This document shows positions 1-64,000 of a stretch of 64,000 bases of DNA, piece after piece. This stretch comes from Bacteroidota bacterium. GTDB taxonomy: Bacteria > Bacteroidota > Ignavibacteria > Palsa-1295. The notes below the pieces were generated by a model, which was not told where the DNA came from, searched no databases, and worked only from the letters and a program-made list of their open reading frames with translations. How positions within the stretch are numbered: position 1 is the first letter of the stretch; every line of letters begins with the position of its first letter. The stretch lies in the NCBI GenBank assembly GCA_021324735.1, contig JAJPIO010000014.1, forward strand, positions 186,001 through 250,000. The letters run 5' to 3'. A program made the translations under genes and the position numbers.

Positions 1-66
1 TTCCAAAGAAAACAACCGGTTAACTTCGGCAAGTGGTGTATGGATAATGCTCTCAAATTCACTCAT
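1..66 (-). CDS. 5' fragment of the next gene of the surface-sugar operon (unidentified)
   Basis: Only the first 22 codons lie in the window; the reading frame is open to the left edge and begins MSEFESIIHTPLAEVNRL. The ATG overlaps the TGA stop of the aminotransferase gene in an ATGA arrangement, exactly the junction used by the other genes of this operon, which is the main support that it is real. The fragment is too short to assign a family. By context it should act in the same sugar pathway as its upstream neighbours. Confidence 0.6.
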   Translation of the reverse strand, partial: MSEFESIIHTPLAEVNRLFSLE

Positions 67-1403
67 ACGGAAAGCTTCTTTGGCTTTGTGTTGAAGTTGC
101 TGGTTTTGCGAAATACCGGTTCTACCGGCGTCCCATGTAATTCATTGCGCACGGTGCCCCGCTCAACCGCACTATGTACGATCGGCAATACCTCGCGATA
201 AGCAGAAAGTGTGTAAGCAATATCGTCATCGGTATGTGAGAACGAGACGACGTGCATGCCGCTCCACAAGATGCCGCGCTTGATAAGCTCCTGCTGCATC
301 AGCGATTTGATCTCGAGCGGATTTCCGGCGGATGCATCGAATGAAACTAAGGAGCGGCAATCCATTCCGGACGCGCGAGTATACGCCATTTCTAATTCTA
401 TCGCGATCTCGTTGTATCCGGTTATTAGCTTGCGCCCCTGACGTGCGATATATTCCGATACATTCTTCTCACGCATTTCCTCGATCGTTGCTTTTGCTGC
501 CGCAAGCGAAAGGGCTTCGCCGCCAAAGGTAGTAAAGAAGAAGACGTCTTTATCGCATAGTGACATGATCTCTTTGCGGCCAGAGAGGATCGAGATCGGC
601 ATCCCATTCGCCACTGCTTTAGAGAAGCATTGCAGATCAGATTTGACACCGAAATATTCTTGTGCACCACCTATGGCAAGGCGGAAGCCGGTCCACATTT
701 CGTCGAATATTAAAAGAGTACCGTTGGCTACACAGACCTCTTTTACACGTTGCAGAAAATTATCGCGGGGTGCTTCGAAGACCACCGGCTCTAGGATCAC
801 GCAGGCCGTATCGCTATCGATCGAGTCGATTAACGATTGAATATCATTGTAATTGAAAGTGTACGTTAGATCTCGAACCTCATTGGGAATGCCACGATTG
901 CGATCGGTCACCGAAATATACCAATCATGCCATCCATGGTATCCACAGCACAGGACTGTATTTCGCCCTGTATATGCGCGTGCCAACCGTACCGCAGCAG
1001 AAGTGACGTCGCAGCCGGTCTTGCTATATCGCACCATTTCTGCATTCGGCACTACATCGCGAATAAGTTCAGCGACCTCTATTTCGAGTCGATGTGACTG
1101 CGAGAAGGTGATGCCACTCTCCAACTGCTTCCGTATCGCCTCATCAACGCGTGGATAGCAATATCCCAGGCTTAGAGGGCCAATTCCCATATTGTAGTCG
1201 AGATACTCGTTGCCATCGACGTCCCAGACGTGAGAGCCTCGACCTCGTTCCAGGTATTTGGGTGCGACGCCGTTTACGTATTGCCCAGGTCCTTTTGCGA
1301 GCGTTTGGGTGTAAGCCGGAATAAGTCCCGTTGCACGGTTATAGAGAGCATCACTTTCAGTGATGATGGGATAATTTGCATTCGATCGAACCGTATTTGC
1401 CAT
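63..1403 (-). CDS. Class III PLP aminotransferase, glutamate-1-semialdehyde aminomutase-like
   Basis: The 446-residue protein has the fold-type I class III aminotransferase layout. A substrate-binding N-terminal part contains GSHVWDVDGNEYLDY (about 56-70), the PLP-pocket Asp lies in LLIFDEMWTGF (D234) and the Schiff-base Lys in CFSKAVANGMP (K262). It resembles HemL, but the operon context (cytidylyltransferase, split transketolase, glycosyltransferase) argues for amination of a keto sugar rather than tetrapyrrole synthesis. I chose the ATG at 1403, one base after the TAG of the transketolase subunit (TAGTATG). The longer frame to 1514 would extend deep into that gene and its extra residues do not look like this family. 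The substrate is inference. Confidence 0.85.
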   Translation of the reverse strand: MANTVRSNANYPIITESDALYNRATGLIPAYTQTLAKGPGQYVNGVAPKYLERGRGSHVWDVDGNEYLDYNMGIGPLSLGYCYPRVDEAIRKQLESGITFSQSHRLEIEVAELIRDVVPNAEMVRYSKTGCDVTSAAVRLARAYTGRNTVLCCGYHGWHDWYISVTDRNRGIPNEVRDLTYTFNYNDIQSLIDSIDSDTACVILEPVVFEAPRDNFLQRVKEVCVANGTLLIFDEMWTGFRLAIGGAQEYFGVKSDLQCFSKAVANGMPISILSGRKEIMSLCDKDVFFFTTFGGEALSLAAAKATIEEMREKNVSEYIARQGRKLITGYNEIAIELEMAYTRASGMDCRSLVSFDASAGNPLEIKSLMQQELIKRGILWSGMHVVSFSHTDDDIAYTLSAYREVLPIVHSAVERGTVRNELHGTPVEPVFRKTSNFNTKPKKLSV

Positions 1404-1404
1404 A

Positions 1405-2349
1405 CTACACTTCAGAAAAAGATTGAGCTTTCGTTTTTGAGGATCGCACTGTAAGGCGACTGGCGATCCGAGCAGCAATTTGTTTACCGGTGAAACCTTC
1501 GTATTCCAGGGCATCCGGAAGAAGTGCGGGTTTGAACCAACGTTCTTCCAGAGCGATCGGAAGTACTTGCGATATTATTGATTTACTGACCAGCAGTTCT
1601 GATAAGATCGAAAAGAGTCCTCCCGTAAGGAAGTGATCCTCCAGGGTGACAATGAGTCCGCTACGACTTACTGCATTAAGTACGGTATCGACATCCAGCG
1701 GCTTCAGCCAACGAATATCGATCACACCGGTGGAAATGCCTTGCTGTTCTAATAACTCACGAGCTACGATCGCTTCCCGTACGAGTAAGCCGTATGTAAG
1801 AATGGTTACGTCAGAACCGGCGGCAATGACTTCCGCCTCTCCAATTCCACGGCGAACACGCTCGATGTTGGTTGGCGTTGGAGCAGGATAGCGAATATAG
1901 CAAGGAGCAGGCGACTCGAAAATCAGTGGCAACGTCGCCGCTAAGTCTTCAATATCGGCAGGAGCGAAGACCTGCATGCCGGGAATTCCACGCATCAGTG
2001 AAACATCTTCGACAGCCTGATGTGTCGGTCCGTTGCCATCCGATAAGAAGCCGGGAACGCCTCCCACCAGCTTGACAGGTAATCCGGCGATGCCAACGTC
2101 GTCGCGAATAAACTCATAGGCGCGGAACGTCAGGAATGTTGCAAGCGCGTGGACGATGGGAATTCTACCACGTAACGCGAGCCCGGCGGCGGCACCGATC
2201 ATTGTTTGTTCTGCAATGCCTACATCGATGAATCGCTCGCCTAGCTTTGGTGGCATGTTGCGTATCGCGGCACGATTTTCCGCCGTCATGACGATAATGC
2301 GCTCATCGCGTAACGCGCATTCCAATAAAACTTCTTCGTAGGTTCTCAT
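1405..2349 (-). CDS. Transketolase, C-terminal subunit (Pyr plus C-terminal domains)
   Basis: The 314 residues correspond to the second half of a transketolase or 1-deoxyxylulose-phosphate-synthase-type enzyme. The pyrimidine-binding domain carries ENRAAIRNMP and FIDVGIAEQTMIGAAAGLAL, where the glutamate of IAEQ is the one that activates TPP, followed by a transketolase C-terminal domain (TVLNAVSRSGLIVTLEDH). It must pair with the N-terminal subunit encoded just upstream, whose TGA overlaps this ATG (ATGA at 2346-2349). Stand-alone split transketolases of this kind are common in polysaccharide and secondary-metabolite clusters. Here it probably transfers a two-carbon ketol unit onto an aldose to make the keto sugar used by the next enzyme; that role is inferred from context. 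Confidence 0.88.
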   Translation of the reverse strand: MRTYEEVLLECALRDERIIVMTAENRAAIRNMPPKLGERFIDVGIAEQTMIGAAAGLALRGRIPIVHALATFLTFRAYEFIRDDVGIAGLPVKLVGGVPGFLSDGNGPTHQAVEDVSLMRGIPGMQVFAPADIEDLAATLPLIFESPAPCYIRYPAPTPTNIERVRRGIGEAEVIAAGSDVTILTYGLLVREAIVARELLEQQGISTGVIDIRWLKPLDVDTVLNAVSRSGLIVTLEDHFLTGGLFSILSELLVSKSIISQVLPIALEERWFKPALLPDALEYEGFTGKQIAARIASRLTVRSSKTKAQSFSEV

Positions 2350-3212
2350 CGTACCATTAATGTTTCCGATGTGAGTTCAGCGCTCTTCTCACCATGTAAT
2401 TCGTCCAGGAGCATAGCAATTTCTTCTTGCGAGAAATTGACAAACCATCGGTCGGCTCGTTGCTCAATACTGGGTAATCCCTTCCCTCGCATTGTATCGG
2501 CAATAACAATGGAGGGCTTACCAGTTTTGGACGGCATATCGGAGAAAGTTTTGTGAAGGGCTGCAAAATCGTGTCCATCCGTATGATAGGTAAGCCAGCC
2601 CATTGCTTCGAATTTTGGAGCAAGCGGTTCAAGCGGTATCAATTCTTCCGTCCGAATATTTGCCTGGAATTGATTGCGGTCAACGATGGCGATCAAATTA
2701 TCAAGCTTATACGCCGCGGCCGTAAGCATTCCTTCCCACACCGAACCTTCATTTAATTCACCATCCCCAAGTATTACGAATACGCGGTTGCTTGTCTTCC
2801 GCAACCGAATATCCATTGCAATTCCAATTGCGACAGAAAGAAGGTGGCCAAGCGACCCGGAATGAAATTCAATTGCAGGGATCCCGCGGTTAGGATGCCA
2901 ATAAATACTATCGTTCACACTAAGATGATTTTTCAGGCGTCCTTTGGGAAAGTAGCCGAGTTCAGCGAGTGTCCCATAGAGGGCTGGTACGTCGTGCCCT
3001 TTCGAGAGCAGGAAATAATCCCTGTTGGGATCGTGGATCTTATCCGGCGAAATAGTAAGCACTTCACTGTAAAGATAAACGATGAGGTCCGCACAGGACA
3101 GAGATGCTCCAATAAAGCATCCGCCACCAGTCGACATTCGAATAATATGCTCGCGCACCCGAAGAGCAAGTGATTCGAGCTCTTTAATTCGCGTTTCGCT
3201 TAATGGTGTCAT
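2346..3212 (-). CDS. Transketolase, N-terminal (TPP diphosphate-binding) subunit
   Basis: The 288 residues match the PP domain of transketolase. The segment LSKGHDVPALYGTLAELG (about 88-105) is the substrate and TPP-binding stretch. GDGELNEGSVWEGMLTAA followed by NLIAIVDRNQ is the classical GDG-(X)n-N thiamine diphosphate/Mg2+ motif. There is no C-terminal half; it is encoded by the overlapping next gene, so the active enzyme should be a heteromer. The ATG overlaps the TGA of the cytidylyltransferase gene (3209-3212). A housekeeping transketolase would normally be one polypeptide of about 650-680 residues, so this split pair is probably pathway-specific. Confidence 0.9.
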   Translation of the reverse strand: MTPLSETRIKELESLALRVREHIIRMSTGGGCFIGASLSCADLIVYLYSEVLTISPDKIHDPNRDYFLLSKGHDVPALYGTLAELGYFPKGRLKNHLSVNDSIYWHPNRGIPAIEFHSGSLGHLLSVAIGIAMDIRLRKTSNRVFVILGDGELNEGSVWEGMLTAAAYKLDNLIAIVDRNQFQANIRTEELIPLEPLAPKFEAMGWLTYHTDGHDFAALHKTFSDMPSKTGKPSIVIADTMRGKGLPSIEQRADRWFVNFSQEEIAMLLDELHGEKSAELTSETLMVR

Positions 3213-4024
3213 TGCAATACACTGTTGGGTTCAAGAATTTTTGTCTGTTCTGGTCCGATCGTTTGTAACGAGCCAAGATGATGACGGTACCAATTTACGC
3301 CAACATACTTCGCATTGATAGCAGCAAGTTCTGGATATTGTGCCAGTAGCTCAAGAATATCTTCCATCGTGAAGATCGAATGTTCTGGCGACCATAAGCG
3401 ATCGTAAACTGAACGAATAAATTCGTAATCCTCCGGATAATCGATCGTCCAACGGTGCGTCATCGAGAGGTCGAGCCCCGATTCCCATTCGACGTTCCCG
3501 ATCCGGAAACGCTCTGGCTGTTCCCACATAAAAGGTGTAGTATGCTCCCGCTCGTAATCCAGCTTGCCATCTCTCCAAGCCTCTTCTAAGGCGTCAGAAG
3601 TAAATATCTCCACATCGTTACCATCAGGGTAGGTGGCAGGGTGTAGATTGCTCACATAATCGCAACCACCTTCGTTAAATTTATCGAAGACAGTGCGGAT
3701 AATTTGTGGATCTATCAGAGGGCAATCACTGGGTATCTTGGCAACGGTATCTGCTTCAAATTGTACGGCAGCCTGATAATGTCTATCCAAAAGGTCGGTT
3801 AAATGTCCGCGAAAGCAGCGTACTCCCAACTTCTGAGCTATTTGCACAATCGGATCATCTTCGGACTGATGTGAAGTCAGCACTACGATCTCAGCCGTAA
3901 TGGTGGCAGCTTTAACGCGTTCGATCATTCGTTCGAGAAGTGTTGCGCCGGCTAACGGTTTTAATACTTTACCGGGCAATCTCGAAGACGAAGTTCGAGC
4001 TTGTATGCAAATGATCGTATTCAT
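3209..4024 (-). CDS. SpsF/NeuA-like cytidylyltransferase
   Basis: The 271-residue protein starts MNTIICIQARTSSSRLPGK, the signature nucleotide-binding loop (QARxxSxRLPGK) of the SpsF, NeuA and KdsB group that transfers CMP from CTP to a sugar. Further support is LAGATLLERMIERV, KIPSDCPLIDPQIIR (metal-binding Asp region) and CDYVSNLHPATYPDGNDVEIF, typical of COG1861-type SpsF proteins. I trimmed the start to the ATG at 4024-4022, which overlaps the TGA of the glycosyltransferase-like gene; upstream in-frame codons lie inside that gene. By context it would activate the unusual sugar made by the transketolase and aminotransferase. The sugar itself cannot be read from the sequence. Confidence 0.87.
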   Translation of the reverse strand: MNTIICIQARTSSSRLPGKVLKPLAGATLLERMIERVKAATITAEIVVLTSHQSEDDPIVQIAQKLGVRCFRGHLTDLLDRHYQAAVQFEADTVAKIPSDCPLIDPQIIRTVFDKFNEGGCDYVSNLHPATYPDGNDVEIFTSDALEEAWRDGKLDYEREHTTPFMWEQPERFRIGNVEWESGLDLSMTHRWTIDYPEDYEFIRSVYDRLWSPEHSIFTMEDILELLAQYPELAAINAKYVGVNWYRHHLGSLQTIGPEQTKILEPNSVLQ

Positions 4025-5097
4025 TCTGCTGATGTACGCAATCCGCGATAAAAGGCGCGCGCCCACTGAAGGGGATTTCTCGAAAAGTTGTAAGTAATAG
4101 CACTCGACTGCATTCGTTGTTCTGCTGCTTCTGCAAGAACTTCGCGGCATACTCGAGCAATGTTCTTTGCAGCAGACCAATTTTGCAAAGGTAAGAGCTT
4201 TCGCAATTCCTTCACATCGAGATCGCAATGGACCTCTTTACCCAATGCCAATGCGACGTATACGGTGGAAGAATAGTGGGTTAGGAAACCAGAGCAATTT
4301 GCGATCATGTGATCGGTGCTGCCCGATGTGTAGACGAGAGAGCCCGGCGCATATTGTTCGATCTCTTTCGTTGCGCGTTCCCAATTCTCATTCGGATGCA
4401 GTTTAAAGAGTAGCTGCCTGCCATTCGCGAGTCTTACTGCCTTCTCGATAAATCCTTTACGATTCTCTGGCATAAAAGTCTCGCGCATATCGGACGTGCA
4501 CACGAGGAAATAATCTTTGTGCTGGAAATTATTCTCCAGGTGCTTGGCGCAATCATCAAAGTTAGGAATACCAGTGACGACGATCTGATGCCCTGGCGCG
4601 CCTTTGCGAATGAAGAGTTGGCGATACGCTTCGCTGGCAACGCAAAACCGTGCATAATATCCGCTCAACCCCATCATCGAAGTGCTTGCCACCCATCGAG
4701 GAAGGATATGGCTGTGCCGAACCAACTTGTATACCCAATTTTCCGGATCGGTCATTCCTTCTTGAATCAGAATGATCGGTTTCTCTCGAATATTGTGCGG
4801 AATAATAAGGTCTGCACAGGTCAGTACAAGGTCGTAGTTACCCGCTTTTCCCTGATAATCGACTTCGAGTTCGTTCTCGTGTAAATAATTGAGCGCTCGC
4901 CCCGCACTTCTTTGGCCAAGAATCGTGAAATTTAACCACCCCCATCGGCGAAGACGTTCGAGAACGCCATCGGTATAGTAGGGGGTAAACGCATGCTCAT
5001 ACTCCGGCAGCTCTTGCGCGATCTTATGCATCTGCGTAGTCTGATTCATCGACCCGCAAATAAATAGAATTCGTCCGGCTTTTTCCGATGAAGGCAT
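4021..5097 (-). CDS. GT-B-type transferase, CDP-glycerol glycerophosphotransferase-like
   Basis: The 358-residue protein has an N-terminal Rossmann strand (RILFICGSMNQTTQMHKIAQ), a middle region with IIPHNIREKPIILIQEG and a C-terminal nucleotide-binding half (YFLVCTSDM...LLFKLHPNE... VYTSGSTDHMIANCSGFLTHYSSTV). The LHPNE and Ser/Thr-rich TDHMIANCSGFLTHYSST stretches resemble the TagF/CDP-glycerol transferase and 2-epimerase-like GT-B superfamily. No membrane segment or signal peptide is evident, so it is probably a cytoplasmic enzyme that uses the nucleotide-activated product of the operon. The ATG forms a TAATG junction with the stop of the upstream membrane-protein gene. The exact donor and acceptor are unknown. 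Confidence 0.6.
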   Translation of the reverse strand: MPSSEKAGRILFICGSMNQTTQMHKIAQELPEYEHAFTPYYTDGVLERLRRWGWLNFTILGQRSAGRALNYLHENELEVDYQGKAGNYDLVLTCADLIIPHNIREKPIILIQEGMTDPENWVYKLVRHSHILPRWVASTSMMGLSGYYARFCVASEAYRQLFIRKGAPGHQIVVTGIPNFDDCAKHLENNFQHKDYFLVCTSDMRETFMPENRKGFIEKAVRLANGRQLLFKLHPNENWERATKEIEQYAPGSLVYTSGSTDHMIANCSGFLTHYSSTVYVALALGKEVHCDLDVKELRKLLPLQNWSAAKNIARVCREVLAEAAEQRMQSSAITYNFSRNPLQWARAFYRGLRTSAE

Positions 5098-6230
5098 TAC
5101 AAGTTTTCCGTAACTGGAACGGTCGAATTCTCTGTGTGAGCAAGTTCTTCTTCTCGATCAAATTCCGCCGATCGTTTCTTCTGTTTTGACACTGCTATTA
5201 AGAAATAGCCAAGTCCTGCCCACACCAGCTCTCGAAATCGTTTGAGTACAAGGAATGCCGCAGCCAGCGAAGGAGAATTGCCGTTCGCTACTAACATGCT
5301 GACATAACCTGTATCCTGAATACCTATTCCTCCTGGTACCATTGGAGCGGCTGTCCGCACAAGGACACAAGCAGCTTCCATTACCAGCGTTTGTGGAATG
5401 GTTAAATTCGCTCCAAGAATTAGCACAATAACTATCGTCTCTAAATCCTCGATGCTCCACAGGAGCACGTAAGTCGCGATCGCGGAAAAGATTGGTCGCC
5501 AGCCGCGAAAAGACGCGAGGTGAGCGTTGCATTCTCGAAATTGTGGTTCTTTTCGTTCAAACCAAACTGCAATACGCTTCAATGGCAAACGTGCGAGCCA
5601 CCCATGCAGCCGGTCGACGAACGAACCGTAACTGATGAGTGCAATTAATAGGCCGTAAACCACCGCAATACCAACCCCGATGAAAAATAATGACCAAACG
5701 ACTGTTTTTCCAAGCGCAGCTGACTCAAATTGAGACGGTAAACACAGCGCAACGAGGGCAATAAAGACCGCTATCAAACCTTGCGAAAGGCCGAGTAAAG
5801 CTTTACGAAATACGATGCTGGCTGCTGTCGTTGAATAGGGAAGGGCGAATTCGCGTTTTAGCATCCATCCCTTAAATGGGTCCGAAAGAATAGAACCAAG
5901 CGGAACGGTAATAACCAATGCCTCGCTACCCGTCCGGATCCTAAATATTTTTCGAAATGGAATGCGCGCACCAGTCGAGAGCATTCTTCTCCAGGCTTCC
6001 GCATCCAGCATTGAAGCAAGACTATAAGGAATTAAGATGAAGAGAATCGACCAAAAGCCGATATTCCACAATATCGCGGGCGCATTCGAAAAATCATTGG
6101 AACGGATGAGGTTAACCAGCAGCCATAGCCCCAATGCAAAACCTGCTATCCCCGTTATCGTACGCAGCAGCGTCCACCGAGTGGTCGGCTGGGCTATCAT
6201 TGGATTTTGTTCGTTTAACTGACGGGGCAT
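5097..6230 (-). CDS. Flippase-like membrane protein (lysylphosphatidylglycerol synthase TM / AglD-like)
   Basis: The 377-residue protein is strongly hydrophobic, with about eight predicted membrane segments from near residue 20 (LLRTITGIAGFALGLWLLVNLI) to about 355. The sequence ATYVLLWSIEDLETIVIVLILG followed by RTAAPMVPGGIGIQDTGYV matches the conserved VPGGIGxxE/Q region of the UPF0104/AglD2 family, which handles lipid-linked intermediates or glycosyl transfer at the membrane. It is the first gene of the 6230-to-1 operon and probably handles the lipid carrier of the sugar made downstream. An internal start at residue 11 (MIAQPTTRW) is possible because no Shine-Dalgarno sequence is seen before either candidate. 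Confidence 0.75.
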   Translation of the reverse strand: MPRQLNEQNPMIAQPTTRWTLLRTITGIAGFALGLWLLVNLIRSNDFSNAPAILWNIGFWSILFILIPYSLASMLDAEAWRRMLSTGARIPFRKIFRIRTGSEALVITVPLGSILSDPFKGWMLKREFALPYSTTAASIVFRKALLGLSQGLIAVFIALVALCLPSQFESAALGKTVVWSLFFIGVGIAVVYGLLIALISYGSFVDRLHGWLARLPLKRIAVWFERKEPQFRECNAHLASFRGWRPIFSAIATYVLLWSIEDLETIVIVLILGANLTIPQTLVMEAACVLVRTAAPMVPGGIGIQDTGYVSMLVANGNSPSLAAAFLVLKRFRELVWAGLGYFLIAVSKQKKRSAEFDREEELAHTENSTVPVTENL

Positions 6231-6416
6231 GTATTAGGAGAAAAAGTCTTCCCGACTTCCTTACATGAATTACAACGGATGAGTTAGCTCGCTTTACTCC
6301 GCTGGTAGTTCTATTTTACATCAATTTACGGTCATCTAATAATTACCATAGTTTGATGCAGCCGTTACGTAAGTCGCTGAACGGCCTTGCAAATGTAAAC
6401 AAATTCTGAGAAGATG

Positions 6417-7490
6417 CTATAGTTTGGGTTTTGCCAAAACTGTCTGTTTTGCTACTGTTTCTCGATCTTTCGAAATACTCGCCATAATTGCGAGAAGACT
6501 CGCCATCAGCGGTGCTGCCAGAATAAGCCCCATAAAGCCGAAGAGGAGGCTAAATGTAAGCTGCGCAGAGATGCCGAGGATAGGAGGCATTCGAATCGTT
6601 CGGCGTTGGATCAAGGGAGTCACTAAATGCGCTTCCAAAAATTGGATGATAACGTATACAACGATCACCGCCACGGCTTTGCCAGGGCTCTGCATCAATC
6701 CGATCAGCACAGGCAGCACTGCACTTAGTATCGGACCAAAATTCGGAATAAAGGTCAGCAAGCCGGTAAGCAATGCCAAGGTCAATGCGGGATGCACGCC
6801 CAATGTTTTTAAACCGATAAAGGCCAGAATGCTGATCGAGAGCATCGAGCCGCCAACGCTTACGAGCCACCACCAAATTCGGTCATGTACCGCATGCATA
6901 ATATCGTGGATTCGCTCATGATATCTGGGTGCAAAGAGCTTCAGGAAGGCCCCGCGATAGCTCTGCGGCTCTGCTGCAGCGAAGATGCCGATCACAATTA
7001 CCAGTATTACTCGTATCAGGATATTCACTGTTGCCGATACGGCTCCGGTCAATTTTACCAGTAGCGAACCAGCTTCACCGCTTAAGTCCTGAAGATTCGG
7101 AAGGTTCGCGAGTAATGCCGCTCCTAGCGTATACTGATTCAGGAAATCTTTCAATCGTGCTATCGAACGGGGCAGCGCCGTTTGCAATTCGGTTACTTGC
7201 TCGCCAACACCAGGCGCTATCCCATTCACTACTGCCACCGTTACGAATAGCAGCGTTAGCACCGTTACCGTCAGTGCCCATGGGCGGCTCAGCTTCGAAT
7301 ACTTTGCAACGATCGCCGCCAGGCCATCGAGGAGGATTCCGAATAGCAGTCCTGCAAATAGCAGCAGGAAGACCTCGTGCGCTATCCAGAACAGCGTGAC
7401 TATGACCAGCACTGCTACAACGACCAGCGTCCGGCGGAAGGTACGCCAGATATCTTCACTTTTGCTGGTGTCGTCGTTATAAAAAGCCAT
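6417..7490 (-). CDS. AI-2E family (PerM/YdiK) transporter
   Basis: The 357-residue integral membrane protein has two N-terminal membrane segments (about 20-60), a third near 70-90, a soluble linker rich in amphipathic helix (ELQTALPRSIARLKDFLNQYT), and a conserved C-terminal core with LKTLGVHPALTLALLTGLLTFIPNFGP and IRMPPILGISAQLTFSLLFGFMGLILAAPL. The FIPNFGP and GPLMA/GLILAAPL motifs are diagnostic of the AI-2E exporter/PerM family (PF01594). The substrate is not known from sequence; members have been linked to signal export, Na+/H+ antiport or general efflux. It sits 96 bases downstream of rplA in the same direction but does not look functionally tied to it. Confidence 0.88.
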   Translation of the reverse strand: MAFYNDDTSKSEDIWRTFRRTLVVVAVLVIVTLFWIAHEVFLLLFAGLLFGILLDGLAAIVAKYSKLSRPWALTVTVLTLLFVTVAVVNGIAPGVGEQVTELQTALPRSIARLKDFLNQYTLGAALLANLPNLQDLSGEAGSLLVKLTGAVSATVNILIRVILVIVIGIFAAAEPQSYRGAFLKLFAPRYHERIHDIMHAVHDRIWWWLVSVGGSMLSISILAFIGLKTLGVHPALTLALLTGLLTFIPNFGPILSAVLPVLIGLMQSPGKAVAVIVVYVIIQFLEAHLVTPLIQRRTIRMPPILGISAQLTFSLLFGFMGLILAAPLMASLLAIMASISKDRETVAKQTVLAKPKL

Positions 7491-7586
7491 AAGCTCTACG
7501 ATTCCTCGCAGAGCTTATGCACTTGCTGAGCCAGTTACCGGCCCATTTCAATTTTCAACTGATCGAGTCGATCGTGGTAGCCGACC

Positions 7587-8306
7587 TTACGCGTGCGCTT
7601 TGATCGCCTCGGTCGCGTCGATCTTCACGCTCGGACCCATCGTGGTCGATATCGCTACCGACTTCACGAACTGGCCTTTCGCCGTTGCCGGCTTTGCACG
7701 AATGATCGTCGCCAGGAAGGTATTGATGTTATCGACGAGCTTCGGCGCATCGAACGATGCTTTACCCACCGAGGCGTGGACATTGCCGCCCTTATCGACT
7801 CGGTACTCGATCTTACCAGCTTTTACTTCCTTTACCGCCGTCGCGACGTCCTGCGTGACCGTACCCGATTTCGGGTTCGGCATGAGGCCGCGAGGTCCCA
7901 AGACACGACCGAGCTTACCAAGCTCAGCCATGACTTCCGGCGTTGCAATGATGACGTCTGTATCGGTCCAACCACCGCGGATCTTCTCGAGGATCGGCTC
8001 GAAACCGGCTTCGTCAGCACCGGCCGCGAGAGCTGCTGCTTCCTGGTTACGCGTCACTACCGTAACACGCACCTTCTTACCAATTCCGTGTGGGAGTGAT
8101 ACCGTACCGCGGATCGCCTGGTCCGCTTTGCGCGGATCGACTCCAAGGTTAATTGCGATATCGACCGATTCATCAAACTTCGCCGATGCGGTCTGCTTTA
8201 CTTTGCCGACGGCATCCGTGATCGTTATCGGCTTGCGATTAGCTTGTGCATCCGCATAACCGATCTTCTTCAACTGATTGTTATAACGCTTTCCGTGTTG
8301 TGCCAT
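7587..8306 (-). CDS. rplA: 50S ribosomal protein L1
   Basis: At 239 residues this is full length for bacterial L1. Conserved stretches include GTVSLPHGIGKKVRVTVVT, GADEAGFEPILEKI, GRVLGPRGLMPNPKSGTVT and FMNNINTFLATI-like VDNINTFLATIIRAKP near the end. It binds 23S rRNA helices 76-78 at the L1 stalk and, in bacteria, represses translation of its own operon by binding the leader mRNA. A strong GGAGG lies nine bases before the ATG. It follows rplK by 16 bases. The usual downstream rplJ-rplL-rpoB-rpoC are absent; the next gene is a membrane transporter. Confidence 0.98.
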   Translation of the reverse strand: MAQHGKRYNNQLKKIGYADAQANRKPITITDAVGKVKQTASAKFDESVDIAINLGVDPRKADQAIRGTVSLPHGIGKKVRVTVVTRNQEAAALAAGADEAGFEPILEKIRGGWTDTDVIIATPEVMAELGKLGRVLGPRGLMPNPKSGTVTQDVATAVKEVKAGKIEYRVDKGGNVHASVGKASFDAPKLVDNINTFLATIIRAKPATAKGQFVKSVAISTTMGPSVKIDATEAIKAHA

Positions 8307-8322
8307 TGTTATTGTCCTCCTA

Positions 8323-8748
8323 TTAGCCTTCCACGGTGATACCCATTGAACGAGCCGTACCTGCGATCATGCTCATGGCCGCTTCTACCGAAGCAGCATT
8401 GAGGTCGTTCATCTTTTGCTTTGCGATCTTCTCCAAGTCCGCCTTGCTCACTTTCGCGACTTTCGTGCGGTTCGGCTCCTTCGATCCTTTGTCGATACCC
8501 GCAGCCTTCAAGATCAGCGAGGCGGCAGGAGGAGTCTTCGTTACGAACGTAAAGCTCTTATCCGAGTAGACGGTGATAACGACCGGGATGATCGAATCGC
8601 CTTCCTTTTGGGTACGAGCGTTGAACTGTTTGCAGAACTCCATGATGTTAAGACCCTTTTGGCCCAATGCCGGGCCAACGGGCGGTGCCGGATTTGCCTT
8701 ACCGGCCGGAATCTGCAGCTTAATAAATCCTGTGACTTTTTTCGCCAT
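8323..8748 (-). CDS. rplK: 50S ribosomal protein L11
   Basis: The 141-residue protein has the full L11 layout: an N-terminal domain ([21 protein letters not shown], the proline-rich thiostrepton-site loop, then [13 protein letters not shown]) and a C-terminal rRNA-binding domain ([14 protein letters not shown] and [19 protein letters not shown]). L11 forms the GTPase-associated center with 23S rRNA. It is co-transcribed with rplA. A hairpin that matches the bacterial L1-binding leader lies 16-47 bases upstream of the start. secE, nusG and tRNA-Trp, which usually precede rplK, are missing here. Confidence 0.98.
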
Positions 8749-8763
8749 AGAGGTTATGGTTTA

Positions 8764-8795
8764 GTGGTCCCGACCCGGTTTCCCAGGTCTCCCAC
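8764..8795 (-). promoter_or_regulatory. L1-binding ribosomal-protein leader of rplK-rplA
   Basis: On the minus strand the RNA reads GTGGGAG, then a 6-bp stem ACCTGG/CCGGGT closed by a GAAA tetraloop, then CGGGA and CCAC. The outer GTGG/CCAC stem, an asymmetric internal loop starting GAG, and the inner stem reproduce the known L1 target architecture (mimic of 23S helix 76/77). It ends 15 bases before the rplK ATG, the expected place for feedback control. A TACAAT box at 8804-8809 (minus strand) would start transcription just before this hairpin, but no good -35 box accompanies it. The structure is seen; the function is by analogy. Confidence 0.7.
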
Positions 8796-9277
8796 GGTGA
8801 TTGATTGTACCGCATTGGCTTGCGCTTTTGCGGGCTTAAAATTGCGCCCAAATAACATTCTAACCCCGTAATAGTTCGGTTTTTTAAAGCTCCACAAGGG
8901 AAGGGCACTGTACCGGGTTGCCTGGCTTCCGGTGCTTTTCTGTGTGTGTGCTTTTAATATTCATAATGGCTCTGGAATTTCGATTGAATTCAGCAATTAT
9001 GAATTTTTTATTCATTTTTCTCGATCGCATTAGCCTTTGGATTCCAATAGCTTTTTACACTTCAGAAGCGTTTACCGAATTTTCCAGTTGGTGAACACAT
9101 AGGCACCTATATCGGAGTTCCAAAATTTCGGGAAAAAGATTGTCGTTTTAACGATCTTTAGGTAATCCGGTCGAATGATCTGATTGTATTCATTTCTGCA
9201 AACATTCTTGTATATTTGCCTCGGTGTGTCTCTCGTTGAGTTGCCTGATTTAAATTGTCGTCTTACGTGGAGGAATT
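8796..9277. other. 482-base stretch without a recognisable gene
   Basis: The stretch separates divergently transcribed rplK and a lipoprotein gene and no convincing coding frame or tRNA is seen. It holds a possible rplK -10 box (8804-8809, minus), a hairpin-forming palindrome ACCGG/CCGGT flanked by GCAC/GTGC around 8909-8938 followed by T residues on the plus strand, an imperfect 9-bp inverted repeat AAAGATTGT/ACGATCTTT at 9135-9159, and a TATATTTG box at 9211-9218 that probably serves the lipoprotein gene. Confidence 0.6.
9211..9218 (+). promoter_or_regulatory. Candidate Bacteroidota-type -7 promoter box
   Basis: TATATTTG fits the TAnnTTTG -7 element of Bacteroidota sigma-A promoters and lies 60 bases before the ATG of the lipoprotein gene. 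The 12-base string TATATTTGCCTC recurs at 10626-10637, also shortly before a small lipoprotein gene. No TTG at the ideal -33 distance was found; the nearest is 24 bases away. Confidence 0.4.
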
Positions 9278-9802
9278 ATGTACTATTCTCGAAAACTCGC
9301 AGCGCTCGGTTCATTTGCATTTGTCTCGCTTTCTCTATTTTCAGGCTGTCCAACGACCAACGATGTCGGCGTTGATTGCGGACCTTATGAGAATGTCGCC
9401 TCTCAGGTCGTCGTTCAGATCGGTCGAAACTACAGGCTCGAAACCGGTCCTGTTGCGAACGGAAGCCAATTCTGCGAGGCGACTTTTCATCTTTATTGGC
9501 GCTGGGCGGATACCAATCGTGCGAAGAAGGATGGAAGTATGCCACCGCTCTATGACCTTAAAAGCTCATTCCATGTCAATTCAGAATCGCTGGTGTTCTC
9601 GAGTGATACTCCGGCACCCAAAGCGGTAGAAGCGGTGGGGCCGAATCGCGATCAGACCGCATGGGAAATCCAGTTCAGCGATCATAACGTAAACGCCGAT
9701 ACCGTTGGGCAGAATTACTTCATACATACCTGGCCGACCTCCAATAATCCGGCCGATTCGGTATATATTTCGGGCCAGATTTTTTATTACAAATTGCATT
9801 AG
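9278..9802 (+). CDS. Hypothetical lipoprotein
   Basis: The 174-residue protein begins with a lipoprotein signal: basic start, a hydrophobic stretch LAALGSFAFVSLSLFSG and a lipobox LFSGC with the acylated Cys at about residue 24. The mature part is mostly predicted beta structure with aromatic-rich strands (CEATFHLYWRWAD, YFIHTWPTS, VYISGQIFYYKLH) and has two further cysteines. No family is recognised. A clear GGAGG lies 7 bases before the ATG and a TATATTTG promoter box 60 bases upstream. It is a single-gene unit; a copy of the palindromic repeat follows directly. Likely anchored to the outer or inner membrane facing the periplasm. Confidence 0.8.
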   Translation: MYYSRKLAALGSFAFVSLSLFSGCPTTNDVGVDCGPYENVASQVVVQIGRNYRLETGPVANGSQFCEATFHLYWRWADTNRAKKDGSMPPLYDLKSSFHVNSESLVFSSDTPAPKAVEAVGPNRDQTAWEIQFSDHNVNADTVGQNYFIHTWPTSNNPADSVYISGQIFYYKLH

Positions 9803-9810
9803 TAGTAGTA

Positions 9811-9861
9811 CCCCCTCCTCAGAAGCGGAGCGGATGAGGAGGGGGCAGGGGGTGGAGGCGT
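9811..9861 (+). repeat. Palindromic C-rich/G-rich repeat, copy R1
   Basis: Perfect 10-bp stem CCCCCTCCTC/GAGGAGGGGG with a 15-base loop (9811-9845), followed by a conserved tail CAGGGGGTGGAGGCGT. The whole 51 bases are identical to copy R3 (10530-10580) and match copy R2 (10423-10471) in opposite orientation. R1 lies just past the 3' end of the DUF559 gene, so R1 and R2 bracket that gene as inverted repeats. Confidence 0.93.
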
Positions 9862-9904
9862 AGCTCTGCCTCACTGGTGGAATTCTCATCCATGCGTTGC
9901 ATGC

Positions 9905-10357
9905 TCATCGCATTGGCTTGAGCGGCGGCAAAGGCGCGACGGTTCTCCGTTTGGGTGCTCGTGTCGTTCGCGGTCTTCCGTGAGAGGGCGGGACCACGTT
10001 GCGCTCTCGACCCTTCCATGTCTCGCGGATCCGCCGAATAACGCTATCGCAATCAGCAAGAAATTCGTCGTTGGTAAAGCGCATTACTTGGATGCCGAGC
10101 GAGCGGAAGTAGTCGTCGCGATCTGCATCGCGTTGCTTTGCTTCGTTGCTGTCGTGTGAACTGCCATCGAGTTCGATCGCAAGCTTCTCCTCCGGACAAT
10201 AGAAATCGGCAATGAAATGACCGATGCCTTTTTGCCGCGTGAACTTGCGTCCATCTAATTGAGCATCTTTGAGGAAATTCCAAACGAGCCGCTCGGTGAA
10301 GGTCGCTTCATTACGTAAGCGGCGCCGAGTAGAGGTGCGGGTGAGGTCCTTTGCCAT
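9905..10357 (-). CDS. DUF559 family protein, Vsr/MutH-like endonuclease fold
   Basis: The 150-residue protein matches the DUF559 family. It has an N-terminal helix (TEAxFTERLVWNFLKD-like), then FTRQKGIGHFIADFYCPEEK and LAIELDGSSHD, then a C-terminal strand GIQVMRFTNDEFL. The Asp of IADFYC, Glu and Asp of IELDG and nearby Gln are the residues expected for a restriction-type (Vsr-like) nuclease core. The biological role of the family is not established. The gene lies between two inverted copies of the CCCCCTCCTC palindrome (R1 downstream, R2 upstream), a setting I recall for DUF559 genes elsewhere, which suggests a link between protein and repeat. The C-terminal 35 residues are basic and low in complexity (RPRTTRAPKRRTVAP), possibly DNA-binding. 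Confidence 0.88.
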   Translation of the reverse strand: MAKDLTRTSTRRRLRNEATFTERLVWNFLKDAQLDGRKFTRQKGIGHFIADFYCPEEKLAIELDGSSHDSNEAKQRDADRDDYFRSLGIQVMRFTNDEFLADCDSVIRRIRETWKGRERNVVPPSHGRPRTTRAPKRRTVAPLPPLKPMR

Positions 10358-10422
10358 GACACACCATTGATTTTAGAGTGGGGAGGAGGTGGGAATAGCC
10401 ACCACGGAGGTAGACTGGAGAA

Positions 10423-10471
10423 CTCCACCCCCTAACCCCCTCCTCTTCCGTTTCACTCCAGAGGAGGGGGG
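10423..10471 (-). repeat. Palindromic repeat, copy R2 (inverted relative to R1 and R3)
   Basis: Contains the same perfect 10-bp stem CCCCCTCCTC (10436-10445) and GAGGAGGGGG (10461-10470) with a 15-base loop whose sequence differs from R1 and R3, and the conserved tail on the other side (CTCCACCCCCTA). It lies 66 bases upstream of the DUF559 start codon. A short piece GAGGGGGACCGAGT is repeated just after it (around 10465-10478 and 10493-10506), like a truncated fourth copy. Confidence 0.9.
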
Positions 10472-10529
10472 ACCGAGTTACTCATCCCACACGAGGGGGA
10501 CCGAGTGTGCCAATCTTTCCGACTATACA

Positions 10530-10580
10530 CCCCCTCCTCAGAAGCGGAGCGGATGAGGAGGGGGCAGGGGGTGGAGGCGT
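10530..10580 (+). repeat. Palindromic repeat, copy R3
   Basis: Identical over 51 bases to copy R1 and in the same orientation: 10-bp stem, 15-base loop AGAAGCGGAGCGGAT, second stem arm at 10555-10564 and tail CAGGGGGTGGAGGCGT. Complete identity including the loop implies recent copying. It lies between R2 and the next small gene, so the accessory block holds three copies within 770 bases. Confidence 0.93.
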
Positions 10581-10625
10581 GGGGACTACTTACACTGGTC
10601 GCGTCAATTCCGCCACCGGTCATAG

Positions 10626-10633
10626 TATATTTG
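10626..10633 (+). promoter_or_regulatory. Candidate TAnnTTTG promoter box
   Basis: TATATTTG, followed by CCTC as at 9211, 24 bases before the ATG of a 41-residue lipoprotein-like frame. The recurrence of the same 12 bases before two small exported-protein genes supports a promoter role; no clear -33 element is seen. Confidence 0.4.
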
Positions 10634-10656
10634 CCTCATCTATTTTACTCTCTGTT

Positions 10657-10782
10657 ATGAAAGCTCTCCTGTTCGCTTGTTGTATTGCTGCTTCTGTCGC
10701 GTTCGTGTCATGTCAGCGACAGAAATTATCCAATAGACGTCTGGTGCCGGTAAGTATAATACGAAGTGGCATTATTGAGTGA
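10657..10782 (+). CDS. Small lipoprotein-like peptide, 41 residues
   Basis: The frame starts MKALLFACCIAASVAFVSC, a compact lipoprotein-type signal with a possible lipobox FVSC, leaving a mature part of about 23 residues ending in SIIRSGIIE. It lies just after a TATATTTG box. A longer in-frame reading from 10507 crosses the palindromic repeat and is unlikely. No family is recognised and the mature peptide is very short, so this could be a degraded remnant of a larger lipoprotein or a genuine microprotein. Confidence 0.4.
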   Translation: MKALLFACCIAASVAFVSCQRQKLSNRRLVPVSIIRSGIIE

Positions 10783-10919
10783 ATCAACTGTTGCATCCTG
10801 TTTTGGAGATATATTGCGTTGTTGTGGTCAACGATTAAGAATTCGAGGCGTTGATGCAAATGATAATGCTACGTCGTTTTCTTAAAAGGGTTGAGACTTG
10901 AAAAAAGCAATTCTTAAAT

Positions 10920-11888
10920 ATGAGTGCCGAAAAAAATAATACGATAAAAATTGCTGATCAATTGGGGACTGGTGAAATCGCTTCTGCTGCAGATCGAAGC
11001 ATAAGAAAATTAATCGAGGCAGTGGGCACATGGTTCGGTGCTGGTGCCAGGCCTCGGTTAATTAAAAAAAGAGGGAAAGCTGCTCTTGAGGTTTTGCGTG
11101 AGTTTGATTCAACATTACAGAATACGGCAGCTATTACTTCAGCATCATTGCAGGTTGTTGGTGCGGAAGTTCAAGTGCTCGCAGAAGCGAATGACAATCC
11201 ACTGTCTTTGCATGAAAGGACTACACTTCGCGTTGCTAAATTGGAAGAAGTCTGACAATTAAATTCTGAAGCGGTTGTCGATAAGGCCGTTCTTTCTCTC
11301 CAAAATAGTCCAGACGACGCTTCTGAAGGGCCTGTTAATGCTGATTGGATAACCCGCTTCTTTGGTATCGTTCAAGATATTTCAGACGAGGATATGCAGA
11401 AGCTATGGGCACTTATTCTACGAGGAGAAGTAATTCGTCCTGGCAGCTATAGCTTAAGGACAATGGAAGTGTTAAAACAACTTTCGAAAGCTGAAGCAAC
11501 AGTTTTTGCTGGTGTTTCTAAGCATGTTCTTACGTCTAGCCCAGACACTTCAATACTTATTAAGAGTCGTCTTAACGCAGAGGCATTTGGTATTGCGACG
11601 TCCGATATAATGTTATGTACAGAACTAGGGCTAATTCAGCCAAATAATAATCATGTTTTGGCTTCGGAGGCAGACGAAAGGAGTGGCCCGTTAATCGATT
11701 TGCATTACGGTTCAAAGTCTATTAATCTTGAACCTCAAAATGGTGAAAGTATTATTGGACTTCCAGCTTTCTTCCTAACTGTTCCAGGGGCGGATCTTGC
11801 TACTCTGATTCCCAAAGATGATGAGGAGTATTTCTTACGTGTGGTGTCCTATTTCGAAAAGGATTACAAAACGAGTGTCATTCATTAG
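10920..11888 (+). pseudogene. DUF2806-like protein interrupted by a single in-frame TGA
   Basis: Reading frame 1 from ATG 10920 runs to TAG at 11888 (323 codons) with exactly one internal stop, TGA at 11253-11255 (codon 112). The same frame continues on both sides with family-like sequence. The N-terminal part is helical (ADRSIRKLIEAVGTWFGAG); the part after the stop has ADWITRFFGIVQDISDED, MQKLWALILRGEVIRPGSYS and LRTMEVLKQLSKAEA, which resembles the DUF2806/TIGR03899 group of uncharacterised proteins. The gene is AT-richer than its neighbours and sits beside the DUF559 repeat block, consistent with recent transfer. Either it is a nonsense-mutated pseudogene, a sequencing error, or the TGA is read through: its 3' context is CAA TTA, discussed under findings. 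Confidence 0.75.
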
Positions 11889-11937
11889 ATTCAGGCACCC
11901 CATTTGTGCAAGCACATAGCTTTTGCGGAGCTCAGCT

Positions 11938-12264
11938 ATGCACGATGTCTATCAATCCTGCATCGAAGCATGTAACCGGTGCACTCAGGAGTGTGCGCAT
12001 TGTGCGCACGCTTGCCTTATGGAGTCCAACCCGCGTGCGCTTGTCCGTTGTATCGAACTCGACCAGAACTGCGCGGACCTGTGCCTGCTTGCCATCAAGT
12101 GGATGTCGCAAGGCTCGGAGTTCGCCAAGCAGCTATGCGCCCTTTGCGCTGAGCTGTGCCAGACGTGTGGCGTAGAATGCAAGAAGCATAAGCACGAGCA
12201 TTGTCAGCGCTGTGCAGAAGCGTGCTTCCGCTGCGCGGAGGAATGCCGGAAGATGGCACTGTAG
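11938..12264 (+). CDS. Cys-rich four-helix-bundle copper-storage protein (Csp/DUF326-like)
   Basis: The 108-residue protein has 19 cysteines, mostly in CxxxC spacing along four predicted helices: SCIEACNRCTQECAHCAHAC, RCIELDQNCADLC, LCALCAELCQTCGVEC and HCQRCAEACFRCAEEC. This is the pattern of copper storage proteins, which bind many Cu(I) ions in the core of a four-helix bundle. There is no signal peptide, so it would be a cytosolic Csp3-like form that buffers copper. The start at 11938 has GGAG 7 bases upstream; an ATG five codons earlier is possible. No copper exporter or CueR-like regulator is adjacent. Confidence 0.88.
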   Translation: MHDVYQSCIEACNRCTQECAHCAHACLMESNPRALVRCIELDQNCADLCLLAIKWMSQGSEFAKQLCALCAELCQTCGVECKKHKHEHCQRCAEACFRCAEECRKMAL

Positions 12265-12308
12265 AGTTAATAGGTAAGAAGTAAGAGGTAAAAGTCCGCA
12301 GGCCGCTA

Positions 12309-12863
12309 ATGAAATTCAAAGTATGCGTTATTCTTTGCATCGTTGTATGTATAGCGGGTTGTTCGCGGCGATCGAATGAAGCAAATAGCGACTCATCCAT
12401 AAGTTCGGTGGATACTATGAGTGCCGGGGGAGAGAGAACGAATAACGAAGCCGCAATTCGCGCGCTTATCGAGAAGTACGTAACAGCAATTCGTGCCTCG
12501 GATATCGAGGGCGTTCTCTCGGTCTATGCTCCTGATTTCGTTGCCTTTGATGTTATTCCGCCTCTCGAATATGTCGGAGCTCAGGCATACCGCAAGCCGT
12601 GGCAGGAATTCTTCAATTTATACCAGAGCCCGATCGGCTATGAAGTCCGCGATCTTAGTATAGCGGCCGGTGACGATGTAGCGTTTAGCCATAGCCTCGT
12701 CCATTTGGACGCAACGATGAAGAATGGCCGGAAGACTAACATGTGGCTGCGTTGGACAGCCGGTTACCGCAAGGTGAATGGCAAGTGGTTGATAAGTCAC
12801 GTACAGGTTTCCGTCCCGGTTGACTTAGCCAGCGGTAATGCTAAGCTGGACCTAAAGCCATGA
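12309..12863 (+). CDS. Lipoprotein with SnoaL/DUF4440 (NTF2-like) domain
   Basis: The 184-residue protein has a lipoprotein signal (KVCVILCIVVCIAGC, lipobox IAGC, Cys at about 18), a Ser/Asn-rich spacer and, from about residue 48, an NTF2-like cone fold of the YybH/SnoaL kind. Support is IRALIEKYVTAIRASDIEGV, LSVYAPDFVAFDVIPP, and the closing TAGYRKVNGKWLISHVQVS. Such domains bind small molecules or catalyse simple isomerisations; no catalytic residue set can be assigned here. It is a single gene following the copper-storage gene by 44 bases of low-complexity spacer. Confidence 0.8.
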   Translation: MKFKVCVILCIVVCIAGCSRRSNEANSDSSISSVDTMSAGGERTNNEAAIRALIEKYVTAIRASDIEGVLSVYAPDFVAFDVIPPLEYVGAQAYRKPWQEFFNLYQSPIGYEVRDLSIAAGDDVAFSHSLVHLDATMKNGRKTNMWLRWTAGYRKVNGKWLISHVQVSVPVDLASGNAKLDLKP

Positions 12864-12880
12864 CTTAAACGACAGCAGTT

Positions 12881-12912
12881 CTCCATTCACCACTCTCCAC
12901 TCACTATTCACC
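12881..12912. repeat. Degenerate CTCCA/TTCACCA simple-repeat spacer
   Basis: Seven- to nine-base units such as CTCCATTCAC, CACTCTCCAC and TCACTATTCACC follow each other between two genes. A similar AAGTAAGAGGTAA-type spacer occurs at 12266-12292. They code for nothing visible. Confidence 0.45.
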
Positions 12913-12913
12913 G

Positions 12914-13834
12914 TTAGACCTGTTCGTGGTCGTGCAGTTTGTCGAGCTCGATCTCGGTCATACCGTCCTGGCCGATATTGATGATGCCTTTGAACTTGTG
13001 TCCGAACACCACTTCTTTTGCTTTGTACGAGGTGCGGGCATGAACGGTCTGCGAGAAGGTGTCGTCGAAGGCGCGCATGACAATAAGGAATTCAGCATCC
13101 GAAGCTTCGAGTTGATCCTGGGTTACGCCATACAGTGGACTCGATTCGTCGATGGGATGTACGACAGTCCAGCTCAAATGAAAGAATGTAACTTGTTTGC
13201 GTTCAAGCTCGAGGACGTGAAATCTGCGAGCCGGTGTGCCATTATGAGACTCGAGTCTGCTGAGAGTCACGGTCGTGTTAACATCGATAAGCTGATTTTT
13301 GCGCTGGTTCGCGACTCGAAACATAAATCCGTTAATGCCTTCATAGGGTGCGATCACGGCATGTTCGCTGAACATGATCTTCGCTACCGGGCGCGAGAAG
13401 CGTCCGTAGAGTAAGCCGGTCCCAAAAGCAAGCGTTACGAGTCCGGCAAGTGCTTCGAGGGATGCGACGATGTTTGCGCCAATCCCGACAGGCGCAGTGC
13501 GGCCAAAACCGACCGTGGTGAACGTCTGCGTGCTAAAGAACACACACTCGAGGTATTGCTCGAACCCGGTATGTCCATCGATCCCGGCCATTTGGTCCAG
13601 CCCCACGGCGAAATAGATAGCGCCAAAGAGCGCATTGATCGCAATATAGCCGAATAGAATGATCAGATTGAATTTCCACCATGGCAGGGAAATGAGATAG
13701 TGATATCCACTAAACCAGGTGAGGAATGGCAGTCCCTTGCGGCGGACGTTGAACGAACCATCGCGATTGAGCAACCGGACTTTCGATTCGGCTGCTTTCG
13801 TGCCGATTCCCAGATCTTCGAAACGACGCTGCAC
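12914..13834 (-). CDS. Inward-rectifier-type potassium channel (KirBac)
   Basis: The 306-residue protein has the KirBac layout. There is an N-terminal slide-helix region, a first membrane helix (KFNLIILFGYIAINALFGAI), pore helix and selectivity filter in STQTFTTVGFGRTAP (TVGFG, 107-111), a second membrane helix (NIVASLEALAGLVTLAFGTG) and a C-terminal cytoplasmic beta-sandwich (about 150-306) containing FRVANQRKNQLIDVNTTVTL and HARTSYKAKEVVFGHKFKGI. The filter is that of a K+ channel. The region before the ATG contains no strong ribosome-binding site. It is a single gene with no K+ uptake partners nearby. Confidence 0.92.
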   Translation of the reverse strand: MQRRFEDLGIGTKAAESKVRLLNRDGSFNVRRKGLPFLTWFSGYHYLISLPWWKFNLIILFGYIAINALFGAIYFAVGLDQMAGIDGHTGFEQYLECVFFSTQTFTTVGFGRTAPVGIGANIVASLEALAGLVTLAFGTGLLYGRFSRPVAKIMFSEHAVIAPYEGINGFMFRVANQRKNQLIDVNTTVTLSRLESHNGTPARRFHVLELERKQVTFFHLSWTVVHPIDESSPLYGVTQDQLEASDAEFLIVMRAFDDTFSQTVHARTSYKAKEVVFGHKFKGIINIGQDGMTEIELDKLHDHEQV

Positions 13835-13976
13835 CGTGTAATTAATAAGTACGAATTAACAAATAGTAAATAAGAACCCAATTATCACAGCAGATGATAA
13901 TAGATAAAAGGCAAGCGATGGATACAACATCCAACTCTTCATCTCTTAACTACAAGATGCAAAAGATGAATTCGTG

Positions 13977-14660
13977 CTAAACGACGGATTTGCCGCTATT
14001 CAGTTGTTGGCGAAGAGATTCGACAGAGACAATTATTTCAGCGCCAGGCATACCTACGAGCGCAAAGCCATGTCTATCGACGGCCCAAATGGGTTTACCT
14101 ACAAAAGCTGGAATATCGTCGGGGCGAGGATTGCGGAACGGGATATTGAGAATATACTCGATCAATTTGTCCTGGATAAATCGGTCGCCGGACGAGCGCG
14201 CGACCTTAATGGCCTCGAAGACGGCGCGAACGTCCTCTCCGTCCCAGGTGACGATAAAATTACAGGCTGCAAAGGGGTTTGTAAATTGTGGTAGCATATT
14301 CCTGCTATTTGCAGGGAGGGATGACTCATTGCTGGTCACTTGGCCATTGGCCGACTCTCCATTTACTGAGTGCTCATTGGACAATTCGCCGCTTAGCATT
14401 TGTCCATTTGATGCATGACCATTTTGTCCGTTCGACGCATGTCCGTTGGACGCATGTCCATTTAATGCGTGTCCATTGGAGCTATGCCCGTTCGAAGAGT
14501 ATCCATTGGGGTGGTTCTCCGTTTGCCCATTAGAGTCGTTGGATGACAGAGCATTCGCGGATCCCAGCGAGGGTGATTGATCGTTTGAGCCGAGAGAAGA
14601 TGAGCTGCTGCGTGCTACGAAATCATACATGACAGCAGTATTACTACCGTTCGAGAACAT
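13977..14660 (-). CDS. Low-complexity NGHSSNG-repeat protein of unknown function
   Basis: The 227-residue protein has two parts. Residues about 20-120 are extremely rich in Ser, Asn, Gly and His, with at least eight five-residue units of the type SNGHS, LNGHA, SNGHA and SNGQM. Residues about 125-227 form a compact globular segment (CNFIVTWDGEDVRAVFEAIK, IEYILNIPFRNPRP, FVGKPIWAVDRHGFALV) that I cannot assign. No signal peptide is visible. The repeat DNA keeps a 15-base period but varies at third positions, which suggests selection on the protein. Related NGHS strings occur at the N-termini of PdxS and lysine 6-aminotransferase in this window. A start at residue 12 (14627) is an alternative. 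Confidence 0.65.
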   Translation of the reverse strand: MFSNGSNTAVMYDFVARSSSSSLGSNDQSPSLGSANALSSNDSNGQTENHPNGYSSNGHSSNGHALNGHASNGHASNGQNGHASNGQMLSGELSNEHSVNGESANGQVTSNESSLPANSRNMLPQFTNPFAACNFIVTWDGEDVRAVFEAIKVARSSGDRFIQDKLIEYILNIPFRNPRPDDIPAFVGKPIWAVDRHGFALVGMPGAEIIVSVESLRQQLNSGKSVV

Positions 14661-14819
14661 ATCGAAGAGTACTCAGCTAATATTCATGCCAATGCTATGC
14701 CCACGATGGGATAAACGCGCTGTTGGTATCAAAGCACGGGCCAGCAATGCTAAAATTGCTCGAGCCGACTCAAAAAGAGCAGTAACGGCTCCAGCTATCG
14801 CGGCGGATGCTATGAATAC

Positions 14820-16628
14820 TTACTGTGAGATCGTGAACGGCAGTGTTGTTGGATTGCCTCTCTCGGGGCGGAAAGTGCAAAAATAGCAGCCTGTAGCCAA
14901 TGTTGAAGGCAGGGCGACCGAGTGATCACCGGTCGATTCCGAGGCCGTCATCATGAATATCTCTCGCCCAAGAACATCCGTAACGATCACGGTCAGGGCT
15001 TGTGGTTCGACCAATGAAAAGCTCGCATTCACTCTATTTTGCAAAGTGTTGACTTCAATGTGAAATGAATTGGGTTGCGGGGTATTAATTTGGACCACGT
15101 CCTGTAATGAATCGGAATGGGTGCCAACGTACTTGTATGCGCGATAAGAATAATCACCTAATCCAAGTATCATTTCGAAGGCGGTCGACGTATCGGGTCG
15201 TACCTCGGTGATCGCGATCGGATACTCACCCCAGCCAATGAACGTGTTGCCATTCGGCAGTCGCTCAACGCTGCCCATGGCGTCGGTAAAGATCTCCGGC
15301 GAGTGATGATATTGCCATACCAGCGTTGCGGTCTTCGCTGCAGTATCGAGTTCGTATTCGACCGCGCGGCTCTTTTGAAAATATCCCGGCACACCGATCA
15401 CCGAATCGTAATTGCTGTTATCCATGAACAATAGGTGGCCGTTCGGCATGAGCTTCACCGAATGTTGATAGGAGAACCACACGGAGTCATTCAGGAGGGC
15501 AAACTGATTGTGAGCACCTCCAAATCGCCATATTATATCTCCCGTCTCACTATTTATCTTTGTGATCTCGCAGAGATGACGGTTCGAAAGAATGAGGTTG
15601 CCTACAGAGTCGAAATCGAGGGAGTTGGCATGCTCAAAGTCGATAACTTCGCCCACCAAAAACTCGTGGATCGCATCACCCGGATCGTAATGGTCGATGC
15701 CGCGCCACTGAAAAATATTATTCTTGCTCCGATCGAATATTTCGATCACATTGCCCTGTACGATCGCTGCCGAATCGCCGCCTGTCACATAGTGCCGCAT
15801 ATCTATCTGGTCACGAGAGATAGCGATCAATGCATAGTGGCCATTCGGCAGGATCATCAGTTCGTGATCGTCCGGCAAATATCCATCCGATACCGCAAAG
15901 CTATCGACGATATTCCAATTAGTATCCAGTCCGTAGAATTTTAGAGCGCCATAGTCGAAGTAAGTGAGCATGCCATTGGGTTGGCGCTTAAAGTCCAGGC
16001 CATACGAGCCAGAAAGTTTTCGGTCTTTTACGATCGATCCGTGCTCATTAAGGTTGAGCAGGTAGCAGCTATCATTCAGTCGAGGAAAACCGCCGTTCGC
16101 AAGATAGATCGTACCCGGTGTGCCACTATCGTTCGTGACAATAACCTGGGGCAGTGTATCTTCGTCTTCAACCTGTTCTTGCAACTTGTGTTGAATCGAG
16201 TGCTGACGCAGGAGTGCTAAGACAGGCGGAGTGAATCCATCCCGCGAAGAATAGTGCACGGTGTGGAAGCTGAACGAATCACTCACAGACTCACCGCCCA
16301 ATAATCGTGTGGACATCATCACTCTTACCTCTTCATCAAGCGCGAATGGAGTAAGAGGATGACAGATCAGTGTTCTCCGATCGTCGCTAACGGTAAGCAG
16401 GACGGTATGCTGTCCTGATCTGCTCCCAATAACAAGGAAAACCTCTTCTCCTAATTGCGACGGGTCAAACGCTGCACGAGCGTGAATACCGATATTGGAT
16501 TCGAGTGGAACGTGAAGCGCACCTGGGATCGGATATTGATCGATGACGCCAGATGAGCGGTTCGCGCCGAACGCCTCGCTAATGAAAAATAATAATAGTA
16601 CTAATAAAAGACGACCTCTCTTCTCCAT
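14820..16628 (-). CDS. Secreted arylsulfotransferase-like protein with T9SS sorting domain
   Basis: The 602-residue protein has a signal peptide (LLLVLLLFFISEAFGA, about 6-22), an Ig-like N-terminal domain (about 30-125) and a six-bladed propeller-like region (about 155-500) of the aryl-sulfate sulfotransferase family. Repeated blades carry GGFPRLNDSCYLLNL, DDHELMILPNGHYALIA, FEHANSLDFDSVGNLILSNR, EITKINSETGDIIWRFGG, YQHSVKLMPNGHLLFMDN and VERLPNGNTFIGWGE. The histidines in DDHE, EHAN and QHSV are the positions expected for the ASST active site. The final 80 residues are a T9SS type A sorting domain (VTDVLGREI, LATGCYFCTF). It would be exported to the cell surface. The substrate is unknown. 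Confidence 0.8.
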   Translation of the reverse strand: MEKRGRLLLVLLLFFISEAFGANRSSGVIDQYPIPGALHVPLESNIGIHARAAFDPSQLGEEVFLVIGSRSGQHTVLLTVSDDRRTLICHPLTPFALDEEVRVMMSTRLLGGESVSDSFSFHTVHYSSRDGFTPPVLALLRQHSIQHKLQEQVEDEDTLPQVIVTNDSGTPGTIYLANGGFPRLNDSCYLLNLNEHGSIVKDRKLSGSYGLDFKRQPNGMLTYFDYGALKFYGLDTNWNIVDSFAVSDGYLPDDHELMILPNGHYALIAISRDQIDMRHYVTGGDSAAIVQGNVIEIFDRSKNNIFQWRGIDHYDPGDAIHEFLVGEVIDFEHANSLDFDSVGNLILSNRHLCEITKINSETGDIIWRFGGAHNQFALLNDSVWFSYQHSVKLMPNGHLLFMDNSNYDSVIGVPGYFQKSRAVEYELDTAAKTATLVWQYHHSPEIFTDAMGSVERLPNGNTFIGWGEYPIAITEVRPDTSTAFEMILGLGDYSYRAYKYVGTHSDSLQDVVQINTPQPNSFHIEVNTLQNRVNASFSLVEPQALTVIVTDVLGREIFMMTASESTGDHSVALPSTLATGCYFCTFRPERGNPTTLPFTISQ

Positions 16629-16805
16629 ACGAATATTGACGGAATATCTACAGCAGGCGACGGCACTTCGCCAAATAAACGAACGACACCTACGCTCTTC
16701 TTCGATGGAAGAAGTGAGCTAAACGTTTAACGTCGGAAGAAAGAAATTATAACAAAATAGACGGCCGGGTATCCCGAACCGTCTAAATCATAATGCAGTG
16801 TTTGG

Positions 16806-17660
16806 TTATTGTTTCTTCCGGATCTTCTTATAATTGACGGGCCGCTTCTCCGTAAAGGCGCTGATACCCTCGCTTACTTCCGGCGACAAATTATGGATCG
16901 ATAGCCAGTCACGCGCCTGGCCGATCGTCATATGCCACGAAAAGTCCTTCCAGAAGTTGAGGTTCTGCTTGGTATAGCGGAGGCATTCGGGAAGCTTATT
17001 GTATAGCTTCTCGCAGAGGCGGGCAACGGCGCGGTCGAGGTCTTCTTTCGGGACCACCTCATTGACCAGCCCCCACTGAAGAGCTTTCTCGGCCGGAATG
17101 TCTTCACAGAGATAGAGTATCTCCCGAGCTCGGCGTTCACCAACCATCAGTGGGAGCCACTGAGTTGCACCCGCCGCGGCAACACTTCCCCGAGCGGCTC
17201 CCACTTGTTTAATGATAATGTGGTCTGCCGCAATAGCAAGATCGCAGGAGATATTCACTTCATTGCCGCCGCCAACGACCATACCGTTCAGCCGAGCGAT
17301 CGTTGGTTTACCGATATTACGAAGGCGCTCGTGCATCTCGATAAAGACGCGCATCCACTTGTAATAATCGTTAGGATTACCAATGAAGAATTCCTCCTGC
17401 TCGGCAAGGTCCGCGCCAGTGGAGAATGCGACGTCACCCGCGCCAGTTACCACGAGCACAGCGATATCATCATCCCACGAAGCATCCTCGATCGCGATCA
17501 TCATCTCGCGGAGCGTTGTGAGATTGAGGCAGTTCAATACCTCGGGGCGATTGATCGTCAGCGTAGCGACGTAATCGTTTTTCTCGTAGAGAATATGCGA
17601 GAATTGGAGTGAGCGTTTTTCCGTGTAGGGGTTTAGCTCTTGCGGTGCTTTCTTAGCCAT
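16806..17660 (-). CDS. Enoyl-CoA hydratase/isomerase family protein
   Basis: The 284-residue crotonase-fold protein has the oxyanion-hole segments (AFSTGADLAEQEEF around 75-90 and GMVVGGGNEVNISCDLAIAAD around 125-145). The segment EILYLCEDIPAEKALQWGLVNEVV is typical of the family. The catalytic Glu pair of a true hydratase is not clearly present, as GAARGSVAAAGATQWLPL replaces the usual GLxPxxGGTxxLPR loop, so it may be a cyclohexadienoyl- or carboxymuconoyl-type relative rather than a beta-oxidation hydratase. It follows an EthD-like gene by two bases, so the two are co-translated. The first 25 residues precede the fold and are polar. Confidence 0.88.
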   Translation of the reverse strand: MAKKAPQELNPYTEKRSLQFSHILYEKNDYVATLTINRPEVLNCLNLTTLREMMIAIEDASWDDDIAVLVVTGAGDVAFSTGADLAEQEEFFIGNPNDYYKWMRVFIEMHERLRNIGKPTIARLNGMVVGGGNEVNISCDLAIAADHIIIKQVGAARGSVAAAGATQWLPLMVGERRAREILYLCEDIPAEKALQWGLVNEVVPKEDLDRAVARLCEKLYNKLPECLRYTKQNLNFWKDFSWHMTIGQARDWLSIHNLSPEVSEGISAFTEKRPVNYKKIRKKQ

Positions 17661-17662
17661 CG

Positions 17663-17989
17663 TTATAACGTTACTTCTTCTGTTCGACCAACGACCATGG
17701 AGACGAGCGGTCCGGCAAAACCCATGAGGTCTTTTGCAGCGGCTTTGCTGTTCGGTTGCTTCATCGAGTTATAAAGCGACTCGGCATCATCGAAATACAT
17801 TGTGCAGATAAGGTGCGGCGCCGCAGGTAGTGTCTCATTACCGGGCGTCAACATTTTTTCGATCCACGTCACCTCCATTTTACGAAGCCCTTCCATTTTG
17901 CTTGCAAGCGGCGAGTGGACCTCACGATAATGATTATCGAATTCCTCTTTACTTTCAGGCGCGCGATAGATAGCAGTCAGTGTATGCAT
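17663..17989 (-). CDS. EthD-family small protein
   Basis: The 108-residue protein has the ferredoxin-like EthD fold: a first strand LTAIYRAPESKEEFDNHYRE with the conserved His in HYREVHSPLA, and a second half ICTMYFDDAESLYNSM with MGFAGPLVSMVVG. The family includes accessory proteins of ether and aromatic degradation and small dimeric isomerases. Its ATG is the first of a two-gene unit with the enoyl-CoA hydratase relative, so the pair probably handles a CoA-linked or aromatic intermediate together. It is transcribed divergently from the outer-membrane-protein gene at 18126, with a 136-base shared control region. Confidence 0.85.
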   Translation of the reverse strand: MHTLTAIYRAPESKEEFDNHYREVHSPLASKMEGLRKMEVTWIEKMLTPGNETLPAAPHLICTMYFDDAESLYNSMKQPNSKAAAKDLMGFAGPLVSMVVGRTEEVTL

Positions 17990-18065
17990 TCGGACGAAAA
18001 ATTAAGCGTATTGGATGTACACTGCAAAATTACGACAAGAATTGGACTTGTCACCGTTTCACGAA

Positions 18066-18097
18066 TTGTAACTTCGCGAGTGGATCCGTGTTATAAT
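18066..18097 (+). promoter_or_regulatory. Candidate promoter with consensus TATAAT
   Basis: A perfect TATAAT at 18092-18097 lies 28 bases before the ATG at 18126. The best upstream box is TTGTAA at 18066-18071, but the spacing of 20 bases is longer than usual, so the -35 part is weak. Confidence 0.4.
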
Positions 18098-18125
18098 AGC
18101 ACAGATGAATTTTAGAACCTCGATC

Positions 18126-18752
18126 ATGTCTCAGAAAATTGCTCTCTTTGTCCTAGTGCTTTTTATCTCAGTGTCCGCCCGGGCGCAAACGGAAGTCAAG
18201 CAGCATACGGTATCGATCGATAGTGCGACTGGAAAAACCACCGTATCAGACGAGACCATTATCAAGAAAGAAGAGGACATCACACCATATACGGATATGG
18301 TCAATATCAATCCGCTCAAGTTCTTTATCGCATATAATATGACGTGGTACCATAAGATCGCGAACAATGCCGCGGTTGGTATCGGGGCAGAGTTCGGAGC
18401 GTTGCACGAGAACACGGCCTGGGGGATGAACGCAGAATTTCGGTTCTACCCGAGCAAAAAGTCGATGCATGGGTTTTATTTTGCACCCAATATTTCCTAC
18501 GTTCAGGCTACAAACGTCGATTATTATTTCTACGACGGGTATGGCTCTTACACCGCTCGCACCATGACCGCCGGCATGCTGCTCGGCTGGCAGTGGTTTC
18601 CCGGGTCCGATTTCTCGATCGGTCTTGCTTTAGGTGCCGATGCTTATATTCCTCTTAATACATCCCACGCGGATAGTTACGATCTGCTCGGCGGCATTTA
18701 CGGGAGCGGAGTTTACCCGGCCATTCGCTTCGATATAGGTTATGCCTGGTAA
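18126..18752 (+). CDS. Small outer-membrane beta-barrel-like protein
   Basis: The 208-residue protein begins with a clean signal peptide (MSQKIALFVLVLFISVSARA, then Q). A polar segment rich in Thr, Ser and Lys (about 20-55) precedes alternating aromatic strands: FFIAYNMTWYHKIANNAAVGI, GMNAEFRFYPSKKSMHGFYF, APNISYVQATNVDYYFYDG and MLLGWQWFPGSDFSIGLALG, ending in IRFDIGYAW. The C-terminal Trp after an amphipathic strand is typical of outer-membrane barrels. I prefer the ATG at 18126 to that at 18105 because of the signal peptide and the TATAAT box. It is a single gene with no recognised family. Confidence 0.75.
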   Translation: MSQKIALFVLVLFISVSARAQTEVKQHTVSIDSATGKTTVSDETIIKKEEDITPYTDMVNINPLKFFIAYNMTWYHKIANNAAVGIGAEFGALHENTAWGMNAEFRFYPSKKSMHGFYFAPNISYVQATNVDYYFYDGYGSYTARTMTAGMLLGWQWFPGSDFSIGLALGADAYIPLNTSHADSYDLLGGIYGSGVYPAIRFDIGYAW

Positions 18753-18767
18753 TAGCGATAGGGTTTG

Positions 18768-20672
18768 CTACTTTTTAATAACGATCTTTTGAGTAGCGCT
18801 ACCCATTGGTGAGTTGATCCGTACAACGTAGATACCTTCTGTTAAGGGAAGCAAAAGGGGCATTGTACTTCCGGCCTTCAGTGCGGAGGAGATGCTAAGC
18901 TGTTTTACTCCTAAGGCATCGTAGATATCGATTGTTGCATTGTCAATATCCTTCGATGATTCGATCGTTATTTGCCCGTTCGTAGGATTTGGCCGGATAC
19001 TAAAGGACGGCATCCCCCCGTGAACGACTTGTGAAAGTTCAATCGAGCCACAGGTTGTTGGAGGCGTAATCGTGCTCGTTACCGTAGTGGGTTCGAGCAT
19101 AACGCAGGCATTCATGCTTAATATTACGATAGAATCAAATGTAACCTGGGGCACGGTCGTATCGGTAAAGACGCTAAATCGCGCATATGCGGCAGTGCTG
19201 TTAGGCTGAATGGTCTGGATCCGTATGCGTGAACGCCCCGGTTGTTCTTCGAGAGGAATGTCTGCCCGATTACCATTCGCATCGTATGAACCCTGATACA
19301 GAAGGTCGCCTCGATAGTGAAGGGAAAGTTCGACGTCGTAGGGTTGTGAGAGTCCTGATATTGTTATCGGAATTTCGACAAGCCCGCCAACGGTATCGTT
19401 GCTTTGGTCTTGCGTCATTGGGCTTATCGTTAACGAGGGAGATCCTTTACCAGTTAAGGCTATAGTGTCATAACCATTGTTGCTGGAGGTAATAACAAGA
19501 TAGCCGTGATGCTCTCCCGAGTGTTGTGCTTGAAAGCTGACCCGAAGCGAATTTGGTGTTTGGCCGACAACGTGATAGCTCTGAGAATCCGCGCCGATAA
19601 TTTTTACACTCTGTACTGTCGGAATAGTGCACCCGATTCCGCTAAAAAGAACTTGAGCGGTATCGATACCAAAACACGTTAGGCTATCCTTATTAAAAAG
19701 GGAATGTGTGGAGAGGTTTAACGTGCCCTCCGGCAGTATACTATCGCCTCCATTTAGCGTTTCCCAAATACTGCCGTAATTGTCGAGTGCTAAGATCCTG
19801 TTCGCATTCAAAGCGATCAATCCGCGATTATCGCAAACGTCGCTTGGGCCACCCGCTGAACTCCAGGAGGCGCCATGATCGACCGTTCGGAGGATGCCAT
19901 GCCTTCTCGTTCCGGCGAATGCAATACAATTGGCAATGGTCAACGAACCGGCTACATCGGTATTCGAGTATCCCGTCACCCAGGAATTTCCTCCGTCGCT
20001 CGAAGCATAGAGGCTCACAGTTCTCGAACTCGAATTATCCTCTTCCGTACAATATAGTTGCGACCGATCGGAGGGATCCGCCACGAGCGTCCAGCAATCT
20101 GAAGCGACCCTGCCTGGTGAGGTATTCCAGGTTACGCCGGCATCGCTGCTTCTCAATACACTGCCATTGCCTACAACCACAAGCGAACCATCCGCGGTTA
20201 CATCGAATGTCAGTTCGCTGGTCCCGGTGATATGCGGTTGCCAGTTTTTGCCGCCATCCGAAGTACGATAGATCGCATTGCTCGCCCATTCTAGCGTATA
20301 CATAATATTAGGCGACGCACCAAACGCAACTCGCGATGGCTCCGAGAGATGGCATGCCGTCCAGGTAATTCCTCCATCGCTGGTTACGAAGGCGTCCTCT
20401 TTGCATCCGATGATGCCATGGAGTGCGTCAAAAAAACGAATATCGTAAATGTACGTGGTAGGGAAGTTCAGGGTTTTCCAGGTCTTGCCGCTATCGTCGC
20501 TGCGGAGGAGATTGGTCCAGCCAGCCCAAATAATACCGTCCTTATAACACATGGCACCATAGTCGTTGGTGGGAGTGAGCGCATTGGGAGCAATGACGTG
20601 CCACTGCCCTCGAGCGGTGTGAGTACTGATGACCGAGACAAGAATAACCAGAACGAAAGTAAATTGCTTCAT
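18768..20672 (-). CDS. Secreted Asp-box (BNR/Ycf48-like) protein with T9SS sorting domain, paralogue A
   Basis: The 634-residue protein has a signal peptide (FTFVLVILVSVISTHTARG), a seven-bladed-type propeller of Asp-box repeats (about 25-310) with units such as RSDDSGKTWKTL, TSDGGITWTAC, TSDGGKNWQPH, SSDAGVTWNTS and SSDGGNSWVTG, a middle beta-sandwich region (about 330-540), and a C-terminal T9SS type A domain (SIRPNPTNGQITIES, IDIYDALGVKQ, EGIYVVRI). Such proteins are surface-exposed and usually uncharacterised; the propeller resembles sialidase and photosystem II assembly factor folds but I see no glycosidase catalytic set. It lies 12 bases behind its paralogue on the same strand; the pair arose by tandem duplication. 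Confidence 0.85.
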   Translation of the reverse strand: MKQFTFVLVILVSVISTHTARGQWHVIAPNALTPTNDYGAMCYKDGIIWAGWTNLLRSDDSGKTWKTLNFPTTYIYDIRFFDALHGIIGCKEDAFVTSDGGITWTACHLSEPSRVAFGASPNIMYTLEWASNAIYRTSDGGKNWQPHITGTSELTFDVTADGSLVVVGNGSVLRSSDAGVTWNTSPGRVASDCWTLVADPSDRSQLYCTEEDNSSSRTVSLYASSDGGNSWVTGYSNTDVAGSLTIANCIAFAGTRRHGILRTVDHGASWSSAGGPSDVCDNRGLIALNANRILALDNYGSIWETLNGGDSILPEGTLNLSTHSLFNKDSLTCFGIDTAQVLFSGIGCTIPTVQSVKIIGADSQSYHVVGQTPNSLRVSFQAQHSGEHHGYLVITSSNNGYDTIALTGKGSPSLTISPMTQDQSNDTVGGLVEIPITISGLSQPYDVELSLHYRGDLLYQGSYDANGNRADIPLEEQPGRSRIRIQTIQPNSTAAYARFSVFTDTTVPQVTFDSIVILSMNACVMLEPTTVTSTITPPTTCGSIELSQVVHGGMPSFSIRPNPTNGQITIESSKDIDNATIDIYDALGVKQLSISSALKAGSTMPLLLPLTEGIYVVRINSPMGSATQKIVIKK

Positions 20673-20684
20673 CGCTGACCGACT

Positions 20685-22640
20685 TTAGCGTCGAAGAATA
20701 ACACGGGACTCTGCTTCTCCATATACTGACCGAACTCGGACGTAATACATTCCCTCGGATCCGGGCAATATTAAAGCAACTGGAGAATCTTTTGGAATTG
20801 AAGCCGAAATAGTCGATTTTTTAATGCCAAGCGCATCGTAGACCTCGATAGTAGATATGCCTAAGTCCGCGGGAGATTGTATCGTAATGGTGCCGGTTGT
20901 TGGGTTTGGTCGGATATTAAGAGTGAGTGGCAGGCCACGTAGAAATGTTGAGAGTATCCCTGTGCCGCATTCGGAAGGAGACGAGAGGATCACTGTGAGT
21001 GAGGTATCATGAAGGATGTACTCGCATGGAGTCGCCGTAAGAATATCGATCGAATCGAAGGTAACCGCTGCCGTTGCGGTCGAATCGGAGAACATTCGGA
21101 AACGAGCATACCCAATAACTGTGGCTGATCGGGCCTGCGTAACGTGAAGCTTTGAACGCCCCGGCGATGGTTCGTTTGGTATATCCAGCGGCTTTCCCGA
21201 AGCATCGAATGAGCCCAGATACTCGGCATCACCACTATAATGCAGCGCCAGCTCAACGTCTTCCGGACGAAGAAGTCCGGCAATGGTTATTGGTACTTGC
21301 ACGGTAGCACCGATCGTATCGGTATGTTGATCGCTGGACGTAACGCTTAGAACGCTCGCTCGTAATCCGGAGCCATTTAGAACGATCACCTTGGTAGAGC
21401 TATCGGAAAATATTAGTGTCAATTGGGCTGGTTGTGCGTTGGGATGAAGCGAAGTAAAAGTAACTACAAGCGAATCACGGTTGAGTATTGTAACAGCATA
21501 GCTTGCGGTGTCAGAACCGGAGAGAGAGTATCCGAGAATGCGCGCCGGTGCACACTCGACGTACTGAAGATAGCTTGTTGCTGGGAGGGAATGACCACAT
21601 GCCAATGTATCGCGATCGAATAACGATGAAGACGAAAGCATGACCGGTTGGCTACGAATTAAACTGCCACCACTATTCCCCGTAGCCCATACATTGCCGA
21701 AGGTATCGAGCACGAAGAGATGGTTATTGTCAAGAGCGCAAATGGCACGGCTATCAGCTGAGTTTATTGGGCCACCGATGTTTATCCAGGAGTTTCCGTG
21801 ATCGGTCGAACGCAAAAGTCCATTGGTAAGAGTACCAACAAACTGTGCTTGGCCGGAAATAGCCATAGAGCCCGCTATATAAGGCCTTGGTTGAGCTAGA
21901 GTAGATGACCAACTTGCTCCTGCATTCGCCGTAACATATAGCCTTGAATATGGGTCGTAAAGCCAATAGCTGTCGTTCGCGACATAGAAGGTTGAACTTA
22001 GACAGCTATCGATGTCGATAGAGTAACTATCTTTTCCCAAAGTCCCACCTAATTGGCGCCAGGAGTTACCGAGGTCCGAAGAAGTGTACAGATAGCCGTT
22101 GATGTCTTTGGCACCTGTGCTTCCCACGACGTAGATCGTTCTATCCTTTGCTATAGCGAACGTCCACACCTGGCCAGTAATGTGTTGTGTATTCCAGGTG
22201 AGCCCGCCATCTATGGAGGTCAGCATATCACCGGTGGAATATTTGATCGCATGAATGACAGATGCTGAGTTATTGTAAGCAATATGAAAACATGGCGATT
22301 CGTAACTTACTTGTTGCCACGTTGTACCGCGATCAGTTGTGCGGTAGATGCCATCGTAGGCAGCAACGACGCCAGTATCTTTGTTGCAGAAGGCGATATC
22401 AATAACCTGAACGGTAGAAGGCAGTGCTGTAGCGGCCCATGTTTTGCCAAAGTCCTCACTCTTGGTAAGGCCGGTGTACCCAGCCCAGAGGATTCCGTCG
22501 AAATACCGAATGGCGCCACCTTCATCGATCGGCTGCTTTTTACCGATCGGTGCGGGCGTAACGATGTTCCACTGTGCCGGGAGATCGCCCGTAGCGATCA
22601 GCAGGAATAGGAGGAGAATGAAGCTGTTTCGAACGGTCAT
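20685..22640 (-). CDS. Secreted Asp-box (BNR/Ycf48-like) protein with T9SS sorting domain, paralogue B
   Basis: The 651-residue protein has the same architecture as its downstream neighbour: signal peptide (FILLLFLLIATGDLPAQ), Asp-box propeller (KSEDFGKTWAAT, TTDRGTTWQQV, TSIDGGLTWNTQ, SSDLGNSWRQL, STDHGNSWINIGG), beta-rich middle region with CGHSLPATSYLQYVECAP and a C-terminal T9SS domain (NIRPNPTTGTITIQS, IEVYDALGIKK, EGMYYVRVR). The N-terminus (QWNIVTPAP, GILWAGYTGL) aligns with that of paralogue A (QWHVIAPNA, GIIWAGWTNL). It is the first gene of the two-gene unit. The function is unknown; surface location is inferred from the sorting domain. Confidence 0.85.
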   Translation of the reverse strand: MTVRNSFILLLFLLIATGDLPAQWNIVTPAPIGKKQPIDEGGAIRYFDGILWAGYTGLTKSEDFGKTWAATALPSTVQVIDIAFCNKDTGVVAAYDGIYRTTDRGTTWQQVSYESPCFHIAYNNSASVIHAIKYSTGDMLTSIDGGLTWNTQHITGQVWTFAIAKDRTIYVVGSTGAKDINGYLYTSSDLGNSWRQLGGTLGKDSYSIDIDSCLSSTFYVANDSYWLYDPYSRLYVTANAGASWSSTLAQPRPYIAGSMAISGQAQFVGTLTNGLLRSTDHGNSWINIGGPINSADSRAICALDNNHLFVLDTFGNVWATGNSGGSLIRSQPVMLSSSSLFDRDTLACGHSLPATSYLQYVECAPARILGYSLSGSDTASYAVTILNRDSLVVTFTSLHPNAQPAQLTLIFSDSSTKVIVLNGSGLRASVLSVTSSDQHTDTIGATVQVPITIAGLLRPEDVELALHYSGDAEYLGSFDASGKPLDIPNEPSPGRSKLHVTQARSATVIGYARFRMFSDSTATAAVTFDSIDILTATPCEYILHDTSLTVILSSPSECGTGILSTFLRGLPLTLNIRPNPTTGTITIQSPADLGISTIEVYDALGIKKSTISASIPKDSPVALILPGSEGMYYVRVRSVYGEAESRVILRR

Positions 22641-22822
22641 CCAGAATATTGCCGTGTCCGGGGAAAGCGGTCTGCGAAGTTGACGGAATCGTACTAATTT
22701 AATCTCTTTCGACCCGTTTTGTTACACGTTTGTTGAAAACGAATGCCAGCCGTTCGATCTTGACGTTCCAGAATTTATAGCTCATCCTCGGCAGTATATT
22801 ATTTTTATAGCGGAGGGTCGCC

Positions 22823-23263
22823 ATGAATCGAATATTCTGTTTCTTGTCTCTTTTTTGTCTTCTCATCGCAACGCCCGTCTTTTCTCAACCCATGTGGAGT
22901 GTCGGAGGACGTATCGGGTATACCTTTGGAGATCGGGGAGGCTTTACCTGGGGGCTCGAGGCTTCGTATCTTCCTCGCGATAAAGATTATGTTTATGGTT
23001 ATACGCTGGACTTAACGTTCTGGCCTAAACATACGGCCCTTCATGCTGGTGTGGAAGGCTGGTATGGAGCAGGGCTCGATATCGGACCGACGCTTTTTTG
23101 GTCAGATTATTTCTATCCTGGTTTCAGTGCTATAGTATGGGACGGATTCGTGCTGTACGGTTATTATGAATTAGCGGTCCCATTTTCCGATGCTATTGCC
23201 CATAGCGTCGGACTTTACCTCAAGATGCCGGCAGACGGAAACAACATTGTACCTGATAAGTGA
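22823..23263 (+). CDS. Small secreted barrel-like protein, tandem copy 1
   Basis: The 146-residue protein has a signal peptide (IFCFLSLFCLLIATPVFSQP) and a body of short aromatic strands: MWSVGGRIGYTFGDRGGFTW, YVYGYTLDLTFWPK, ALHAGVEGWYGAGLDIGPTL and SAIVWDGFVLYGYYELAVPF. It is clearly homologous to the next gene (identical GAGLDIGPTLF and VWDG...YYEL segments). A GGAGGGTCGCC ribosome-binding site precedes the ATG. No known family comes to mind; it is too short for a full eight-strand porin and may be a small barrel or a periplasmic protein. Confidence 0.78.
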   Translation: MNRIFCFLSLFCLLIATPVFSQPMWSVGGRIGYTFGDRGGFTWGLEASYLPRDKDYVYGYTLDLTFWPKHTALHAGVEGWYGAGLDIGPTLFWSDYFYPGFSAIVWDGFVLYGYYELAVPFSDAIAHSVGLYLKMPADGNNIVPDK

Positions 23264-23298
23264 TGTAACTTGTACCTGCGTTGCGGGTTATATGATTA

Positions 23299-23763
23299 AT
23301 GCTATTCTTACGAAGTGTATTGATTACGGCAGTCCTAGCAACGGCTTCAGGAGTACGAGCCCAAGTGCTCATTGATCAGCCGTTCTGGAGTATTGGTCCT
23401 AAGATAGGCTATATCTTTGGTGAGCAGGGAGGCCTAACTGGCGGATTTGAAGTGGCCTTATTCCCTAATGCACATGCATCATACGCACTTACTTTTGATG
23501 TTACCGGTTGGTCTCCATCCAATACCGCTGTGCACGTAGGGGTGGAAGCTTGGCTTTATGCCGGTCTTGATATTGGTCCTACACTATTCCTTTCGAAGCA
23601 GGCACCAGCAAAACTTGGGATGAGTGTAATTGTGTGGGACGGCTTGCTTTTGTATCCCTATTATGAGTTAAGTATTCCGTTCGACGGCAATCCCTATCAT
23701 TCGGTTGGAGGATATATAAAATTTCCGATTGGTCTGCCTCACGATTATTTTAAGGTTGGGTAA
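23299..23763 (+). CDS. Small secreted barrel-like protein, tandem copy 2
   Basis: The 154-residue protein has a signal peptide (MLFLRSVLITAVLATASGVRA). The body aligns end to end with copy 1: FWSIGPKIGYIFGEQGGLTG, YALTFDVTGWSP, AVHVGVEAWLYAGLDIGPTL, SVIVWDGLLLYPYYELSIPF and HSVGGYIKFP. Identity is well below complete and codon usage differs, so the duplication is old. It begins 35 bases after the stop of copy 1 and is probably co-transcribed with it. The function is unknown. Confidence 0.78.
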   Translation: MLFLRSVLITAVLATASGVRAQVLIDQPFWSIGPKIGYIFGEQGGLTGGFEVALFPNAHASYALTFDVTGWSPSNTAVHVGVEAWLYAGLDIGPTLFLSKQAPAKLGMSVIVWDGLLLYPYYELSIPFDGNPYHSVGGYIKFPIGLPHDYFKVG

Positions 23764-23793
23764 GGAGTATTATCGAAGCAAGACCAGAAGATA

Positions 23794-24414
23794 TTACTTC
23801 TTCTTCGATTCGATCATCTTCAAAAAATACTCGTGTACTCGCGTGTCATCAACCACCTCCGGATGAAAGACCGTGGCGAGCAGATTCTTTTCGCGAGCCA
23901 TCACAACACCTTGCACGATCTCACCCAGTACTTCAACGTCTTTTCCGGCCTTGGTGATAAGTGGCGCGCGGATAAAGACGCCACGAAATGGCTCTTCGCC
24001 AATAGCTGGAATATGTAGTTCTGTTTCGGCGCTAAATCGTTGCGGACCAAACGCATTACGACGAATGGAAATATCCATAAGCCCGAGACGCCCCTGCTTA
24101 GAGCCTTCAATATCTTTCGCGAGTAAGATAGAGCCCATGCAGGTGCCCCATATAGGCAAGCCCTCTTCGCCAAGCTTACGGATCGAATCGAAGATGGTAT
24201 CAGGACGACCGACACCTGCTTCGAATCCTGCTTCCGACCTCTCCAGTATGGCTACGGCCGTTGATTCACCGCCGGGGAGGATAAGTGCATCCAATCCTTC
24301 AAGATCCGTAACACGGCGAACATCGCGCGTTTCTACGCCAAGCGATTGAAGCTTCTCAATATGTTCTCGGAAGTCGCCTTGAAGGCCGAGAACGCCGATT
24401 CTTTTAGTGGCCAC
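23794..24414 (-). CDS. pdxT: Pyridoxal 5'-phosphate synthase, glutaminase subunit
   Basis: The 206-residue class I glutamine amidotransferase of the PdxT family supplies ammonia to PdxS. The motifs are [20 protein letters not shown] at the start, [22 protein letters not shown] with the nucleophile Cys in GTCMG, and the C-terminal catalytic His and Glu in [11 protein letters not shown]. The start codon overlaps the 3' end of pdxS by 11 bases, giving translational coupling. Together the two make PLP from ribose 5-phosphate, glyceraldehyde 3-phosphate and glutamine, the DXP-independent route. Confidence 0.97.
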
Positions 24415-25333
24415 GAACCGCTAACAGCTCTGCTTCTTCAAGGGACGATACAGTACGTCCGACCATCGGCTCACCGAGGCCACGACTTACTTCTGCAAGA
24501 ACGGACGGATCGTTGTAGTAGGTCGTCGCTTTAACGATGGCAGCGGCGCGTTTCGCAGGATCGCCGGATTTGAAAATACCAGAACCAACGAATACGCCAT
24601 CTACGCCGAGTTGCATAAGTAGCGCGGCATCCGCAGGTGTTGCGAGTCCACCGGCGGCAAAATTGACGACTGGAAGTTTGCCGGTGTCGGCAACTTCATT
24701 CACGAGATCTAACGGAGCAGCTAAATTTTTTGCATACGAGTAACGCTCATCTTTCGAGAGAGAAGTAAGCCGGCGAATTTCACCATAGATCGAGCGTGCG
24801 TGACGCACCGCTTCGACAACGTCTCCAGTGCCGGCTTCGCCCTTCGTCCGGATCATCGCCGCGCCTTCAGCGATCCTCCGGAGCGCTTCGCCAAGATTTC
24901 GAGCGCCGCAGACGAACGGGACTTCAAATTTCGTCTTGTCGATGTGATTCTCTTCATCGGCCATCGTAAGGACCTCGCTCTCATCGACACAATCAACCCC
25001 GAGGGCCTGAAGAATCTGCGCCTCTACGAAATGTCCGATACGCGCTTTCGCCATGACGGGGATCGATACCGCGTCAATGATCTGCATAATAAGCTCGGGG
25101 TCGGACATGCGGGCCACACCGCCATGCGCGCGAATATCCGCCGGAACGCGCTCGAGCGCCATTACGGCTACGGCGCCAGCATCCTCGGCGATCTTTGCCT
25201 GTTCGGCATTCACGACGTCCATAATGACGCCGCCTTTGAGCATTTGCGGGAATGCGCGTTTAACGAGTGTTGTACCAGTCTTCGCCGACTGACCGTTCGT
25301 GGAATGTCCGTTCGTAGAGAGTTCTTTTTTCAT
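24404..25333 (-). CDS. pdxS: Pyridoxal 5'-phosphate synthase, PdxS subunit, with NGHS-type N-terminal tag
   Basis: The roughly 309-residue TIM barrel carries the family hallmarks: [74 protein letters not shown], and the C-terminal [19 protein letters not shown] chose the ATG at 25333, which has an AAGGG 5 bases upstream; a TTG five codons earlier is less likely. The first 20 residues are not part of the usual barrel: [17 protein letters not shown], an Asn-Gly-His-Ser tag similar to the repeats of the protein at 13977-14660. The reaction is formation of the PLP ring; it needs PdxT. Confidence 0.96.
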
Positions 25334-25372
25334 CGCGGCCCTTAACAAGGGAAGAGGAGATAGGGTTTAGGG

Positions 25373-25484
25373 TGTAGCCGTGACCTTTAGGTCACGGTGG
25401 CGAAGCAGGGATCGCCGTGACCTAAAGGAGCGGATATCTTCGTAACATAGAGGAGCATAGATCGCCGTAACCTAAAGGTTACGG
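25373..25484. repeat. Cluster of three REP-like palindromes (CCTAAAGG core)
   Basis: Element A (25378-25397) is a perfect 9-bp inverted repeat CCGTGACCT/AGGTCACGG separated by TT. Element C (25465-25484) is CCGTAACCT/AGGTTACGG separated by AA, with TGTAG and CTACA as outer arms making A and C mirror images over 25 bases. Element B (25415-25433) is a half element CCGTGACCTAAAGG followed by AGCGGA. They fill the gap between the hutG-like gene and pdxS; element C abuts the hutG-like stop codon. Confidence 0.85.
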
Positions 25485-26495
25485 CTACAAATTGCGGTTT
25501 GCCACCCCCGCCAAAAACCCTGCGATCATTCTGGCGGCTAACCTAGCGGTCCGGCCATCCTGGTCGTATGGAGGACTGACTTCGACTAAATCGAAGGCAC
25601 GAACATTCGCAGAGAGTCCGGCAGCGACGGAGAGTTCGTATGCTTCTTCGGCTAGGAATCCGATAGGCGCCGGTGCGCTAGCCCCCGGAGCATCAGAGGA
25701 GCGAATACTATCAATATCGAACGAAAGATAGATCGGCATTTCAAAATCACCACGCGTAATTGCTACTTCACATTCCTCGAACGCATTGGGAAGATGCGCT
25801 TCGGTGGCGTCCTCAAACATAAGAATGCGCGAACCTTGCGAAATAACCCAATCGAAATGCTCTTTAGCCATCGCAAACGACTGAATTCCGATCTCTGCAA
25901 AGTTTCGACCTTGAACGATCCCTTCTTCGATCAACAGGCGAAAGCTGCTCCCGGAGTGATGAAGTCCATTCTTTTTCGGGCGCACATCGAGATGAGCGTC
26001 GATATTGATCAGGCCAAAATCGTTAGTGGCCTTTCCAAAACCTTTTGCAAGCGGATAGGTCACGTCATGGCCGCCGCCGAGCGCAATAATAATTTTACCG
26101 TGCGTAGTGAGTTCTGTTGCAACATCGGCAGCAACCTCATGCATCTCCTCCAGTGGCCCGCTTGGAATGTCTCCCAGATCGACGATCTTTAGTTCGTCAA
26201 TATGTCGCTTGAATTGTGGACCGGCAAACGGTGTCAGTTTGCCGAGCCATTGCCGAATGGCTTGCGGCGCTTGGTCCGCGCCGGGGCGTCCACCATTACG
26301 CTCAATGCCTTCATTGGTTGGAATGCCAAAGATGACGACATTGGCTTCAGCGAGCGAAGCATCGGATGCTAATTTTATAAGATTAGAAAGCCGAGGGTCC
26401 GCGGGATCGGATGACGGGGTGGAGTAAACGGGTGGAGTAAAGGAAGATGAGTTCAAAGCAATAGAGTTGCATAGCGCATTGAGGCTATGCAACAT
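25485..26495 (-). CDS. Formimidoylglutamase/agmatinase family protein (ureohydrolase), likely HutG
   Basis: The 336-residue ureohydrolase has the binuclear Mn site residues in IIALGGGHDVTYPLA, LINIDAHLDVRPKKN and YLSFDIDSIRSSDAPGASAP. Arginase, agmatinase and formimidoylglutamase share these. The GIPTNEGIERNGGRPGADQAP and HHSGSSFRLLIEEG segments favour formimidoylglutamase, and hutU lies elsewhere in the window, so histidine degradation is my best guess. The first 40 residues (Ser/Pro-rich) are not part of the fold. The ATG at 26495 sits directly at a 9-bp inverted repeat, and a TTG at 26456 is an alternative start. Substrate assignment is not firm. Confidence 0.8.
   Translation of the reverse strand: MLHSLNALCNSIALNSSSFTPPVYSTPSSDPADPRLSNLIKLASDASLAEANVVIFGIPTNEGIERNGGRPGADQAPQAIRQWLGKLTPFAGPQFKRHIDELKIVDLGDIPSGPLEEMHEVAADVATELTTHGKIIIALGGGHDVTYPLAKGFGKATNDFGLINIDAHLDVRPKKNGLHHSGSSFRLLIEEGIVQGRNFAEIGIQSFAMAKEHFDWVISQGSRILMFEDATEAHLPNAFEECEVAITRGDFEMPIYLSFDIDSIRSSDAPGASAPAPIGFLAEEAYELSVAAGLSANVRAFDLVEVSPPYDQDGRTARLAARMIAGFLAGVANRNL
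26467..26492. promoter_or_regulatory. 9-bp inverted repeat at the 5' end of the hutG-like gene
   Basis: TTGCATAGC, an 8-base spacer and GCTATGCAA form a perfect inverted repeat immediately after the annotated ATG. If translation begins at the TTG at 26456 the repeat would instead be in the promoter or leader. It has the dimensions of a repressor operator or of an RNA hairpin covering the start. It lies 176 bases upstream of the divergent L,D-transpeptidase gene. Confidence 0.5.
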
Positions 26496-26667
26496 AGAGA
26501 GAACGTCTGCTTCAGAGCATCAATTTCATGGCGTATTTAAGGACTTGGCTGATATGTCCAGGAGTGCTCATCTTTTGCGCTGTAATGATATGAACCTACG
26601 TCCGGATGGGCACATCGTTGGTACTGCCAAGTATCGATTATTCGGTAATATAACAAGCCCGATAGTT

Positions 26668-28101
26668 ATGTACGTCCATACGGTTGCAAGGAGGTACCCG
26701 ACGCATGAGCTTCTGCTGTTCGTCTTGACGGTGGTTGCTTTATCCAGTTGCACTTCGAGGATGCGTAACGAGAACGCGTCCGACAGTGCGGTAGCTCGGA
26801 CCAGCAATACCGCCACCGCATCTGATTCTATTAATTACCCAGTGACATTGGAGGTACTCGATGCCTTTCTGGCAGATTCATCCTTCGACTCACTGGCGAA
26901 GGAAAAGGTTGGGCTTACAGACGCTGAACTCCTGAAGATCCGGACAAACGCACGTCATGAAGCCGCTCGATTGGAAAAAGCACAGATGACGAATGGGGAA
27001 TATTCGGGATCCACCGCAGATGCAAAAGCACGCGCCCTCGCAGTTGTGGATTCCATCGTCGGGCCGGATAAGCGGTCCAGGTTATTCGCACTCGTCGAGC
27101 AACAATGGAGCGGCCGGTCAGTTACTGCCAGTGGTATGGCTCCTCCCGACAGTAACTCCGTAGAAGGAACACGAAACGCAGTGCCTAACGATAGCCGAGT
27201 TGTAGTGAATATTCCGGCGTATCGCATGGATGTTTTCAATAACGGAAATTTGGAAAAGAGCTACGAGGTAGCAATCGGTTATCCGGAATTCCCATTGCCG
27301 ACGGGGCTTCGCGAGGCACAAGAGATCATATTCAATCCAACGTGGACGCCACCGGACGAATCTTGGGTGGAAGGCCCTGATAGTAAGGTGAAAGTTGGGG
27401 AGAAGGTCGCAGCAGGGGCAAAGCTAAATCCGCTCGGAGTGCTGAAGATCCCAATAGGGGAGCCATCCCTGATCCACGGCGGGAAATCGCCCGCGAAGCT
27501 GGGGGCGTTCGGCTCGCATGGTTGTGTGGGGCTGGTCGATCCGGATGCACTTGACTTTGCCGAGCGCCTGGCGCAACTATCTGGTAAACCGCTCACCGAT
27601 TCCGCCGTATCGATCTACGTAAAGGACAAGAAAACAACGCATGACATACGCCTTCCGAAGGCTGTGCCGGTAGAGCTTCGGTATGAAACGATCGTGGCAC
27701 AAAACGGAGAGCTGCATATCTATCGCGATGTGTACGAGCGCAATACTAACACACAGGAAAATCTTGATGCTACGTTAAAGACGTATGGTCTCTCGATGAA
27801 AAATCTGACGCAGGACGAACAATCGAAAGTGCTCGCGGCACTGCATGATATGTCGAAAGACATCACGACGAATACCGATACCAACATCGTAAGAGATATG
27901 GCGCTCAAGGATTCATCGTCATCCAAAGAGCGCACAAAAAAGGGACGCAAAAGTGATCACAGACCTAAAGTGACTCGGCATATTAAAGGTGAAAAAGAGG
28001 AAGTGATCCCTATTACGGCATTACGCGGTCGAGGGTATCCGCAACCAGTGGGGATGAACGAGCCACTTGCCAATAATTCGAAAAGCGTGAAGCAAAAATA
28101 G
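26668..28101 (+). CDS. Lipoprotein L,D-transpeptidase (YkuD/ErfK domain)
   Basis: The 477-residue protein starts at ATG 26668, where a lipoprotein signal begins (YPTHELLLFVLTVVALSSC, Cys about 31). The earlier in-frame ATG at 26467 lies within the divergent gene's start and gives no signal peptide. After a polar linker comes the YkuD catalytic domain (about 175-330): YRMDVFNNGNLEKSYEVAIG, TPLGVLKIPIG-like NPLGVLKIPIGEPSLIHG and GAFGSHGCVGLVDPDALDF with the nucleophile Cys (C286) and HG. The C-terminal 120 residues are basic and coiled (about 360-477). It cross-links peptidoglycan by forming 3-3 or lipoprotein links in the periplasm. Confidence 0.88.
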   Translation: MYVHTVARRYPTHELLLFVLTVVALSSCTSRMRNENASDSAVARTSNTATASDSINYPVTLEVLDAFLADSSFDSLAKEKVGLTDAELLKIRTNARHEAARLEKAQMTNGEYSGSTADAKARALAVVDSIVGPDKRSRLFALVEQQWSGRSVTASGMAPPDSNSVEGTRNAVPNDSRVVVNIPAYRMDVFNNGNLEKSYEVAIGYPEFPLPTGLREAQEIIFNPTWTPPDESWVEGPDSKVKVGEKVAAGAKLNPLGVLKIPIGEPSLIHGGKSPAKLGAFGSHGCVGLVDPDALDFAERLAQLSGKPLTDSAVSIYVKDKKTTHDIRLPKAVPVELRYETIVAQNGELHIYRDVYERNTNTQENLDATLKTYGLSMKNLTQDEQSKVLAALHDMSKDITTNTDTNIVRDMALKDSSSSKERTKKGRKSDHRPKVTRHIKGEKEEVIPITALRGRGYPQPVGMNEPLANNSKSVKQK

Positions 28102-28115
28102 AGAGGATGTGAGCT

Positions 28116-30155
28116 TCAGCGATTCAAGACAATTGGAAACTCGGATGTATTATTGCCCGTGCGCACGATGCAGAAGAAAATCCCTGCTGGATACCCCTCT
28201 GCATTCCATTCGAATGTGTGCTCGCCAGGCTCGATGATACCATCATAAAGTGTGCTGACATTCTTTCCCAACGCGTCTATAATGTCCACTACTGTTCGCG
28301 CGGATTGCGTTGCCGAGAAAGAAATTTTTGTTGATGCTGAGAAAGGATTGGGATATGCCGCCATAGAAGCTTCTGAAGCTTTAGCGGGCTGCTGCACCGC
28401 GCTCGAGCCGATCATTTCGGAGAGCGGGCGGCGCCAGACGGTCCCGATCAAAAGCGATGCATATATATATCCGTCGCTGACAAAGAGACTGCTAATGTTT
28501 GGTTCAACGGCGTTAGTATCTACCGTCGAAGCATCACGCCAACTTACGCCTTGATCGGAAGAATAAAAAAGACCACAATCGAGACCCGCGTACACTGCAC
28601 CACCAATGCGCACCACCGCGTTCACTCCAAGACACGACAAACTTCCTTCGACGATATTCCAGGTATGGCCTCGATTGGTAGTGCGATTCATGTTCGAGCC
28701 TCCTGCGAGCCAAAGACTATCATTTATCTCTACCATGCACCTCACATCGGATACCCCCAAGCCGACCCAACCCGCTCCGCTGTCATTGGAAAATCCAGAA
28801 CCGCCATTATCCAATTCAATCACGTCCTTCCCAACAATGGCGAGTGCAGCCACCCCAACACCTGACTTGTACTTCGGAGGTGAGATCCACGTTAAACCAT
28901 AGTCGGTCGAACGAAATAGGAACTCAAAATTTGTTCCGGCAAGAATATTTGGCCCCAAGGCTGCCAATGCCACCACGCCGTCATCTTTATTGGCGAAGGG
29001 AATCGGTTGCGTCTTGCTCCAACTGAATCCATGGTCCCGGGAGAGAAAAATATCGTGGGAGTCACTGGCCAAGTCAGCAGATTCACAAGTCGCCAAAGTG
29101 CTGATGCTGCCAGCCAATTGTGGTCCCTGCCAAGTCGAACCGTGATCAAGCGAGTAATATACTCCAGTAGCCGTCGCAGCGAGGAGCTCGGAGGGCGATG
29201 CAGCAATAGAAAAGGGCTGAGCCCTCAAACCAGACGAGGAAGGCAACCACGAATTACCAAGATCGGAAGAGTAGGCCGTTCCATCGAGCGTGCCGGCGAC
29301 TACCATGTTTCCAATAGTTTGGAGTGAGATCGCCCGCATATTTGCGAGACCCGAATTTGCCTTGGACCACGATACTCCGTTATCGCTCGATCGATAAATC
29401 CCACTATCAGTTCCGGCAAAGACGAATGCACCGGCGGCCGTTATGGCGCGGATGCCGCAGTAATTAGGAAGTCCAGAGTAGTAGCTGGTCTGAGTCCAAT
29501 TTTGATAATCATCGCTGTAATAGATACCATAGCCAAGGGTACCAACGAACAACCGCGAGCCATTCTGGCCAAAACAACCAAAGGGATAACTAGCGGGAAA
29601 CTTCGCGGAAAGCCAATTAACACCGCTATCTATGGAATACACCATGCCATCGGTTATAAGCTTGGCGCCCAATGAGTATAGTGATCGTGACGCGGCTTGG
29701 AATTGACTGATCCGACCCCATGTCGCGCCGTAGTCATTCGACCGGAAGACTCCTTTGTCGGTACAGGCGAACGTTACATTCCCAATCGAAGCGAGCAAAA
29801 TCGGACTTTGCCACGGGGTCTGTTGCAACCCTGTGGAATGTAACCAGTGAGCGCCACTGTCGGAGGTGTAGAACGCGCCATTGTTCGTTCCAGCTACCAG
29901 ATGAGAGCCCGTACAAACGAGTGAAGTGATGGCGCGTGATTTGAGGCCGACATCCACTTCCGTCCATGACGCACAATTGTCTGTGGATCGGAATATACCA
30001 ACATCCGTACCCGCAAACAGCATAGACCCCATTATTGTGAGGAACCGGACGGTCCCACCTTCCGGAGAGTTTACCTGCTCCCATTGGGCACTGCCGGGAC
30101 CAGCACCGAAGATCAATAACAATAGAACACCAGCGATCTTAGCTCCGTGGGTCAT
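28116..30155 (-). CDS. Secreted Asp-box repeat protein with T9SS sorting domain
   Basis: The 679-residue protein has a signal peptide (IAGVLLLLIFGAGPGSAQ) and about twelve Asp-box units, each a beta strand plus loop: RSTDNCASWTEVD, TSDSGAHWLHS, SNDYGATWGRI, SIDSGVNWLSA, SSDNGVSWSKA, SSDLGNSWLPS, SLDHGSTWQGP, SRDHGFSWSKT, STDYGLTWISP, TTNRGHTWNIV, SSDQGVSWRDA. The C-terminal 80 residues are a T9SS domain (AAYPNPFSASTKISFSATQS, AEGYPAGIFFCIVR). This is the same architecture as the two paralogues at 18768-22640 but with more repeats. It is convergent with the L,D-transpeptidase gene. Function unknown. Confidence 0.85.
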   Translation of the reverse strand: MTHGAKIAGVLLLLIFGAGPGSAQWEQVNSPEGGTVRFLTIMGSMLFAGTDVGIFRSTDNCASWTEVDVGLKSRAITSLVCTGSHLVAGTNNGAFYTSDSGAHWLHSTGLQQTPWQSPILLASIGNVTFACTDKGVFRSNDYGATWGRISQFQAASRSLYSLGAKLITDGMVYSIDSGVNWLSAKFPASYPFGCFGQNGSRLFVGTLGYGIYYSDDYQNWTQTSYYSGLPNYCGIRAITAAGAFVFAGTDSGIYRSSDNGVSWSKANSGLANMRAISLQTIGNMVVAGTLDGTAYSSDLGNSWLPSSSGLRAQPFSIAASPSELLAATATGVYYSLDHGSTWQGPQLAGSISTLATCESADLASDSHDIFLSRDHGFSWSKTQPIPFANKDDGVVALAALGPNILAGTNFEFLFRSTDYGLTWISPPKYKSGVGVAALAIVGKDVIELDNGGSGFSNDSGAGWVGLGVSDVRCMVEINDSLWLAGGSNMNRTTNRGHTWNIVEGSLSCLGVNAVVRIGGAVYAGLDCGLFYSSDQGVSWRDASTVDTNAVEPNISSLFVSDGYIYASLLIGTVWRRPLSEMIGSSAVQQPAKASEASMAAYPNPFSASTKISFSATQSARTVVDIIDALGKNVSTLYDGIIEPGEHTFEWNAEGYPAGIFFCIVRTGNNTSEFPIVLNR

Positions 30156-30340
30156 TGCGGGACGAAGGTTTTTTATCGTTCGATATTATGATAAAGATAG
30201 TGACAATGGTGACCATGCACAGTACAAACGAACGTGCTTTATCAATCCTGACTATTACCCAAATTATTCGGGCTGAACACCCGCGGGCAGGCAGGAAAAG
30301 CCTATTTTACAAATCAAATCGAATCGAATCCCCAAAATCA

Positions 30341-30376
30341 ATCAGCGAAATCCGCATCATCCGCGTAATCCCGGTT
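30341..30376. repeat. Four tandem 9-base units of ATCnGCGnn type
   Basis: ATCAGCGAA, ATCCGCATC, ATCCGCGTA and ATCCCGGTT follow each other without gap, just past the stop codon of the permease gene. The unit length is 9 bases, yet no reading frame uses it. I recall the same sort of ATCnGCG array in intergenic DNA of unrelated bacteria. Confidence 0.5.
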
Positions 30377-30383
30377 CTGTATC

Positions 30384-31607
30384 TTATTCATATCTCAACG
30401 CCTCGATCGGATTTAATCTGGCTGCTTTGCGGGCGGGGTACCATCCGAAGAAGATACCGACGAAAGCAGCAGCGCCGAAGGAGAGGGCAACAGCACTGGG
30501 AGAGATGACGAGTATCCAGCCGTTACTCTTCGAGACGAACGATGAAGCGATATATCCGAGAATAACACCGACGATTCCGCCTGCAAGACTGAGCGTGATC
30601 GCTTCCGTCAAAAACTGGAATAGGATATTTGCAAACTTGGCCCCGATAGATTTACGAATGCCGATCTCGCGGGTACGCTCGGTCACACTTACGAGCATAA
30701 TGTTCATAATACCGATACCACCAACAAGCAAAGAGATGATGGACGCGGCAGCAAGCAGGTTCGTCATGGTTGACGTGCTTTGCTGTGCCGCTTGAGCAAG
30801 TTCGACTTGCGAACGGATCTGGAAATCGTTATCGTCAGAAGGCAATAGCCGATGTTGCTGGCGCAAGATCGTGGTCGCATCCTGTGTGGCTGCGGCCGTC
30901 GCTTCGGGTGTGATCGTGCTGGCAAGGATCTGATTGGCCCACGTAATACCCATTAGTTTTCGTTGCACGGTGGCAAACGGTGCAACGATGAGGTCGTCCT
31001 GGTCCTGGCCGAAGGAATTCGATCCCTTTTCCTGCAATACGCCGATAACTGTGAACGGCTCGTGCTTGACACGGATCGTTTGGCCAACCGGATCTGCTCC
31101 TTCTCCGAATAAATTATCGACGACTGTCTTTCCCAGGATACAGACCTTCGTTCCTGTTCGCGCATCGGCATCTGAAAAGACACTACCGCTTATGAGCGGC
31201 CAATTGCGGACGATAAAGTAATCAGGAGTTGCACCGTAAATTCTTGTCGCCCAATTCTCATTGCCGGCCACAGCTTGTACACCGGTTTGGACTATTGGTG
31301 TGACGGCAGCAAACCACTCCGATTTTTTGAGGGCACTCGCATCATCTTCTGTGAGCCTTTGGCTTCCTCCCGTACCAGAAGAAACGCCACCAGCGAAGGT
31401 AGCGCCAGGAAATATCATGAGTGCGTTTGTGCCCATCGAATTGATCTGATTCGCAACAGCCTGCGAAGCACCTTGTCCGATGGCCGTCATCGTAATGACG
31501 GCTCCAACACCGATGATGATGCCAAGCATGGTCAGCAACGCTCGCACTTTATTGCTGGCGAGCGACTGAAACGCCATCGTGATACTATTTCCGAGCTGCG
31601 TAAACAT
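30384..31607 (-). CDS. MacB-like ABC transporter permease (FtsX domain), no ATPase domain
   Basis: The 407-residue protein has the permease half of MacB: a first membrane helix (RALLTMLGIIIGVGAVITMTA), a periplasmic domain (about 50-280) with the MacB_PCD core (VCILGKTVVDNLFG, DPVGQTIRVKHEPFTVIGVLQ), and three C-terminal membrane helices (MTNLLAAASIISLLVGGIGI, LAGGIVGVILGYIASS, LSFGAAAFVGIFFGWYPARK). The signature VSVTERTREIGIRKSIGA is present. The ATPase domain that would drive it is absent from this gene and from the window. The start overlaps the stop of the adaptor gene by one base (TAATG). It would form part of a tripartite efflux or lipoprotein-type export system. Confidence 0.93.
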   Translation of the reverse strand: MFTQLGNSITMAFQSLASNKVRALLTMLGIIIGVGAVITMTAIGQGASQAVANQINSMGTNALMIFPGATFAGGVSSGTGGSQRLTEDDASALKKSEWFAAVTPIVQTGVQAVAGNENWATRIYGATPDYFIVRNWPLISGSVFSDADARTGTKVCILGKTVVDNLFGEGADPVGQTIRVKHEPFTVIGVLQEKGSNSFGQDQDDLIVAPFATVQRKLMGITWANQILASTITPEATAAATQDATTILRQQHRLLPSDDNDFQIRSQVELAQAAQQSTSTMTNLLAAASIISLLVGGIGIMNIMLVSVTERTREIGIRKSIGAKFANILFQFLTEAITLSLAGGIVGVILGYIASSFVSKSNGWILVISPSAVALSFGAAAFVGIFFGWYPARKAARLNPIEALRYE

Positions 31608-32989
31608 TACCGGCCTCTTCCTCCGCCAAATCCCGGTCGTGAGTTGATCGGCGACGAGCCCTGGCTGGCCGCTGGTTGCATGCTGAATGCAGCGACGACT
31701 ACGCTATCGCCGGGCTGGAGCGGTGGGGTACTACGAAGTACTTCAGCATTGTTCGCATCCGTAAGCCCTTCGACTATTCGCACCCGCTGTACTTGCGGTC
31801 CACTTTTACTTTTCGATTTTACATAGACGGTCGCAAATTGCGGTTGTCCACCGCCTGCACCGGAACCCATTGCTCCCATGCGATGGTGGGTTGTATCTCC
31901 TGGAGTGCGTTGACGATGTTGACGGGCTCCGGCCGTATCCGTTAAGTGCATCTCGGTAAAGAACTCGGGAGGTGGAATGAACCGGGTTGCGGCAATGGGT
32001 ACTCGAAGCACATTCTCGCGACTGGCATTGATGATCGTAACTGTCGCAGTCATACCAGGTAATAACTTCTCGTCAGGATTATCGGTATTGATAATAACGG
32101 CATACGTTACGACGTTCTGCTGTGTGATCGGATTGATCCGAACTTGTGTGACAGTGCCTGTAAATTGTTCACCGGGATAAGCGTCGACCGTAAATTTTAC
32201 ATCTTGTCCGGGCTGCACCTGACCAATATCCGCTTCATCCACATTCGCAGAGACCTGCATCTTTGTAAGATCTTCCGCGATCACAAACATCGTCGTGACG
32301 TTAAGTCCGGCGGCTACCGTCTGGCCTTTATCGACGTTGCGAGCCTGCACGACCCCATCGACTGGCGACTTAATAGTAGTGTACCCCAGATTTACTTTTG
32401 ACTGATCGAGAGCGGCCGCCATCTGTTTGACCGTTGCCTGGGCATCCTGCAATTTGTTCTTACTTACGTCGTAATCCGCCTGAGCAATAAGCTGGCGGGC
32501 TAAGAGCTGGCGTTGTCTTGCTTCATCCTTTTGGGCAGCGTCAAGATCAGCTTGGGCTTTGGCTAAATTAGCTGTTGCCGATGTCACCTGTGCTTCGTAC
32601 GTTGCCGGATCCAATTGTGCGAGTACCTGACCCTTCCTGACTCGCGTGTTAAAATCTGCATACAGCTCTTTGACGGTACCCGCGATCTGGCTACCGACCT
32701 GTACCGTTGTAACAGCCTGAAGGGTGCCGGTAGCGGTGACCCCTTTTGATATCTCACCGATGTCAACGGCGGAATATCTCACGACGAGCGGAGCTTTAGC
32801 AGGCGCGCGGAGAAATAAATACCAAAATGCAATGGCGAGTAAGGCGATCGCTGCTACGATTATAGCAGGATTTATTTTACGCTTCTTTTGTCCAAGCCGG
32901 GTCGTTTGCATAACCACTTTAGGGGGTGGTATGCCTTGCCCGTCGGTTGCGGTAGTCGCCTCGCGGGCCATGACATTCGTTTCAGCCAT
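31607..32989 (-). CDS. MacA/HlyD-like periplasmic adaptor protein
   Basis: The 460-residue membrane-fusion protein has a cytoplasmic N-terminus, one membrane anchor (INPAIIVAAIALLAIAFWYLFL, about 40-61), a barrel-sandwich hybrid domain with the lipoyl-like halves (GSQIAGTVKELYADFNTRVRK and IKSPVDGVVQARNVDKGQ), a coiled hairpin (about 140-215) rich in QA and KAQADLDAAQKDEARQRQ and a beta-barrel domain (GQVQPGQDVKFTVDAYPGEQ). It bridges the inner-membrane permease encoded downstream to an outer-membrane channel. A 35-residue insertion near residue 370 (TAGARQHRQRTPGDTTHHRM) is unusually polar. Upstream there is no TolC-like gene within the window. Confidence 0.92.
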   Translation of the reverse strand: MAETNVMAREATTATDGQGIPPPKVVMQTTRLGQKKRKINPAIIVAAIALLAIAFWYLFLRAPAKAPLVVRYSAVDIGEISKGVTATGTLQAVTTVQVGSQIAGTVKELYADFNTRVRKGQVLAQLDPATYEAQVTSATANLAKAQADLDAAQKDEARQRQLLARQLIAQADYDVSKNKLQDAQATVKQMAAALDQSKVNLGYTTIKSPVDGVVQARNVDKGQTVAAGLNVTTMFVIAEDLTKMQVSANVDEADIGQVQPGQDVKFTVDAYPGEQFTGTVTQVRINPITQQNVVTYAVIINTDNPDEKLLPGMTATVTIINASRENVLRVPIAATRFIPPPEFFTEMHLTDTAGARQHRQRTPGDTTHHRMGAMGSGAGGGQPQFATVYVKSKSKSGPQVQRVRIVEGLTDANNAEVLRSTPPLQPGDSVVVAAFSMQPAASQGSSPINSRPGFGGGRGR

Positions 32990-33083
32990 ATTCTCTGCTT
33001 TGTAATTCTTTAATGTATGTATTCGAACCTTCTACGGAGTTCAACAATAAAAGTAAAGTTTAACTTTGAATAATAAATTTTCA

Positions 33084-34379
33084 TCAAAGCTCCGGGACTA
33101 AGTCGGCCGCAGCCCAGCCATTGCGTATTGCACCCTCGATCGTAGCTGGAATTCCATTCTGTGCGAGATCGCCCGCCAAAATAAGGTTTGGAATTGGCGA
33201 TCGCAATGCTGGCCGCTTCGATTGTATACTCGGTGTAAGAAGCGGTGTTGCTCGTTTTTCCCTTATTATTTGATAATGGATACACGCAGCGCTTCGCATT
33301 TCCGGAATGGCGGCGCAAAGATCAGTCCATAATATGTGACGTATTTCTTCGTTCGTGCGAGCGGATAGCTCATCGGCAGCGCTTACCGTAAGCGCCAACC
33401 GCTGTGACGAAAAGTCGGACGCTCGCGGAAAGGCCCACTGAAGTGTTGTATCGAGAAAGGCGTGGACGGGCGTATCAAAGATCGCTCGGTCTATCCAGAA
33501 ATATGCATTAACGATCGTAGAGTATTTCCGATCGGGAAGACCCTGTTGAATGCCGGCCGGAAGAGCATCGAATTCCTGGCCGGTGTATATAACGAGATCG
33601 AATGTCTCGGTATGGTCATCGAACGCTACGGTAAATCCATCTTCCGATCGCTCGATCGATCGTACGGGCATTGAGCAAGTAACCTGTACACCTTCTTTTT
33701 GCATGAAGCTAATTGCTGGATAGATAAGCAACTCCGAAAGTCCAACCGTTGGGATCAAAAAGTCGGATGCTTCACGCTCGCCGAGGAATACTTCTCGAAA
33801 TACATTGACGAAGAGTACAGCACTTGCCTGGTCGATAGCTGAATTCGTTGTAGCAAGTACGATCGGCTCCCATAATTTATGTATCAGGCTTTGCGGCTGC
33901 TTCAAAGCACGAAATAACTCGATGCACGTCATTTCTTCGAAGCCGTTCGGCAACGGACCTGATTCAACCGCCAGTCCAAGCTCCGTAGCATAGAATTTCT
34001 CTTTGGCCGTAAGCAGGTTCGAACTCCACATGCCGGCAAGGAGGTTAAACGGCGGTTCGGAATCGGGAGGTACCCGCAAAATTTGAGTAACGCCTGACTG
34101 ATGAAACCGGATCGACAACGGTACGCGCTCGATAAGGTGATCGGAGCCGATCAGCTTGAGGTATTCGAGTGTTTTTGTATAGCATCCCATAAGGAGATGC
34201 TGACCGTTATCGATTAAATCGCCTGTTTTCGGATCGAGATACGAGCGGGTCCTGCCGCCCGCCTCTTTTCGGGCCTCGAAGACTCGTAGGTTCTTATACC
34301 CGCGCTGGACCAGGGAAGTGGCCGTGGACAAGCCGCCAACTCCGGCACCAATGACAGCGATTCTTCGTGATAGGTCCAA
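33084..34379 (-). CDS. hpnE: Hydroxysqualene dehydroxylase HpnE (FAD-dependent)
   Basis: The 431-residue amine-oxidase-type flavoprotein begins with the FAD fold VIGAGVGGLSTATSLVQRGY (about 9-28), followed by RVFEARKEAGGRTRS and DLIDNGQHLLMGCYTKTL, then ends in LILAGDLAQNGIPATIEGAI, the HpnE arrangement of FAD contacts. HpnE reduces hydroxysqualene to squalene in the HpnCDE route, providing the hopanoid precursor. HpnC, HpnD and squalene-hopene cyclase are not in this window. The start is a TTG at 34379-34377, six bases from the ATG of the divergent gene; no ribosome-binding site is seen. It might instead belong to a related squalene/phytoene-desaturase-like enzyme. Confidence 0.85.
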   Translation of the reverse strand: MDLSRRIAVIGAGVGGLSTATSLVQRGYKNLRVFEARKEAGGRTRSYLDPKTGDLIDNGQHLLMGCYTKTLEYLKLIGSDHLIERVPLSIRFHQSGVTQILRVPPDSEPPFNLLAGMWSSNLLTAKEKFYATELGLAVESGPLPNGFEEMTCIELFRALKQPQSLIHKLWEPIVLATTNSAIDQASAVLFVNVFREVFLGEREASDFLIPTVGLSELLIYPAISFMQKEGVQVTCSMPVRSIERSEDGFTVAFDDHTETFDLVIYTGQEFDALPAGIQQGLPDRKYSTIVNAYFWIDRAIFDTPVHAFLDTTLQWAFPRASDFSSQRLALTVSAADELSARTNEEIRHILWTDLCAAIPEMRSAACIHYQIIREKRATPLLTPSIQSKRPALRSPIPNLILAGDLAQNGIPATIEGAIRNGWAAADLVPEL

Positions 34380-34385
34380 CGTACT

Positions 34386-34832
34386 ATGAAGAGAAAAGCG
34401 AATCCGTCAAGATCAAAGAAGCTTCCAAAATCGAAGAAACTTCGCGATAAGCATTTGGCAGAAGCATTCGAAGGCGATTTCAATTCGAGTTCGAAAAAAC
34501 AACAGCCAAATTTTTATGCTCGAGTTTATGAGATCGTAGAACAAATACCTGTAGGAAAGGTCACGACCTACGGCGCGATCGCAGAAATACTGGGTATGAA
34601 ACGATCGTCTCGAATGGTCGGGCAGGCATTATCGGCTGTACCTAAGGATTCCGACCTGCCTGCTCAGCGCGTGATCAACCGGATCGGCGCACTTTCGGGA
34701 GCTCATCATTTCGGTGGTTATGAGCGAATGCGAAGCCTGCTACGCCGCGAAGGTGTCACATTTAAGGGCGAATTAGTTGATATGGAGAAGCATTTTTGGG
34801 ATCCCAGAGCCGCCGATCGAGGCCTTTTATAA
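34386..34832 (+). CDS. Alkyltransferase-like (ATL) protein, MGMT fold without the acceptor Cys
   Basis: The 148-residue protein has the MGMT DNA-binding core: VYEIVEQIPVGKVTTYGAIA (about 47-66), the Arg finger in SSRMVGQALSAVP and the substrate loop DLPAQRVINRIGALSG. The active-site motif PCHRV of methyltransferases is PAQRV here (A93 in place of Cys, Q94 in place of His), so it cannot accept alkyl groups. ATL proteins bind O6-alkylguanine and hand the lesion to nucleotide excision repair. The first 40 residues are Lys-rich; a TTG at 34455 would drop most of them. The gene starts six bases from divergent hpnE. Confidence 0.9.
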   Translation: MKRKANPSRSKKLPKSKKLRDKHLAEAFEGDFNSSSKKQQPNFYARVYEIVEQIPVGKVTTYGAIAEILGMKRSSRMVGQALSAVPKDSDLPAQRVINRIGALSGAHHFGGYERMRSLLRREGVTFKGELVDMEKHFWDPRAADRGLL

Positions 34833-34881
34833 CTATCTTTTGTAAGCACATACTATGGCGTAATCAGCATTAAATTAGCCG

Positions 34882-34910
34882 ATCGCCATGACCGTGAAGG
34901 TCTTGGCGAT
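34882..34910. repeat. Palindromic repeat related to the CTAAAG family
   Basis: ATCGCCATGACC and GGTCTTGGCGAT form a 12-bp hairpin with one mismatch, followed by GGAGCGGAAGCCTTTAGGAC. The string GGAGCGGA also follows element B of the repeat cluster at 25373-25484, and CCTTTAGG is the same core. It lies between the alkyltransferase-like gene and the E2 gene. Confidence 0.6.
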
Positions 34911-35003
34911 GGAGCGGAAGCCTTTAGGACAATAATGTGTTTAGGGCTTGCTTTTGACCAAAATCTCACTCCCATAACGATCATCGGGACGATAATTATT
35001 TAA

Positions 35004-36776
35004 ATGGCGACGAACGTAGTAATGCCCAAGATGGGCGAATCGATTACTGAAGGCACGATACTCCGCTGGCTCAAGAAAGAAGGAGAGGCCGTCCAAAAGG
35101 ACGAGCCGATCCTCGAAATTTCGACGGATAAGGTCGATACTGAAGTACCATCACCGGTTGCCGGGACGCTCCTTAAAATTTTAGCGCAAGAGAAACAAAC
35201 GGTTGCAGTTGGCGAACCGATCGCGTCCATTGGCACCAATGGGGAAGCGACGGCAACGCCCTCGCAGAAGCCTGCAGCCCAGGCGCCTCCGCCCGCTCCT
35301 GCATCGAACGGGGCAGCACAGCAGCAATCAGCACCTCCGCCTGTACAACAAACTGCTCCAGCGCCGCAGCAACAGCCTGCCGCAACCGGCGGACAACAGG
35401 TTGTGATGCCTAAAATGGGTGAATCGATCGCTGAAGGTACGATTCTTCGCTGGCTGAAGAAAGAAGGAGACAAAGTAGAAAAGGACGAGCCCATCCTCGA
35501 GATCTCGACCGATAAAGTGGACACCGAAGTGCCGGCTCCATTCGCTGGTACCCTTACGCAGATCGTCGCGAAGGAGAAGGAGACAGTACCTGTCGGTGCA
35601 ACGATAGCCTATATCTCAACGGGCGCAGGTGCACCAGCACAGCAAACAACAGCTCCGCAGCCAACTGCCGCTGCTCCACAAGCCCCTGCTCCTCAGCCGG
35701 TTCAGCAAGCGGCTCCTCGGCCGGTATCAGCACCCGCTCCCGCAATGCAGGCGTCGGAAGCTCCGGTGAACGATAATCGCTTTTATTCTCCTCTGGTAAA
35801 ATCCATCGCAAAAGCCGAGGGTATTTCACAGCAGGAGCTTACTTCGATCCCGGGCTCAGGTTTGGGCGGACGCGTGAACAAGAACGACATGTTGAAATAT
35901 GTCGAAGCGCGCAGATCAGGCGGCGCTACATTCGCTCCAGCGCCAAGCCATGCGCCTTCTGCACCTTCGTATGCGCCTCAGGCTCCGGCATTCGCACCGT
36001 CGACTCCTCAGCCTATGGCTGCGCCGAGTTTTGCTTCGGGTGGCGAATCGGTTACCGTCATTCCGATGGATAACATTCGTCAGCGGATAGCAGAACACAT
36101 GGTGCGCTCGGTGCATACGAGCCCGCATGTAACGTCGATCAGTGAAGTCGATGTAACCAATATTATTAATTACCAACGTAAGAACAAGGATACCTTCCAG
36201 CAACGCTATGGCGTGAAGCTTACGCTTACGCCGATCTTTGTCGAATGCATGGTGAAGGCGCTACGCGAATTCCCATTCATCAATGCATCGATCGAGGGTA
36301 CGAATATCGTCGTTCGCAACGAGATCAATTTTGGTATTGCGGTAGCGATGCCACAGCAAGAGGGCTCGCCGCTTCCACCAGCGCTCATTGTGCCGGTCAT
36401 TAAGCATGCGGATAAGCTCAGTCTTGCAGGGCTGGCACAGGCGGTAGGTGAGCTCGCGAATAAGGCACGCCAGAAAAAACTAACGCCGGATGACATTTCA
36501 GGCGGCACGTTCACGCTGACGAATCCTGGAATGTTTGGCAATATTCTTTCGACGCCGATCATCAATCAGCCGAACCTTGCCATCATGACGACCGGGGCGA
36601 TCGTTAAGCGCCCTGTGGTGAAAACCGACGCCGATGGCAACGATTACATCGCGATCCGCTCGATGATGTTCCTCGGTCTTTCACACGATCACCGTCTCAT
36701 CGACGGCCTTTATGCCGTGCAGTTCACCGAACGGGTGAAACAATACATGGAGGCGTTCAAAGGCGACGGGATCTAG
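35004..36776 (+). CDS. 2-oxoacid dehydrogenase E2 component with two lipoyl domains
   Basis: The 590-residue protein has two N-terminal lipoyl domains (about 1-78 and 130-208), each with EISTDKVDTE and a lipoyl-lysine (K43 and K171). They are separated by Ala/Pro/Gln-rich linkers, followed by a peripheral-subunit-binding domain (FYSPLVKSIAKAEGI, GSGLGGRVNKNDML, about 255-295) and a C-terminal acyltransferase domain (about 350-590) with the catalytic HxxxDG motif (H563, D567). The start is MATNVVMPKMGES, with no obvious ribosome-binding site. The substrate (pyruvate, 2-oxoglutarate or branched chain) is uncertain; no E1 or E3 gene is adjacent. A strong terminator follows. Confidence 0.93.
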   Translation: MATNVVMPKMGESITEGTILRWLKKEGEAVQKDEPILEISTDKVDTEVPSPVAGTLLKILAQEKQTVAVGEPIASIGTNGEATATPSQKPAAQAPPPAPASNGAAQQQSAPPPVQQTAPAPQQQPAATGGQQVVMPKMGESIAEGTILRWLKKEGDKVEKDEPILEISTDKVDTEVPAPFAGTLTQIVAKEKETVPVGATIAYISTGAGAPAQQTTAPQPTAAAPQAPAPQPVQQAAPRPVSAPAPAMQASEAPVNDNRFYSPLVKSIAKAEGISQQELTSIPGSGLGGRVNKNDMLKYVEARRSGGATFAPAPSHAPSAPSYAPQAPAFAPSTPQPMAAPSFASGGESVTVIPMDNIRQRIAEHMVRSVHTSPHVTSISEVDVTNIINYQRKNKDTFQQRYGVKLTLTPIFVECMVKALREFPFINASIEGTNIVVRNEINFGIAVAMPQQEGSPLPPALIVPVIKHADKLSLAGLAQAVGELANKARQKKLTPDDISGGTFTLTNPGMFGNILSTPIINQPNLAIMTTGAIVKRPVVKTDADGNDYIAIRSMMFLGLSHDHRLIDGLYAVQFTERVKQYMEAFKGDGI

Positions 36777-36798
36777 GTATTATCTGACTTTTAACAGA

Positions 36799-36832
36799 AT
36801 CCGGCAGTTGTAAAAACGCTGCCGGATTTTTT
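36799..36832 (+). terminator. Rho-independent terminator after the E2 gene
   Basis: Perfect 10-bp stem AATCCGGCAG/CTGCCGGATT with a 10-base loop followed by a T-rich run, 22 bases past the stop codon. Confidence 0.9.
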
Positions 36833-37019
36833 ATTCTATACTATTGATAGCTTCCTTTCTCACGTATCTGAGTATTAATTGAGTAGTCTCTTTCGGTAAC
36901 TCACTCGCCTGGTTTGGGTTTTCTTTGTGCGTGTGAGGCAATGGTGCTTCATGCACGCCGTAATCAGTCCTAAAAAACGGATGCGTTCACTTCTCGAACA
37001 TAGATTGAAAGGAAACACC

Positions 37020-38765
37020 ATGAAATTGATTGGTAGAAAACTATTAGGAATCGTTTTTATTGCGACGATCCTTTTTGCGGGACTGACGTCCCGTGCGTAT
37101 GGCTATAGGATCTCGACGCAATCGGACAGTATAAATGTTACCACTGCGACCGGGACATCGACCAGCGCATGGATCGCGGTGTTCGACGGCCGTGATACCT
37201 TACCGAATCTCTCCAAAGGGACCATTCACGTCTCCTTTACATCAAGCAGTTCAGAACTTACAATGGTAAGCGATTCGGTCATCCAATTTGTCGGTATTAC
37301 CTGGATCCAGATCAATTATGCGCCGACTGGTTCGGCTCGCTGCTCTGGAACACTTACGATCACCAGTGATAGTAATACGGTAACGGTGGGCGTTCAGGGG
37401 ATACCAATTCATCATTTCCCTGTCACCGTTGATGTCTGGGGACTTGATAGTCTGCCATTAGGTGACTATTGTCCTTCCGGTACGAATGTAGGAGTCTACA
37501 ACCAGAATCCTGATACCATTTACATTACGAAGATCGAGTTAGTAGACGATCCGGCACCGGGTACTCAATTCCACTTTAAGTCCACTCCGGACGTGCCCAC
37601 ATGGGTACCGGGACATGCATCGTATGGTATGTGGTGGCTTTGCGTGAATACGTCGGCTGATTCCGTCGATTATAGTGGCAGTATAACCATTATTTATACC
37701 TACCATGGAGTAACCGATTCCGCGACGGTATTCATTCATGCTCACCGTAAACCACTTAATACAACCTGCCTTACAGCGTCCAGTGGTGATTTTGGATCGG
37801 TGACGGAAGGGAGTAGTGAGATGAAGTCGATCACACTGACGAACGTCACCCGTTCTGCTATTCATCTTGATTCTGCAGAACTAAGCGGTGCTACGTTTAG
37901 TCTTACCTCCGGCAGCTTCCCTTTAACGATTCCTTCCGGTTCGAGCAAGAGTGTGAACGTGACGTTTAGCATGCCAAGCCCGCATCCCGATTATCATTAT
38001 AGTGGAACATTAACCATCTGGGTTCGCGGTACAAGCCCGGATAGTTTGCAGTGCTCGAATGCCGTCATTCCGCTATCTGGTGATCTGCTGATTCCGATCG
38101 TCGATACGATCACGCTCGATGTTCCGCCAGATTCGGCCTCTCTAACAATTACGGCCCATGTTACTAAAACGCGCCATGTGATATTGATACATAATACTGG
38201 CTCCAATAAACTGTTGCTTAATAGTCTATCTGTATCGATGAGCGATACAACGGTGAATGCGTTCTTTGGCACGGGAGGGCAGACCGCTTACTTGTATGAT
38301 TCTCTCGTGTCCGGAGGCACATCGGGACCGATATATTTAACGCTCGATGCTCAGGATACAGGGACCTACACGCTTAATCTGACGCTGACCTATACCGTGA
38401 TGAAAGCTCATTCTCGCAATGAAATTACATCGGAAAACACATATCACTATACGGTCATTGCTCACCGATTGCCGAATCTTGCGGCTGCTGTTACGCCACA
38501 GCCGGCAATCGTAACTGCTGACTTTAGTATTAGTCCGAATCCGACGCACGGCTTTGTCACGATCCAATTGCCAGAAGGCATTCCATCTCAGATCGAGATC
38601 TTCGATGTGCTGGGCAATCGGGTATTCCAAACACAGGCTACGGACGAATTCCGGTGGAATGGAGAGACTTTAGAAGCTGCCGGCAGCTACATCGTGAAAG
38701 TAACTGTACGGCGTTCGGATGGCACGATCTCAACAGCATCTAAACGATTGGTTATTCTGCGGTAG
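37020..38765 (+). CDS. Secreted protein with ASH/choice-of-anchor-like domains and T9SS sorting domain
   Basis: The 581-residue protein starts at the ATG after AAAGGAAACACC; the earlier in-frame ATG at 36927 would add 31 residues that do not resemble a signal. The signal peptide is LLGIVFIATILFAGLTSRAYG. The mature part consists of three to four immunoglobulin-like beta domains, of which one (about 250-350) has the DFGSVTEGSSEMKSITLTN motif of choice-of-anchor D/ASH domains. The C-terminus is a T9SS type A domain (FSISPNPTHGFVTIQL, IEIFDVLGNRVF, AAGSYIVKVT). Function is unknown; it is likely surface-attached or released. It forms its own unit between two terminators. Confidence 0.85.
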   Translation: MKLIGRKLLGIVFIATILFAGLTSRAYGYRISTQSDSINVTTATGTSTSAWIAVFDGRDTLPNLSKGTIHVSFTSSSSELTMVSDSVIQFVGITWIQINYAPTGSARCSGTLTITSDSNTVTVGVQGIPIHHFPVTVDVWGLDSLPLGDYCPSGTNVGVYNQNPDTIYITKIELVDDPAPGTQFHFKSTPDVPTWVPGHASYGMWWLCVNTSADSVDYSGSITIIYTYHGVTDSATVFIHAHRKPLNTTCLTASSGDFGSVTEGSSEMKSITLTNVTRSAIHLDSAELSGATFSLTSGSFPLTIPSGSSKSVNVTFSMPSPHPDYHYSGTLTIWVRGTSPDSLQCSNAVIPLSGDLLIPIVDTITLDVPPDSASLTITAHVTKTRHVILIHNTGSNKLLLNSLSVSMSDTTVNAFFGTGGQTAYLYDSLVSGGTSGPIYLTLDAQDTGTYTLNLTLTYTVMKAHSRNEITSENTYHYTVIAHRLPNLAAAVTPQPAIVTADFSISPNPTHGFVTIQLPEGIPSQIEIFDVLGNRVFQTQATDEFRWNGETLEAAGSYIVKVTVRRSDGTISTASKRLVILR

Positions 38766-38794
38766 AATTCTATCGTAGAATCTCGTCATAAAGC

Positions 38795-38830
38795 AAAAAT
38801 GGGGACGCATGGCCATGCGCCCCCATTTTT
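38795..38830. terminator. Bidirectional terminator between the T9SS gene and the S1 gene
   Basis: Outer stem AAAATGGGG/CCCCATTTT with a second self-complementary core CGCATGGCCATGCG inside and T or A runs on both sides. It serves the plus-strand gene ending at 38765 and the minus-strand gene ending at 38846. Confidence 0.9.
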
Positions 38831-38845
38831 ATGTAAAATAGACTT

Positions 38846-40204
38846 TTATTTTTCTTGCTGCTCTTGTTGTACGAGCTTGTCGCGCAATGCTGCCAGTGAA
38901 TCGGAGAGGGAATAGCTGGAAGCGCGGCTTGTTGCGCGATAATTTCTCAGCGTATTCCGTTGAGCTTCTTTTTCTGCGGCAATAAGCGACATAGTAATGC
39001 GCGGTGTTGAGCGTCCTTCGCCTCGGCGTCCGCGATCGAATTCGATTACGCGTAGTCCTTCGATCGGCTTACCAGCCTTGAACACATCTTCGAGCCGTTC
39101 GATGCGATCGTGAGATAACTCGCGGCGCGGCACAAAACCTTCGGCGCCATGCTCCAGCGATACCACGACACCGCCGCGGTTTACTTCTTTGATCGTACCG
39201 TTGTGGTCGGTGCCCGGCTTGAACGTATTCTCGATGAGGCGTATAGGATCCTCGACGAGTTGTTTCCGGCTCACCGTAATACGCCGGTCGTCGGGGGTAA
39301 CCGTAAGAAGCTTTACTTCCAGCTCATCGCCAATATTCAATACTTCCGCGACAGAACCGATGCGATGCCATGCGATCTCGGACATCGGAAGAAATGCGAT
39401 CAGGCCGTTTGGCAGTGCGACTTCTGCACCGAAATTTCCGATCGTCGTTACTTTTACAGTGTGAGTTTGTCCGGGCTCATACTCACTGAACTTCGCTAAC
39501 TCCGGATCTTCGGTAAGTTGCTTTACACCCAAGCGCACCTGGCGGCGGCCGCGATCGAGCGAAAGAATCTTTGCTTTTACACTGTCACCACGCTTGATGA
39601 CCTCGTACGGATGCTCGATGTGCTGCCATGCAAGATCACGCAAACGAATCACAGCATCGATGCCCGCACCGAGATCGACCACTACATTGTCCTTACTGAA
39701 GGTCTTTACCTTCACATCGACAATATCACCGACATTGAAATTCTTGATCGCTTCTTTACCCGCATTACGGATCTCATCTTCGAGGATCGCGCGATGGCTT
39801 ACAGTAATATCAGCGCCACCAACTTTTGGCCGTACGTTGGTAATGCGAACGGGAAGCGTTTTGCCGAAGTAATTGGCGATGTTGCGGTTCGGGTCACGGT
39901 CAATATTATCGTTAGGCATAAATGCCATCACGTTCGTACCGTTGGTGCCAACGCCTTGAATTTCCATTTCGAGACCATTGCGTTGCCACTTTACAACGCG
40001 AGCCTGCACCGTCTCTTTCGATCGCATTTTTGCGCGCAAGGGCTCCCACTCGTCCTGTACACGCTCGGTGGTAGGAGCGGTATTCTCGTGCGGTTCAGAG
40101 GGGGATGGTGTCGCCGATTCGGAAGATTCTGTGGTGTTAGAAAGTGATTCCGGATCGACAGAGGATTGTTCGGAAAGAGTATCGATGGTTGCTTCAGCAG
40201 TCAT
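38846..40204 (-). CDS. rpsA: 30S ribosomal protein S1-like protein, four S1 domains
   Basis: The 452-residue protein has an acidic Ser/Glu/Thr-rich N-terminus (about 1-55) and four S1 RNA-binding domains, with cores VQARVVKWQRNGLEMEI, GDIVDVKVKTFSKDNVVVDL, TVKVTTIGNFGAEVALPNG and HNGTIKEVNRGGVVVSLEHG. Each is followed by the LS/WxxI and RRI/LGVKQL pieces that close an S1 barrel. Enterobacterial S1 has six domains; four- to five-domain versions are common outside. It would promote initiation on mRNAs with weak ribosome-binding sites, which are frequent here. I chose the ATG at 40204, as the frame to 40318 adds 38 residues of non-S1 type. Could also be an S1-type RNA-binding regulator. Confidence 0.88.
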   Translation of the reverse strand: MTAEATIDTLSEQSSVDPESLSNTTESSESATPSPSEPHENTAPTTERVQDEWEPLRAKMRSKETVQARVVKWQRNGLEMEIQGVGTNGTNVMAFMPNDNIDRDPNRNIANYFGKTLPVRITNVRPKVGGADITVSHRAILEDEIRNAGKEAIKNFNVGDIVDVKVKTFSKDNVVVDLGAGIDAVIRLRDLAWQHIEHPYEVIKRGDSVKAKILSLDRGRRQVRLGVKQLTEDPELAKFSEYEPGQTHTVKVTTIGNFGAEVALPNGLIAFLPMSEIAWHRIGSVAEVLNIGDELEVKLLTVTPDDRRITVSRKQLVEDPIRLIENTFKPGTDHNGTIKEVNRGGVVVSLEHGAEGFVPRRELSHDRIERLEDVFKAGKPIEGLRVIEFDRGRRGEGRSTPRITMSLIAAEKEAQRNTLRNYRATSRASSYSLSDSLAALRDKLVQQEQQEK

Positions 40205-40365
40205 AATGAGTCCAAGTTCGACCGTCAGGCCTCTGGTTTCGTACGCTTTGTTACAGCCCCAGAACAGGCATAATAACGGGAAGTGGAAAAGCCTCTCGGC
40301 CGGAAGGCAGTTCCGCATTCCGTAAAGAATGAAGAATAACGAACGATGAATTATATTTTGCTTGT

Positions 40366-40803
40366 CTAACCTTCGATCAAGAATTGTTCTAATCCTTCTC
40401 GGAGGCGGTCGGGAATCCGTTGCGGCCGAAGAGTTTTTTGGCCGACGGTCACTAGCACGCAGTGCCCTGTTGTCAGAATTTCACCAACGGTACCTTTCTT
40501 GGAAAGGGTACGAACGACCTCGAAGGAAAGCGTCATGGATGTTTTACCAATTCGGCTGACCCAGATCGCAGTGGTGAGAAGGTCATCGAGGTACGCAGGC
40601 GACTTGAAATCGCAATGGAATTGGGCACGAACAGGATAAACGTCGAGAATATCGAAATATTCGGAATAGGGCAGGCCCATTGCTCGATACATTTCCAGCT
40701 CGGCTATTTCAAAAAAACGGACGTAGCTTCCGAAATAAATGATACCGGCATGGTCGACATCCGACCAGCGTACCCGCTCTTGTACCTCGAATCGTTTACC
40801 CAT
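40366..40803 (-). CDS. YbgC/FadM-type acyl-CoA thioesterase
   Basis: The 145-residue hotdog-fold protein starts KRFEVQERVRWSDVDHAGII, with the YbgC-type Asp in DVDHAG. It continues YFGSYVRFFEIAELEMYRAM with the hotdog helix, and AIWVSRIGKTSMTLSFEVVR. The family hydrolyses medium- or long-chain acyl-CoA, 4-hydroxybenzoyl-CoA or acyl-carrier thioesters. It is a single gene, transcribed in the same direction as rpsA but 161 bases upstream. No Tol-Pal genes, which often accompany ybgC, are nearby. Confidence 0.88.
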   Translation of the reverse strand: MGKRFEVQERVRWSDVDHAGIIYFGSYVRFFEIAELEMYRAMGLPYSEYFDILDVYPVRAQFHCDFKSPAYLDDLLTTAIWVSRIGKTSMTLSFEVVRTLSKKGTVGEILTTGHCVLVTVGQKTLRPQRIPDRLREGLEQFLIEG

Positions 40804-40905
40804 CTATACTACAGCGTTGCCCAAAGGCGACCTGAAGCGGAAACTATTACAGCGCGTTAAACGTCCCTGCGAACCGATTCTTTACAATCCAAAATAACTT
40901 AGATC

Positions 40906-41220
40906 ATGATACTAAACGCCGAGGGCCGCGCCCGCTTACAGTCTCATCTTCAGAATGTACTTCGCCAGCCATGCTCCGTCTGTGGTGGCAACAGCTTCCA
41001 GTTGGAAGACTCGATCTTTGAACTCCGGGAGTTTGTCGGTGGTGGTGTAGCAGCCGATGGGATCGTAAAACCCGTTCTTACTATCACCTGTCAGTCATGC
41101 GGCCACATTAATTTCATGAGTCCGCTTTCGACCGGTATTATTTCGTACAACCCGCCGCAAATGCAGGCACAGCCGGAACCTACCGTTATTACAACGGAAG
41201 AGTCGACCGAAGAAGATTAA
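40906..41220 (+). CDS. Small zinc-ribbon protein of unknown function
   Basis: The 104-residue protein contains two CxxC knuckles, C23-S-V-C26 and C62-Q-S-C65, separated by 35 residues (RQPCSVCGGNSFQLEDSIFE and LTITCQSCGHINFMSPL). This is the spacing of a zinc ribbon that binds one Zn(II). The C-terminal 30 residues are acidic and Gln/Pro-rich (VITTEESTEED). The cytosolic protein might bind nucleic acid or a partner, but no family is recognised. A terminator follows in the plus direction, inside the 3' end of the convergent TPR gene. Confidence 0.72.
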   Translation: MILNAEGRARLQSHLQNVLRQPCSVCGGNSFQLEDSIFELREFVGGGVAADGIVKPVLTITCQSCGHINFMSPLSTGIISYNPPQMQAQPEPTVITTEESTEED

Positions 41221-41233
41221 CGCTTTTTTTAGA

Positions 41234-43108
41234 TCATGCGGAGGCCGGAAGATATTTCCGGCCTTCTTTTTTGAGCCAGGCGAGTGCGCCATGTTTGCGC
41301 AGCCATAACGCCGCCCAGCGCTCGTTGTAGTTGTAGGCTTCTTCCGCAGAGAAGTACCGTACCCAACTTGGATTGTAGTTGTGTGGCATACGATGTTTAT
41401 CCGCATTCATTTCTCGCCAAACGAGCGGCCGGCTTTCAACCGCATTCTTTAATGCAAGCTCAGCGTCGTTTGCCTTAGTGACGTACCCCAGCAATGCGCG
41501 GCCAAAAAGATTATACGCGGAGATCTGGTCCGCGGCGGTGTTGATGTAGGTAAGTGCTTTTTGATATTCGTTGTCGGCAATAGCGAGTTCGATTGCCTTT
41601 TGGCGAACGCCCATATTATCGGCCGGATTTAGGGCAAGGTAATCATCGATAAATGCTTTGGCACTGACACTGTCGCCGGCTTCAGCAAGATCGACGATCA
41701 TATACGCATAAGCACTCAAAAGCGGCTTATTACCGGACCAATCGGCAGGAATAATACCAGAACCAATAATATCCTCTGGCCAGAATCTCTGAAGATCGAA
41801 GATGACGGGCTCCAGCATTTCGATCGCTTTCTCGAAGTGCTCTTTTTGTCCCTCGTACCGTGCAAGTGCTATCGCGGCGTTGGCGTGGCCCGGCCAGGTC
41901 TTCAATAGATCTTCGATCGCTTCGACTCTGGCGTGTATTTTCATATCACGGCGGTAAAGAGCATTGTGCTCCTCTTCTAACTCCTTACCACGCTCGGTCA
42001 GATCGTAAACGTACACGTTCGGCTGCACTTCCAGGAATCGGACGAATTCATCTTCGCCGATCAGCTGACCCTTACGGATAAGCTCGGCCTGTTCCTTCTG
42101 GACGGCTTCCTCCGTCTCAGCATCACTCGCATTCATGCCGGAGCGTGTAAGGCCGACGTAACGCTCACGTCGACTGCCGAGGCGGGCAACGGCTTTCGCC
42201 GCTTCGCGAAGCCATTCGATTGCACCCGCTACCGATCTCCACGCTGAGCCAAATACTTCGTAGTACCCGTATAAAACTTGCAGCTCACTTACGGCTTCAC
42301 CAGGCTTTGGCATTGGAGTGCCGCCCTTCCACTCGCGGGTAAGCGCCTGGGCAACGTCCGGCCAATTGCGAATCGCCGTTTGCACTGCGACCTCGGCATT
42401 CTCTCGTTGTTCCAGAGCAAAATAGGCGAGCGCGCGTCCATACAGCACGTATGGTGCAAGCGATTCCGACATCGGCTCGAGTGCACGCAATGCGGCCATC
42501 GATTCGCCCACACGAATGTTGAGGCTCACGATCGAACTCAGCACATTTTCGGGATCTTTCGGATCGAGGAGGCGAGAAAGCTGTGCGATACCAAGTGCGT
42601 CGTCTAAGCGGTTGTCACGCTCGAGAGCGAATTCGTAATTCGCCAGAAGCTGAATAAAGAGATGACCGCCGTCGCTCTCAATAGAAAGGTCCTTTGCAGT
42701 TTTAACGCTACCGTTCGATAATGTAGCTGCCCAATCCGCGATAGCCTTATCGCAAATCTCAACCCCACGAGCCGTCTCACCCATTTCGATCGCTTCGTTG
42801 ATCGCATTCTCAACGATGCCAGGATAGGACGGCCACTTGGATTCTATCTCACCTAAGAGTTCGAGTACATCGCGATCGCCCATTCCCCGCTCATCCGCAA
42901 AGCGTGAAGCTTGTTCATACTTTTTATGAAGCTCTTCACCCTCCGGAGTAAGTGTTAGTACGAACTTGCCCGAATCGTCATTCGAAACGTGAACGAACGA
43001 ACCAATGCCGCTGCTTTTGCTGGCATTGGAAAGGATCTGTTCAAAAGCTTGCTCGGGTTCGCGGGTGCCGGCAATGAGTGTCGGCGTCGATTCAATTTCG
43101 GTCAGCAT
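41234..43108 (-). CDS. TPR-containing protein
   Basis: The 624-residue, mostly helical protein has recurring helix pairs of tetratricopeptide type: ALGIAQLSRLLDPKDPENVL, AALRALEPMSESLAPYVLYG, ALAYFALEQRENAEVAVQTA, AAIALARYEGQKEHFEKAIE, MIVDLAEAGDSVSAKAFIDD and TYINTAADQISAYNLFGRAL. No signal peptide or membrane segment is present, so it is predicted to be cytosolic. A LTPEGEELHKKYEQASR motif near residue 75 and a similar TERGKELEEEHNALYR near 375 suggest an internal duplication of two halves. It heads a two-gene stretch with a lipoprotein. Partner unknown. Confidence 0.8.
   Translation of the reverse strand: MLTEIESTPTLIAGTREPEQAFEQILSNASKSSGIGSFVHVSNDDSGKFVLTLTPEGEELHKKYEQASRFADERGMGDRDVLELLGEIESKWPSYPGIVENAINEAIEMGETARGVEICDKAIADWAATLSNGSVKTAKDLSIESDGGHLFIQLLANYEFALERDNRLDDALGIAQLSRLLDPKDPENVLSSIVSLNIRVGESMAALRALEPMSESLAPYVLYGRALAYFALEQRENAEVAVQTAIRNWPDVAQALTREWKGGTPMPKPGEAVSELQVLYGYYEVFGSAWRSVAGAIEWLREAAKAVARLGSRRERYVGLTRSGMNASDAETEEAVQKEQAELIRKGQLIGEDEFVRFLEVQPNVYVYDLTERGKELEEEHNALYRRDMKIHARVEAIEDLLKTWPGHANAAIALARYEGQKEHFEKAIEMLEPVIFDLQRFWPEDIIGSGIIPADWSGNKPLLSAYAYMIVDLAEAGDSVSAKAFIDDYLALNPADNMGVRQKAIELAIADNEYQKALTYINTAADQISAYNLFGRALLGYVTKANDAELALKNAVESRPLVWREMNADKHRMPHNYNPSWVRYFSAEEAYNYNERWAALWLRKHGALAWLKKEGRKYLPASA
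41241..41272 (+). terminator. Terminator located inside the 3' end of the convergent TPR gene
   Basis: GGCCGGAA/TTTCCGGCC stem with a GATA-type loop followed by TTCTTTTTT on the plus strand. The same bases encode residues near the C-terminus of the minus-strand TPR protein (stop at 41234). Confidence 0.85.
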
Positions 43109-43150
43109 TAATAGAGAGTTGGGTTGCGGGTTGTTGGAGGGGAATAAAAA

Positions 43151-43546
43151 TTATTTATGGGATTGCGCTGCTTCTGCGTCTTCAAATCCTTTTTGAATGG
43201 CGTGATCGTACGTATCGATAAGGTCATGCCGAAACGCCTTCGGAGCGAGATCGCGCACATAGAACTCGTCGCGGTAGCCCATCGCGTATAGCTTTTGTCC
43301 CCACTGGTAATATCCTTCCTCCATGCGATCGTAAGCAATATTGTTGTGCGTATAGCGTTGGTCATCCTGAGCGAGGTTCATCGGATCCAGCGTGCCGTGC
43401 GCCGACTGTTCCATGACGACCTGATCGTTCTTATCGAGGGTAGATTGATCCGCAAAACCGTGAAACGGCAATTGCTGCTGCGCGCACGCTATAAAACCGA
43501 TCGAAAACAAAAAAATACCACTGAAAGACGCGATAGTCCGAAACAT
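43151..43546 (-). CDS. Small lipoprotein of unknown function
   Basis: The 131-residue protein starts MFRTIASFSGIFLFSIGFIAC, a lipoprotein signal with lipobox FIAC; GGAGAG lies 7 bases before this ATG, and the longer frame from 43672 is less likely. The mature part is polar with many Asp, Gln and aromatic residues (QDDQRYTHNNIAYDRMEEGY, YAMGYRDEFYVRDLAPKAFR). No family is recognised. It follows the TPR gene's start by 42 bases upstream and runs in the same direction, so it may be transcribed with it. Confidence 0.7.
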   Translation of the reverse strand: MFRTIASFSGIFLFSIGFIACAQQQLPFHGFADQSTLDKNDQVVMEQSAHGTLDPMNLAQDDQRYTHNNIAYDRMEEGYYQWGQKLYAMGYRDEFYVRDLAPKAFRHDLIDTYDHAIQKGFEDAEAAQSHK

Positions 43547-43699
43547 ACTGGGCTCTCCGTTAAAACACGACAGGGATCCGATTCTGATGCATACTATTCG
43601 CATGGAATCGGTCAAAAAGCAGCCATCGCGAACACAAATGGACACAATTGGGTTGCTACTGACCGGGTTCATTAGTTATATATCAACATATCGTCTACG

Positions 43700-44266
43700 A
43701 TGAAATCTCGAAGTTCAAAACTCTTTGCCCCAATCACGATCGGCTTGTTACTGGTGGGCGGATTCGCTGTTTACCAGATCACTCAGTCGCATGGCATTAT
43801 GCCGGATTCCGCAATGGCGGCTCCGATGTCCGCGGATCAAGCAGGGCCGCGTCCAGCACCAAATTTTGAGTTAAAGGATGTGGATGGCAAAGTCCATCAT
43901 CTTTCCGATTACAAGGGTAAGGTAGTAATGCTTAATTTCTGGGCGACCTGGTGTCCGCCATGCCGTAAGGAAATTCCGGAATACATTGAACTCCAAAAGC
44001 AATTTGGCGATCAGGGAGTGCAATTCCTCGGTATTGCTCTCGATGATGAGGGGCTTGCCAAAGTAAAGCCGTGGCTTACCAAAAACCCAGTCAGTTACCC
44101 GATCTTGCTACCGGATGACAAAGTCACGGCTGCGTATGGCGATCTTAGCTCGATCCCGGTTACATTCGTGATCGATCGTGCGGGTATCATTCGTGCAAGC
44201 TTCGTCGGACTTCGCCAAAAACCGGTTGTGGAAGAGATGATCAAATCCGCGCTGGCTGAAAAGTAA
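43700..44266 (+). CDS. TlpA/ResA-like membrane-anchored thioredoxin
   Basis: The 188-residue protein has an N-terminal membrane anchor or uncleaved signal (FAPITIGLLLVGGFAVYQIT, about 10-29), a linker and a thioredoxin-like domain (about 55-188). The key motifs are PNFELKDVDGKVHHLSDYKG, VMLNFWATWCPPCRKEIPEY (active-site Cys 85 and Cys 88) and the cis-Pro loop SSIPVTFVIDRAG. It would reduce or oxidise disulfides in the periplasm, often for cytochrome c maturation. The 3' end overlaps the convergent aldo/keto reductase gene by 26 bases. Confidence 0.92.
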   Translation: MKSRSSKLFAPITIGLLLVGGFAVYQITQSHGIMPDSAMAAPMSADQAGPRPAPNFELKDVDGKVHHLSDYKGKVVMLNFWATWCPPCRKEIPEYIELQKQFGDQGVQFLGIALDDEGLAKVKPWLTKNPVSYPILLPDDKVTAAYGDLSSIPVTFVIDRAGIIRASFVGLRQKPVVEEMIKSALAEK

Positions 44267-45080
44267 CGACCGAGTTCAGTAATTCGAATTCTTCTGCTGA
44301 GAGAGCAATGTTCGCCGCCGCGACGTCGCTCTCTAAGTGTTTTATAGAGAGCGTACCTGGAATCGGCAGCATGGCCGGTGAGCGCTTAAGCAGCCAGGCT
44401 ATAGATATTTGCACCGGTGAGGCATCGTGCACTTGTGCGATGCGTCCGACCGCTTCTTCGACGATCTGTCCTTTGCCAAGCGGGAAAAATGGAATGAAGA
44501 CGATACCATGTGCTTCGCAATACTCGAGCACGGCTTCATGCTTTCGGACGACAAGGTTATAGTGATTCTGTACCGATACGATCTCGACCACGGTCCTTGC
44601 TCTCTCGATCGTCTCTACGCCAACCTCTGATAAGCCAATGTGCTTGACCTTGCCTTGGTCTTGCATTTCCTTTAACACCCCAGCCGTTTCTTCGATTGGA
44701 ATGTTGGGATCTGTGCGGTGGAGTTGATAGAGATCGATCTGTGAGCGGCCCAACCGCCGGAGGCTGGCATCGATTGCCTTGCGAAGATAAGATGGATCGT
44801 TAATCGCACCATGATCCTCCCAGGACATTCCGCCTTTGGAAGCGACGATCACCGTCTTAGTACCCGAGGGAAATACTCGGCCGATGGTCTCTTCACTTTG
44901 TCCGCGTTGATAAATGTCGGCGGTATCGATGAAGTTAATGCCGAGCTCGGCTGCTCTTCTTAGTACGGCTCGAGCATTTTCGGTGTCGGTAATGCGGTTC
45001 GTACCGAGGCCAATACGATTAACCGTAAAAGAGCCGAGCTTTACCTGGCCGGCGTTCGATGCGTTGAGATTTTTATCCAT
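44241..45080 (-). CDS. Aldo/keto reductase
   Basis: The 279-residue TIM barrel of the AKR superfamily carries LGTNRITDTENARAVLRRAA, the catalytic Asp/Tyr region NFIDTADIYQRGQSEETIGR, LRRLGRSQIDLYQLHRTDPN with the conserved His, LKEMQDQGKVKHIGLSEVG and IPIPGTLSIKHLESDVAAAN. It reduces aldehydes or ketones with NADPH; the substrate cannot be inferred. The 26-base 3' overlap with the TlpA gene is convergent. Confidence 0.93.
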   Translation of the reverse strand: MDKNLNASNAGQVKLGSFTVNRIGLGTNRITDTENARAVLRRAAELGINFIDTADIYQRGQSEETIGRVFPSGTKTVIVASKGGMSWEDHGAINDPSYLRKAIDASLRRLGRSQIDLYQLHRTDPNIPIEETAGVLKEMQDQGKVKHIGLSEVGVETIERARTVVEIVSVQNHYNLVVRKHEAVLEYCEAHGIVFIPFFPLGKGQIVEEAVGRIAQVHDASPVQISIAWLLKRSPAMLPIPGTLSIKHLESDVAAANIALSAEEFELLNSVVTFQPARI

Positions 45081-45156
45081 GATACGAGAGAAAAGAAAAA
45101 TCTAAGCCATATAACACTTATCCATCAGCCTTTTATCTGCATTCTGAGGCGAGCGT

Positions 45157-45495
45157 TTAACCTGGTGGCCAGCCGAGTCCACGGCCACCCAAAAGATGCA
45201 GATGGATGTGGTCGACGGATTGCCCTGCATCGGAACCGCAGTTGAACACCAGCCGGTAGCCACTCTCCTCGACACCCAATTTTTTCGCAAGCACGCCAGC
45301 CAGCACCACCATTTTGCCGACAAGGGTGGCGTCCGATAATGTGACATCATTAATCGATGAGATCGCCTTTCGCGGAATAATAATAATGTGGTACGGCGCC
45401 TGCGGATTAATATCGTGGAAGGCAACCAATTCATCGTCTTCATGGACGATCTTCGCCGGTATCTCGTGGTTCGCGATCTTTTCGAAGAGTGTCAT
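45157..45495 (-). CDS. HIT-family (HINT-like) nucleotide hydrolase
   Basis: The 112-residue protein has the HINT signature: LFEKIANHEIPAKIVHEDDE at the start, VAFHDINPQAPYHIIIIPRK and the catalytic triad motif HIHLHLLGG with the nucleophile H98. It hydrolyses AMP-lysine or AMP-linked compounds such as aminoacyl adenylates. It is a single small gene between the aldo/keto reductase and the 550-residue membrane protein, all minus strand. Confidence 0.95.
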   Translation of the reverse strand: MTLFEKIANHEIPAKIVHEDDELVAFHDINPQAPYHIIIIPRKAISSINDVTLSDATLVGKMVVLAGVLAKKLGVEESGYRLVFNCGSDAGQSVDHIHLHLLGGRGLGWPPG

Positions 45496-45516
45496 AGATG
45501 ATAACTAAAGAGCAAT

Positions 45517-47169
45517 TTACTGCCGGGCAGCCATCTCGATCTTATGTCCGGCGTTGAGCTTTCCAATTCCTAAATGATACTTCGCCTGTCCCTTGTCAAT
45601 ATCAACGCCAGCATCTTCAGCGAGCGAGAGATCGAACGGTCCGAAGGCCCGTGAAGTGCTGGTGCCTTTAGGTAATGCTGCAAGAATGCGGAGTGTGGAA
45701 TCCACATAACGATCTTCCGAGCCGAGCATCATTGGGCTCACAGGACTTACTGCAAGTTGGCCTCGTACAGAGGTTCTTATGATCCCTCCCGGCGGTTGAA
45801 AGGCTGATGGTTGGGCAAACATATCGTGCTCGCTAAAGAGATAGATCGGTGCGGAAGCCGAATAGGAGAACGAGCCCACAAGTGGTACACCGGCGCGAAA
45901 GGTGGAATCCATCACAAAGCGAAGAGAGATCTTATCTATGTGCTGGTCTTCACGGGCGGTCTGGCGCTCGCCGGAAACCAACGAACGGGCCGTATATAGC
46001 ACACTGCTTGCCGCAGAACTTCCAGCAGCTACCGAATACATATTGATCGCGATCGAAGCGATGGCGACGATAACAGTAAAGGTATAGATCAGCCGGTCTA
46101 CGGGTGTGCGACGCACGGCTGGTCCTCGAGAATAAGAGCCAGCGAGAATAAGCACTACGGCAAGCACAGCCCCAGCCGAGGTGTCGATACCAATGCCAGA
46201 GAATAACGGTGCGGCGACTGCGAGCACCAATAATAAATAACCCGCTCCACGGACCGCTCGCGATTGCCAGGTTACTTCCTCGATAGCGAGCAAATACGCT
46301 CGAGCAAAGCACGCAAGCAGGACCAGTGCGAACGTTAGGGCAACCAGGGCATGGAGAATATCGCCATACCGGAAGATCGCTTCAAGTACGTTCGGCGATG
46401 GTGTTAAAAAGAAGAGTAATTGTTCGATGCCCGAAGAGGGAAGGAGTCCGGTAGAGGAGATACGCAGGATCGGTTCGCGCGCTATAAAGCCAAGAATAAG
46501 CAGGACCGAGCCCATCAGAAGCAGACTTAGCACGGTCCGAGGTTCGCTCAGCCATCCTTGTGATAAGTGAACGTTCCGGCGCTGCTCCAGCATGATCATA
46601 ATGACGATAAATATGGAGAAGAAGAAGGCGAGGCCGCTAAAAAACGAAACAAGCAACAAGGCAACGCTTAGTATCCAATAGGCCGAAGAACGAGGATAAT
46701 TCTGCGAAAGAAAAAAGACCAGCATCCAGAGCATCACCGTTTCTCCCAAAAGGTATGGAAGAGCACCGGACGACCATAGACCTGTCATTACGAGAACTGG
46801 TATAAGGAAATAGACTCCAAGGTCTCGCACGCGCAGGACACGGAATAAGGCGAGCATTCCAAGGCCTCGAAGGAATATTGCACCAAATGCCATGAGCAAT
46901 CGAAGGACGATCTCTCCGGATGCCATCGATGTAAAGAATGCGGCTAAAAGCGGCGCGCCGACATTGGAAGCGGGGAATTGAATGAGACGCCAGCCATCAT
47001 TCGGGTGTCCGAATAAATGTATGCGAACGAATTCTGCCTGTAATGCCCACAGTCCGGCATCGAGTGGAAGATATTTGAAGAATATGACCCACAGCGACTG
47101 CACGAGCAGAACGAGCGTGACCATCGTTCGTGCGCGTCGTTCGCCTAATCCGGTGGTCTCGTCGAGCAT
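45517..47169 (-). CDS. Polytopic membrane protein of unknown function
   Basis: The 550-residue protein has about ten to twelve predicted membrane segments in the first 420 residues, for example TMVTLVLLVQSLWVIFFKYL, LLMAFGAIFLRGLGMLALFR, VYFLIPVLVMTGLWSSGALP, AYWILSVALLLVSFFSGLAF, FFSIFIVIMIMLEQRR and VLSLLLMGSVLLILGFI. The last 130 residues are soluble and face one side (RTSVRGQLAVSPVSPMMLG, FGPFDLSLAEDAGVDIDKGQ). The layout recalls membrane glycosyltransferases or mannosyltransferase-like proteins, but I see no catalytic Asp loop, so no function is given. It follows hutU in the same direction by 24 bases. Confidence 0.75.
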   Translation of the reverse strand: MLDETTGLGERRARTMVTLVLLVQSLWVIFFKYLPLDAGLWALQAEFVRIHLFGHPNDGWRLIQFPASNVGAPLLAAFFTSMASGEIVLRLLMAFGAIFLRGLGMLALFRVLRVRDLGVYFLIPVLVMTGLWSSGALPYLLGETVMLWMLVFFLSQNYPRSSAYWILSVALLLVSFFSGLAFFFSIFIVIMIMLEQRRNVHLSQGWLSEPRTVLSLLLMGSVLLILGFIAREPILRISSTGLLPSSGIEQLLFFLTPSPNVLEAIFRYGDILHALVALTFALVLLACFARAYLLAIEEVTWQSRAVRGAGYLLLVLAVAAPLFSGIGIDTSAGAVLAVVLILAGSYSRGPAVRRTPVDRLIYTFTVIVAIASIAINMYSVAAGSSAASSVLYTARSLVSGERQTAREDQHIDKISLRFVMDSTFRAGVPLVGSFSYSASAPIYLFSEHDMFAQPSAFQPPGGIIRTSVRGQLAVSPVSPMMLGSEDRYVDSTLRILAALPKGTSTSRAFGPFDLSLAEDAGVDIDKGQAKYHLGIGKLNAGHKIEMAARQ

Positions 47170-47193
47170 GAGAAAGGTGCTAAGTACTAAGTC

Positions 47194-48897
47194 CTAAAGG
47201 GATGAATCCATTGGAATACGAAGCCCATGCTCTCGAGCTTCTTCTCGAGCCGTTTGGTAACCTGCATCCGCGTGGCGAAGCAATCCCATGGCGGGGTCGT
47301 AAGTAAGTACGCGTTCAATGCGGGCATCGGCTTCTTTGCTCCCGTCGCAAACGATCACCATTCCGGCATGGATGGAATTTCCGATACCAACGCCGCCACC
47401 ATGATGCAACGATACCCATGTGGCGCCGCCAATGGCGTTCATTGCAAAATTTAGTACCGGCCAGTCAGCGATGGCATCCGAGCCATCGAGCATACCTTCC
47501 GTCTCGCGATTGGGGCTAGCGACACTACCACAATCCAAATGATCGCGCCCGATAACGATCGGTGCTTTTACTTTGCCATCACGGACTAATTGATTGAACA
47601 GCAATCCTGCTTTAGCACGTGCACCCATTCCCAGCCAACAGATGCGGGCGGGCAATCCCTGAAAGTGAATGTGCTTTTGTGCGAGTGGTATCCAACGATG
47701 AAGTGTGGCATCATCGGGAAAAAGCTTCAGGAGTTCGCGATCGGTAGTAAAAATATCTTCGGGGTCTCCGGATAGTGCGGCCCAGCGAAATGGTCCTTTG
47801 CCCTCACAAAAGAGTGGGCGAATATATTCGGGTACAAAGCCGGGAATATCGAATGCGTTCGTTAAGCCATTAGCTTTTGCTTCACCTCGAATATTGTTGC
47901 CATAGTCGAATGCAATGGCGCCACGGCGTTGCATGGTAAGCATCGCTTCCACATGTGTGACGATGGACCGCCGGGCCTCCCGCATATAGCGTTCGGGATC
48001 GTCCGCACGAAGCTCGTCCGCTTCTTTTTTCGAAAATCCGGCGGGATAATATCCATTCAGGACATCGTGAGCGCTCGTTTGGTCGGTCACGATGTCGGGT
48101 GTAAAGCCACGGCGCACTAACTCGGGATGAATTTCAGCCGCATTGCCGACGAGGCCGACAGAGATCGCTTCGCCTTTGTTGCGAGCGTTGTCAAGAATGT
48201 CGAGCGCCTCTTCGAGATTATCGGTCATGCGATCGCAGTATCCGGTGTCAATGCGTTTTTGGATTCGGGCCTTATCGACTTCGACACCGAGGAACGCCGC
48301 ACCAGCCATACTGGCTGCGAGTGGTTGTGCACCGCCCATGCCGCCCAAGCCGGCAGTCAGCACGATCTTACCAGCAAGCGAGCCATCGAAGTGCTTCTTG
48401 GCGCACGCGGCGAAGGTTTCGAACGTGCCTTGCACGATGCCTTGGCTCCCTATGTAGATCCAGCTTCCGGCGGTCATTTGACCGTACATGGTAAGGCCCA
48501 GTTGTTCGAGCCGACGAAATTCATCCCATGTTGCCCAATGCGGCACCAGTTGCGAATTGCTGATCACAACACGCGGTGCATCCTTGTGAGATCGTAATAC
48601 ACCCACGGGTTTACCCGATTGCACGAGGAGCGTCTCATCATTTTCAAGCGAGCACAGTTCTCGAACGATCGCATCGAACGACTCCCAGTTACGAGCTGCT
48701 CGGCCAGAGCCGCCATAAACGATCAGTTCTTCCGGGCGCTCAGCGACGTCCGGGTCGAGGTTATTCATCAACATCCGAAGAGCAGCCTCCTGCTGCCACC
48801 CTTTGCAGCTCAATTCAGTGCCTCGCGGCGCGTGAATTACTCCGGCGCGTTTTCGCGTCCACTGCTTCGTTGCTGATTCGGTGAGTGTTTCTTCCAT
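47194..48897 (-). CDS. hutU: Urocanate hydratase
   Basis: The 567-residue protein is full length for HutU, which converts urocanate to imidazolone propionate using tightly bound NAD+. Conserved features are [60 protein letters not shown] (the dinucleotide-binding glycines), [32 protein letters not shown] and [20 protein letters not shown]. The other histidine-degradation genes hutH and hutI are not in this window; a hutG-like gene lies about 20 kb away. It is followed by the membrane-protein gene and preceded by an SDR gene 6 bases upstream. Confidence 0.97.
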
Positions 48898-48902
48898 TTG
48901 GG

Positions 48903-49613
48903 TTAAATATCTCCTAAGATCGGCCGAAGGACGATCTCTTCTATCAATGCTCGTCCGGGCTCTTTGATAGCAGCGATCACCGCCAGAGCGATGTCTTCCG
49001 GCTGCATCATGCGATCGTGGTAATTTTCTCGTTCCTCCTTATCCCACAATTCCGTTTCGGTCGCCCCTGGAAAAACAGCAATTACCCGAACTCCGTGCTG
49101 TCGAGCTTCTTCACGTAAGGCATTGGTGAATCCTAAGGAAGCAAATTTGCTTGCCACATAGGCCGCGCCATTCTTATAAGCTTTAATGCTCGCGATGGAA
49201 AGTATCTGCACGATCACTCCCGAACCCCGCATGTACATATCATTTAACACTTCTCGGGAAGTAAGAAAGAGGCCACGGGTATTTACAGAGAGTACCGCAT
49301 CGAATTCTTCGATCGAAGTTTCTGAGAAGGTGCTCCATGGAGAGATACCTGCACTATTGATGAGTATGTCGGGTACGGCGTTGAATGTCTTTTTTATTGA
49401 TCTGTAACACTCTCGTACGCTTTCCTCGGATGTGACATCACATTCAAATGCTTGAGTCGTAAAACCCTTCTCAGCGAATGTTTTAGCTGCTTCCTCTGAG
49501 TTTTTTAAGCTACTGCTGCCGATGGCCAACTGATAGCCCTCCCGGCCAAGCGCTTCCGCACAGGCATAACCAATACCTCGTGAGCCGCCTACGATCCATG
49601 CAAGTGATGCCAT
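48903..49613 (-). CDS. Short-chain dehydrogenase/reductase
   Basis: The 236-residue classical SDR has the NAD(P)-binding motif [15 protein letters not shown] (TGxxxGxG variant, about 9-23), NSAGIS (NAG motif) and the catalytic YVASK with upstream Ser in [17 protein letters not shown] (SxnYxxxK). The C-terminal strand [11 protein letters not shown] is typical. The subgroup resembles sepiapterin reductase or 3-ketoacyl-ACP reductase-like enzymes; the substrate is unknown. It sits 6 bases upstream of hutU on the same strand, so the two are probably co-transcribed, which could point to a role in histidine or linked metabolism. Confidence 0.92.
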
Positions 49614-49680
49614 GCTGCAAAGTTACGGAAGAGAAGTGAATGATAAAGAAGAAGATAGGAATAAAGAAGACGAAGGCAAT

Positions 49681-49710
49681 AAAAAAGCCCTCCTTAAAAA
49701 GAAGGGCTTT
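49681..49710 (-). terminator. Terminator downstream of the 950-residue T9SS gene
   Basis: On the minus strand AAAGCCCTTCTT pairs with AAGGAGGGCTTT and a run of six T follows, 23 bases past the stop codon at 49733. Confidence 0.88.
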
Positions 49711-49732
49711 GTCTGGTTCACAATTGAGACGC

Positions 49733-52585
49733 TTACTTCTGCACGCTGAGCTCGCGGACGAGACTTATGCCGCCGCTGCGCAAATTACAGAAATATGTCC
49801 CACTAGCAAGGTTAGTAACGGGGATCGATACTGTGTGATCTCCTTCGAAGACCATTCCATTAACGACCGTTTCCACAATATTGCCCTTACCATCTACAAG
49901 TGTAAGCTGAACGGTACCTGCTGATGAGGTAGCAAAGGAAATTGTAGCGCTCTCCTTCGCTGGGTTCGGATAAATGGCATCCAGTGAATAGCCTTGAGCG
50001 GCAACTGTTGCTACACTGCTTGACGCTGCTGTACCTGTAAGGACGTAGCTAAAAGCTGGCGCTGGCAATGGAGTACCATTGGGGAAGGTCAGAGTTGCCG
50101 TTTCGGTCGACGTTGTCGTCGGTGTGAATTGAATGGTCATGGTAGCGCTATCACCGGCTGGTATAGTGGCAAGTGAAAGTGGGCTGGCGACCGTAAAGTC
50201 GGCGGCGTTTGCGCCCCCGATCGAAGCAGTACCAGGGGTCCAGGCAGCGTTACCTTGATTATAGACGGTTACAGTAAAGGTGGTTGGCGTACCAACAGAG
50301 GCACTACCCGGTTCTCCCGTTGCTGATACGGTGACGCCAGCACCCGTCCCGCCAAGCGCAATGACCATTGGAGTCACGCCATTGTTGCCGGTGACGGTGA
50401 GTGTTGCGTTCGACATCGAACGATCCATCGGTGTAAAGGCAACACGGATCGTATCTGTCGCACCTGGAGCAATGGCTGCAGAAGTGGATGGTCCCAGTAC
50501 GGTGTAGGCCGCAGAACTGCCGGAGAGTGCCGCGCTGTATGTCGTTGGCACATCACCACAATTTGTTATGACGACCGATTGTGTATCGCTCAGGCCAACG
50601 AGGGTAAGTGTGCTATCGAATAGCATAGCGGTCGAAGGCGTAGCGCAGACCGAAAGGCCGGTAGCTTGTACCATTCCTTCTGCCTGTATCGAATCTCCAT
50701 TTGACATGCCAGTCAATTCGACGAGCGCCGAACGGAGACCACGAGTTGTTGGTGTAAAGCAAATCGAAACCGGGACCGAACCGCCAGCCGGAACCGTAAT
50801 TGGTAATGCACTCGAATTGAACGCAAACTCCGCCGAGTCAGCACCCGTGAAGGTGGCGCTTGTGACCGTGATCGGAGCTTCACCAACATTAATAAGAGTA
50901 TCCATTACGCAGGCCGTGTTACCGACGATGGCCGAATCACGCATGAGTCCGAAGGCCAATTTACCGACCGAAAGCCCCGTACCCGTAATTGAAACATCGA
51001 AGCCGCTGGTATCAACGGGTGTTTCACCGATCGTCATCGGAATATTCGTTGCGATATGAAGGGTCGCGACGCGCGTTCCACTGCGAAGAGGGGTGAAACA
51101 TACATTGACCGTTTTCGAAGCACCCGGCGGAATGATCGTGTCTGTTCCATGTAGCGGAGTCAACACGAAATCGTAATCGGCACTTGAGAAGAAATCACCA
51201 CGAACGATAAGTGTATCCGACCCAGGATTAGAGAGGGTTACGTTCTGACACTCCTGAGTACCTACTGGTACCGGCGGGAATGTGAGTGCGGAAGGCGTAA
51301 CAGCCAAACGTGGCAGTGTACCTAAGCCAAGAAGCTGTATAGATGCGTTGCCTCCATTGCTCACAATATTGAGGTTCGCTGCGTGCAAGCCTTCCATCGT
51401 TGGTGTGTAAGTAACGCTAATAGTATCGGTTGTCCCGGCTGGAATTCCTTCCGAAGGTAAACGGGTAATAGTGTATTCTCCCGGATAATCGCCACCGATC
51501 GACGTGCCCGGCAAAATGCGAAGCAACCCAGCGCTCGTATTGCTCACCGCGATGCTTTGCGTAAGGGATTGGCCGAGCTTCACTCTAGTATGGAAGAACA
51601 ATGGTCCCATTGTGCTTAACGACAGCACCGGGCTTACCCCAGTACCCGTTAGGTTAATACTGACCGATGTCGGAATGTCTGCATCTGTATTAAAGGAGAC
51701 AGCCCCCGTGCGAGTACCTCCTAGCGTCGGAATAAACGCGACGATGATCGAGTCCGACGAATTGGCAGCTACAGTAGAGGGTGTACGTACAAGCGTATAA
51801 TCCGGGCCTGTTACCACCAGGTTGGAAATATTGACGGGAATCGAATTCGGATTCGTAAGCACAATGCTCTTGGTCATCGTATCTCCGACATCGACCGTAC
51901 CAAAGTTGATGGTCGTCGTCGGTGTGACGGTGAGCGTGTTATAGTGCGTGCCGGAAACAATGACATTGTCGATCGCGGCGTTGCCAGCACCAAAATTTGG
52001 CAGTGCCTGCCATCCGATCTGGAGACCATCGACACGGTAATCTTTAGGAATACCGATGCGGTAATGCCGCCAGGCATCTGTTGATGTCGGAGGGTCAGTG
52101 GTCCAGTTATATGATTGGTTATAATAGGTGTATGCCGTGCTAGTGTAGAGATTGAGCACTTGTGTTTGCCCATTCGAGTTCACGAGATACATCTGAAAGT
52201 TGTCATCGATCCCTGAGCCGTAGTCACGATTATAATAATCATACTCCCAGAAGAAGTCGAAGTCGACGTACGCCGTATCGGTAGAAGATGACCACTGGCT
52301 GGCATCGAGCGATGGTGTAAGCAGCATACCGGTCGACCCATCCCAAATATCGCAGATGAGTGAACCGTTAGAGCCGTTATAGCCATCGGCGGCAGCGTAC
52401 CAGCCGGAGCCACCCGACCATTGATCGTAACTGTTATCAGTCCAACCCGTTGGCGGGAAGTTCAAACTGGAGAAATCCTCACTGAAAATGGTATCTGTTG
52501 TAGCGGCAAAGCTAATTTGGCTGCTCGAGAGTAAAAGCGAGACGACCAAAGCGCAAAGCCACGCAAGTGGTAAGCGTTGATTCAT
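49733..52585 (-). CDS. Large secreted ASH-domain (choice-of-anchor D) protein with T9SS sorting domain
   Basis: The 950-residue protein has a signal peptide (LPLAWLCALVVSLLLSSSQISFA), an N-terminal jelly-roll-like module (about 35-215, FPPTGWTDNSYDQWSGGSGW), then six to seven immunoglobulin-like ASH/choice-of-anchor D repeats of about 100-110 residues. Each repeat has the pattern FGTVDVGDTMTKSIVLTNPN, then FTPTxxGxRxAxLxIxTN; examples are FPPVPVGTQECQNVTLSNPG and DSTLTLVGLSDTQSVVITNC. The C-terminal 80 residues are a T9SS type A domain (LDAIYPNPAKESATISFATS, LASGTYFCNLRSG). It would be surface-exposed, perhaps adhesive; the function is inferred only from architecture. Confidence 0.88.
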   Translation of the reverse strand: MNQRLPLAWLCALVVSLLLSSSQISFAATTDTIFSEDFSSLNFPPTGWTDNSYDQWSGGSGWYAAADGYNGSNGSLICDIWDGSTGMLLTPSLDASQWSSSTDTAYVDFDFFWEYDYYNRDYGSGIDDNFQMYLVNSNGQTQVLNLYTSTAYTYYNQSYNWTTDPPTSTDAWRHYRIGIPKDYRVDGLQIGWQALPNFGAGNAAIDNVIVSGTHYNTLTVTPTTTINFGTVDVGDTMTKSIVLTNPNSIPVNISNLVVTGPDYTLVRTPSTVAANSSDSIIVAFIPTLGGTRTGAVSFNTDADIPTSVSINLTGTGVSPVLSLSTMGPLFFHTRVKLGQSLTQSIAVSNTSAGLLRILPGTSIGGDYPGEYTITRLPSEGIPAGTTDTISVTYTPTMEGLHAANLNIVSNGGNASIQLLGLGTLPRLAVTPSALTFPPVPVGTQECQNVTLSNPGSDTLIVRGDFFSSADYDFVLTPLHGTDTIIPPGASKTVNVCFTPLRSGTRVATLHIATNIPMTIGETPVDTSGFDVSITGTGLSVGKLAFGLMRDSAIVGNTACVMDTLINVGEAPITVTSATFTGADSAEFAFNSSALPITVPAGGSVPVSICFTPTTRGLRSALVELTGMSNGDSIQAEGMVQATGLSVCATPSTAMLFDSTLTLVGLSDTQSVVITNCGDVPTTYSAALSGSSAAYTVLGPSTSAAIAPGATDTIRVAFTPMDRSMSNATLTVTGNNGVTPMVIALGGTGAGVTVSATGEPGSASVGTPTTFTVTVYNQGNAAWTPGTASIGGANAADFTVASPLSLATIPAGDSATMTIQFTPTTTSTETATLTFPNGTPLPAPAFSYVLTGTAASSSVATVAAQGYSLDAIYPNPAKESATISFATSSAGTVQLTLVDGKGNIVETVVNGMVFEGDHTVSIPVTNLASGTYFCNLRSGGISLVRELSVQK

Positions 52586-52860
52586 AAGTCAGTTCAATTG
52601 TGATTGTGACGGACCACCGGCGACGCTGGTAAGAGCTCGATAGTGGATGATCCGGCCGTATTGACAGGTACGACCGTACTTATATGCTCGTTAGACAAGA
52701 AGCAGACTGCAGAAGTTTAAAAGAACATGAGCAGTACTTCATGGTCTCGATGCTCCTATAGCTGCTAAACTGTCACAAATATAACACCACGGTGAAAGAA
52801 ATCTCACATTTCTTATGAGAAAAAATGGAACAGCAATTAATGAGCAATGGGCTAAAATAG
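52586..52860. other. Intergenic region upstream of the ASH-domain gene
   Basis: No coding frame of significance is seen. It must contain the promoter of the large minus-strand gene. A plus-strand TTGACA with a TATGCT box 16 bases on (around 52657-52684) is the best-looking promoter, but no plus-strand gene follows before 53480, so it may be chance or belong to a small RNA. Confidence 0.4.
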
Positions 52861-52887
52861 AAAAAGCGCACATGAAGCGCGCTTTTC
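52861..52887 (-). terminator. Terminator downstream of the small secreted protein gene
   Basis: Read on the minus strand: GAAAAGCGC, a nine-base loop, GCGCTTTTTC, 30 bases past the stop at 52917. Confidence 0.82.
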
Positions 52888-52916
52888 TTGTAATTTTACT
52901 ATCAGGAAGATGAAGC

Positions 52917-53219
52917 TTAGGCTAACTCCAAGCCGCCGTTATGCCATTCATCCACATGTTCCGGAAGGAACACGACTTTTGCCGACTTAAATTGGGCTTC
53001 GTACCATTCGGTCTTATCCCAATTTTCCCGCCCGGGATACATTCGCTTCTCTTCCTCGGTCATCGGATGCAGATCGACAGCAATATCCTGCCGAGCTTGA
53101 ATGTGTGTGGTCACGACATGCCTCTCCGCAGGAATAGTGGAAGAGTGAAAGGAAGAGCTCGCCGATGCCGTTGGTGTGCTGCCCAGCGATGCCGCAAGTG
53201 CGATTGTTGCTAAGATCAT
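52917..53219 (-). CDS. Small secreted protein of unknown function
   Basis: The 100-residue protein begins MILATIALAASLGSTPTASA, a signal peptide, preceded by AAAGGAGA 9 bases before this ATG; the longer frame starting at 53357 would place about 46 basic residues before it and is unlikely. The mature part of about 80 residues is polar with a C-terminal MTEEEKRMYPGRENWDKTEW and VVFLPEHVDEWHNGGLELA. No family is recognised. A single-gene unit with its own terminator. Confidence 0.7.
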   Translation of the reverse strand: MILATIALAASLGSTPTASASSSFHSSTIPAERHVVTTHIQARQDIAVDLHPMTEEEKRMYPGRENWDKTEWYEAQFKSAKVVFLPEHVDEWHNGGLELA

Positions 53220-53479
53220 AAAGAACAGTCTCCTTTTCGCAAGGCCTACAATTTTGGTTGCAAACCGAGCTATTATACCTACATATTTCCCTGCAGCATG
53301 GGGCGCCACGCTACAGGACTTACACAACCGAATCCTCCTTTGAACGAGAATCTTCACAGTATCAACGATACTCAGAAGAAATTACTCCATTACCAATCTG
53401 TCACTAAGCGAAGCTCGAGCGTGTTAATAGCCCCACAATTTAGCAAAGCATCGCCAAACCACTTTTAGTTTTTTGATAC

Positions 53480-54793
53480 ATGATCCCTCGTTACACCCGC
53501 CCCGAGATGGGAGCGATCTGGACCGATGAGAACAAATATCGAATCTGGCTGGAAATAGAACTACTCTCTACTGAGAAGCAGGAGCAATTAGGCATTGTTC
53601 CCGTTGGAACAACCAAAAAGATCCGCGAGAAAGCGACTTTCAATCCGCAACGAATTGATGAGATCGAGCGCGAGACAAAACATGATGTTATCGCCTTTTT
53701 GACCAATATTGCGGAGTCAGTTGGGACGGATTCACGCTTTCTGCATCTGGGCATGACATCGAGCGATGTCGTCGATACTGCATTTTCGGTTCAGTGCATG
53801 CAGGCCGGGAAGCTCATCCTGAAAGGAATAGATCGGCTAATAGAGGCGCTCGGTAAACGCGCTCGTGAATTCAAGAATACACCAATGATCGGCCGCACCC
53901 ATGGTATTCATGCCGAGCCGACCACGTTCGGACTCAAACTTGCCGTCTTTTACGCGGAAATGAAGCGTGTCCGCGAGCGAATGGAGCATGCGGTAAAAAC
54001 GATCTCGGTCGGTAAGATATCAGGTGCGGTCGGTACTTTCGAACACCTGGACCCCAGTGTTGAAGAATACGTCTGTGAAAAGATGGGAATCGAAGCGGCG
54101 CCGATCTCAACCCAGATCATTCAACGCGACCGACATGCCGAGTTCTTTTCAACGATCGCCCTGGTTGGTTCAAGTCTGGAAAAGCTCGCAGTCGAGTTAC
54201 GCCATTTGCAGCGCACGGAAGTTCGAGAAGCAGAAGAATATTTCTCGAAAGGGCAAAAAGGGTCGAGTGCCATGCCGCACAAGCGAAATCCAATAACGAT
54301 GGAGCGCGTGACCGGGCTGGCTCGTTTGCTGCGCGGTTATGCTATGACGGCTATGGAGAATGTCGCGCTGTGGCATGAACGTGATATCTCACATTCGTCG
54401 ACCGAGCGGGTTATCGGACCCGATGCAACGATCGCATTGGATTACATGCTCGATCTCATGGCCAAAACGGTCGAGACAATGTTTGTCTATCCCGAAGCGA
54501 TGCAGCGCAATTTGTCGCTTACTCGCGGCCTGGTCTTTAGTCAGCCGATACTGTTATTGCTTGCAAAGAGCGGGCTCACTCGTGAAGACTCCTACAAGAT
54601 CGTGCAACGTAATGCAATGAAGGTGTGGGAGCTTGCCGCAAGCGGCTCGAATCCCGAAGTAACCTTCCGCTCGCTCATCGAGGCCGATCCCGACGTTGCT
54701 GGCCGGTTATCGAAAGCGGATCTCGATAAAGCCTTCGATCCCAGCGCGGCAATAAAGCACGTTGATCGTATTTTTGAACGCGTGGGTCTATAA
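53480..54793 (+). CDS. purB: Adenylosuccinate lyase
   Basis: The 437-residue fumarase/aspartase-superfamily enzyme cleaves adenylosuccinate to AMP and SAICAR to AICAR. Key segments are IPRYTRPEMGAIWTDENKYR at the start, DVIAFLTNIAE and SRFLHLGMTSSDVVDTAFSV (first conserved region), MIGRTHGIHAEPTTFGLKL with the general acid His, and the superfamily signature GSSAMPHKRNPITMERVTG (about 263-281). Length and motifs are those of bacterial PurB. It is convergent with ispE, 15 bases apart, and no pur neighbours are present. Confidence 0.98.
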   Translation: MIPRYTRPEMGAIWTDENKYRIWLEIELLSTEKQEQLGIVPVGTTKKIREKATFNPQRIDEIERETKHDVIAFLTNIAESVGTDSRFLHLGMTSSDVVDTAFSVQCMQAGKLILKGIDRLIEALGKRAREFKNTPMIGRTHGIHAEPTTFGLKLAVFYAEMKRVRERMEHAVKTISVGKISGAVGTFEHLDPSVEEYVCEKMGIEAAPISTQIIQRDRHAEFFSTIALVGSSLEKLAVELRHLQRTEVREAEEYFSKGQKGSSAMPHKRNPITMERVTGLARLLRGYAMTAMENVALWHERDISHSSTERVIGPDATIALDYMLDLMAKTVETMFVYPEAMQRNLSLTRGLVFSQPILLLLAKSGLTREDSYKIVQRNAMKVWELAASGSNPEVTFRSLIEADPDVAGRLSKADLDKAFDPSAAIKHVDRIFERVGL

Positions 54794-54808
54794 GACATTC
54801 GCAGCGTA

Positions 54809-55657
54809 TTAGCTTAAGAATGCAAGGAGTTTCTCCTCCAGAAACTTCTGCTTAGCTGATTCCGCTAACTCCGGGTTTTCGAATAGCCCGTAGATCGATG
54901 AACCGGAACCGCTCATAAGTGCGAAGACCGCTCCGCGCGAATACATCGCATGTTTTATCATTCCGAGCTTTGGTATTCGCCGGAATATTTCGGGTTCGAA
55001 ATCATTGCGTAATTTTTCCTTCCATTGTGAGAGTGCTGGCGGGTCGTCAAAAAAGGAAATGTAGTCTACCTGGCTTGGTTCTGGGCTCGGCGATAGTAGC
55101 GCGTAGGCGTCTTTGGTCGAAATTTGAATTGTAGGATTCACCACGATGAGTATCGTAAGCGGCAACTCTATTGAAAGCGGTGTAAGCTCTTCTCCGATAC
55201 CACCGGCGCGAGCGATCTTATTTCCAGCAAGGAAGAATGGAACATCAGCACCGATCTTGGCGGCGATCTTCATAACGTCTACAGATGAAGGAGGCGCCTC
55301 GCTTCGATCGCAAAGAATCTGAAGCATCGAAGCCGCATTGCTGGAGCCGCCGCCGAGTCCCGCACCCATAGGTATCACTTTTTCTAAATGGACATGAATT
55401 CGAGGCAGCGTATGACCGGCCAATTTTTCGAAAGCGAGTGCCGCTTTCATCATCAAATTACTGCTGTCGACGGGTAAGGTCGGGTCGGAACATGTTAATC
55501 GAAAAAAGCCCGAGCGAGTGACGGAGACGGAATCGTGCGGTTCAAGGACGCGAACGAAGCAAGTGTTGATCTCATGATAGCCATCCGGCCGTTCGTACAG
55601 GACTTCCAGGCCAAGATTGATCTTTGCAGGAGAGAGATACCGGTCGATTTCTTGCAT
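54809..55657 (-). CDS. ispE: 4-diphosphocytidyl-2-C-methyl-D-erythritol kinase
   Basis: The 282-residue GHMP kinase of the MEP isoprenoid pathway phosphorylates CDP-ME at the 2-position. Motifs are LSPAKINLGLEVLYERPDGY with the IspE-type H-bond Lys/Asp, the ATP glycine loop VIPMGAGLGGGSSNAASML, IGADVPFFLAGNKIARAGGI, and the C-terminal RGAVFALMSGSGSSIYGLFE. It is a single gene, convergent with purB. Together with hpnE it indicates MEP-derived isoprenoid and hopanoid synthesis. Confidence 0.96.
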   Translation of the reverse strand: MQEIDRYLSPAKINLGLEVLYERPDGYHEINTCFVRVLEPHDSVSVTRSGFFRLTCSDPTLPVDSSNLMMKAALAFEKLAGHTLPRIHVHLEKVIPMGAGLGGGSSNAASMLQILCDRSEAPPSSVDVMKIAAKIGADVPFFLAGNKIARAGGIGEELTPLSIELPLTILIVVNPTIQISTKDAYALLSPSPEPSQVDYISFFDDPPALSQWKEKLRNDFEPEIFRRIPKLGMIKHAMYSRGAVFALMSGSGSSIYGLFENPELAESAKQKFLEEKLLAFLS

Positions 55658-55795
55658 TAAGGACGGTTTCTTGCATTAAAGAGGGAACATAAGCTTAATT
55701 AAGCACGGCAAACGATTCGGGTGTACCGTATTGTTCTTAAATTAAATACGTTCGCCGTTTTTTCTCCCGCGCGCGAACCTCTTTTCTGTACGGAT

Positions 55796-57223
55796 ATGGC
55801 AACTGTCAATATAACAACTGAAAAATTGGCCGGCTCCAATGGTCATTCTTCAAGGGGCTCTTCTGAAAAAGCTAAAACGTCGTATCAACCTGTGCTAATA
55901 CCGCCCTCTAAGGTTCACGAGACGCTGAACCAGCACATGCTTGCCGACGGGTTCGACCTGATTGTCGATCTTAAGAATTCGAAAGGATCCTGGATAGAAG
56001 ATTCGCGAAGTGGCAAGCGCTATCTCGATTTCTTTACTTTTTTTGGATCGAGTCCGATCGGCCTCAATCATCCGAAAATGTTCGAGCCGTCCTTCGTCGA
56101 AGCGTTAATGCGGGCGGCGATCAATAAGCCATCGAGCTCCGATGCTTATACTGTGGAGATGGCCGAATTTGTCGAGACCTTTGCGCGGCTCGCTATGCCG
56201 GAATATTTACCGCACGCGTTCTTTATTGAAGGTGGTGCGCTTGCCGTTGAAAATGCGTTGAAGACGGCGTTCGACTGGAAGGTCCGAAAAAATTTTACTC
56301 GCGGTTATACAACGGAGCGCGGCCGAATGGTGATGCATTTTCGATATGCATTTCATGGACGGAGCGGGTATACGATGTCGCTTACCAATACCGATCCGGT
56401 AAAGACGATGTACTTCCCAAAATTCAAAGATTGGCCGCGCATCGACTCACCATTCCTTCATTTCCCTCGTACTCCGGAGAACATCGAGCGTTCGAAGAAA
56501 GAGGAGGCGATAGCCATACAACAGATGAAGGATGCCTTTATCAATAATCCGGATGACGTTGCCGCGATCATTCTGGAGCCGATCCAGGCCGAAGGTGGCG
56601 ACCATCATTTTAGTCTCGAGTTTATGCAGGCCCTTCGCGAACTCGCCGACGAAAATGAGACCATGCTTATCTTTGATGAGGTGCAGACCGGCATCGGGCT
56701 TACCGGAAAAATGTGGGCACATCAGCATTTTGTACAGCCGGATATTATGAGTTTTGGAAAGAAGACACAAGTCTGTGGTATGCTCGCCTCCAGACGTGTC
56801 GACGAAGCCTACGATAACGTATTCGTACGTGCCAGTCGCATAAACTCCACCTGGGGAGGTAACCTGGTCGACATGTTGCGCTTTAAACGTTATCTCGAAA
56901 TTATTTACGAAGACAATCTCGTGGAGAACGCTCGCATTCAGGGCGATTTTCTGCTTGGTGAGGTGATCAAACTACAAGACGAATTTCCGCAACTCGTCTT
57001 TGAAGCACGCGGTCGGGGGCTTATGTGTGCCTTCGATCTTGCCGAAGCCCAGATGCGCGACCTGTTAAAGCAAAAATGCTACGAAGAAGGCCTCATTCTT
57101 ATTGGTGCTGGCGATCGCTCGATCCGGTTCCGTCCGCCGCTCACGATCACGCGCGATGAACTTGCGATCGGTATCAATATCATTCGCGAGCAGTTAAAAG
57201 AGCTAAGCATTCGCGATTATTAA
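55796..57223 (+). CDS. lat: L-lysine 6-transaminase (LAT-type) with an NGHS N-terminal tag
   Basis: The 475-residue class III aminotransferase resembles L-lysine epsilon-aminotransferase, which converts L-lysine and 2-oxoglutarate to alpha-aminoadipate semialdehyde (as its cyclic imine) and glutamate. Segments include YLDFFTFFGSSPIGLNHPKM, EYLPHAFFIEGGALAVENAL, MVMHFRYAFHGRSGYTMSLT, LIFDEVQTGIGLTGKMWAHQ (PLP Asp) and PDIMSFGKKTQVCGMLASRR (PLP Lys). I chose the ATG at 55796, giving MATVNITTEKL, over the frame from 55721. Residues 11-24 (LAGSNGHSSRGSSE) form a low-complexity tag like that of PdxS and the protein at 13977. It is followed by a PrnB-like gene. Confidence 0.9.
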   Translation: MATVNITTEKLAGSNGHSSRGSSEKAKTSYQPVLIPPSKVHETLNQHMLADGFDLIVDLKNSKGSWIEDSRSGKRYLDFFTFFGSSPIGLNHPKMFEPSFVEALMRAAINKPSSSDAYTVEMAEFVETFARLAMPEYLPHAFFIEGGALAVENALKTAFDWKVRKNFTRGYTTERGRMVMHFRYAFHGRSGYTMSLTNTDPVKTMYFPKFKDWPRIDSPFLHFPRTPENIERSKKEEAIAIQQMKDAFINNPDDVAAIILEPIQAEGGDHHFSLEFMQALRELADENETMLIFDEVQTGIGLTGKMWAHQHFVQPDIMSFGKKTQVCGMLASRRVDEAYDNVFVRASRINSTWGGNLVDMLRFKRYLEIIYEDNLVENARIQGDFLLGEVIKLQDEFPQLVFEARGRGLMCAFDLAEAQMRDLLKQKCYEEGLILIGAGDRSIRFRPPLTITRDELAIGINIIREQLKELSIRDY

Positions 57224-57252
57224 TACGGATTGCAATAAAACAATTTTTGTAA

Positions 57253-57290
57253 GGCGGGCGATTATCAGGTGACGTTATTCGCCCGTCTTT
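57253..57290 (+). terminator. Hairpin with T run between lat and the PrnB-like gene
   Basis: GGCGGGCGA pairs with TCGCCCGTC (9 bp, one G-T pair) around a 17-base loop, followed by TTTCG. It lies 30 bases after the lat stop and 16 bases before the next ATG. The short T run suggests a weak terminator or a leader hairpin controlling the second gene. Confidence 0.55.
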
Positions 57291-57305
57291 CGTTAGTCTC
57301 ATTCC

Positions 57306-58520
57306 ATGAATTCGCCCAACGATCTTGCCGACTGGATGCGTGAGCGCTTTCCCGTGTTCAATAAAAACATCGACGACGGCATCCAGAGTGATTTTGAAGT
57401 CCTGATAAATGAGATTCCCGCGGCTATTAATGCCGCCGTATTGAATTCTGCCATCCCGGATCGTGAGAAATTTACATATATCTCGATGATCCATAGTGCG
57501 CTCTTCCATCATGCGAAAGTGGTGGGCGAAGCTGGAGGTCCGTTGCCGTCTCGCTTTGAAGAAGTGATGGGACAGGTCGAGCAGGAGCTTGTTACTCGGG
57601 CGAAAGAGCTTGGGGTAGAGCATCGATTCCTTGCTACATTTTATCTGCTTTGTAACCCTGAGATTCCCGACATGCTCGGTAAGTTCGCGCAATTCCGTGC
57701 GATGGACTACGAGACGGCGTTCCTCCGTGTGAATCGTGAAGGGACGATACAGTATAAGATCGCCGCAAAGGCACTCATGCGAGCGTTTATCGAACTGCAT
57801 GGTCAGTCGCCAAATGTAAGGACTCTTACTTCACTGCTAGAGCAGGCAGCGCAGTCCTTTTTCAAAATATCTCGAGGCAACAATTATCTTCTTCAGACCC
57901 CAGGTGGAGAGGAATTCCGATATCTTACACAATACTTTGGCGAAGTCCGTGTAGCCGGCGGACCACCGCTGCGTGGTGTGAATGCCGGCGATCAGCCGTG
58001 GCCGTATATTATTGATCTTGTGCTTGGTGTGAACCTTAAAAGTGTTTTCGAGACAGCGTTTGAAGGCACACCGGTTGAGCGGCACTATCCGGACACCGTG
58101 CACGACAGCGCGGATGTCGTAGAATATGAGTTTCAATCGCAGCAGTATCTTCATGCAAATTATCTTTTACCGGAAGATTACGACGACATGAAGAGTGCGC
58201 TCGATGCCATTGAACGTTGGCGAGGAGATGTAACAGATGCACTTTCAAAGATAACCTCTCACTCCGATCAACTCGAGCTTGCCAACCATCTTTTAACCGT
58301 CATTAAGAATTATGTGACCGCTTCCGGTGTCCATTATTCGCTTGCGAAGCGGTATGTACCCAAGGGGCCAAATGGAGAGCAGATCGGTTCGGCTGGGACG
58401 AATATTCGCCGATATCTACATGATGGTTTGAACGAAGAGCGCCGGAAAGTACAGCAGCGCCTTATAAGTAAGTATCCACAATTAAGTGAACGTAAAACAA
58501 CCGAAGAAGCGACCGCATAA
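57306..58520 (+). CDS. PrnB-like protein (IDO/TDO/PrnB superfamily)
   Basis: The 404-residue helical protein resembles monodechloroaminopyrrolnitrin synthase PrnB in its second half. The segment EVRVAGGPPLRGVNAGDQPW, then PYIIDLVLG (about 220-250), parallels the PrnB stretch with FYEPIRVGGQSYLGPG and FVLEHVLWG. The segment HYSLAKRYVPKG and GEQIGSAG (about 343-365) parallels PrnB HLKLAERAYEVG and GPEIGSGG. H343 aligns with the PrnB heme-ligand His. PrnB is a heme enzyme that rearranges a tryptophan derivative. A heme role here is inference. The stop overlaps the uracil-DNA glycosylase start (TAATG). The alignment was made from memory and should be verified. Confidence 0.6.
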   Translation: MNSPNDLADWMRERFPVFNKNIDDGIQSDFEVLINEIPAAINAAVLNSAIPDREKFTYISMIHSALFHHAKVVGEAGGPLPSRFEEVMGQVEQELVTRAKELGVEHRFLATFYLLCNPEIPDMLGKFAQFRAMDYETAFLRVNREGTIQYKIAAKALMRAFIELHGQSPNVRTLTSLLEQAAQSFFKISRGNNYLLQTPGGEEFRYLTQYFGEVRVAGGPPLRGVNAGDQPWPYIIDLVLGVNLKSVFETAFEGTPVERHYPDTVHDSADVVEYEFQSQQYLHANYLLPEDYDDMKSALDAIERWRGDVTDALSKITSHSDQLELANHLLTVIKNYVTASGVHYSLAKRYVPKGPNGEQIGSAGTNIRRYLHDGLNEERRKVQQRLISKYPQLSERKTTEEATA

Positions 58521-59302
58521 TGGAGAAAAATCAGGAAGATCTCGGAGAGCGCTTAGAGCGCTTTGTAAAAGAACAAGCCTCAGTCTTCGGCGAAGTGATC
58601 TCGTATGTGCCTGCTAAACTGGCCGTAACGACCGTTCAACCATCTGAACCGGTGGCAGCCAAAGCAACCCCAGCAGCCGTTGTTTCCAGTCTTACCGGCC
58701 TTGAAGAACGTTTGGCCGTTCATAAGAACGAGCCGTGGTACAATGCTCCTTCTCTGGAAGTATTAGAGAGCCAAATACACGATTGCCAGAAGTGCCGGTT
58801 AGGACCGTTGCGTAAGAAATTCGTATTCGGTGTTGGTAATCCGAATGCAAAACTGATGATCATTGGTGAGGCACCCGGTGCTGATGAAGATGAGCAGGGG
58901 ATTCCATTTGTCGGACGTGCGGGGCAGTTGCTTACGAAGATGCTCAAAGCGATCGAGTTTGAGCGCGAGGATGTCTACATCGCCAATATTTTGAAATCGC
59001 GTCCGCCGAACAATCGCGATCCTAAGCCGGACGAGGTTGAAACATGTGAGCCGTATCTCTGGAAACAGATATCGCTTATTAAGCCGAAGATCATTTTGTG
59101 TCTGGGACGGATCGCTGGTACGAACTTGCTGAAGACGAACGAATCGCTCGGTAAAATGCGCGGTCAGGTATTCGATCTTTTCGGCGTTAATGTAGTAGTG
59201 ACCTATCATCCGGCCGCATTACTTCGCAATCCAGATTGGAAACACGGAGCGTGGGAAGATCTTAAAAAGGTCCGTCGAATGTATGATGAGCTGGAAGCGT
59301 AG
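58520..59302 (+). CDS. Family 4 uracil-DNA glycosylase (Fe-S type)
   Basis: The 260-residue protein removes uracil from DNA. An N-terminal 60-residue extension is Ala/Val/Thr-rich. The core (about 75-260) carries [20 protein letters not shown] with the first two Fe-S cysteines, [20 protein letters not shown] (motif GEAPGxxED), [14 protein letters not shown], two further cysteines in [11 protein letters not shown] and [10 protein letters not shown], and [17 protein letters not shown] (HPAALLR motif). The four cysteines bind a [4Fe-4S] cluster. Translational coupling to the PrnB-like gene (TAATG) shows shared expression. Confidence 0.95.
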
Positions 59303-59896
59303 CTACATTCCGGGCAGCCGCTTGACTTTGCCCTTAGGCTTAGCGTGATGTTCAGATGGTGGCGCCAATGGGTAATCCGTCTCGATATCGCCTCGCATCA
59401 TTTTGGAAAGCTTTCCCTTTAAAAGGGAAAGCTTGAATGGTGAGAGATAATCAATAAAGTACTTACCGTGCAGGTGGTCGATCTCATGCTGTATCACACG
59501 AGCAAGGATCTTATCGGCTTCGATCTCAACTTCTTTGAGATTCTTATCGAGGAATTTAACGCCAATCTTTTCTGGTCGGATAACCTCTTCTCGAATTCCG
59601 GGCAAACTTAAGCAACCTTCTTCAAAAACGGACTCGCCTTCAGTGCCAATAAGCACAGGATTGATGAGTACGAGCGCATCGCGGTCTTCCATGCCTTCCA
59701 CATGCTTCAGATCGATGACCGTAAGCGCGAGCGACTTGCCGACCTGATTGGCAGCCAAGCCAAGGCCATCGGCATTCCGCATCGTCGCGATCATGTTCTT
59801 GATCAGCTTTTGCAGTTCTGCCGTATCCTCCTCGATCTGCGATGTCTCTTGTCGCAGAACCGGGTGGTCGAACGTATAAATGGGAAGTACTGGCAA
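59303..59896 (-). CDS. def: Peptide deformylase
   Basis: The 197-residue protein removes the formyl group from nascent N-terminal fMet. It has all three motifs: GLGLAANQVGKSLALTVIDL (GxGLAAxQ), EEGCLSLPGI (EGCLS with a metal-binding Cys) and VIQHEIDHLHGKYFIDYLSP (QHExDHL with two metal-binding His). I chose the TTG at 59896, giving MPVLPIYTFDHPVLRQ as expected for Def. The longer frame to 60013 runs through tRNA-Ala and is not plausible. The start is only 7 bases after the mature tRNA 3' end. No ribosome-binding site is seen. The C-terminal 30 residues are basic. Confidence 0.93.
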   Translation of the reverse strand: MPVLPIYTFDHPVLRQETSQIEEDTAELQKLIKNMIATMRNADGLGLAANQVGKSLALTVIDLKHVEGMEDRDALVLINPVLIGTEGESVFEEGCLSLPGIREEVIRPEKIGVKFLDKNLKEVEIEADKILARVIQHEIDHLHGKYFIDYLSPFKLSLLKGKLSKMMRGDIETDYPLAPPSEHHAKPKGKVKRLPGM

Positions 59897-59903
59897 AGTC
59901 TTG

Positions 59904-59976
59904 TGGACCTGAGGGGACTCGAACCCCTTACCTCTACAATGCGAATGTAGCGCTCTACCAGATGAGCTACAGGCCC
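59904..59976 (-). tRNA. tRNA-Ala (anticodon CGC)
   Basis: A 73-base cloverleaf: acceptor GGGCCTG/CAGGTCC including the G3-U70 pair that is the alanine identity element, D arm, anticodon stem CTACA/TGTAG with loop TTCGCAT (anticodon CGC), T arm with TTCGAGT and discriminator A. The CCA end is not encoded (the next bases are CAA). It lies directly upstream of def on the same strand. Confidence 0.95.
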
Positions 59977-59988
59977 AACATCTGTTTT

Positions 59989-60006
59989 GACGGGCTAAAG
60001 CCCGTC
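59989..60006. repeat. REP-like palindrome GACGGGCT-AA-AGCCCGTC
   Basis: Perfect 8-bp inverted repeat with AA between the arms, 12 bases from the 5' end of tRNA-Ala. The layout (arm, AA or TT, arm, with core CTAAAG) is the same as that of the elements at 25373-25484. Confidence 0.75.
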
Positions 60007-60106
60007 CTACCATTCGGCGGGGTGAAAATGTTCTTTGGCGGGGCTGAGTTCCAGAAGCCGCCTTTTTATTGATATTGTCGTAATTTTGAAGTTTCTATAA
60101 GTTTTC

Positions 60107-61585
60107 TTGACCTCTAACTATTTCACACTGGCTTCTATCGTCCGCGAATTAAAAGCGCGCCTGGAAGGGGTTCGCTTTCTTAATGCCTATTCTGTCCGTG
60201 CTAACGAGTTGCGGCTGAGGTTTGAAACGGGGACGTTAGTTGCACTTCTTCGCCCGATCAGCGGGGCATTATTTTTCTCTTCGAGGGAAGAGCATCTTCC
60301 AAAGCAGAATATTCACTACTTCTTTGAAGATCTTGCGGGCCAACAACTTAGTGATATTTCGATCGCCGAACGCGATCGTATAATTATCCTTGCGTTCGCT
60401 GAGGGAGATATCGAACTCTCATTCTTTGGGACTCCAAACGCTCGCCTGTTGAAAGAAACCAAGAGCATTGAATCTTTCAAAAAGTCTGGTCAGGCCGAGA
60501 CCCCACGAGGTCGTGGCGGTTCGCCAGAAGAGTTGCTTGGTAAGCGCTATCTTCGCGAGGCAAAAGAAAGAGGGACAGATCCGCTAGAGTTGGTTAAGAA
60601 AATAGAGCAAAGCGAGAAAGCTTATATTTATTCTAAAGAAGATGATATCCTTCTTTCTTTGATATCACTCAAGTCCCTGCATGATGGTTGGAAGGTAGAG
60701 TCCTTTGACACTGTGGATGAGGCTGTCCGCAAGGTAGTGATCGCGAGGGCTATTCTGACAAGACAAGCTGCCCTACGAAAAAAATTGTTAGATTCCGTTG
60801 ATTCAGAAATCGAGCGACTCTCGCGATCACAATCAGAAATGCGGAAGGGGGTGGAAAACTCGAATCGGGCCGAGCGATATGCGGCAATAGGGAATGCACT
60901 GCTCCAGGTTGGATATACCCTGGAACAAGGAGTTGACTCCGCCACTCTTGAAATAGAGGAAGAGCCTCTCGATGTAAAACTGGATCCAACGCTTACACCG
61001 TATGAAAATGCTAGCCGGTATTTTGAGCGTTCGAAGGCAGCAAAAGCATCCAAGGAATCTCTTCGTGAAAGAAGTGCCAAACTCCGAGAAGAGCTAAGTA
61101 AGCTCGAAAAATTGCGAGGGAGGATTATCGATGCTCAGGATACCCGCGAGCTTGAAAAAATAGAACGTGAATCGGCAAGTGGAGTGACCAAACCCCAAGC
61201 CTCATCAACATCAACATCGAAATTTCGTGAGTTTGCTGTTGCCGGTGGTATGAGAGTGCTTGTTGGTAAAAATGCTAAGCAAAACGATGAACTCACCACA
61301 CGAGTAGCAAAGAAGGATGATGTGTGGTTGCACGCGCGCGGAGTACCGGGCTCGCATGTGGTGCTCCAGGCCGGTGGGCGAAAACAAATACCGAAAGAAG
61401 CGATCGAGCAGGCAGCCGAGATCGCCGCATACTTCAGTGATGCGCGAACGCAAGGACTTGCGCCGGTGTCGTATGCGCTTCGTAAATATGTTCGCAAACC
61501 CAAAGGCGCCGATCCGGGCAGCGTGATCATGGAACGGGAAGAAGTTGTTATGGTCGTGCCACGCGAACCGAATTTAAAAGAATGA
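60107..61585 (+). CDS. rqcH: RqcH-type NFACT protein (ribosome-associated quality control)
   Basis: The 492-residue protein has an N-terminal NFACT-N domain (FTLASIVRELKARLEGVRFL, about 6-25, and RLRFETGTLVALLRP), a middle coiled-coil region (about 230-370, many E/K/R/L) and a C-terminal NFACT-R domain (about 365-492) with FREFAVAGGMRVLVGKNAKQ, NDELTTRVAKKDDVWLHARG and VPGSHVVLQAGG. Bacterial RqcH recruits tRNA-Ala to 50S subunits with stalled nascent chains and adds Ala tails. The start is a TTG at 60107, giving MTSNYFTL, near the family-typical MNYFTL. It overlaps the next gene by ATGA. tRNA-Ala lies 130 bases upstream on the other strand, probably coincidence. Confidence 0.92.
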   Translation: MTSNYFTLASIVRELKARLEGVRFLNAYSVRANELRLRFETGTLVALLRPISGALFFSSREEHLPKQNIHYFFEDLAGQQLSDISIAERDRIIILAFAEGDIELSFFGTPNARLLKETKSIESFKKSGQAETPRGRGGSPEELLGKRYLREAKERGTDPLELVKKIEQSEKAYIYSKEDDILLSLISLKSLHDGWKVESFDTVDEAVRKVVIARAILTRQAALRKKLLDSVDSEIERLSRSQSEMRKGVENSNRAERYAAIGNALLQVGYTLEQGVDSATLEIEEEPLDVKLDPTLTPYENASRYFERSKAAKASKESLRERSAKLREELSKLEKLRGRIIDAQDTRELEKIERESASGVTKPQASSTSTSKFREFAVAGGMRVLVGKNAKQNDELTTRVAKKDDVWLHARGVPGSHVVLQAGGRKQIPKEAIEQAAEIAAYFSDARTQGLAPVSYALRKYVRKPKGADPGSVIMEREEVVMVVPREPNLKE

Positions 61586-62511
61586 CGGAAAAGAAAGACC
61601 ATCGCACAATAGCTCTCGCCTCGATCTTTTCCATTCCGGTTGTTTGGGGGACTACCTTCGCCGTCGTACAAGCCGCGCTTGCGGATTCAACTCCGACGTT
61701 ATTTGTCGTTATCCGCTTTAGCGTTGCAGGTCTTGTCTTTGCTCTGATCTCCTCTTCAGCAAGGAAAGGAATAAAGTATCTCTTCACGGCACGTACCAGG
61801 GAAGAAAAAATATTCCGTCGTGATATAATAATACTCGGGCTTTCGATCGGCGGAGGATACATCTTGCAAACTGCCGGTCTACTGACAACGACGACCTCAA
61901 AATCCGCCTTTCTTACTTCGACAGCAGTTATCTGGACGCCCTTGATCTCACACTTGATGGGCCGTGAAAAAGTGACACGACAGCTTCTTGTTGCCGTTTT
62001 TGTAACACTGATCGGGGTCTTACTAATGACTCAGCCATATAAAGCGGAAGGTGTTTCGATCGGTGACCTTCTTACCATGTGTTGCGCGATCACATTCGGT
62101 GTCTATATTGTGTGGATCGATCGAGCGACGAAAAACGCAATGGCTGTAGTAAACGATGAACATACGGCAGCGCTGATGGTAACGTCCAGCCAGATCGTTG
62201 CTGCGGCGCTGCTATTCCTGGTCGTGCTTCCGTTTATGGAGACACCTCACATTCATTCGACCGGTACTTTTTGGAGTGCGATTCTTTATACGGCACTAAT
62301 TGGGACAGGTGCGACCGCTTATCTTCAAACGCGTTATCAGGGATACGTTTCGCCAACAGCGGCAGCCGTCATTTATATGCTCGAGCCGGTGGTCGCCATG
62401 ATCATCGCTGAACTATTTCTCACCGAACGCATTAGTTTTCTTGAAACGTTAGGAGCATTACTAATTATTCTTGGTGTAATAATTGCCCAAGCACGGAAAA
62501 GTATGAGTTAG
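61582..62511 (+). CDS. EamA/DMT-family transporter
   Basis: The 309-residue drug/metabolite transporter has ten predicted membrane helices in two EamA halves (about 8-145 and 165-305). First helix: ALASIFSIPVVWGTTFAVVQ; conserved segments are YILQTAGLLTTTTSKSAFLT, TPLISHLMGREKVTRQLLVA, GTGATAYLQTRYQGYVSPTA and AVIYMLEPVVAMIIAELFLT. It would export amino acids or small metabolites; the substrate is unknown. The ATG overlaps the TGA of the rqcH gene (ATGA, 61582-61585), which implies co-translation. Confidence 0.93.
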   Translation: MTEKKDHRTIALASIFSIPVVWGTTFAVVQAALADSTPTLFVVIRFSVAGLVFALISSSARKGIKYLFTARTREEKIFRRDIIILGLSIGGGYILQTAGLLTTTTSKSAFLTSTAVIWTPLISHLMGREKVTRQLLVAVFVTLIGVLLMTQPYKAEGVSIGDLLTMCCAITFGVYIVWIDRATKNAMAVVNDEHTAALMVTSSQIVAAALLFLVVLPFMETPHIHSTGTFWSAILYTALIGTGATAYLQTRYQGYVSPTAAAVIYMLEPVVAMIIAELFLTERISFLETLGALLIILGVIIAQARKSMS

Positions 62512-62516
62512 GAAGT

Positions 62517-64000
62517 ATGCTGAAAAATATTAAAATGGGTGTTAGCCGTCCGAATTCTCGCATTTTACTTGCGGTCGCCGCTCTGTTCATACTTCAACTG
62601 TCCTACGCTACACTTCCTGCCTCGGCTCAGGTCGGAGCCAGCTTTGGAAAGAATAAGGTCGAGTATAAGGACTTTCATTGGGAGTACATTCAATCCCCCC
62701 ATTTTGATGTCTATTTCTACCAGGGTGGTAGAGCATTAGCTGAGTTTACAGCGGATCATGCGGAGGCGGCTCTGGATTCGATCGAGCGGGTGATGAAGTA
62801 TGATATCACCAATCGTATCGCGATTCTCGTTTATAACTCTCATAACGATTTTCAGCAGACGAACGCCGTTGGTGAATTTTTGCCAGAAGGTGTCGGTGGT
62901 GTTACCGAGTTACTTAAGAACCGCGTCGTATTACCGTTTGAAGGTGACTGGGAGCTTTTCCGCCACGTCATTCACCACGAATTGACACATGCCGTCGTGA
63001 ATGATATGTTCGTTGGTGGAACGTATCAGGCATTGCTCACTGGTGGAGGGATGGAGATCCCGTCCTGGATGAATGAAGGGCTTGCTGAGTATAATTCGCT
63101 GCACGGTCTCGATATCGAGACAGATATGTTCATGCGCGATGCTACGCTTAACGATGCTGTACCACCGCTCGAACGTCTTGGTGGATATGTACAATACCGC
63201 GTCGGTCAAACAATGTACTGGTACATCGAGCAGCGGTATGGGCCGGACAAAGTTGGTGAGCTGTTACAACGCATCCACAATTCACGAAGCGTAGAAGCGG
63301 GCTTTCGCTCTACGTTTGGGCTTTCGATTCCAGAGTTTGGCGAAAAATTTCTCGAAGGACTCAAAGTTCTTTACTATCCCGATATTGCCCGCTTTGAAGA
63401 TCCGAATAATTACGCGGAAGCACTTGCCGATCATAAGAAATTAAATGATTTTATGAACGTCTCGCCGGAAATATCTCCAGCGGGCGATCAAGTTGCCTTT
63501 ATCAGCGATCGTAGTGATTACTACGACGTCTACGTACAGAGCCTAACGCATCCGGGCCGTATTAAAAAGATCTTGAATGGCGGCGGCGCAACAGCCAATT
63601 TTGAAGAGCTTCACTTGCTCACGCCTGGCTTAAGTTGGGCGCCCGATGCAAAGCATATCGCGCTCGCTTCTAAAGCAGGTGAAACCGATGCCATATTTAT
63701 TCTTCCTGTGGAAGGTGGTGGCGGTCAGGAACGTCTTCCAAATATCGATCTGGATGGCATTCAAGGACTTAAATGGTCGCCAGATGGCAAATATATCGCG
63801 CTTGTAGGTGTAAAGGACGGCCAGACCGATATTTATCTGTACGATCTTGCGCAAAAGCAAATGCGCAACCTGACCAATGATGTCTTTGCCGATCACGAAC
63901 CGACATGGAGCGCTGATTCGAAGTCGATCTATTTTACGAGCGAGCGGGAGGGAAACCTTGCTCCGGGCGCCAATCCGATCGGTCGTTCCGGAGGAGTAAA
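62517..64000 (+). CDS. Secreted zinc metallopeptidase with TolB-like propeller, 3' truncated
   Basis: The frame is open from ATG 62517 to the right edge (494 codons), so it lacks its 3' end in this window. It has a signal peptide (ILLAVAALFILQLSYATLPASA), a peptidase MA-like domain (about 50-300) with the zinc motif HELTH (H154, E155, H158) and the downstream NEGLAEY supplying the third ligand Glu, and from about residue 310 TolB-type PD40 blades (NVSPEISPAGDQVAFISDRS, GLSWAPDAKHIALASKAG, GLKWSPDGKYIALVGVKD, PTWSADSKSIYFTSEREG). It would be exported and cleave proteins or peptides, with the propeller for binding. The start is 5 bases after the EamA stop. Confidence 0.88.
   Translation, partial: MLKNIKMGVSRPNSRILLAVAALFILQLSYATLPASAQVGASFGKNKVEYKDFHWEYIQSPHFDVYFYQGGRALAEFTADHAEAALDSIERVMKYDITNRIAILVYNSHNDFQQTNAVGEFLPEGVGGVTELLKNRVVLPFEGDWELFRHVIHHELTHAVVNDMFVGGTYQALLTGGGMEIPSWMNEGLAEYNSLHGLDIETDMFMRDATLNDAVPPLERLGGYVQYRVGQTMYWYIEQRYGPDKVGELLQRIHNSRSVEAGFRSTFGLSIPEFGEKFLEGLKVLYYPDIARFEDPNNYAEALADHKKLNDFMNVSPEISPAGDQVAFISDRSDYYDVYVQSLTHPGRIKKILNGGGATANFEELHLLTPGLSWAPDAKHIALASKAGETDAIFILPVEGGGGQERLPNIDLDGIQGLKWSPDGKYIALVGVKDGQTDIYLYDLAQKQMRNLTNDVFADHEPTWSADSKSIYFTSEREGNLAPGANPIGRSGGV

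Follow-up and report, generated by a model that had tools for sequence, protein, structure and literature searches.

The locus described here lies in a 64-kb window (the whole stretch of DNA that was analysed) and consists of a DUF559 gene accompanied by three copies of a structured repeat, R1, R2 and R3 (Table 1). Each copy contains the exact hairpin CCCCCTCCTC-15 nt-GAGGAGGGGG, for which 100 shuffles gave no match. An earlier note on this DNA had described three perfect hairpins with a 15-base loop and a conserved 3' tail, and the window scan confirmed them at exact coordinates. Likewise borne out were the identity of R1 and R3 over 51 bases (52 if the preceding A is counted) and the inversion of R2, which has the same arms and tail as the other two copies but a different loop and the linker TTA rather than CA. 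R1 and R2 do flank the DUF559 gene, as had been claimed, and the tails of both are directed at it. A three-part unit scan of the window returned exactly R1, R2 and R3, while shuffled windows averaged 0.2. Two side features were seen close by. The edge of R2, GAGGGGGGACCGAGT, recurs about 30 bp on as GAGGGGGACCGAGT (10463-10507), as if slippage or repair had copied the unit flank. In addition, a DUF2806 gene (10920-11888, + strand; 2.5e-33 if read through) contains an in-frame TGA at 11253-11255, and may be a pseudogene, the product of a sequencing error or a recoded gene.

Table 1. Features of the repeat-DUF559 locus, in coordinates of the 64-kb window.
Feature	Position	Strand	Basis and remarks
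R1	9811-9861	+	Exact match (hairpin 9811-9845); three-part scan; 51-base identity with R3
R1, C-rich arm	9811-9820		
R1, loop	9821-9835		
R1, G-rich arm	9836-9845		
R1, linker CA	9846-9847		
R1, mirror tail GGGGGTGGAG	9848-9857		Followed by GCGT; toward gene
DUF559 nuclease gene, 150 aa, PD-(D/E)XK/Vsr-like core	9905-10357	-	PF04480, 6e-31; invariant residues; structure model
R2, inverted	10423-10470	-	Mirror tail 10423-10432, linker TTA 10433-10435, hairpin 10436-10470; tail toward gene
R3	10530-10580	+	51-base identity with R1 (hairpin 10530-10564); inverted pair with R2, hairpins facing, tails outward
Compact cassette R1-DUF559-R2, 660 bp	9811-10470	.	Gene between inverted units; R3 and R2 form a second unit pair

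The protein encoded between R1 and R2 matches PF04480 over residues 8-112 with 106.9 bits, the curated Pfam cut-off being 20.6. An alignment of 67 homologues has ten invariant columns (E22, W26, F39, R41, D51, E62, D64, G65, H68 and D77), and the window protein keeps all ten residues, as an active PD-(D/E)XK/Vsr-like nuclease would be expected to do. The AlphaFold2 model (pLDDT 89) resembles 3hrl, I-Bth0305I (3r3p), PvuRts1I and, weakly, Vsr (1vsr). I-Bth0305I was also recovered by profile match (7.9e-6) and by Foldseek (2e-5), and phage homing endonucleases are among the PHROG matches. The family match, the invariant residues and the model bear out the Vsr-like nuclease core proposed in the earlier note, the match to Vsr itself being weak. 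Genetic evidence that DUF559 proteins act on DNA comes from Caulobacter, in which the DUF559 protein VsrA is needed in vivo for an SOS response in a methylase mutant; its authors proposed VsrA as a Vsr-type mismatch repair enzyme (PMC12907096).

The repeat had been taken for a palindromic hairpin. The hairpin is indeed present, but the reading as a plain two-strand hairpin did not survive, as the tail adds a third strand. Specifically, the tail mirrors the G-rich arm rather than complementing it, with one A swapped for T, and the unit therefore has three strands rather than two. In R1, R2 and R3, 10/10 tail positions fit the antiparallel purine-motif rule with A and T taken as equivalent (G on G; A or T on A). 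Purine-motif triplexes require just such a mirrored purine tail; in them, a Watson-Crick hairpin forms the stem and the tail runs antiparallel to the purine arm. This architecture is general among units near DUF559 genes. Over 81 such units, agreement between the tail and its own mirrored arm is 97% (A=T) and drops to 84% if arms are exchanged among loci (z=14). A mirror tail follows 176 of the 203 hairpins found near DUF559, versus 52 (sd 5) after arm swapping. Repetition of the arm in direct orientation was also considered as the origin of the tail and was rejected, since over the same 81 units its signal is far weaker (80.5% versus 77.7% swapped). The tail is displaced in 44 units, in most of which the linker itself folds as a hairpin, 39 better than their own shuffles (mean -5.2 versus -1.6 kcal/mol for shuffles), so that arm and tail stay adjacent. 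Judged from sequence, the mirror tails and hairpin linkers would be hard to explain except by a folded single strand. Moreover, strand polarity is near absolute, with 191 C-rich-left versus 7 G-rich-left hairpins within 300 bp of DUF559, and the repeat has no match in Rfam; these two results and the mirror rule rule out a plain hairpin or terminator. A separate observation concerns the flanks of two loci in one genome (L262 and L264, G004), which carry a unit family with C in the purine arm (CCCCCGCCTT..AAGGCGGGGG, tail GGGGGGTGG); a triplex of this family would need T opposite a C-G pair.

The BoxC/PIT repeats of E. coli have been known since the 1990s. By its predicted fold, the R1-R3 type of unit is a class II intrastrand triplex motif (BoxC/PIT/TM) and belongs to this known repeat class. 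Holder et al. (2015) renamed the E. coli elements TM_ECO, assigned them to the class II intrastrand triplexes and found that the E. coli unit forms a triplex in vitro by CD and NMR (PMC4666352). Such motifs were reported from more than 260 genomes and mark unstable sites; in vivo footprinting in E. coli saw no triplex, and BoxC was intergenic only (PMC4666352). That study reported no mobility gene near the motifs, mentioned neither a nuclease nor DUF559, and left the origin of the repeats unanswered. As in TM_ECO, the units beside DUF559 have a pyrimidine arm, a purine arm and a 3' reverse-Hoogsteen tail in the same order, as well as a 3-nt second loop (TTA or CCG) and inverted pairing, and E. 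coli ycjD adjoins units of this kind. What the DUF559 loci add is a partner gene to which the arm type corresponds, linkers that form hairpins, and copies lying in frame within genes. The first loop of the window unit, at 15 nt, lies outside the range of 1-6 nt taken in the published search, a limit that is a search setting of PMC4666352 rather than a structural requirement; short-loop units with the arms of the window are present in the same genome and genus.

The pairing of gene and unit was evaluated over 110 non-duplicate DUF559 loci, of which 80 came from GTDB genomes (chosen by similarity to this genome's proteins) and 30 from this genome and its relatives, after two loci repeating GTDB contigs had been dropped; the contigs are fragmentary. 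At 100/110 loci, which range from Bacteroidota to Cyanobacteria, a complete three-part unit is present at 400 bp or less, versus 14 of 274 background windows of equal length placed at least 1 kb from DUF559 loci (p=4e-64). The density of C-rich-left hairpins is 5.0 per kb at up to 100 bp from the DUF559 domain and 0.05 per kb at 2-4 kb, a 100-fold enrichment. Within one set of 61 genomes, a unit was present at 400 bp or less from 31/32 DUF559 loci but from 0/30 HNH loci and 0/30 Y1/RAYT loci, the last of which rejects RAYT/Y1 as the true partner. Where DUF559 is flanked on two sides, the units are inverted at 51 loci versus direct at 15. Units also adjoin DUF559 in E. coli, Neisseria, Deinococcus, Azospirillum, Sinorhizobium, Sphingomonas, Klebsiella and Synechocystis, while the DUF559 loci examined in Picosynechococcus and P. 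aeruginosa showed no unit pairing. The partnership of DUF559 and the units is well supported. On these counts the proposal in the earlier note that DUF559 is the partner of the repeats gains support, the recurrence of such pairs in unrelated genomes, which it mentions, is likewise supported, and the positional enrichment that it suggested looking for is found at 400 bp or less. The literature that we searched, mostly outside subscription journals, held no earlier link of DUF559, or of ycjD, to palindromes or triplexes.

The association extends to the sequence of the arms. Three DUF559 genes in this genome come with three arm types, CCCCCTCCTC in the window, CCCTTCTCCC (C4) and CCCCTCCTT (C16), and the arm type is identical on both sides of each gene. 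Over all loci, nearest protein neighbours share arm type at 0.898 versus 0.805 by chance (sd 0.013), so that protein and arm similarity correlate, as one would have from the suggestion that repeat sequence co-varies with the protein. Nor are the repeats equally abundant in genomes that lack the gene. In searches with two unit patterns, units were detected in 25/36 DUF559-bearing versus 8/25 DUF559-lacking relatives (Fisher p=0.005), and DUF559 and unit abundance correlate across the 61 relatives (Spearman 0.49, p=6e-5), both p-values being optimistic because the relatives are phylogenetically non-independent. The reversed-pattern control gave 0 hits in 61/61 genomes for both unit types. Units in the 8/25 relatives lacking DUF559 must be remnants or served in trans.

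The pairing can also be followed in E. coli, where ycjD of K-12 is a DUF559 gene and a BoxC unit lies between ycjD and fabI. A second complete unit overlaps the 3' end of ycjD in strain 98232, and K-12 has lost 12 bp of that unit. The region is variable, with most of it covered in 3364/5395 matching E. coli genomes. The inspected strains without ycjD carry an RND efflux operon at this position (L174, L235-L238, fabI-sapF), and because ycjD thus alternates with the operon between E. coli lineages, the site was rejected as a clean empty site.

Evidence for dispersal comes from units with and without the gene. In genome G004, which has 69 pattern matches, 20 copies of one family share exactly C, the triplex and T, with unrelated flanks on both sides; conservation stops at the triplex ends, which indicates that the dispersed unit is the triplex sequence itself. 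Units are also frequent within genes, where they are translated in several frames, and 27/43 lie in a frame open for 110 nt on both sides (shuffled DNA, 0.11; random positions of the window, 0.77). Two clean single-unit gains were found: gatA of this genome encodes the additional peptide IPPPLEGGGKGVV at a position taken up by a short variable loop in relatives, and a Gfo/Idh-type gene of G004 has about 10 extra codons relative to G001 and G003. Whole unit-DUF559-unit cassettes lie in frame within uvrC, metH, ileS and hsdM. Fusions join DUF559 to rnhA, hisF, an rlmB-like gene and recQ. At one uvrC site in a single genus, four species are empty, one has units only and three have units and DUF559. 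Clean target-site duplications and close strains with a fresh unit insertion were not found. Three individual cases were observed alongside. In genus g18 (uvrC loci L140-L147), a complete DUF559 cassette lies in frame within this DNA repair gene in three species. At 1465-2358 of L007 (own genome, C16), a unit links DUF559 in frame with the beginning of an RNase HI gene from the same genome (NCBIfam PRK00203, 5.8e-62). The open frame 2-5896 of L040 (Chloroflexi), like many other ORFs, encodes long proline/glycine-rich peptides such as PHPPAPSPNTLGEGEQGGEG, which are translated triplex units and can mislead protein annotation.

We hypothesize, with a probability of roughly two in three, that the locus represents an autonomous copy of a selfish system with two parts, triplex-forming units and a DUF559 endonuclease. 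In such a system, a single DNA strand carrying a unit of about 35-50 nt would adopt an intrastrand purine-motif triplex, with the C-rich and G-rich arms forming the stem and the G-rich mirror tail entering the major groove (G*G-C, T*A-T, A*A-T). The small endonuclease encoded between inverted units may recognise its own unit type when the latter is single-stranded or extruded, at the replication fork or under supercoiling, and may cut at the edge of the folded unit, whereupon host repair would copy or insert the unit elsewhere. Lone units and pairs of units would travel as non-autonomous passengers and depend on the enzyme in trans, much as REPs depend on RAYT. Our best reading is a REP/RAYT-like selfish system in which a Vsr/EDxHD-type nuclease would read triplex-forming DNA, cleave it and mobilise the units, and from this we infer that the repeat family could be 'nuclease-driven', in the term of the earlier note.

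The main rival holds that the units spread otherwise, by replication slippage or recombination, and that DUF559 acts as a selfish homing endonuclease, which would cut at units and have itself copied there, the units being its landing site and not its cargo. We regard this as unlikely. The nearest solved relative of the protein after 3hrl is a homing endonuclease, I-Bth0305I, phage homing endonucleases appear among the PHROG matches, and the uvrC series, with units but no gene in one species and both in others, fits homing and unit mobilisation alike. Against homing stand the many arm types, which track the protein, and the greater abundance of units where DUF559 is present. Single units disperse with exact ends into unrelated sites, which slippage leaves unexplained, and this precise dispersal favours unit mobilisation over homing.

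It is improbable that DUF559 is instead a Vsr-like host repair enzyme which resolves triplexes or mismatches, with gene and repeats sharing unstable regions. Such a role would agree with a fold related to Vsr and with the mismatch-repair function proposed for Caulobacter VsrA (PMC12907096), but for a repair enzyme at work genome-wide, neither a flanking pair of inverted units that match its own arm type nor an in-frame position within uvrC, metH or ileS would make sense, and other nuclease families of the same genomes have no units nearby. A comparably low probability attaches to a G-quadruplex, or a simple hairpin only, as the relevant fold, in which case the mirror symmetry would be a by-product of G-run composition. 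Arm and tail do contain four G runs, and in a related archaeal repeat triplex and quadruplex are in equilibrium (PMC8044849). Against this, the mirror rule applies at each single position, A/T sites and the inner arm among them, in arm swaps at similar composition, the C-rich arm remains complementary, and 18 imino signals from E. coli units were read by their authors as triplex, not quadruplex (PMC4666352). The chance presence of a small gene among REP-like repeats gathered in intergenic DNA has a negligible probability. Some of the genomes do carry many repeats (69 pattern matches in G004), but ordinary intergenic clutter is refuted by the 100-fold hairpin enrichment beside DUF559, the 0/60 for two other gene families (HNH and Y1) and the many units that are not intergenic.

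The closest functional analogue of the selfish two-part system that we favour is REP/RAYT, in which short palindromic units are likewise dispersed, often as inverted pairs, a dedicated nuclease gene is flanked by its own units, and units are served in trans, as DUF559 units may be. The DUF559 nuclease differs in being PD-(D/E)XK/Vsr-like and not HUH, the third strand of its units replaces the GTAG guide of REP, DUF559 units also enter genes in frame, and 0/30 Y1 (HUH) loci of the same genomes have a unit of the DUF559 type within 400 bp. EDxHD homing endonucleases (I-Bth0305I, 3r3p) are related in nuclease fold and sequence and share the selfish spread proposed here, whereas DUF559 comes without intron or intein, has many unrelated insertion sites and is flanked by repeats. 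The fused DUF559 ORFs that were scanned had no reported splicing domain, and DUF559 genes are intergenic, or in frame in many unrelated genes, with no fixed conserved site. Likeness to the Vsr mismatch endonuclease is confined to a weak similarity of the model to the fold of 1vsr. Rickettsia palindromic elements (RPE) are short palindromic repeats inserted in frame in protein genes, yet they are unlike DUF559 units in sequence and fold, and we know of no nuclease partner for them. To our knowledge, no other DNA enzyme has an intrastrand triplex as its proposed natural target.

The repeats themselves, and REP/RAYT as a functional analogue, are already known; the nuclease partner, the class of that partner and the in-frame invasion of genes are new. 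The evidence suggests that DUF559 is the long-missing enzyme that handles, and probably spreads, triplex repeats in many bacterial groups. The odds stand about even on the broader proposal of a widespread selfish class, in which a PD-(D/E)XK nuclease would read a three-stranded fold and disperse stop-free units and cassettes in frame within essential genes, with E. coli YcjD as the enzyme behind BoxC/PIT. A consistent nuclease partner makes the origin of BoxC/PIT repeats directly testable, E. coli K-12 included, and suggests a cause of the reported instability of genomes at triplex repeat sites. It also provides a functional lead for DUF559, a family spread across many bacterial phyla, and the translated units account for odd proline/glycine-rich inserts in many proteins.
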